22,374 nucleotides of DNA, taken from positions 1 to 22,374 of the IMG/VR virus record IMGVR_UViG_3300035232_000964. One strand, 5' to 3'. Position numbers and translations under genes: made by a program. Positions 1-22,374 of this stretch are shown piece by piece. The notes beneath the pieces were generated by a model that was not told where the DNA came from, made no database searches, and saw nothing but the letters and a program-made list of their open reading frames with translations. Source of the DNA: a virus. The stretch's first letter is position 1. The number at the start of each line of letters is the position of its first letter.

Positions 1-317
1 CTAAGGTCTCAGGTACAATGCGTGAAGTTATTGCCTTTATGCTGAACTGGAAATATAACACAGAATTTGCTTCTAACGATATTTCATTTGAAATGTCTAG
101 TGACTTTGCACCTATGGTAGGTGGAGAAGGTGCTATGCGGCTTATTTCTGAATGGTATCAAGTAGGAATTATTAGCCGCTCAACTTTCGTTAGTGTTGCT
201 AAGTACAACGACTTCCTACCTGCAGACTACAGCGATGAAGACGCTGTTGAAGAAATACAAACAGATCCATTGGCAACACAAGCAAATACTAACACTGAAA
301 TGGATATAGAAGAATAA
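1..317 (+). CDS. Portal protein, C-terminal fragment (gene cut by window edge)
   Basis: The frame is open from the first bases of the window (codons from position 3) to the stop ending at 317, so the ATG at 18 is probably internal and the gene begins outside. About 104 residues remain. They carry a pattern seen at the C-termini of DUF4055-type phage portals: a W followed by a G-[IV]-I-S-R-x-T-F segment, then a short helix and an acidic tail with an L-P-A-D-Y step. The portal forms the dodecameric DNA channel at one capsid vertex. Placement directly before a MuF-type protein, scaffold and capsid is the classic head-gene order and is much of the support. Only the tail end is visible, so the family assignment is moderate. 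Confidence 0.68.
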   Translation, partial: KVSGTMREVIAFMLNWKYNTEFASNDISFEMSSDFAPMVGGEGAMRLISEWYQVGIISRSTFVSVAKYNDFLPADYSDEDAVEEIQTDPLATQANTNTEMDIEE

Positions 318-343
318 CATTTTACTACTCAAAGGGGTACTAA

Positions 344-3300
344 ATGGATATCAATACTAAAATATATGATAGAATCATAGACCATTTAACTGATGTTCGT
401 CTTTATGAAGAAGGCGTCCAATTACAAAATAAACGGATTATGCAAAGGCATAGAAAACGTTTAATGGGTGTTTTAAAAGATAATATAAGAGGCGATGTCA
501 CCCCAGAAGTAAAGCGCTTTGGGAAAGAACTTTTAAGTCATCAGAAAACAAGCATGTTAGAATTTTCTACTTCTCAACTTGACTTTCATTCAGATAATCT
601 TAATAAAGAACTAAAATCCTTTTACAAGGTAAGTAGGCCAAAGACTAAAGAGTTATTGGCTGAAATTACTGGACCTAATATTAAAGGGAAAAGAGATATA
701 GTTGGTAATATTAAGAATATATCTGCAGGTGAATTAGTTCGTATACAAACAAAAGTTAAATCGGGGTTGGCTTCAGGGGCTAGTCAAAATGACATTATCA
801 GAGATGTTCTGAAGACAACAAAGTTAACAGAAGCTCAGGCTAGGTCTTTAACCAGAACCTCTATTACAAGTACTCAAACTGCTGCGCTAAATAAGGTGGC
901 AGATTCTAACTCACATGTAATAAAAGGTTTTGTTTTTACTGCTATCTTGGATAGTCGTACTAGCCCTATTTGCTCCTATCATAATGGTAAGATTTATGAT
1001 GTTAACGATAGTCGTTTTCAACCACCATTGCATTGGAATTGTCGTAGTAGTCTAGTGCCTATAATTAGATCAAAAGATGAACTAATAGAGCAAAACACTA
1101 GTCGCCTTAATAAAACAAATTTAAAAAAGAAAAATCCAGAGTCTTTAACAGGGGTTATACCTAAGACAGAAAGCTTTGGTGCATGGTTAAAAAGACAACC
1201 TTTTGATATCCAGACTAAATTACTTGGTACTATGGAGAAGGCAAATTTATTTAGAGAGGGTAAACTGAAATATGAACAGTTTATAACCCCAATAGGTAAG
1301 GCGCTTTCTATACAAGCTTTAAGAAACAGGGCTGCAAATGCTACATCTGTTTTTGCCCCTAAGCAAAAGATTAGAGAAATTGATGTTAACATATCTTCGT
1401 CTCGTCCTAGCTCTTTAATAAAAAGTGTTGATAATAAGAATGCTGTTCGTCAAATGTTTATTCTTGACTCAGATGATTTTTCTAAAACAATGTCTTTAAC
1501 GGATTATAAGGGTACAACCTTAGTTGGGAAAACTGCTTCTAGGCGCAGAGTCGGTAACGAATTTGATGAAAGAAATTTTAGTGCTGATCCTCTAACCGGA
1601 GAAATAAAAAATAATAATATTTATGATCCAGACTTTAATTTATATCAAGAACGTATAGATTTCATGAGAGGATCAAAATTACTTTCAAACGATGAAAAAG
1701 ACTTTATTGAGTCTATAGCCGCTGGCCTAGATGATAAAATTTCTGTAAATCAACAAACAGTAGTTATAGAAAACCTAAGAGTAGTATTAGAGCGATACGC
1801 TAAAAACAAAGAACCTTGGAATGATCTTGCTGCTGTCTTAAGGGCAGAAAACAGGTTTGCCGTTCAAAACGTCTCTCGTTTATTAGATACAAGATCTCGT
1901 GAGAAATCTAAAATGTTTGTTAGTTATCTTTCAAAAGATATTCCTCAAGTTCAAATAATGGGAAAATATTACCAGTTAGATAATCTAATCGATAATCAGC
2001 TCAAGGATCAGAGGTATATTGATAATTGGAGAAGTAAAGAAGGCAAGGCTCTTGCGAAGAAAATATATTTTTCTGGGAGAGCGCCATCAAGGGTTTACTT
2101 CAGAAATTACTTTAAAAATTACCCTAATAGAGAAAAACTAATAAATAATTTTAAAGAACAAATCACATTCAAAAAGGCTTATGATAACTTTAAAAATAAA
2201 TTTAACAGAGAGCCTTCCGATAATTGGATTACTAATATTGTTTCTAAGGGCCGTGAAGACATTAGGCGTATTCTTGATTTAGAATTTTTAAATCTTAAAA
2301 GAAAGCCTACATCTAAAGTAATGGATGATACTGCACTCAATGTTTTAACAAAGGCAGTTAAGCTAGTAGCCTCTGGTCAGTCTACTGACTATGATAGTCT
2401 AGCTATTAATATCGGAAAAATGTTATCTAAAGATTTTGAAAACATCATACCTTTTACTAAGCATACTTTAAAGGAACACCACGCAGAGGGTTCAAAAATC
2501 CTAGATTTGCTTGTTAAACAAAACTTAATTAGAGTTCAGTTTAGAGGTAAAACCCGCAGAGGTATACTTGATCTTGATACAGGCAGATCTTCCGGGGGGT
2601 GGGGTGATACCATTTCTAGAGAAGTTTCTGTTATAGACAAGGGGTTGCTTAGACTACAAGAAGCAGAACGAAGAGTAACAATTGCTCGTAGACTAGGTAC
2701 TACCTCCGCTAGAGACCGCCTTTATGTAAAAGCTGGTAAGAAAACTTTTGTAGATGCAAGAGGTAATGAAACTGGAATACCTTTAATTTCTCGTGACAAA
2801 TTTGCTGATTATGACGCAAAACAGATTGACAGAGAAATGGCCCAAATGTTAAATCATGTTATGGATGTTGAGTATGGAGTTGATAACGAGTTCTTTGGTT
2901 TCATGGATGATCTTGTTAGGTTTAGAGATCCAAGGGGAAACTCTAAGTACTATGACAGTATTAATGAATTTCGTCATGAAATTTTGAACCGTGGAGAGCA
3001 AGGCTACGGTCTAATGGCTACGGCTAAATACCATGCACAACGTGGTAAGAACTTCAGAACACAAGCATTTATAGACTCTCGTGGTCGTGTCTATCATAGA
3101 GGTTACTTAACACCTACAGGTGGTGAGCTGGCTAGACCTTTTCTTAATTCAGGAAAAGCAATTAATATGTCTGACGGTGCTTTGGATGAGTTAAAAATCC
3201 AAATAGGTTCGATGATTGGTCCCGGCACAGAGGCGCTTACACAAAACGGTCGAAGGGCTATCTTTAATCGTAATAGAGAAAAGCTTGTGGAGCTAGGTGA

Positions 3301-4705
3301 CATTATGATGTCTAGCACACAGCGTGATAGGCGTATGCGAGAGTTCCTTGAACATCCTTTAATCAGGGGTTTAGAAGGCTCAGAAGTTCCAAAACTTGCT
3401 AGGATGGCTTTAGAATACACTAGAATAGAAAGACATCTTAATAGTGGAAAACCATTAACAAGTTTTAAAACAAAGTTAATGATTGAGAACGATGCATCAT
3501 CTAGTGGTGCGCAGATCATTGGGCTTTCTACTGGAGACAGAGCCGTATCACAAGCGTCTAATGTTCTTGCTACAACTCAGAAAAACAGGCTTTATGACCT
3601 CGTTGCAATGGATACAGTAAATGATCCCGACTTTATCAAAATCCCTGCATTAAGAGATGCTGGTCTTACTTGGGAAGACCTTGCCAAGGCAGCTAAATCT
3701 CAAAACATGGTATCATTTTATGGTGCTGGTGATGCTACTAAAACAGCTAATGTTGCTAGTAAGTTATCTAAGGTATTAGATGACAAAGGATATATTACCG
3801 TTACTAAAGACAATTTAGGAGAAAATCTCCGAATTGTTGATGGTAAGATTAAAGTTGCTGAGAGATTAGGTGCTACAACCACTGTAAATGAGTTATCTTC
3901 TTTTAGACGAGAGCTTGTAGAACTTATAAATAATAACGAACCTGTTGGTAGAACATTACTTAAACAGGCTCAAGACATACACCCTGATGTTGGTGTATTT
4001 GTAGAAAAATTGACTAATGCAAGACGAGGGATTATTGGTCCTAAAGAATTTGCGGAAGTCTCTAGAATTATGTCAAAGAACCTTGCAGCACGGGCACCAG
4101 TAACCGATAAGTTTATTAATTACTGGAAAGACGTTGCAAGGGTTTACGTCAATGAAACTAAAAAGGTAGACATACCTTGGGTAACATTTGATGGTAAAAT
4201 TATGACTCAAAGATACCGCCCTAAAATACAAGAACGGATTGAATTTCGTGATCCTGTTACTAACAGGCGGATCGCTAATATCTATGAATCAAGTGCAGAA
4301 GATGGAAAGCTTTTAGGTAAAGGCTCTTTGAATGATGCAAGAATTGGTCTAGGTGTTAACGGAAACCATAGCAATGACGCTGTTATTGTAAGAAGGTTCC
4401 ACCTTTGGGGCCGGAAAAACAACGTTGAAACTGCTACAATTCACGATGCTTTCTTTACTAATATTGGTGAAGCAAGACGTGCAAAAGACGCTTTAAGAAC
4501 CATCTATGCAGATGCTCTTGAGGGTGATACGATTAGAAATACCTTAAAAGAAATGCGCAAACAAGGTCTTTCTTTTAAATCGTATAAGGAGCTTTTAAAG
4601 AAAGCTAAAGAACAGGGGTTGATTGACCCCCCTAATAAGATCACAAGAAAAGACATACTTGCTCCAATCCGTGAAGGCGAGGACTGGTATGGAATTGGTC
4701 CATAG
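344..4705 (+). CDS. MuF-like minor head protein fused to an N4-type virion single-subunit RNA polymerase (1453 aa)
   Basis: Residues about 100-240 form a phage Mu F-like head morphogenesis domain: T-E-A-Q-A-R-S-L-T-R-T helix, then the Cys/His cluster C210, H213, H230, C233 with the P-P-L-H-W-N-C-R signature. MuF-family proteins (SPP1 gp7 is the model) bind the portal inside the capsid. The C-terminal part carries every core motif of single-subunit RNA polymerases: DxxGR at 911-915 (D911, R915), motif A D1050 followed by ASSSGAQ, motif B K1118 to Y1126-G1127, and motif C H1367-D1368. From remembered N4 numbering (R424, D559, K670, Y678, D951), the R915-D1050 distance of 135 equals that in N4, and the long B-to-C gap is also closer to N4 than to T7. 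One unbroken frame links both parts, with an AAAGGGG ribosome site 6 nt before ATG. Residues about 250-490 are unrecognised. Inferred role: packaged polymerase delivered with the DNA to transcribe early genes. Confidence 0.88.
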   Translation: MDINTKIYDRIIDHLTDVRLYEEGVQLQNKRIMQRHRKRLMGVLKDNIRGDVTPEVKRFGKELLSHQKTSMLEFSTSQLDFHSDNLNKELKSFYKVSRPKTKELLAEITGPNIKGKRDIVGNIKNISAGELVRIQTKVKSGLASGASQNDIIRDVLKTTKLTEAQARSLTRTSITSTQTAALNKVADSNSHVIKGFVFTAILDSRTSPICSYHNGKIYDVNDSRFQPPLHWNCRSSLVPIIRSKDELIEQNTSRLNKTNLKKKNPESLTGVIPKTESFGAWLKRQPFDIQTKLLGTMEKANLFREGKLKYEQFITPIGKALSIQALRNRAANATSVFAPKQKIREIDVNISSSRPSSLIKSVDNKNAVRQMFILDSDDFSKTMSLTDYKGTTLVGKTASRRRVGNEFDERNFSADPLTGEIKNNNIYDPDFNLYQERIDFMRGSKLLSNDEKDFIESIAAGLDDKISVNQQTVVIENLRVVLERYAKNKEPWNDLAAVLRAENRFAVQNVSRLLDTRSREKSKMFVSYLSKDIPQVQIMGKYYQLDNLIDNQLKDQRYIDNWRSKEGKALAKKIYFSGRAPSRVYFRNYFKNYPNREKLINNFKEQITFKKAYDNFKNKFNREPSDNWITNIVSKGREDIRRILDLEFLNLKRKPTSKVMDDTALNVLTKAVKLVASGQSTDYDSLAINIGKMLSKDFENIIPFTKHTLKEHHAEGSKILDLLVKQNLIRVQFRGKTRRGILDLDTGRSSGGWGDTISREVSVIDKGLLRLQEAERRVTIARRLGTTSARDRLYVKAGKKTFVDARGNETGIPLISRDKFADYDAKQIDREMAQMLNHVMDVEYGVDNEFFGFMDDLVRFRDPRGNSKYYDSINEFRHEILNRGEQGYGLMATAKYHAQRGKNFRTQAFIDSRGRVYHRGYLTPTGGELARPFLNSGKAINMSDGALDELKIQIGSMIGPGTEALTQNGRRAIFNRNREKLVELGDIMMSSTQRDRRMREFLEHPLIRGLEGSEVPKLARMALEYTRIERHLNSGKPLTSFKTKLMIENDASSSGAQIIGLSTGDRAVSQASNVLATTQKNRLYDLVAMDTVNDPDFIKIPALRDAGLTWEDLAKAAKSQNMVSFYGAGDATKTANVASKLSKVLDDKGYITVTKDNLGENLRIVDGKIKVAERLGATTTVNELSSFRRELVELINNNEPVGRTLLKQAQDIHPDVGVFVEKLTNARRGIIGPKEFAEVSRIMSKNLAARAPVTDKFINYWKDVARVYVNETKKVDIPWVTFDGKIMTQRYRPKIQERIEFRDPVTNRRIANIYESSAEDGKLLGKGSLNDARIGLGVNGNHSNDAVIVRRFHLWGRKNNVETATIHDAFFTNIGEARRAKDALRTIYADALEGDTIRNTLKEMRKQGLSFKSYKELLKKAKEQGLIDPPNKITRKDILAPIREGEDWYGIGP

Positions 4706-4737
4706 TTATTTGTAATAGCCTATGCGCCCTAATTAAT

Positions 4738-4752
4738 AGAGTTTGTAACTCT
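4738..4752 (+). promoter_or_regulatory. Small hairpin with 6-bp stem and 3-nt loop
   Basis: AGAGTT-TGT-AACTCT is a perfect 6-bp inverted repeat with a three-base loop whose centre is a purine. It sits in the gap between the MuF-polymerase gene and the scaffold gene. It is followed by an AT-rich stretch containing ATCTATAAAAT rather than a T-run, so it is not a normal terminator. The geometry resembles promoters of the N4 virion polymerase, which are extruded hairpins of 5-7 bp with a 3-nt loop. That role is inference; a short chance palindrome is the alternative. Confidence 0.35.
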
Positions 4753-4799
4753 AAATATCTATAAAATTATAACTCAAGCTGTGCTTGGAAGGAAAAATT

Positions 4800-5480
4800 A
4801 TGAGTAAAGAAAATGAAGTAACTGAAGAAGTAACTGAAAAAGAAGAGTCCAACGAGACTCAAGAACAAGAAACTGTTCAGGAGGAATCTGTCACTAATGA
4901 CGAGGTAGATCCGATTGAACGTGAAGTCCAAGAGAGGCTTGCTAAAATGAAATCCAACATGGATCGCATGGCTAGTGAGCGTGATGAGGCTCTTAAAAAA
5001 GCAGTTGAGATTGAACAAAAACAAAAACAGGATCAAATTCAACGGCTAGAGGAAGAGGGTAAAATGCAAGAGGCTTTAGAAATGAAGCTAGCAGAAGCCC
5101 AAGCAAGGCTAAAGGTATTCGAAGAAGAAAATATCAAGCTAAACCGTGATAGTGTAGTTAATTCTGCCTTAGGCGGATTGGAATTCCGTAATGAGCGTAG
5201 TCGTCAAATGGCCTATCGTGATATTGTTGAGCAACTCGTTCAAAATGATGATGGTCTTTGGGTTCATAAAACAGGAACCAATATTCAGGACTTTATTAAG
5301 ACTTACTCTAAGAATGAAGATAATTCGTTCTTATTCCGTGTTAAAGCAAATACAGGTGCAGGAACATCAAACAACTCCGGCACTCCGTCAATGGATCAAA
5401 AGAAATCTATTGGTGAAATGACAACAGAAGAAGTTCTTGCCTTGGCGGCTAAAGGTCAATTAGGCAATTACTCCTATTAA
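4800..5480 (+). CDS. Capsid scaffolding protein (226 aa)
   Basis: The product is very acidic at its start (E/T/Q-rich, about residues 1-40), then has a long charged, coiled-coil-like helix (about 40-115, rich in E, K, Q, with almost no Pro or Gly), and a more ordered C-terminal third ending in E-V-L-A-L-A-A-K. This composition and the position directly before the capsid gene are typical of phage scaffolds, which guide procapsid assembly and leave before maturation. I chose the ATG at 4800 because GGAAGGA at 4787-4793 lies 6 nt upstream; a TTG at 4785 in the same frame overlaps that ribosome site and is unlikely. No protease signature is visible, so there is no sign of a scaffold-protease fusion. 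The family cannot be named precisely. Confidence 0.8.
   Translation: MSKENEVTEEVTEKEESNETQEQETVQEESVTNDEVDPIEREVQERLAKMKSNMDRMASERDEALKKAVEIEQKQKQDQIQRLEEEGKMQEALEMKLAEAQARLKVFEEENIKLNRDSVVNSALGGLEFRNERSRQMAYRDIVEQLVQNDDGLWVHKTGTNIQDFIKTYSKNEDNSFLFRVKANTGAGTSNNSGTPSMDQKKSIGEMTTEEVLALAAKGQLGNYSY
4815..4838 (+). repeat. Two tandem 12-bp copies inside the scaffold gene
   Basis: GAAGTAACTGAA is present twice head to tail with no mismatch and encodes E-V-T-E twice in the acidic N-terminus of the scaffold. It looks like a recent in-frame slippage duplication and has no evident function beyond lengthening the acidic tail. Confidence 0.8.
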
Positions 5481-5513
5481 TAATATCTATATAATACCAT
5501 AAGGAAATAAATC

Positions 5514-6629
5514 ATGGCTATTACAAATACAGACTTTCAAAATGTAGCTCTCGCAATCTCTGCCTATGCAGACGAAGCCTACACAACTGAAAAGAAATTG
5601 AACTCTACAGGTATCGTTGGTCAACGTGACGATATTAACGCTGATGGCGAATCCTTTGTTGGTCAGTTCCGTTGGTACAAACCACTGTCTGCAAACATTA
5701 ACGTTCCTTCTTTGTCTTCTGCAACAGACGGTACTTACACTGATGTTACAACTGACATTGCTAACTACGTTAAGACTGTTCGTACCTTTGGTGCGCAGCA
5801 AGTTAACCTGCAAGAAGTTGTATCTAAGCAAGACGGTCTTTCCAAAATTGCTCGTGACTTTGCACAAGTGCGTGGCGATGACGAAGGTAATGCTTTGCTG
5901 TCCGTTCTTAAAGGTGTTGCTGCACACGAAGTTGCACTTGGCGATGCTGGTGGCGCTGGTAACGGTGGTATCACAACCTTTGAAACAGATGCAGATGCAG
6001 CCGCTACAGGTTTCTTTGTAGACATTAACGATGCTGGTGATTTCGGTGCCGCTGCAACAGGTTCTTCTGATGCACGTAAACTGTTTGACTCCTCTGCTAT
6101 TGGTGCCGCTCGTGGTGAGCGTCTCTTCAAAGCAATTGGCATGGCATACAAAGACCACGAACCAGACTTCATGTATCTCGCAACTTCTCCTGAAGTTATG
6201 GCTGAAATGCGTGCTGCTAACTTGGTTGATGACACAACAGTAACTGATGGCAACCTTGAGTTCTCCACAGTCTTTGGCGGTAAATTCCGTTTGATCATGA
6301 CTCGTGCAACACAAACACAAGCTGCTGCTTCTGGCGACTTGAACGCTCAGTCCACTAAGTGTTCTTTCATCTTGAAGCCAGGTTCCGTTTCTTTCGCACC
6401 TGTAAATACACCTACTCCTGTTGAAGTTGACCGCAATGCGGCTGCTTACACTGGTGGCGGTTCTACAAACATTTGGTATCGCTACGGCTTCATCATGCAC
6501 CCAATGGGTTATGATTGGGCAGGTGCTACTAACGCATTTGCAACTAACGCAAACTACGCTGCATCTGCTTCGTATGTTCGTAAAATGGATGCACTGAACC
6601 TCGGCATCTTGCCTGTTTACCACTCATAA
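5514..6629 (+). CDS. Major capsid protein (HK97-fold type, 371 aa)
   Basis: Size, position right after the scaffold, and composition (Ala, Asn, Thr and Asp rich, start M-A-I-T-N-T) fit a major capsid protein. The segment around residues 85-130, with V-R-T-F-G-A-Q-Q-V followed by a long helix through A-R-D-F-A-Q, resembles the spine helix region of phage coat proteins, and the late G-Y-D-W-A-G segment is common near the C-terminus of such coats. AAGGAAA sits about 8 nt before the ATG. Codon use differs from the neighbours: AAC, TTC, GGT, CGT and GCA dominate, as expected of a very highly expressed gene. There is no obvious protease-cleaved prodomain. The HK97 fold is inferred from context; I cannot place it in a named capsid family from sequence alone. 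Confidence 0.86.
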   Translation: MAITNTDFQNVALAISAYADEAYTTEKKLNSTGIVGQRDDINADGESFVGQFRWYKPLSANINVPSLSSATDGTYTDVTTDIANYVKTVRTFGAQQVNLQEVVSKQDGLSKIARDFAQVRGDDEGNALLSVLKGVAAHEVALGDAGGAGNGGITTFETDADAAATGFFVDINDAGDFGAAATGSSDARKLFDSSAIGAARGERLFKAIGMAYKDHEPDFMYLATSPEVMAEMRAANLVDDTTVTDGNLEFSTVFGGKFRLIMTRATQTQAAASGDLNAQSTKCSFILKPGSVSFAPVNTPTPVEVDRNAAAYTGGGSTNIWYRYGFIMHPMGYDWAGATNAFATNANYAASASYVRKMDALNLGILPVYHS

Positions 6630-6647
6630 TTAGACTAGGAGGGACTA

Positions 6648-7154
6648 ATGGCTTTAGTTCTTAATACTAATAGTTATGTAGATATAACAACTGCTGACAC
6701 ATACTTTGAAACACGAATCGACTCTGCTAGCTGGGATACAGCTGATGACAATACTCGTGAAGATGCGTTAGTAACTGCTACACAAATTATTGACAACAAT
6801 CCTTGGATTGGCTCTGCTGTTAGTCCTTCCCAAGCTCTTGCTTGGCCTCGTAAAAATGCTCTTTATTATGATAACCGTTTAGGATTACAAGTTACATTTT
6901 CAACTACAGAAATCCCTAACTTAGTAAAAATAGCTGTTTACGAACAGGCCTTGCACCTACTTAATAACGAAGATCTTGTTGCACAAACAACACAGACATA
7001 CGAAAGTATTAGTATTGGTAATATTAGTTTGAGTGACTCTAATAATGATGTTACTCGTATTTCTGTTACCCCAAACTTTGTTATTAAACCTATTCGCCCT
7101 CTTTTAAGAAGGGGTGCTACAGGGGTAGGCTCTGGTTGGTGGAGGAACAATTAA
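6648..7154 (+). CDS. Head-tail adaptor, DnaT-like / gp6-type (168 aa)
   Basis: The N-terminus has the recurring pattern of phage adaptor proteins annotated as DnaT-like or gp6-type: N-S-Y-V-D-I-T-T-A-D-T-Y-F, then a W, a helix ending T-A-T-Q-I-I-D, and later A-L-A-W-P-R with a following helix P-N-L-V-K-I-A-V-Y-E-Q-A. Such proteins form the ring that docks onto the portal after packaging. A strong AGGAGGGA ribosome site precedes the ATG. The stop codon overlaps the start of the next gene (TAATG at 7152-7156), implying translational coupling. Location between capsid and tail terminator supports the call. It is not a DnaT primosome protein in function; that name only describes similarity. Confidence 0.72.
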   Translation: MALVLNTNSYVDITTADTYFETRIDSASWDTADDNTREDALVTATQIIDNNPWIGSAVSPSQALAWPRKNALYYDNRLGLQVTFSTTEIPNLVKIAVYEQALHLLNNEDLVAQTTQTYESISIGNISLSDSNNDVTRISVTPNFVIKPIRPLLRRGATGVGSGWWRNN

Positions 7155-7489
7155 TGTCACTTTCTGCTAAAGTAACTAACGCCGTTAATAAAGCGTTTAC
7201 TGCTGCAGGGGACTTGGTTAAAAAAGGTACACTTTCTTCAAAATCTGTTTCAGGTTATAACTTTGCTTCTAAGAGTACTATAAGTACAACTAGCAGCGTA
7301 ACTGTAGATGTTATCATTCAATCAACTCAAAAACCTTCTGGTGATGGTTTTACAGTGACTGCAATGATGCGCTCCGGTGTTAACCTGTCTGTTTATGATA
7401 CCTTAACTGTTGAATCAAAAGTATACAATATTGTTGATTACAGCGATAATGGCTTTACTATTGAAGCAATATTGGTAAAGGAGGCATAA
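7154..7489 (+). CDS. Putative head-closure / neck protein (111 aa)
   Basis: The start is placed at 7154, where ATG overlaps the upstream stop and GGAGGAAC lies about 6 nt before it; an in-frame ATG at 7136 would overlap the ribosome site. The product has an N-terminal helix, a Ser/Thr-rich stretch, and a C-terminal beta-rich half with D-T-L-T-V, K-V-Y-N-I-V-D-Y and F-T-I-E-A-I-L-V. That layout is common in small proteins that plug the connector after DNA packaging (HK97/SPP1 gp16-like). Sequence similarity is too weak to name a family. Its position between adaptor and tail terminator in a tightly coupled run is the main evidence. Confidence 0.5.
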   Translation: MSLSAKVTNAVNKAFTAAGDLVKKGTLSSKSVSGYNFASKSTISTTSSVTVDVIIQSTQKPSGDGFTVTAMMRSGVNLSVYDTLTVESKVYNIVDYSDNGFTIEAILVKEA

Positions 7490-7491
7490 TA

Positions 7492-7893
7492 ATGTATGAT
7501 AATGTTTTAGACGACATTGAATCTGTTTTTGCCTCTTCTGCTTGGACATCAAATAATATAGATATTTACCCTGATAACTATCAAGGCACAATATCAACAG
7601 AAACTGAATTTTGTAGATTAAACGTTTTACCAAGTTCTAGTAGTCAATTTGCCTATGGTGGCATTAAAAGTTTAGGTGGCCTTGTTGCCATTAAAATCTT
7701 TGTTAAAGCAGGTGAGGGACAATCCCGCATTGTTGCTATATCAGATATTCTTGACATTAGTCTTGAAAACAAAAAACTAACCAACGGTACAGAGCTTGCT
7801 ACATCTTATCTGAATGTGGAAGGGCTAGACCCATCTAATAAGTCGCTTTATAGCGCAAGCTACATAATACCATTTACAATATACGGAGAATAA
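7492..7893 (+). CDS. Tail terminator protein (133 aa)
   Basis: The product starts with a short helix (Y-D-N-V-L-D-D-I-E-S-V-F), then W-T-S-N-N-I-D-I-Y-P-D-N, a cysteine-containing strand C-R-L-N-V-L-P, a G-G-I-K stretch, a helix S-R-I-V-A-I-S-D-I-L-D and a final strand leading to P-F-T-I-Y-G-E. This order matches phage tail terminators of the lambda gpU / DUF4128 kind, which form the hexameric ring that stops tail-tube growth and joins the tail to the head. AAGGAGG lies about 8 nt before ATG. It sits 2 nt after the preceding gene and 2 nt before the tail tube gene, which is the standard place for this function. Confidence 0.7.
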   Translation: MYDNVLDDIESVFASSAWTSNNIDIYPDNYQGTISTETEFCRLNVLPSSSSQFAYGGIKSLGGLVAIKIFVKAGEGQSRIVAISDILDISLENKKLTNGTELATSYLNVEGLDPSNKSLYSASYIIPFTIYGE

Positions 7894-7895
7894 AA

Positions 7896-8423
7896 ATGGC
7901 TCATATTTCATCCCTAGGTGCAGGTATCTTTTCATATCTTGACATCTATAGTGGCGTAACTACCCCAGCAAGTGAAACTGCTTCGGGCTATGCCGCACTT
8001 TTCGCTTCAGCAAACTCTGCTGACATCGATCGTATGCCTTCTGTTCGGGAATTCCCTTCAATCGGTACACCTGCAAACATCGTAAACGTCCCTGTTTACG
8101 GTCAAACTACATCATCTCAGGTACAAGGTCAGGCTGACGCTCCTTCTTTGGAAGTTACTGTCAACTACGTTGCCGAAGATATGCAAGACTTCCACGCACT
8201 AATCGGTCAAGAAGTATACTTCCGCTTCATGATGTGTTCTGCAAACGTTGACCTTGCAACTTCTTTGGGCGCAACCTTGGCTACAGATAACACAGAATTT
8301 TACTTTAAAGGTAAAATCGAAGCTATCTTGGTTAACCCTGCCTTGACAGATGCTACAACAGCAACAGTTACATTGTCTGCTCAGTCCGACTTCTTTGGAC
8401 CAGCAACAATTGCTGCGGCTTAA
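7896..8423 (+). CDS. Major tail tube protein (175 aa)
   Basis: Size, position just after the tail terminator and just before a strong terminator, and a beta-rich, Ala/Thr/Ser-rich composition fit the tail tube subunit. The segment Y-F-R-F-M-M-C-S and the late F-Y-F-K-G-K-I-E-A-I-L-V strand followed by T-A-T-V-T-L-S-A-Q-S-D-F-F-G-P recall the beta-sandwich and the closing strand of tube proteins. Codon use is shifted toward TTC, AAC, GGT and GAC as in the capsid gene, indicating very high expression, which fits a protein needed in hundreds of copies. TACGGAGAATAAAA provides the ribosome site. Family placement is by context more than by motif. Confidence 0.75.
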   Translation: MAHISSLGAGIFSYLDIYSGVTTPASETASGYAALFASANSADIDRMPSVREFPSIGTPANIVNVPVYGQTTSSQVQGQADAPSLEVTVNYVAEDMQDFHALIGQEVYFRFMMCSANVDLATSLGATLATDNTEFYFKGKIEAILVNPALTDATTATVTLSAQSDFFGPATIAAA

Positions 8424-8439
8424 TTAACATATTAATATT

Positions 8440-8466
8440 GAGGGGGCGAAAGCCCTCTCTTTATTC
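8440..8466 (+). terminator. Rho-independent-type terminator after the tail tube gene
   Basis: GAGGGGGC and GCCCTCTC form an 8-bp stem (one G-T pair) around a GAAA tetraloop, followed by TTTATTC. It closes the heavily expressed capsid-to-tube block. The right arm can also pair with a downstream AGAGAGG (8473-8479), giving an alternative fold. Confidence 0.78.
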
Positions 8467-8492
8467 TATAGTAGAGAGGTATATGTTTATAT

Positions 8493-8729
8493 ATGGAAAA
8501 GCCATTTAGTAAAACATTTGTTATGAGGACAACTTTTCGCCATATGCGAAGAAGCGTTGATATTAGTATTCGTAAGAGTTTTGAACGTTTTCAAGACTTT
8601 GACAATGACTCTTTAATGGGTCGGGAGATCATGGAAACCCTTGATACCCTGCACAAAGTACGGAAAATGCTTGATGACTTTCAAGCCAATAATCCAGAAT
8701 TATTCACAGAAAAAGATAAAATTATTTAA
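8493..8729 (+). CDS. Small basic protein of unknown function (78 aa)
   Basis: I do not recognise this product. It is rich in Arg, Lys, Phe and Met, begins with a basic amphipathic stretch (R-H-M-R-R-S-V-D-I-S-I-R-K) and continues with a likely helix (M-E-T-L-D-T-L-H-K-V-R-K-M-L-D-D-F), ending acidic. No membrane segment or signal peptide is seen. It lies between the tube terminator and the tail chaperone genes, so a role in tail assembly is possible. The ribosome site AGAGAGG (8473-8479) is about 13 nt from the ATG, longer than usual, and lies in a potential hairpin with the terminator arm, so translation may be weak or controlled. Confidence 0.6.
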   Translation: MEKPFSKTFVMRTTFRHMRRSVDISIRKSFERFQDFDNDSLMGREIMETLDTLHKVRKMLDDFQANNPELFTEKDKII

Positions 8730-8746
8730 TTTAAGGAAACAGTATT

Positions 8747-9049
8747 ATGAAACATCTAGTTGGAAAAGAAATTACTCAAAAAGTTCCGTTTATGGGCGAT
8801 GAGGTAGAAGTTCGTAAACTTACAGTAAAAGAAGTTCTTGAAGTTCAAAAAGAAATCAATAGACTTAATAAGTCAAAAGATGAAAATGCACAAATTTCTA
8901 TTATTCGTGAGTTGCTAAGAAAGACTGTTAAAGACGCAGCCGATATGACTGATGAAGAATTTAACGGATTTCCTCTTTCAGAGCTTAGCGATCTTGTTGA
9001 AAAGGCCGTTGGGTTCTCAGGCATGGGCGGAGGCTCTGAGGGAAACTAA
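8747..9049 (+). CDS. Tail assembly chaperone, G-type (100 aa)
   Basis: The product resembles lambda gpG-like chaperones that coat the tape measure protein: an opening beta segment (G-K-E-I-T-Q-K-V-P-F, then E-V-R-K-L-T-V-K-E-V-L), a charged helix-rich middle, and a short G-rich end (G-M-G-G-G-S-E-G-N). AAGGAAAC precedes the ATG by about 7 nt. The last two sense codons GGA-AAC, with the preceding G, form a slippery heptamer at 9040-9046 immediately before the TAA stop, so a minority of ribosomes should continue in the -1 frame into the T-type domain. The location two genes before the tape measure is as expected. Confidence 0.78.
   Translation: MKHLVGKEITQKVPFMGDEVEVRKLTVKEVLEVQKEINRLNKSKDENAQISIIRELLRKTVKDAADMTDEEFNGFPLSELSDLVEKAVGFSGMGGGSEGN
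9040..9046 (+). promoter_or_regulatory. Programmed -1 ribosomal frameshift site (GGGAAAC)
   Basis: In the zero frame the bases read G-GGA-AAC-TAA; slipping back one base re-pairs both tRNAs as GGG-AAA and continues at CTA (L). This is a canonical X-XXY-YYZ heptamer, closely like the GGGAAAG used by lambda to make gpG-T. The -1 frame has a TGA at 9037-9039 just upstream, so the heptamer is the only sensible crossing point. Confidence 0.88.
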
Positions 9050-9393
9050 CATCCGAGGATGAAACCCTCTATGAAATTGCCTATCATTTAAAAATGCCTG
9101 TCTATCAAATTTTAGACGAAATGCCTTATGATGAGTTACTAAAGTGGACAGATTATTTTAGAAAAAGACCCGCTAATTGGGATTCAGATCATAGAACGTA
9201 TATGCTGTTAAGGGCTTGGGGTGCTAAAGGCAAACCAGAAGAATATTTCCCTTCTTTAAGATTAATCAAAATTGCTGAAGAAGGGGCTAAAACTGAACAA
9301 GCAGGAAAAGTAGCTCCAAGCGGAAGGTTCTTAGAAATGATGAAAAAGGCTAGGGGCGGCGACAAACTCGATATAAAACCTTGGGAAAAATAA
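9040..9393 (+). CDS. Tail assembly chaperone, T-type domain made by -1 frameshift (fusion of about 215 aa with G)
   Basis: This frame has no ribosome site of its own; an ATG at 9094 lies inside the conserved part. The frame opens directly after a TGA at 9037 and is entered by the heptamer at 9040-9046. After slippage the product reads L-T-S-E-D-E-T-L-Y-E-I-A-Y-H-L-K and continues for 115 residues, giving a G-T fusion of about 215 residues. The segment L-Y-E-I-A-Y-H-L, P-Y-D-E-L-L-K-W-T-D-Y-F and the basic, alanine-containing C-terminus fit the phage tail T-type chaperone, which binds the tape measure protein while the G domains coat it. The bases between 9040 and 9049 are read in both frames. 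Confidence 0.82.
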   Translation, partial: GKLTSEDETLYEIAYHLKMPVYQILDEMPYDELLKWTDYFRKRPANWDSDHRTYMLLRAWGAKGKPEEYFPSLRLIKIAEEGAKTEQAGKVAPSGRFLEMMKKARGGDKLDIKPWEK

Positions 9394-9394
9394 C

Positions 9395-9727
9395 ATGGTA
9401 AACAATGTTAGACTAGACGTTGTAGACTTTAAAAAAGAAATGAAAAGAGTTGAAAAAGAAGTTCAACGAATTGCTAATGATGATATTGAAAGCCGAATAA
9501 TTTTTGCCACAAAAACTTTAAGCGAGGTTACACCTGTAGACACAGGTAAGGCAAGAAAAGGCTGGAAATATAAAATAAATAGAACTATTGGTCAAGAATT
9601 TATTGGTGGTAAAATTCAGAACGATGTTGAGTATATTAGTATACTAAACAGCGGTCATAGTAAACAAGCACCTAAATACTTTATTGAACAGGTTCTGTCA
9701 AAAATAGGACTAATATCCCCTATTTAA
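9395..9727 (+). CDS. HK97 gp10-like neck / tail-completion protein (110 aa)
   Basis: The core T-P-V-D-T-G-K-A-R-K-G-W, then I-Q-N-D-V-E-Y-I-S-I-L-N-S-G-H-S-K-Q-A-P, is the hallmark of the HK97 gp10-like family, where a [TS]-P-V-D-T-G-x-A/L-R-x-S/G-W motif is followed by N-x-x-x-Y-x-x-x-L-x-x-G. The protein is helical and basic at its N-terminus. Family members join the head connector to the tail tube. They usually lie upstream of the tail terminator; here the gene follows the T chaperone and precedes the tape measure, an unusual place. It starts 1 nt after the T stop codon with no clear Shine-Dalgarno sequence, so translation is probably coupled to production of the G-T frameshift protein. 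Confidence 0.7.
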   Translation: MVNNVRLDVVDFKKEMKRVEKEVQRIANDDIESRIIFATKTLSEVTPVDTGKARKGWKYKINRTIGQEFIGGKIQNDVEYISILNSGHSKQAPKYFIEQVLSKIGLISPI

Positions 9728-9731
9728 ACAT

Positions 9732-9777
9732 TTGCCCCTTGATGGCTTCTCAATATATGAGGACTGTTGAGGGGCAA
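9732..9777 (+). terminator. Probable terminator before the tape measure gene
   Basis: TTGCCCCT (9732-9739) and AGGGGCAA (9770-9777) are a perfect 8-bp inverted repeat followed by TTTTATT. The 30-nt loop is long for an intrinsic terminator, and contains further weak pairing (TCTCA with TGAGG), so the hairpin may be branched. It fills the only sizeable gap between the neck gene and the tape measure gene. Confidence 0.6.
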
Positions 9778-9798
9778 TTTTATTAAAAGGAGGAATCT

Positions 9799-12700
9799 AT
9801 GAGTGGCGTAGAAATTAGAGTACGCTCGGATAGTCGTCCAGCGCAAAGAGATTTAGCTCGACTAAATAAAAGTATAGAGAGCATTTCTCGGACAGCCAAT
9901 CGTGTTGAAAAAGCAATCGCTGCTATTGGTACTGCTGTTACTTTTGCATTCAGCGCAGATGCGCTTACTAAAGCTTCTGATAAATTTATTGAGTTAGAAA
10001 ACAGAGTTGCGCTTGTTACTGGACGTACACAAGAATTAACAAAATCGATGGATGCACTATATAATGTATCTATTCAAACAAGATCTGGTATTGAGACCAG
10101 CGTTGAAACATTTAATAGATTTGGCAGAGCACTTCAGGGTGTAGAAGCTGGCGAATTAATTAATATTACTAAAACAATACAACAAGCCGTTGCTATCAGT
10201 GGCGCTGGCACTGAAAGCGCAAGAGCTGCACTGTTTCAGTTAGGGCAAGGCTTAGCCTCTGGCGAACTAAGGGGTCAAGAACTTAACTCAGTTTTAGAAC
10301 AGACTCCTCGTATTGCTCAAGCAATTGCTGACAGCATGGGCGTCCCTATTGGAGCGCTCAGAGAATTAGCAGCGCAAGGACAAATCAGTACAGCTGTAGT
10401 CTTTAATGCTGTAAAGTCTCAAGCAGCAGTTATTGACCAAGAATTCCAAATTACAAAAGGTACTGTTGGTCAAGCGCTAACTAATTTGTTTGATCAATTT
10501 GGAAGAGTTATTGGTCAATTCGATAAAGTAACACTAGGGATTTCCTCTGTAGCAACTTTCTTTAGAGACCTTGCAGTTGGGATTAATGAAAATGCAAACT
10601 CTATTAGTTTAGGGATTGCAAACGCATTTTCGACAGTAGAGTCTACAACGTATGGATTAGGGGTAGTATTCTCAGGGTTAGGCGCAATTTTTGGCGCAAC
10701 CTTTGGCAGAATTATTGATGCTTTGCCAAGAGTAATTCTCCCAATGAGAACTCTTAGCGATGATGTAACTGCCTTAGCAACTTTTGGATTTACAAGACTT
10801 GCAACAGAAATTGCGTTTGTTGCAGGTAGCATTGAAGCCTTTGCTTCGGATGTATTTGGTCTTAACTTTGAAGGCACCATCTTTAGGCTATTCCAGGCAA
10901 AGAGCCTTGTTGAGTTTGGAAGAGAATTAGAGAATATTGCAGAAGTTGTTTCTGCTTATGGTAATAGATGGTATAATGTTTCTAACTTTATAGAAAGAGG
11001 CATTAGGCAAACTAACTTTGCACTTTTAAATACAGGTATTTACTTAGGTATTGTTGATCAAAAGTTAATAGCATTTAGATATGTATCTTTTGAAAGATTT
11101 GGTAAAGTAGTTGGAGTAGTCGGCGATTTATTTAGAGCACTAGGTAGAGCCATACTGTCATTAGATAGTGTTGCCTATGTTGTAACAGGTTTGCTCGTTG
11201 CATTTCAACAAATAAGGAGAACCTTTGAAGGCTTCTTAAATCTATTTAATACAGGGGTTGTTTCTGTAAGAAATAGAATTGAAGGTATTTTTGAAAATCT
11301 TTCCTTTGGTTTTGTAAAAGCAAATACTTCTGACATACTAGAAGCATTTGGTGGACAATTTGGACAAGCTGCGGCCTTAGTAATTAAGAACTCAGATGTA
11401 ATGTCTCGTTACTGGTCAAATTTAATGGACTCTATTAACGAGAGAACCACTCTTCTAGGAAAAACACAAAGAGCAATCAGAAACTTTGCTAGAACAGTAG
11501 AACGTTGGTTCTATTGGATATACGACAAAGTTATTGGGAATTCTTGGTGGACAGACACTATGGAAGGTGTCTATCATAAGGCCGTAGAAAATTTTCAAAA
11601 GACCACAGGGGTAATTAAATCTTTCTTAGCAGACGTCTCTTCAAAATTTAGTAAAGTAAACTTTAAAGAAGTCATTCTCAATGCTAAAGTGAGTTTTACA
11701 GAGTCTAATATTGTAGAGTCTGCAACAAAAATCGCAGACAACCTTATAGGAAGATTAAAATCAGCAGCTAAATCAGTTGCAAGTGTTATTGCAGACTTGT
11801 TTAAGGGAATATCAGATGTTTTCCCTAAACTCGCAGAGGGCTTTGCTGTTGCATTTACCGGCGCTGTTTTAGCAGCATTTTCACCTGCCCTATTCGCTAA
11901 AATCGGTATTGTGTTTGGTCTTGGCCTTATCTCAGCTATTGGAGACAATATCTCTCAAGTTGTTGGTAAGGCAATTGTTGACTCAAACTTTTTCGCATCT
12001 CTTGGCGCTGGTCTAGGGGGCGGTATTGGCGCATTCTTTAATGCTATTGCACAAAATTTACCTCTTATCTTAACAAGTTTATTTCAGTTTGCTAAAGAAT
12101 TTGGTAGAGCACTTATTGATGAAATGACAGGTGCTTTTGGCGCTATTCCACAAGCTTTATCCGCTGCTACCTTTGGTATATTTGATACTATCTTTGGTGC
12201 GATTATTGCTTCAACTGGATTTTCTCTCCTAACTGTTGGCTTTGAGAAAACAATGAAGAGAATATCAGGTATTCTTGGAGTGTTTATCGGCACTGGCAGA
12301 TCAAGAGGTGGAGTTGTTGAAACTGCTATCTTTGGTAGAGCAGGTTTTAAAGGCTCTAGAGGACGAACTATTGCAGGTGTACTTGGAATTCTCACTGCAG
12401 TAACTTCTTTGACAGGTGGATTTACAGAAGGCGGCGGCTTTGCAGAAGCTGCTATTTCGGGAGGTTTGCTAGGCTACTATCTATTTGGACGTAAGGGGGT
12501 CAACTTTTTGGCTAGTGCAGCCAAAGAGACTATGGGCCAAATTACAGGCACAATTACAGGTAGTCTAAAAGACATTTCTAAATCAGGAAAGTCAGCTGCA
12601 AGCGGATTAAACATTGGTAATATACTTTCTGACTTTAAGTCTGGTAACTTTGAAAAAGGTTTAAAAGGGGCTACTACAGCCTTTAATGCATTTAAAACCA

Positions 12701-15700
12701 ATATCTCTGCAGGTAAGTTTGACACTTCCTTTACATCGAGTCTTGCTAACTTAGGTGGAAAATTCTCTGAACAGTTTAAAACAGGGAAATTTACTTCTAA
12801 AATAGAAAATAGGTTCCAAGGGCTTGGAAGCCTTATGGGCGAAAAACTTGGTAAAGGATTTGGTAAATCTAAAGGCTTGGTTGTTGTTAGTGCTGCATTA
12901 CTAAGTATTGTAGCTAGTGCATCACAAGCAAGTGCTGCTACTGCAAGTACTGGTGTTCAAGTTAATAATATTATTGACACTCTAATGGACAATGCTCTTG
13001 AGATTGGTTACTTTGGTCTTCTAGGGCTAACGTTCTTTGGACCAAAAGGATACGTTGCTGCATTTAGACTTATAACAGGTACTATAGGTAAATTAGGTGG
13101 TTTAATAGTTGGCGGGTTGACTAGCAATGTTGCAAAGTCTGCCGGAAGCGGAATATTAAATGCACTTATATTTGGTGGTAAGGCTGCAGGAAAAGGCGGA
13201 AAGGTAAATCTTGGACCTGTTCTTGGAGGGTTAACTTCACTAATCGGCGGTGTATTTAGAACTCTTGGTTCTTTATTATTAAGATTAGTTCCATTAATTT
13301 TCTCTGGCACAGGATTATTAATCGGTGCGGTTGGTCTTCTAGGGCTTGTATTGTTTGGCGAAGGCGATGGCATCTTTGCTAAAATTTCTAACTTTGGTAG
13401 TGCATTAAGAAGTGCTATTACTGGTACAACCAAAGAAGCTAGACGCTTTAGAAAAGAACTCGATAGTCTTCTCAAGATCGAAAAAGTCGGGGAGATGGAT
13501 CTAAACCTAAAAGCACTTGTTGATACTGTCGATCTTAATAGTGTTAATGAAAAGGGTTTTAAAGAGCTTAAACGATCTCTTGAAATTGCTAATAGAACTT
13601 TTGAAGATAACCAAGACAAATTTGATGAGCTTGGGGAGCTAACTTCTCTAGAAGAAAGCAAAAACAGAGCAGCGATTCGGCGGGTTGAAGAAGCAGTTAA
13701 TAGGCTAAACCTCAATGATCCCAAAGCAGGAGTTTTTGCCGAATTAACAAAGGCATTTGCGCCAGAGAATATTGGGGGCAAAGGGTTTAACTTTATAAAC
13801 ACCCCTATTAACGCTACAGACACTCCCGAATTAATAAAAGCATTTTCAAGAGCCTCCGCACAAGATGCAACTTCTTTAGATCAAGTAACTTATCTAAGAA
13901 ATCTTGATAAGTATTTGCGTGACGCAACACAAGGTAGAGAAACCCCACCAGAGCAACAAGCTGTTATTGACTCTCTTGGTGGATTTAACTTGTTGTTTGA
14001 TCTTGTTGAAAAAGGTATACCGATTACTATTGACGAAAAGCGTCTTAGTTCAATTGGTAGTATTGTTAAAGAGCTTCAAGAGGCCTCAAACGCAATATCA
14101 ACAATCGAGCCATTTAGTGCTATAGTGGGCGAAGGTTCTATTGAAACTCAATTAGCTTTAATTGGGAGGTTAGGTAATGAACTTAGAAATACAACCCAAT
14201 TTATCTACGAGATGTCTCAACTTGATTTTAGAAATTCAAACCTTGAGCAACAATTTAAAGACTTAAATGAGCAAGTATCATTACTAAACAGCTTAGTCCC
14301 TGAAACTGCTCAGTTTGAACCTTTATCAGAATCTCAATTCTTTAGTCTCAGCGATAATTCAAGATCTGATTTGCAAAAGCAAATTACTGGTGTATTTGAC
14401 CAAATAAAGGATGAATTTCAGAAGAAGGTAGAGTCAGATTATCAAGACAGTCTTGGTGGGCAACTTGGTATAAACGCTATTGGCACTTCTGAGTTTAATG
14501 AAAGAGTTGAAAAACTTGTTAATAAGGCTCTTGAAGATGGTTTAACATTGCAGGATCTTGCATTGTATCAACTTGATCCAAATCAATTTGCTCAAGATAT
14601 TGCAAATGCCTTATTTACTTCAGGTAAAATTGTCGAGTACTCTGAAAGAGAAATTGAAAAGTTTGCTACACCGCTTAAAACTCGTGTAGCAGAAGCAGTG
14701 GACGAAATAGGTGAATTTGTACCTACTATCGACTTTAGTGGTGTTATTGATACTAATCAACTTGCTCAAAATGCCGCAGAAGCAGAAAAGTTTATTAAAC
14801 TGGTAGATGCTTTTTCTGACAATCAGGAAAATATCCTGATATCCCCAGAAAAGCAAGCTAAAAACACTCAAAAGCTTTTAGAAAGACTAAGGATAGACTT
14901 TACAGATTATACAAATTCCTTTGCGTTACTACAAGGCGCACTTAATATAGCAAGTGACCCTATTGACGAAAAGGACTTGTATAAGAAAGACGACAAGACT
15001 CGTCAAACTATTCAAGGTCTAACTCTAGAAATATTACTTCTTAAAACTGTGGTGTCTTCTTTAGGCAAGGACGGTATACAAGAAGGCGAGATACCAATTC
15101 TTGCAGATTACTTGGCACAAATTGCCACACTTACAAAGGCTCTTGAAGCTGAAATCAATAAGCCTCAAAAAGCAGGTAAAACTATTTTTGAGAAATTTGT
15201 TGGTAGCATTAGTAATGCTGGATTTAGTGCTGATTTAAAATCTGCGTCTAGGTTGTCACAAAAGGCGGTTGAATCATTAACCCCTTATCTTAAGAAAGTT
15301 GACAACGCTCAAAAAGCTATTACTAATTCTGCGCTAAAAGACTCTGCGGGTAGAGCTAAGAATCTTGATATTATAAAACAATCAAGGGAAGAAATTGCTA
15401 AAATCTTTCAAACCCAAGATGTTGCTACTGCGCAAGCAGGGTTAGAGGGTTTAGGCCTAGATCCTAATCTTGTCTTTGAATCTGAACAAGCTTTAAATGT
15501 TGCTAAAGAAATTGCAAATCTTAATGTAAAACTAGGTTTAACTGATAATAGTAATCTAGAAGGCAAAAAGAAGATTACTAACGAAATTGAAAAGCAAACA
15601 GAACGGTTAGAGCTATTAACTCAGAAGAACAAAGAAGCTACAGAGGGTATTAAATCTACCTTTGGAGAAGCCTTAAAAGAACTAATTAAGGGTGGATCTA

Positions 15701-16332
15701 CAATTAAACAGTTTTTCAATAAAGTTCTTGACTCAATTACTAATCAAATTATTAATTCAGTAGTTGATGCTTTTGTTACTTCTTTTATAAGGGCTTCTGG
15801 TTTAGAAAAGACCTTTGATGATTTCTTTGCTGGACTTGGTCTTCTAGGTCAAAATACAGGAGAATCTATTGGCACTGACATTGCTTCCTCTATGGGGGAC
15901 GCTCTGGACAAAGGTGCTAAGTCTAAAGGCACTAGCTGGCTTAGTAGCCTATTCGGTGGCGCAGAAGGAGGTCTCTTTAGTATGCTAGGGGGTTCTGGCA
16001 GCGGCGGCGGAATTGGGTCTTTATTAAATACAGGGCTTGGTTTCTTTGGACTACCTGCCTTCTTTAATACAGGTGGAATCGTTCCAAGCACTCCGTATTC
16101 TCAATCAGGAAAAGATAGTGTACCTGCTATGTTAACGCCTGGAGAGCTAATTATACCCGCTAATAGGGTTAACGACTTTATGAAAGGCAATAATTCAAGC
16201 CAACAAACAGTAGTTAACTTGTCTATCACAGGAGACGTATCACGGCAAACAAGACAAGAAATTGTTAAGATGTTGCCTACAATTGCTAGCGGTGTTAACG
16301 CACAAAACAAAGAAAATAACTATAGACGCTAA
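9799..16332 (+). CDS. Tail tape measure protein (2177 aa)
   Basis: Residues about 63-217 match the tape-measure N-terminal domain: L-E-N-R-V-A-L-V-T-G-R-T, a run through T-V-E-T-F-N-R-F-G-R, G-Q-G-L-A-S-G-E-L-R-G-Q-E-L-N-S-V-L-E-Q, and A-A-Q-G-Q-I-S-T-A-V-V. The middle is helical with several hydrophobic stretches (about 680-715, 1025-1050, 1155-1195) that could be the membrane-active segments some tape measures use during ejection. The C-terminus has the usual T-G-G-I-V-P (about 2091) and L-T-P-G-E-L-I-I-P-A-N-R-V (about 2112) signature. AAAAGGAGG is about 6 nt before ATG. At roughly 0.15 nm per residue the length predicts a tail near 0.33 micrometres. No lysozyme or peptidase domain was recognised. 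It follows its chaperones in standard order, but tail-tip genes do not follow it. Confidence 0.93.
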   Translation: MSGVEIRVRSDSRPAQRDLARLNKSIESISRTANRVEKAIAAIGTAVTFAFSADALTKASDKFIELENRVALVTGRTQELTKSMDALYNVSIQTRSGIETSVETFNRFGRALQGVEAGELINITKTIQQAVAISGAGTESARAALFQLGQGLASGELRGQELNSVLEQTPRIAQAIADSMGVPIGALRELAAQGQISTAVVFNAVKSQAAVIDQEFQITKGTVGQALTNLFDQFGRVIGQFDKVTLGISSVATFFRDLAVGINENANSISLGIANAFSTVESTTYGLGVVFSGLGAIFGATFGRIIDALPRVILPMRTLSDDVTALATFGFTRLATEIAFVAGSIEAFASDVFGLNFEGTIFRLFQAKSLVEFGRELENIAEVVSAYGNRWYNVSNFIERGIRQTNFALLNTGIYLGIVDQKLIAFRYVSFERFGKVVGVVGDLFRALGRAILSLDSVAYVVTGLLVAFQQIRRTFEGFLNLFNTGVVSVRNRIEGIFENLSFGFVKANTSDILEAFGGQFGQAAALVIKNSDVMSRYWSNLMDSINERTTLLGKTQRAIRNFARTVERWFYWIYDKVIGNSWWTDTMEGVYHKAVENFQKTTGVIKSFLADVSSKFSKVNFKEVILNAKVSFTESNIVESATKIADNLIGRLKSAAKSVASVIADLFKGISDVFPKLAEGFAVAFTGAVLAAFSPALFAKIGIVFGLGLISAIGDNISQVVGKAIVDSNFFASLGAGLGGGIGAFFNAIAQNLPLILTSLFQFAKEFGRALIDEMTGAFGAIPQALSAATFGIFDTIFGAIIASTGFSLLTVGFEKTMKRISGILGVFIGTGRSRGGVVETAIFGRAGFKGSRGRTIAGVLGILTAVTSLTGGFTEGGGFAEAAISGGLLGYYLFGRKGVNFLASAAKETMGQITGTITGSLKDISKSGKSAASGLNIGNILSDFKSGNFEKGLKGATTAFNAFKTNISAGKFDTSFTSSLANLGGKFSEQFKTGKFTSKIENRFQGLGSLMGEKLGKGFGKSKGLVVVSAALLSIVASASQASAATASTGVQVNNIIDTLMDNALEIGYFGLLGLTFFGPKGYVAAFRLITGTIGKLGGLIVGGLTSNVAKSAGSGILNALIFGGKAAGKGGKVNLGPVLGGLTSLIGGVFRTLGSLLLRLVPLIFSGTGLLIGAVGLLGLVLFGEGDGIFAKISNFGSALRSAITGTTKEARRFRKELDSLLKIEKVGEMDLNLKALVDTVDLNSVNEKGFKELKRSLEIANRTFEDNQDKFDELGELTSLEESKNRAAIRRVEEAVNRLNLNDPKAGVFAELTKAFAPENIGGKGFNFINTPINATDTPELIKAFSRASAQDATSLDQVTYLRNLDKYLRDATQGRETPPEQQAVIDSLGGFNLLFDLVEKGIPITIDEKRLSSIGSIVKELQEASNAISTIEPFSAIVGEGSIETQLALIGRLGNELRNTTQFIYEMSQLDFRNSNLEQQFKDLNEQVSLLNSLVPETAQFEPLSESQFFSLSDNSRSDLQKQITGVFDQIKDEFQKKVESDYQDSLGGQLGINAIGTSEFNERVEKLVNKALEDGLTLQDLALYQLDPNQFAQDIANALFTSGKIVEYSEREIEKFATPLKTRVAEAVDEIGEFVPTIDFSGVIDTNQLAQNAAEAEKFIKLVDAFSDNQENILISPEKQAKNTQKLLERLRIDFTDYTNSFALLQGALNIASDPIDEKDLYKKDDKTRQTIQGLTLEILLLKTVVSSLGKDGIQEGEIPILADYLAQIATLTKALEAEINKPQKAGKTIFEKFVGSISNAGFSADLKSASRLSQKAVESLTPYLKKVDNAQKAITNSALKDSAGRAKNLDIIKQSREEIAKIFQTQDVATAQAGLEGLGLDPNLVFESEQALNVAKEIANLNVKLGLTDNSNLEGKKKITNEIEKQTERLELLTQKNKEATEGIKSTFGEALKELIKGGSTIKQFFNKVLDSITNQIINSVVDAFVTSFIRASGLEKTFDDFFAGLGLLGQNTGESIGTDIASSMGDALDKGAKSKGTSWLSSLFGGAEGGLFSMLGGSGSGGGIGSLLNTGLGFFGLPAFFNTGGIVPSTPYSQSGKDSVPAMLTPGELIIPANRVNDFMKGNNSSQQTVVNLSITGDVSRQTRQEIVKMLPTIASGVNAQNKENNYRR

Positions 16333-16343
16333 GCCCGTATAAT

Positions 16344-16377
16344 AAAAACTGATAAAAATGAGGCATCGATAATGAAG
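16344..16377 (+). promoter_or_regulatory. 34-nt promoter-like repeat, divergent copy (copy A)
   Basis: Gapless alignment with the copy at 16728 gives 26 of 34 identical bases, including the A-run, GCATC and ATAATGA core (here CGATAATGA instead of CTATAATGA). It lies just after the tape measure stop and overlaps the start codon of the HNH gene, so it is either a decayed promoter, or drives a leaderless or downstream message. Confidence 0.5.
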
Positions 16378-16677
16378 AAATGGAATAAGCTCTTCAAGCT
16401 AAAAAATGGGCAGTTGTATTGGAAAGAATCTCGTGGCAGACAGGCTGCAGGAGGACTTGCAGGGACTAATCATGGAGATGGCTATCGTACAGTACGTATA
16501 GCTGGCAAAGCAGTGTATGCACACCGTATTGTCAAGGAAATGACTACTGGCAAAAAAGCTAATGGTCAAGTAGACCACAAGGACCGAAACAGGTCTAATA
16601 ATAAACCAAAAAATTTACGCACAGTGTCACGATCAACTAATAATAAAAATAGAAAATCGTGGCAGCGTAAAAAATGA
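16372..16677 (+). CDS. HNH endonuclease, homing type (101 aa)
   Basis: The product has the layout of the HNH_3 family of free-standing phage endonucleases: a G-Y-R-T-V-R-I-A-G-K sheet region, A-H51-R-I-V, then V-D68-H69-K-D-R-N-R-S-N-N77, and N81-L-R-T-V with a final T-N-N-K-N. These residues build the beta-beta-alpha-metal site that nicks or cuts DNA. It is very basic and has no extra domain. Such genes are mobile and often sit between other phage genes, as here between the tape measure and small genes. An ATGAGG site lies 8 nt before the ATG. The start codon falls inside a promoter-like repeat, and the gene is closed by a strong terminator at 16683, so it is a self-contained unit. Confidence 0.82.
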   Translation: MKKWNKLFKLKNGQLYWKESRGRQAAGGLAGTNHGDGYRTVRIAGKAVYAHRIVKEMTTGKKANGQVDHKDRNRSNNKPKNLRTVSRSTNNKNRKSWQRKK

Positions 16678-16682
16678 CTACA

Positions 16683-16711
16683 GGGTCACTCTTCGGGGTG
16701 GCCCTTTTTTT
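16683..16711 (+). terminator. Strong rho-independent terminator with TTCG loop
   Basis: GGGTCACTC and GGGTGGCCC form a 9-bp stem (two G-T pairs) capped by the very stable TTCG tetraloop and followed by seven Ts. It isolates the late structural and HNH transcripts from the small-gene region. A promoter-like repeat starts 16 nt after the T-run. Confidence 0.92.
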
Positions 16712-16727
16712 ACCAAATATGTCAATA

Positions 16728-16761
16728 AAAAAGTGAGAAAAACAACGCATCTATAATGATA
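16728..16761 (+). promoter_or_regulatory. 34-nt promoter-like repeat (copy B)
   Basis: The element begins with AAAAAGTGAGAAAA and ends in ACGCATCTATAATGATA. It is 33 of 34 identical to the copy at 17068. It contains CTATAATGA, comparable with the CTATAGGGA end of T7 promoters, and also a perfect TATAAT. No TTGACA-like -35 lies at the right distance, so a phage single-subunit polymerase is the more likely reader. Transcription would begin about 40 nt before the next start codon. Confidence 0.7.
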
Positions 16762-16797
16762 CAACTCTGTGTCGAGAAAAGAAACCAAGAGGAAAAT

Positions 16798-17010
16798 ATG
16801 AAACTTCTTAACAATCTCCGTGCTAGAAAAGACGCCAATATTTTTATGAAACAGTTTTCAAATCGAAAAACTGAAAACCGTATTCGTAAAATAATTGTAA
16901 AGTTTCTTGCTCACAAGGATGGCCCCGAATGGCGAGCTATTGCTCTGAAACAACAAAAAGAAGTAGACAACTTTAAAGAGTTATTTCAGCAAATAAAAAA
17001 TCAATCGTAA
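16798..17010 (+). CDS. Small basic protein of unknown function (70 aa)
   Basis: I do not recognise this product. It is basic (many Arg and Lys), helical by composition, with N-L-R-A-R-K-D-A-N near the start and R-K-I-I-V-K-F-L in the middle, and no membrane segment or cysteine. The start is set at 16798, where CCAAGAGG lies 6 nt upstream; an in-frame ATG at 16756 lies inside the promoter-like repeat and is unlikely. It is the first gene after that promoter and stands alone, as its 3' side holds a hairpin repeat and another promoter copy. Small, individually promoted basic proteins in phages often act on host proteins or nucleic acid, but nothing in the sequence shows the target. Confidence 0.68.
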   Translation: MKLLNNLRARKDANIFMKQFSNRKTENRIRKIIVKFLAHKDGPEWRAIALKQQKEVDNFKELFQQIKNQS

Positions 17011-17015
17011 ACGGC

Positions 17016-17040
17016 ACACCTTGGTATGTGTATAAACTAC
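17016..17040 (+). repeat. 25-nt hairpin-forming repeat (copy 1)
   Basis: Begins ACACCT, ends GTGTATAAACTAC, and matches the copy at 22264 at 21 of 25 bases. ACAC and GTGT can pair, and a T-A pair inside is kept while the loop varies. It starts 5 nt after the stop codon of the preceding gene, exactly as the second copy does. Confidence 0.62.
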
Positions 17041-17047
17041 CAAAGAA

Positions 17048-17068
17048 TTGTACGGGCTTTGCGTACAA
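17048..17068 (+). other. Perfect 7-bp hairpin abutting a promoter-like repeat
   Basis: TTGTACG and CGTACAA pair perfectly around a 7-nt loop. It is followed by As, not Ts, so it is not a + strand terminator. Its last bases are the first As of the promoter-like repeat at 17068, so it could be an operator, an RNA processing site or a weak transcription block. Confidence 0.5.
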
Positions 17069-17101
17069 AAAAGTGAGAAAAACAACGCATCTATAGTGAT
17101 A
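17068..17101 (+). promoter_or_regulatory. 34-nt promoter-like repeat (copy C)
   Basis: Identical to the copy at 16728 except for one base, which changes CTATAATGA to CTATAGTGA. That change breaks the bacterial -10 hexamer (TATAGT) but keeps and even improves the likeness to a T7-family promoter end. It drives the small membrane proteins and hydrolase that follow. Confidence 0.72.
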
Positions 17102-17146
17102 TAATAATATATCAATGAACCAAGTGGAAACCAAAAGGAAAACAAA

Positions 17147-17263
17147 ATGCCATTACTATTAGTAGCCGCCTTCCCTTCAGCAGCATCAAAAATTGCCATC
17201 GCTTGTATTGCAATTAAATTGGTTACTGCAACTACTGCTTACTACCAAATAAAGAAGAGGTAA
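17147..17263 (+). CDS. Very small membrane protein (38 aa)
   Basis: The reading frame M-P-L-L-L-V-A-A-F-P through a hydrophobic stretch rich in Ala, Ile and Val to a basic K-K-R end is preceded by AAAAGGAAAAC at a good distance. One membrane span (about residues 14-32) is likely, with the positive end in the cytoplasm. It is the first gene after promoter-like copy C and is followed after 4 nt by a second membrane protein and then the cell wall hydrolase, so a holin or holin regulator is the natural guess. No family is recognised, and a frame this short could be a leader peptide instead. Confidence 0.55.
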   Translation: MPLLLVAAFPSAASKIAIACIAIKLVTATTAYYQIKKR

Positions 17264-17267
17264 AGAC

Positions 17268-17501
17268 ATGAAAATGTTTTATAACACTGGGTATGAACTT
17301 CTAAGTGAAATCAAAAAGCTTAAAGAAGTTTTCGGGACTATTGCTGAAAACTTGCAAGAAGAGTTAGATAAGGAAGAAGCACATGAAAAAGAAACACATG
17401 AGGAAGAAAACGAAAAAACACAAGAACAAAACCTTAAACCAATTGCTATTGTTTTAGCAATAATGACGGGTGTTGCAGCATATAAAGGAATTATGAAGTG
17501 A
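17268..17501 (+). CDS. Tail-anchored acidic membrane protein, holin candidate (77 aa)
   Basis: The first half is a charged helix; residues about 30-55 are strongly acidic with repeated H-E-K/E-E-x-E units. The C-terminus has a single hydrophobic span (P-I-A-I-V-L-A-I-M-T-G-V-A-A-Y) followed by K-G-I-M-K, giving a protein with a cytoplasmic body and a C-terminal anchor. The stop overlaps the GTG start of the hydrolase (GTGA at 17498-17501), so the two are translationally coupled, typical of holin-endolysin pairs. Known single-span phage holins such as T7 gp17.5 are of similar size. No family match is recognised, so holin is an inference from topology and position. Confidence 0.6.
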   Translation: MKMFYNTGYELLSEIKKLKEVFGTIAENLQEELDKEEAHEKETHEEENEKTQEQNLKPIAIVLAIMTGVAAYKGIMK

Positions 17502-17890
17502 TAACAACAGCAGCAATGTGTTTAGCACTTAATATGTTCTTTGAGGCTCGTAATGAACCACTCGAAGGACAACTACTAGTTGCAGAAGTAACTCTTAATC
17601 GAGTTACCTCTAAGCATTACCCAAACAACGTATGTGATGTTGTTTGGCAAAGAAAACAATTTAGCTGGACTCATGATGGTAAACATGATGACCCAACCAG
17701 AATGAACTACCTCGACAGAGTCTCTTGGGATCACATCCAAAAGGCGGCAATTGAAGTGTTAAAAAACTCAGAAAAAGTGTTGCCGGGAAGTAAGGCGACT
17801 CACTACCACGCAGACTATGTTAAACCCTATTGGGTTAAAGACATGAAATATATAGGCAAGGTTGGATCACATTTGTTCTATAAAAAGTGA
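17498..17890 (+). CDS. SleB/CwlJ-like cell wall hydrolase, endolysin (130 aa)
   Basis: The protein matches the Hydrolase_2 (SleB/CwlJ) family over its whole length: catalytic Glu in M-F-F-E16-A-R-N-E, then G-Q-L-L-V-A-E-V-T-L-N-R-V, Y-P-N-N-V-C-D-V-V, K-Q-F-S-W, A-T-H-Y-H-A-D-Y-V-K-P-Y-W and a closing G-S-H-L-F-Y. Members cut peptidoglycan glycan strands. There is no signal peptide, so export would need a holin, and two small membrane proteins lie directly upstream. The start is GTG at 17498, overlapping the previous stop by 4 nt; this gives the expected N-terminus of the family. The stop codon TGA is part of the GTGAG of another promoter-like repeat. Confidence 0.88.
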   Translation: MITTAAMCLALNMFFEARNEPLEGQLLVAEVTLNRVTSKHYPNNVCDVVWQRKQFSWTHDGKHDDPTRMNYLDRVSWDHIQKAAIEVLKNSEKVLPGSKATHYHADYVKPYWVKDMKYIGKVGSHLFYKK

Positions 17891-17915
17891 GAAAATTAAC
17901 GTGTCTATAATGAAG
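17882..17915 (+). promoter_or_regulatory. 34-nt promoter-like repeat overlapping the hydrolase stop codon (copy D)
   Basis: It matches the copy at 16728 at 28 of 34 positions, sharing AAAAAGTGAGAAAA and TCTATAATGA. The element starts inside the last codons of the hydrolase gene (the TGA stop is within AGTGAG). It lies 27 nt before the next gene's start codon and has the same CCAAGAGG leader downstream. Confidence 0.68.
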
Positions 17916-17941
17916 AAATTCAAAACCAAGAGGAGGCTCAA

Positions 17942-18163
17942 ATGAGTGTATTTACGACAGAAGAAGCTGAAAGAGAGCTTTATGATGATATGGATCAACC
18001 CCTAGTTAAGTTTGTAATGAAACAATACTGGGACGATAAAATAGTTGAATGGAGTGATTGCAAGTCAGTATTAGACTATGTACTTACACCAGAAATACAC
18101 CAAGATACTAAAGTAAGTTACTTAGTTGATTGGTTCCAGTATAACCCAGAAAAGGAGATTTGA
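17942..18163 (+). CDS. Acidic protein of unknown function (73 aa)
   Basis: I do not recognise this product. It is acidic, with an E-E-A-E-R-E-L-Y-D-D-M-D start, several aromatic residues (Y-W-D-D, V-E-W, W-F-Q-Y) and a single cysteine, and no membrane segment. A strong CCAAGAGGAGG ribosome site precedes the ATG and a promoter-like repeat lies just upstream, so it should be well expressed. It heads a run of four tiny genes (17942-18616) that overlap or nearly touch. Small acidic proteins in such phage runs can be inhibitors of host enzymes or DNA mimics, but that is only a class-level analogy. Confidence 0.68.
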   Translation: MSVFTTEEAERELYDDMDQPLVKFVMKQYWDDKIVEWSDCKSVLDYVLTPEIHQDTKVSYLVDWFQYNPEKEI

Positions 18164-18164
18164 A

Positions 18165-18296
18165 ATGGGTACAGTAGTTGGAGTAATGGTGTTCTTTGTA
18201 GCACTCGCAGTAGTTGCTTGCATAGTTGAAGTAGCAATGGACCTTGGCTATATGAAAGCCTTAAATGATAAAATGGAAGGAAAATGGGATGAGTAA
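18165..18296 (+). CDS. Small single-span membrane protein (43 aa)
   Basis: The frame begins 1 nt after the previous stop with AAGGAG about 8 nt upstream. The first 25 residues (G-T-V-V-G-V-M-V-F-F-V-A-L-A-V-V-A-C-I-V) form one clear membrane span; the rest is short, polar and ends in W-D-E. The end overlaps the next gene's ATG (18289). It could be a lysis-related, superinfection or envelope-targeting protein; nothing decides between these. Its signals for translation and the tight spacing make it a real gene despite its size. Confidence 0.58.
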   Translation: MGTVVGVMVFFVALAVVACIVEVAMDLGYMKALNDKMEGKWDE

Positions 18297-18465
18297 TTAT
18301 CTTATACATACAGTTAGTGTCTATAATCTAGACCTAGAGCTTTTATCTTTTAGAGAGTTTATTTCAAAAGAAAAAGCAGATGAGTACGCCAAAAATCTCA
18401 GATCACAACATTTTAAGCATGTTGGTAAGATTGGAGTTAAAACAAAAGAGGTTAACCATGCGTAA
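18289..18465 (+). CDS. Small protein of unknown function (58 aa)
   Basis: The start at 18289 is chosen because GGAAGGA lies 7 nt upstream and the gene then overlaps the previous one by 8 nt; an in-frame ATG at 18265 has no ribosome site. The product opens with a strand-like N-Y-L-I-H-T-V-S-V-Y-N and continues through a helix S-K-E-K-A-D-E-Y-A-K-N-L-R to a basic end. I see no membrane segment or known motif. It overlaps the following gene by 8 nt, so it belongs to the same coupled run. Confidence 0.58.
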   Translation: MSNYLIHTVSVYNLDLELLSFREFISKEKADEYAKNLRSQHFKHVGKIGVKTKEVNHA

Positions 18466-18616
18466 AAATAAAATGACTGAAGAGGAAATTTCAGAGCACA
18501 TGAAGACTATTTCTTTTTCAAACCTTGTAAAAGAGATTAACGAAAAGTGGTCTCATACTTATATAGATGTCTCTAATGATGTAGACGAAGAAGCTACTAT
18601 TATAGACGAACAGTGA
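18458..18616 (+). CDS. Small acidic protein of unknown function (52 aa)
   Basis: ATG at 18458 has AAAGAGG about 7 nt upstream and overlaps the end of the preceding gene. The first residues are basic (R-K-N-K), the remainder acidic (T-E-E-E-I-S-E-H, D-V-D-E-E-A-T-I-I-D-E). No motif is recognised. It is the last gene of the small-gene run; the structured leader of the helix-turn-helix gene starts right after its stop codon. Confidence 0.55.
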   Translation: MRKNKMTEEEISEHMKTISFSNLVKEINEKWSHTYIDVSNDVDEEATIIDEQ

Positions 18617-18624
18617 GATCCAGT

Positions 18625-18669
18625 GAATCCATTTACTATAAGTGGATTCCGTGGATTTCATTGGAATCC
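18625..18669 (+). promoter_or_regulatory. Overlapping inverted repeats, possible operator or RNA switch
   Basis: GAATCCA (18625-18631) pairs perfectly with TGGATTC (18643-18649). The same arm, read as GGATTCC (18644-18650), pairs perfectly with GGAATCC (18663-18669). A third possibility is GGATTTC (18653-18659) with GGAATCC across a 3-nt loop. GTGGATT is also directly repeated (18642 and 18651). The arms compete, as in attenuators; the same symmetry would also suit binding of a dimeric repressor such as the tandem helix-turn-helix protein downstream. Confidence 0.6.
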
Positions 18670-18687
18670 TCCCTGTTGTGTAACTTG

Positions 18688-18724
18688 CCCTCTAGCTCTC
18701 CTCCCAGAGTTTAGAGGGTCTTTT
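18688..18724 (+). terminator. Terminator-like hairpin upstream of the helix-turn-helix gene
   Basis: CCCTCTA (18688-18694) pairs with TAGAGGG (18712-18718); inside, CTCT pairs with AGAG; TCTTTT follows. It lies 45 nt before the start codon of the next gene, so it could end the small-gene transcript or act as an attenuator together with the repeats just upstream. A further short repeat, AGACC-ACAGC-GGTCT, follows at 18725-18739. Confidence 0.6.
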
Positions 18725-18769
18725 AGACCACAGCGGTCTGTTTCGAAACTTAACCCAAGAGGTAAAACT

Positions 18770-19162
18770 ATGACTATCAATTCTACAGTACACAAAGAAT
18801 CCTGCGGCTACAATGACAATCTTCGCCGTGACGCCGTAAGCTTTGCAATTATGTGCGGAAACCAAAAAATTGCAGCAAAACGCTTCGGCGTTAGTGTAGG
18901 AAGTATTCACAATTGGCTTTGTGCGTTTGACTTCAACAACGAATATCACAGCGTAAAGATGCAGAAACGCCTTGAAGGTGTGTTTTCTAAATCTTACAAG
19001 AATGGTAATCGTGTTTATGACAACAACTTCCGCCTAAAGGTTGCAGACTTTGCAAACCGTTATAGCGTTAGTCACGCAGAACAAAAGTTTAAAGTGACAA
19101 AAGCAACTATTTACAAGTGGCTAAAAACTTTCAATATGGCAAACAGCTACTGGAATAAATAA
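18770..19162 (+). CDS. Tandem helix-turn-helix DNA-binding protein (130 aa)
   Basis: Two similar segments are visible: about residues 20-50, A-V-S-F-A-I-M-C-G-N-Q-K-I-A-A-K-R-F-G-V-S-V-G-S-I-H-N-W-L split around the turn, and about 94-124, V-A-D-F-A-N-R-Y-S-V-S-H-A-E-Q-K-F-K-V-T-K-A-T with I-Y-K-W-L-K-T-F. Each is a homeodomain-like helix-turn-helix of the kind found at the N-terminus of IS630/Tc1-type transposases, but no catalytic domain follows, so it is more likely a regulator. The ATG at 18770 has CCAAGAGG 7 nt upstream; the frame is open further upstream but that region is a structured leader. A terminator follows at 19172. Likely regulated through the upstream repeats. Confidence 0.72.
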   Translation: MTINSTVHKESCGYNDNLRRDAVSFAIMCGNQKIAAKRFGVSVGSIHNWLCAFDFNNEYHSVKMQKRLEGVFSKSYKNGNRVYDNNFRLKVADFANRYSVSHAEQKFKVTKATIYKWLKTFNMANSYWNK

Positions 19163-19171
19163 CTATATGGA

Positions 19172-19200
19172 CCCTCTACCTTTCTTTTGGTAGGGGGTTT
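19172..19200 (+). terminator. Terminator after the helix-turn-helix gene
   Basis: CCCTCTACC and GGTAGGGGG form a 9-bp stem (one G-T pair) around an 8-nt pyrimidine loop, followed by TTTATAAT. It separates the regulator from the RNA polymerase gene. Between here and 19325 I see only a run of 11 Ts (19211-19221), a TTGTAG/CTACAA inverted repeat and no clear sigma-70 promoter. Confidence 0.82.
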
Positions 19201-19324
19201 ATAATAAGAATTTTTTTTTTTCAAAAATTATTTGAGGTCGAATGAATATAAAAACCGCAATTGTAGTACTAAGGGTAACACTTGCAATTTTGAAGGTCTA
19301 CAATCAAAGAAAGAGGTAGTATAA

Positions 19325-21496
19325 TTGGAAAATAAAACTATTCTGGACTGTTTAACAGAAGATCTAGAATATCGCCAATCTGCGTTAGACAAAAGACAAT
19401 CAGCGAGTTTTTTAGATAAGATGGAGGCAAGAGACATTATAGAATTCTCTTATGCTCATATCTTAAAAGGACTAGAAAGAAAATCAACTCTTGTAGAGGT
19501 AGCAAGCAGCATTGGAAGGAGGCTGCGACAAAAGCTAAGACAAAAACAAAATAGTGTTTTAGACATTCAAGGTGGTTGGTTTGTAATGATCAGCTATATT
19601 GAGTTAGGGATACTAGGTTATCGCAAAAAACACACTTACCGAAATGGTAAAAAAGATAAACACAGATCATACTTTATTTATGCTAAAGACTGGAAAGCTA
19701 TTAAAGAGCTTATGGATTTAGTTGATACAGAAAAGTGTGATATGTTTCCTGTAAACACTCCTGCTACACCTTGGGATGGTTCGGCTTATCACCCAACAAC
19801 AGGTATCAGTGTAATTAAGAAAGGATACGAGGATGCTCTAAAGTATTTTGAAAATAATGACATGAGCTATATTGTTGATACCTTGAACAAGCTAAACAAT
19901 ACTGCTTGGGAAATAAATCCTAAAGTGTTTGAGGTATATAAACAGTGTATGCACAGCGAACAAAATCCCTTTAAGTTTACTAAAGAGATTGATCCAATCA
20001 AACAGGCGTCTTTAATCATCGAGGCGGAGGCTATCCAGAGGCTTGCAGAGAAGCACATAGGACAACCATTCTATCACTTGTATAACCTGGACTTCCGGGG
20101 TCGCATTTACCCTAACACAGCGTTCTTACACGAGCAGTCCAGTGACAATGCAAAGGGTATCCTGTTACTTCACGAACCAGTAGTTTTAGGTGAGTCAGGT
20201 TTGTACTGGCTTTGTGTTCACACCGCTAACTCTTGGGGTAACGACAAGGTTACTCTTGATGATCGAGTTAGTTGGGTTGAAGAAAACTGGGGATGGATTA
20301 TTAATCAAGCAGAGAACCCCTTTGGCACTTGTGATTGGATGAAAGCAGATAAGCCTTTTAGTTTCTTAGCAGCTTGCTTTGAGATTAAGATGCTAGCAGA
20401 TTGGTGTCGTCAAGGTAACTCAGAAGAAGACTTCCCTAGCTGTTTACCCGTGTATATCGATGGCTCTAATAACGGCGTTCAACACCTTGTGGCAATGTCT
20501 CAAGACGATGAGGTTGCGCCCCTTGTTAACTTAGTTCCTCAAGAACTCCCCGGCGATGTCTATATGTTTATTGCCAATAAAACCTGGGAAAATCTTGAAA
20601 AAAGAAAAGCTAAGCTTGATGCTCCTACAATTAACAAGTTTAACGATGTTTTCCAAACCGCTGTTAAACTCCAAAGAGACTATCAGGAAGCCCCTGATAA
20701 ATCAGAGCGTAAAGCCTTGGCCTTTCAAGCTGCTCAAACATGGCGCAATCAAAATCGTGATCTAAGAGAAAAACTTTTCCCTGTTTATTGGACTAATATC
20801 CAAGATAAGAAGATCCAACGTAAAACAGTAAAACGAAATGTTATGACTCTTGGCTATGGTGGTACGGCTTACGGTATGGGGCAACAGGTAATAGAAGACA
20901 CAAGGGATATCTCGCCCTATCTAAGGGACAAAGAACATCTCTGGGGCGCTCTCCTTGGCTCTCTGGTATATCAGACCTGTTATGAGGAGCTTAAAGGTCC
21001 AGCCCGTATGTTGCGTTTGTTTCAGACTTTAGCAGAAAGAGCAAACGAAAAGAAAGTATACTTAAGCTGGATATCACCAATCACTAATTTTCCTGTATGT
21101 CAAGCCTATAGGAAACCAACGACTAAACGCACTGAGCTTAAGTATGGTGATGAAATACTTAAAGTGCAATTACAAGTGTGGGAAGAAACTACAGTAAATG
21201 AGAGCAAACAAAAAACAGGTGCTGCACCTAATATTGTTCATAGTCTCGATGCTGTTCACTTGACAATGTGTATACACGATGCAGACTATACAACTACTGT
21301 TGTGCATGATTCCTTTGGGTGTCATGCTGGTAATATGTCTAATATGTTTATGCACGTAAGACAGAAGTTTGTAGATCTCTATAAGGCAGAGCCTTTAGAG
21401 GACATTCTACAACAGTTAAATGCAACCGACTTATCACCCCCGAAAGGAACACTAAATGTCGAGTCAGTACTTAAATCAGATTTTGCCTTTGCTTGA
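19325..21496 (+). CDS. T7-like single-subunit DNA-dependent RNA polymerase (723 aa)
   Basis: All hallmarks of the T7 family are present: D256-F-R-G-R260-I-Y (T7 D421-R425), motif A Y-I-D379-G-S-N-N-G-V-Q-H, motif B R499-K-T-V-K503 to Y511-G, P-N-I-V-H-S-L-D-A before motif C, H661-D662-S-F-G, and the conserved C-terminal S-D-F-A-F-A. D379 and D662 hold the catalytic metals. It transcribes phage genes from its own promoters in the infected cell. A stop codon directly precedes the TTG start, which has AAGAGG 8 nt upstream, so TTG is the furthest possible start. The protein is about 160 residues shorter than T7 polymerase, all missing from the N-terminal domain that in T7 helps contact the promoter. 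The end overlaps the next gene by 41 nt. Confidence 0.96.
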   Translation: MENKTILDCLTEDLEYRQSALDKRQSASFLDKMEARDIIEFSYAHILKGLERKSTLVEVASSIGRRLRQKLRQKQNSVLDIQGGWFVMISYIELGILGYRKKHTYRNGKKDKHRSYFIYAKDWKAIKELMDLVDTEKCDMFPVNTPATPWDGSAYHPTTGISVIKKGYEDALKYFENNDMSYIVDTLNKLNNTAWEINPKVFEVYKQCMHSEQNPFKFTKEIDPIKQASLIIEAEAIQRLAEKHIGQPFYHLYNLDFRGRIYPNTAFLHEQSSDNAKGILLLHEPVVLGESGLYWLCVHTANSWGNDKVTLDDRVSWVEENWGWIINQAENPFGTCDWMKADKPFSFLAACFEIKMLADWCRQGNSEEDFPSCLPVYIDGSNNGVQHLVAMSQDDEVAPLVNLVPQELPGDVYMFIANKTWENLEKRKAKLDAPTINKFNDVFQTAVKLQRDYQEAPDKSERKALAFQAAQTWRNQNRDLREKLFPVYWTNIQDKKIQRKTVKRNVMTLGYGGTAYGMGQQVIEDTRDISPYLRDKEHLWGALLGSLVYQTCYEELKGPARMLRLFQTLAERANEKKVYLSWISPITNFPVCQAYRKPTTKRTELKYGDEILKVQLQVWEETTVNESKQKTGAAPNIVHSLDAVHLTMCIHDADYTTTVVHDSFGCHAGNMSNMFMHVRQKFVDLYKAEPLEDILQQLNATDLSPPKGTLNVESVLKSDFAFA

Positions 21497-21671
21497 CGAA
21501 GGTAGTGTAATCCAAATTTACAGTGAAGAGTTTGGAATACTTAAAGCGACTGTTGTAAATACCGCTATGCACAGTATCGGTGTCATAATTTCAGAAACAA
21601 AAGAAGAGGCACAACACTATGCCGAATTTTACGATGATGATGACGAATTTACTTATAAACTTGTGGCTTAA
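21456..21671 (+). CDS. Small acidic protein of unknown function (71 aa)
   Basis: ATG at 21456 has AAAGGAA about 6 nt upstream within the polymerase gene, and the first 41 nt are read in both frames. The product begins L-N-Q-I-L-P-L-L-D-E-G-S-V-I-Q-I-Y and continues with a beta-like E-E-F-G-I-L-K-A-T-V-V, then E-T-K-E-E-A-Q-H-Y and an acidic D-D-D-D-E end. This looks like a small folded domain but I do not recognise the family. Translation is probably coupled to the polymerase. It lies before the single-stranded DNA-binding protein gene, so a replication or transcription role is possible. Confidence 0.62.
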   Translation: MSSQYLNQILPLLDEGSVIQIYSEEFGILKATVVNTAMHSIGVIISETKEEAQHYAEFYDDDDEFTYKLVA

Positions 21672-21739
21672 AATACCTGACGTTAAAGAACAATACTGTT
21701 CAAACTAACTAACCCTTATATATCCAAGAGGAAATAATC

Positions 21740-22258
21740 ATGGCTATTCTTAAAAATGTAGAACTATTCTTTGCTAAACTTGACCCAAAGAAACCTAATG
21801 CAACCTTTGACACTGAAAACCCAACTTGGGAAGTACAAATTCGTACCCGTGATAAAGCTGTTGCTAAAAGCTGGAAAGATATTCACCTAAATGTTCGTCC
21901 CGATGAGGATGATGGTGGTGTCTTTTATAAAGCTAATCTCAAAAAGAAATCAAAAAAACGGGATGGCACCCCCCAAAACCCAGTAAACTTGGTTGGCGGT
22001 AATCTTGCTGCAATTGATCCAAGTACACTGGGTAACGGTTCTATTGGTAATGTTCGTATTTATCAGTATGAGTACAATGTTGCTGGACGAACAGGTACAG
22101 CCTCTATGCTTATGGACGTTCAAGTAACAACTCTCCGTGAGTATACCCCAAAGCCCCGTGAAGATGCTTTTGAAATGACGGAGATGGAAGTCATTAAAGT
22201 AGCCGACAATCAACAGATCGATGTAGAAGATTTTGCAGAAGACGATCTAGACTTTTAA
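21740..22258 (+). CDS. Single-stranded DNA-binding protein, phage gp2.5-like (172 aa)
   Basis: The protein has a beta-rich OB-fold-like body (W-E-V-Q-I-R-T, V-F-Y-K-A-N-L-K-K-K, G-N-V-R-I-Y-Q-Y-E-Y, S-M-L-M-D-V-Q-V-T-T-L) with P-V-N-L-V-G and a basic patch K-K-K-S-K-K-R, and an acidic tail ending D-D-L-D-F. Such a tail with a terminal aromatic residue is how phage and bacterial single-stranded DNA-binding proteins contact polymerases and helicases. It resembles those of T7-like and marine podoviruses. CCAAGAGGAAATAATC precedes ATG. It is next to the phage RNA polymerase, as in the early or replication block of many autographivirus-like genomes. In N4, single-stranded DNA-binding protein also supports the virion polymerase; a parallel here is speculative. 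Confidence 0.8.
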   Translation: MAILKNVELFFAKLDPKKPNATFDTENPTWEVQIRTRDKAVAKSWKDIHLNVRPDEDDGGVFYKANLKKKSKKRDGTPQNPVNLVGGNLAAIDPSTLGNGSIGNVRIYQYEYNVAGRTGTASMLMDVQVTTLREYTPKPREDAFEMTEMEVIKVADNQQIDVEDFAEDDLDF

Positions 22259-22263
22259 AAACA

Positions 22264-22288
22264 ACACCTGAGTAAGTGTATAAACTGC
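22264..22288 (+). repeat. 25-nt hairpin-forming repeat (copy 2)
   Basis: Begins ACACCTGAG, ends GTGTATAAACTGC; 21 of 25 bases match the copy at 17016. Differences fall in the loop and at one stem mismatch, while the ACAC/GTGT arms and the inner T-A pair are unchanged. It begins 5 nt after the stop codon of the single-stranded DNA-binding protein gene and 61 nt before the next start codon. Confidence 0.62.
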
Positions 22289-22324
22289 TCATAATAATCA
22301 AATTCGTCAGCAATAGAGGTAATA

Positions 22325-22374
22325 ATGAAACTTTCTAAAAGAAGCATAATCTCAGGTAAGATTAATGAGATGGA
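22325..22374 (+). CDS. Start of an unidentified gene (cut by window edge)
   Basis: An ATG at 22325 follows AGAGGTAATA at a normal distance and opens a frame reading M-K-L-S-K-R-S-I-I-S-G-K-I-N-E-M to the window end. Too little remains to assign a function. Its place after the single-stranded DNA-binding protein suggests a DNA replication or recombination gene. Confidence 0.55.
   Translation, partial: MKLSKRSIISGKINEM

Follow-up and report, generated by a model that had tools for sequence, protein, structure and literature searches.

The stretch of DNA analyzed here (the window) comprises the 22,374 nucleotides of IMG/VR virus record IMGVR_UViG_3300035232_000964, and its features are presented in Table 1. 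The open reading frame at 344-4705 is a real fusion of a MuF head protein with an RNA polymerase (RNAP). The gene is flanked by those for the portal and the scaffold and capsid proteins, which is the gene position of a MuF protein.

Table 1. Features located within the window, with coordinates counted from its first nucleotide.
Feature	Coordinates	Strand	Remarks
Portal protein, C-terminal end	3..317	+	Directly upstream of fusion gene; PHROG 145, E=2.4e-5
MuF-RNA polymerase fusion gene	344..4705	+	ATG start, 1453 aa, single ORF without internal stop
MuF/SPP1-gp7-like module, residues 1-336	344..1351	+	Pfam core 134-237
Helical linker, residues 337-540	1352..1963	+	Kept across family
T7-like single-subunit RNA polymerase domain (predicted), ~residues 541-1453	1964..4702	+	AF2 model, T7 RNAP fold match, PF00940
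DxxGR motif, residues 911-915	3074..3088	+	D and R invariant
Motif A catalytic Asp, D1050	3491..3493	+	Alignment of relatives
Motif B, K1118 to Y1126	3695..3721	+	Group I intron site in EBPR siphovirus 1
Motif C, H1367-D1368	4442..4447	+	Alignment of relatives
Scaffold protein	4785..5480	+	PHROG 206, E=1.4e-11
Major capsid protein	5514..6629	+	PHROG 247, E=2.6e-26
Tape measure protein	9799-16332		Gene separate from fusion
Class E early promoter-like site 1	16345..16375	+	Weakest
Class E early promoter-like site 2	16729..16759	+	
Class E early promoter-like site 3	17069..17099	+	Followed by short hairpin
Class E early promoter-like site 4	17883..17913	+	
Stand-alone T7-like RNA polymerase, predicted non-virion	19325..21496	+	PF00940 E=1.5e-82, PHROG 414 E=4e-134
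Class L (SP6-like) promoter-like site	21672..21690	+	AATACCTGACGTTAAAGAA; just past stand-alone RNAP

Two cultured roseophages, DSS3_VP1 and DSS3_PM1, encode a full-length fusion with 62% identity; it also occurs in marine IMG/VR contigs, which number in the hundreds, and, at approximately 33% identity, in a freshwater/EBPR clade. The preliminary description had proposed a search for the same fusion elsewhere; since it is intact in independently sequenced cultured phages, a chimaeric contig, and with it an assembly artefact, is excluded. The orthologue in DSS3_VP1 (Naomviridae, Noahvirus), gp28, is full length with 1463 aa, is annotated only as minor head protein-like, and lies in a genome sharing both the gene order and the class E sites of the window; the host of this phage is Ruegeria pomeroyi DSS-3. 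In some relatives group I introns break up the polymerase half, one of them exactly at motif B (EBPR siphovirus 1). No prophage copies of the fusion were found in the genome contigs searched. DSS3_VP1 has a dU-DNA genome and encodes a deaminase together with a weak YfbR-like match. The enzymes for this trait were not both found in the other members searched, and dU-DNA was rejected as the cause of the fusion: among 18 other records (some of them fragments), a deaminase-family match was present in one and a YfbR-like match in none.

The N-terminal part of the protein was recognized by two curated models, PF04233 (MuF; Pfam) at residues 134-237 (E=2.8e-13, 51 bits against a cut-off of 29.6) and TIGR01641 (SPP1 gp7; NCBIfam) at residues 136-240 (E=8e-17, 61.6 bits against a cut-off of 39.65). 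This bears out the MuF domain originally proposed from C210, H213, H230, C233 and PPLHWNCR, all of which were found in the fusion protein. When relatives were aligned, C210, H230 and C233 were invariant in both clades and H213 was variable, with R in 19 of 50 relatives. Matches to the MuF part in BFVD were head morphogenesis or minor capsid proteins, and homology to the unfused MuF of Kolga stopped at residue 336. For the N-terminal model, fold matches in the PDB all had Z under 10 and were set aside as helical-bundle look-alikes.

With respect to the polymerase half, PF00940 (Pfam) matched residues 1030-1417 above its cut-off (E=3.8e-6) and PHROG 414 (RNA polymerase) was also matched (E=5.9e-23). 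The single-subunit polymerase motifs lie where they had first been placed: D911/R915, D1050, K1118, Y1126, G1127, H1367 and D1368 were invariant in 53/53 aligned relatives, save for the glycine of DxxGR, which varied between G, A and S. The residue equivalent to T7 R627 (1114, with the register judged visually from K1118 and Y1126) was A, R or Q, and the neighboring K1115 was kept in 50 of 53 relatives. An AF2 model of the polymerase domain (pLDDT 80) had a predicted right-hand polymerase fold, which matched T7 RNAP at Z 31.8 (517 residues, 3.5 A), mitochondrial RNAP at Z 28-29 and N4 mini-vRNAP at Z 20.5 over 640 residues. As judged from this model and the motifs, the C-terminal half is a complete T7-superfamily single-subunit RNAP. 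The preliminary description had also held the polymerase to be complete, while allowing that this half might fold as something else; the comparison gave a T7 RNAP-like fold. Its label "N4-type" did not stand, as the fold is nearer to T7 and mitochondrial RNAP than to N4 vRNAP. Values of dN/dS were 0.03-0.10 in the RNAP part and equally low in the MuF part; by this measure the fusion gene is under purifying selection. The fused polymerase is predicted from its sequence to be catalytically active.

Besides the fusion, most of these genomes, like the window, encode a second T7-like RNAP that stands alone. Two promoter-like classes, E and L, which are absent from the preliminary description, were observed, and both appear from sequence comparison to be conserved in the family. 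The class E pattern is GTGAGAAAA-N5-GCATC-TATA-ATGA in the marine clade and GCG-N8-GGTATCT-TATA-TGAA in the freshwater clade, and the SP6-like class L sites are located at the replication and structural operons. Class E sites were on the strand of the stand-alone RNAP gene in 59/59 instances, and 45 of the 59 (51 if the genomes are circular) lay within 8.5 kb upstream of that gene, where approximately 4.6 were expected. Contigs retrieved by the class E motif alone carried the fused RNAP in 25 of 33 cases, including 18/18 of those over 50 kb; as this link between motif and fusion was seen within one virus family, shared descent accounts for part of it. A hairpin followed class E at 54 of 67 marine sites and at 9 of 64 freshwater sites, and because it is missing from most freshwater sites an N4-like hairpin promoter is not favored as the recognition element. 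Marine hairpins began 0-1 nt past TATA at 52 of the 54 hairpin-bearing sites, which fits a phage-type start right after TATA and not 7 nt downstream. Kolga, a single and distant control, shares this MuF and encodes a related T7-like RNAP, yet it lacks the fused enzyme, and class E sites were not found in it. Class E would be read by the fused RNAP and class L by the stand-alone enzyme.

We consider it likely that the MuF-borne RNAP is packaged, ejected, and transcribes the early genes, that of the second RNAP among them, and that the latter enzyme then transcribes the remaining genes. Residues 1-336 would serve as a portal-proximal MuF/SPP1-gp7 minor head protein, connected by the helical linker to the polymerase. 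The fusion would be produced late, be brought into the procapsid by its MuF part, and leave through the tail together with the DNA. Once in the cell, the fused RNAP would initiate at class E promoters, which precede a block of small putative early genes and the gene for the second, presumably soluble, T7-like RNAP. From the SP6-like class L promoters, the latter would then transcribe the operons for replication and structure, the one with the fusion gene itself among them. Support for such a virion RNAP comes from the location between portal and scaffold/capsid genes, both modules scoring above curated cut-offs, the wide occurrence of the full-length fusion, and the group I introns within the polymerase half. 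The low dN/dS, the invariant catalytic positions and the predicted T7-like fold point the same way, as do the two RNAPs found together in these genomes, the placement of class E, class L at the operons, the retrieval of the fusion by motif alone, and Kolga. The non-conserved equivalent of T7 R627 counts against it, although K1115 beside it is nearly conserved. Through the fusion, virus particles probably hold a transcription enzyme of viral origin, which enters the cell along with the DNA and gets infection under way, and joining to MuF is a plausible route for loading a polymerase into the virion.

It is unlikely, in our judgement, that host RNAP reads the early genes despite the fusion being a virion RNAP, with class E serving as host promoters and the MuF-RNAP mainly pulling DNA in or reading few genes. 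T7 offers a precedent, as its early genes are transcribed by host RNAP and RNAPs serve DNA entry, and TATAAT lies within the marine class E box, which may permit use by the host enzyme. However, the class E -35 position is AAAAGT, with neither TTGACA nor a TGn extension; a sigma-70 scan of the window missed the class E sites and gave matches not above chance (11 vs 17.7); freshwater class E, TTATATGAA, is without a TATAAT box; and the marine hairpin position fits a phage-type start. We regard as very improbable a polymerase half that is retained rather than ejected, with a role in assembly or packaging or as a non-catalytic structural or regulatory domain. The lack of conservation at the R627 equivalent would suit such a role, but the catalytic carboxylates, K1118, Y1126 and H1367 are all invariant down to 33% identity, dN/dS is low, and an entire separate promoter class adjoins the early genes. 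Least credible is an N4-type virion RNA polymerase joined to MuF, which shares the superfamily, an alignment over 640 residues and an identical predicted role, but is outscored by T7 and mitochondrial RNAP in the fold comparison, was not retrieved by the sequence profile (T7 RNAP was), gave no hhalign match between a single-sequence profile and N4 mini-vRNAP, and ranks below T7-like RNAPs in BFVD.

Few phage groups are known to have virion RNA polymerases; for long-tailed phages the described case is P23-45, with its tape-measure fusion. A T7-like polymerase borne by MuF would add a further route for loading an enzyme into the virion and, if true, one distinct from those of N4, the crAss-like and jumbo phages, and P23-45. 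The fusion family is spread over many marine and freshwater viral contigs, and the model is testable in DSS3_VP1 and DSS3_PM1, which are cultured and carry the fusion with two predicted early start sites, placed just past TATA at 35.8 and 36.2 kb. The data suggest that MuF, a known carrier of toxin-like domains, could bring a polymerase of >900 residues through the tail, which bears on the ejection of large folded proteins. With somewhat less assurance, we favor the broader view that these marine and freshwater long-tailed phages use two T7-like enzymes of their own, the MuF-injected one reading dedicated early promoters so that infection starts without host RNAP, and that MuF is a general carrier with cargo up to an entire polymerase.

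No prior description of a MuF-polymerase fusion was found in the literature searched, a search that did not take in the original roseophage dU paper, and this agrees with the initial impression that it is not an established system. MuF proteins with C-terminal effectors belong to the polyvalent proteins, whose swappable enzyme cargo is thought to be packaged and delivered (PMC5512222). In the part of that survey covered here, the named cargos are effectors, for example PBECR and RelA/SpoT, N4-like virion RNAPs are confined to N4-like phages or prophages, and no mention of a MuF-RNAP was found (PMC5512222). The fused RNAP has the catalytic motifs and, as predicted, the fold of T7/SP6 RNA polymerase, and there is a resemblance between class L sites and the SP6 promoter; the T7/SP6 enzymes, however, are unfused and outside the virion, and their direct counterpart here is the stand-alone RNAP (19325-21496). 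As with N4 gp50 (Schitoviridae), the fused RNAP is a single chain of the single-subunit superfamily; ejection, early transcription and a later step of the cascade served by another phage RNAP are predicted for it. While gp50 is a podovirus protein of ~3,500 aa that differs in its terminal domains and uses promoters with hairpins, MuF-RNAP is MuF-borne, has 1453 aa, belongs to a siphovirus-type genome and is closer in predicted fold to T7 RNAP; an N4-type architecture, a giant protein with N4 flanking domains, was rejected given this length and the N-terminal MuF. The proven analogue is the Thermus phage P23-45, whose gp96 is a tape-measure-fused virion RNAP (PMC10770324). Its RNAP is of the two-barrel (cellular) type and its carrier is the tape measure; a P23-45-type fused vRNAP was rejected here because the fold is single-subunit and T7-like, the carrier is MuF, and the tape measure is a separate gene. 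P23-45 is likewise a long-tailed phage with a vRNAP fused to a virion protein, as predicted here; its vRNAP transcribes pre-early genes, one of which encodes a second RNAP that is not in the virion, with two promoter classes, as would be the case here; and its fusion-less relatives are without the vRNAP motif (PMC10770324), much as Kolga is without class E sites.

The ORF at the head of the window encodes a MuF/SPP1 gp7 module joined to a T7-like RNA polymerase (RNAP). Matches to Phage_Mu_F (residues 134-237, E=2.8e-13), the SPP1 gp7 minor capsid model (residues 136-240, E=8e-17) and the RNA_pol family of T7-like enzymes (residues 1030-1417, E=3.8e-6) were all above curated cut-offs, which confirmed the preliminary description of both domains in a single frame; the motif positions it gave were all correct. 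PHROG 414 RNA polymerase also matched the protein (E=5.9e-23). The end of a portal gene lies upstream of the fusion, with scaffold and major capsid genes downstream.

In the viral structure library, the predicted structure of the MuF half (N-terminal model) resembled head morphogenesis and minor capsid proteins. An AlphaFold2 model of residues 336-1453 (mean pLDDT 80) resembled T7 RNAP (Z 31.8 over 517 residues at 3.5 A), mitochondrial RNAP (Z 28-29) and, with a lower score, N4 mini-vRNAP (Z 20.5 over 640 residues at 7.5 A). Only the DSS3_VP1 protein in the viral library covered this model, followed by T7-like RNAPs and then N4-like vRNAPs. T7 RNAP chains were found collinearly by sequence profile (E=5e-4), whereas hhalign against N4 mini-vRNAP gave no match. 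By these model and profile rankings the polymerase is a T7-superfamily enzyme and not of the N4 family; the term "N4-type" is a comparison of function. According to a survey of MuF and N4 vRNAP architectures, N4-like vRNAP is confined to N4-like phages or prophages (PMC5512222).

Full-length fusions, annotated as minor head protein-like, were present in the marine roseophages DSS3_VP1 and DSS3_PM1 (62% identity), and EBPR siphovirus 1, of the freshwater clade, carried a full-length relative at about 33% identity. Searching IMG/VR with the window protein produced 78 loci; 296 relatives were confirmed with alignment, and 49 loci were of EBPR type. No relative was found in the genome_contigs search. 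A fusion made by sequencing, which the preliminary description had considered, is contradicted by the full-length roseophage and IMG/VR examples; read-through was stop-free in 31/31 full-length matches checked. The catalytic Asp, Lys, Tyr and His-Asp, together with the D and R of DxxGR, were invariant across both clades (53/53), and dN/dS was 0.03-0.10 in the RNAP part, similar to the MuF part. The fusion is real, conserved and apparently undescribed: no account of it was found in the literature collection searched, which has few subscription journals.

Five relatives (L137, L152, L155, L162 and G029) have ORFs about 100-400 aa longer through in-frame insertions in the RNAP part, possibly inteins or extra domains; in the three tested, no insertion family passed the Pfam cut-off. 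The EBPR siphovirus 1 gene breaks at motif B (NMV^TFYGAG), where the inserted DNA holds an HNH gene and matches a group I intron below gathering score (E=2.7e-8). Seven more loci had group I introns above that score, several at ORF breaks and some loci with two. Introns lodged in the best-conserved positions of a polymerase are a usual mark of a gene with a required product. One 78,554-base freshwater contig, G014 (IMGVR_UViG_3300046810_000041), is probably a complete genome, because about 127 bases are identical at both ends; it also carries a cluster of tRNA-like repeats.

Pelagibacter phage Kolga, with a circular genome of 48,659 bp, serves as a natural control and marks the module boundary by sequence comparison: its MuF module is 29% identical and the alignment stops at window residue 336. 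Kolga has no fused RNAP, a single RNA_pol gene, for a related T7-like RNAP (31% identity), and no class E site at up to 3 mismatches. Pfam matches to the metallopeptidase-like region of its MuF protein were weak and below cut-off. This one distant genome suggests that RNAP and a metallopeptidase-like region may be exchanged as cargo on MuF.

Features of the window and of related loci
Feature	Location	Coordinates	Remarks
MuF-RNAP fusion gene	window	344-4705 (+)	one 1453-aa ORF
Fusion extreme C-terminus	window	4688-4702	YGIGP / YGVG, kept in both clades
Class E sites	window	16345-17913	
Small HNH_3 endonuclease gene	window	16372-16677	ATG inside class E site 1 (ATA-ATG)
Terminator-like hairpin	window	16682-16705	after HNH_3 gene
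Covarying short hairpin at class E site	window	17099 onward	example; seen at marine sites
Stand-alone T7-like RNAP	window	19325-21496 (+)	RNA_pol E=1.5e-82
Class L site	window	21672	
Exact class E sites	DSS3_VP1	35791 and 36238	
gp59, MuF protein	Kolga, L314	45152-47053	C-terminal HExxH metallopeptidase-like region
Group I introns in/near RNAP part of fusion gene	L135, L130, L132, L156, L118, L125, L160, L002		at most two per locus

At least one RNA_pol match was found in all 19 long records checked, and most had both enzymes; those with a single match were mostly fragments. Two classes of promoter-like sites accompany them. Class L sites take the form AATA(C/G)CTGACGTTAAAGAA in the marine and AACCCGTTAAATTAAC in the freshwater clade, and one of them typically comes straight after the stand-alone RNAP; in DSS3_VP1 about 14 + strand sites (ATAGG-NNN-CGTTAAAGA), close to the SP6 promoter, lie at structural and replication operons.

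Class E is a 31-nt motif, AAAAGTGAGAAAA-N5-GCATCTATAATGA (GCG-N8-GGTATCTTATATGAA in freshwater), with four window sites at up to 3 mismatches, where shuffled sequence would be expected to give 0, and two exact matches in each DSS3 phage. It is near-identical between phages whose fusion proteins share 62% identity. In the six marine genomes mapped, every copy fell in the interval from the tape measure gene to that of the stand-alone RNAP. Scanning the viral collection for exact matches gave 69 and 49 stretches. Among contigs of at least 30 kb found by the motif alone, 25/33 carried the fused RNAP (18/18 over 50 kb), and where the stand-alone RNAP was located 59/59 exact sites were on its strand, 45 of them no more than 8.5 kb upstream (51 if circular; about 4.6 expected), these contigs being related and the counts not independent. 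The HNH_3 mRNA could be leaderless, because its start codon lies inside a site.

Class E must be read by an enzyme present before the stand-alone RNAP, either host or virion RNAP. With respect to the host enzyme, class E has neither a -35 box nor a TGn extension, its sites were absent from the window sigma-70 list, and TATAAT is lost in the freshwater form. A perfect hairpin followed 54/67 unique marine sites, against 1 for the control stretch and 1.8 for shuffled sequence, with differing paired stems (TGATAC/GTATCA, TGATATA/TATATCA, TGAACT/AGTTCA and others), and is possibly a 5'-end stabiliser of early transcripts. Since 52 of the 54 hairpins begin 0-1 nt past TATA, transcripts may start directly after it, which would fit T7-family promoter geometry. 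We infer that class E is read by the MuF-borne RNAP, and the fusion is best read as a protein predicted to act as the virion RNA polymerase of a two-polymerase cascade. The nearest working model is P23-45, where a two-barrel vRNAP joined to the tape measure transcribes the pre-early genes, the second RNAP included, from its own promoter class (PMC10770324).
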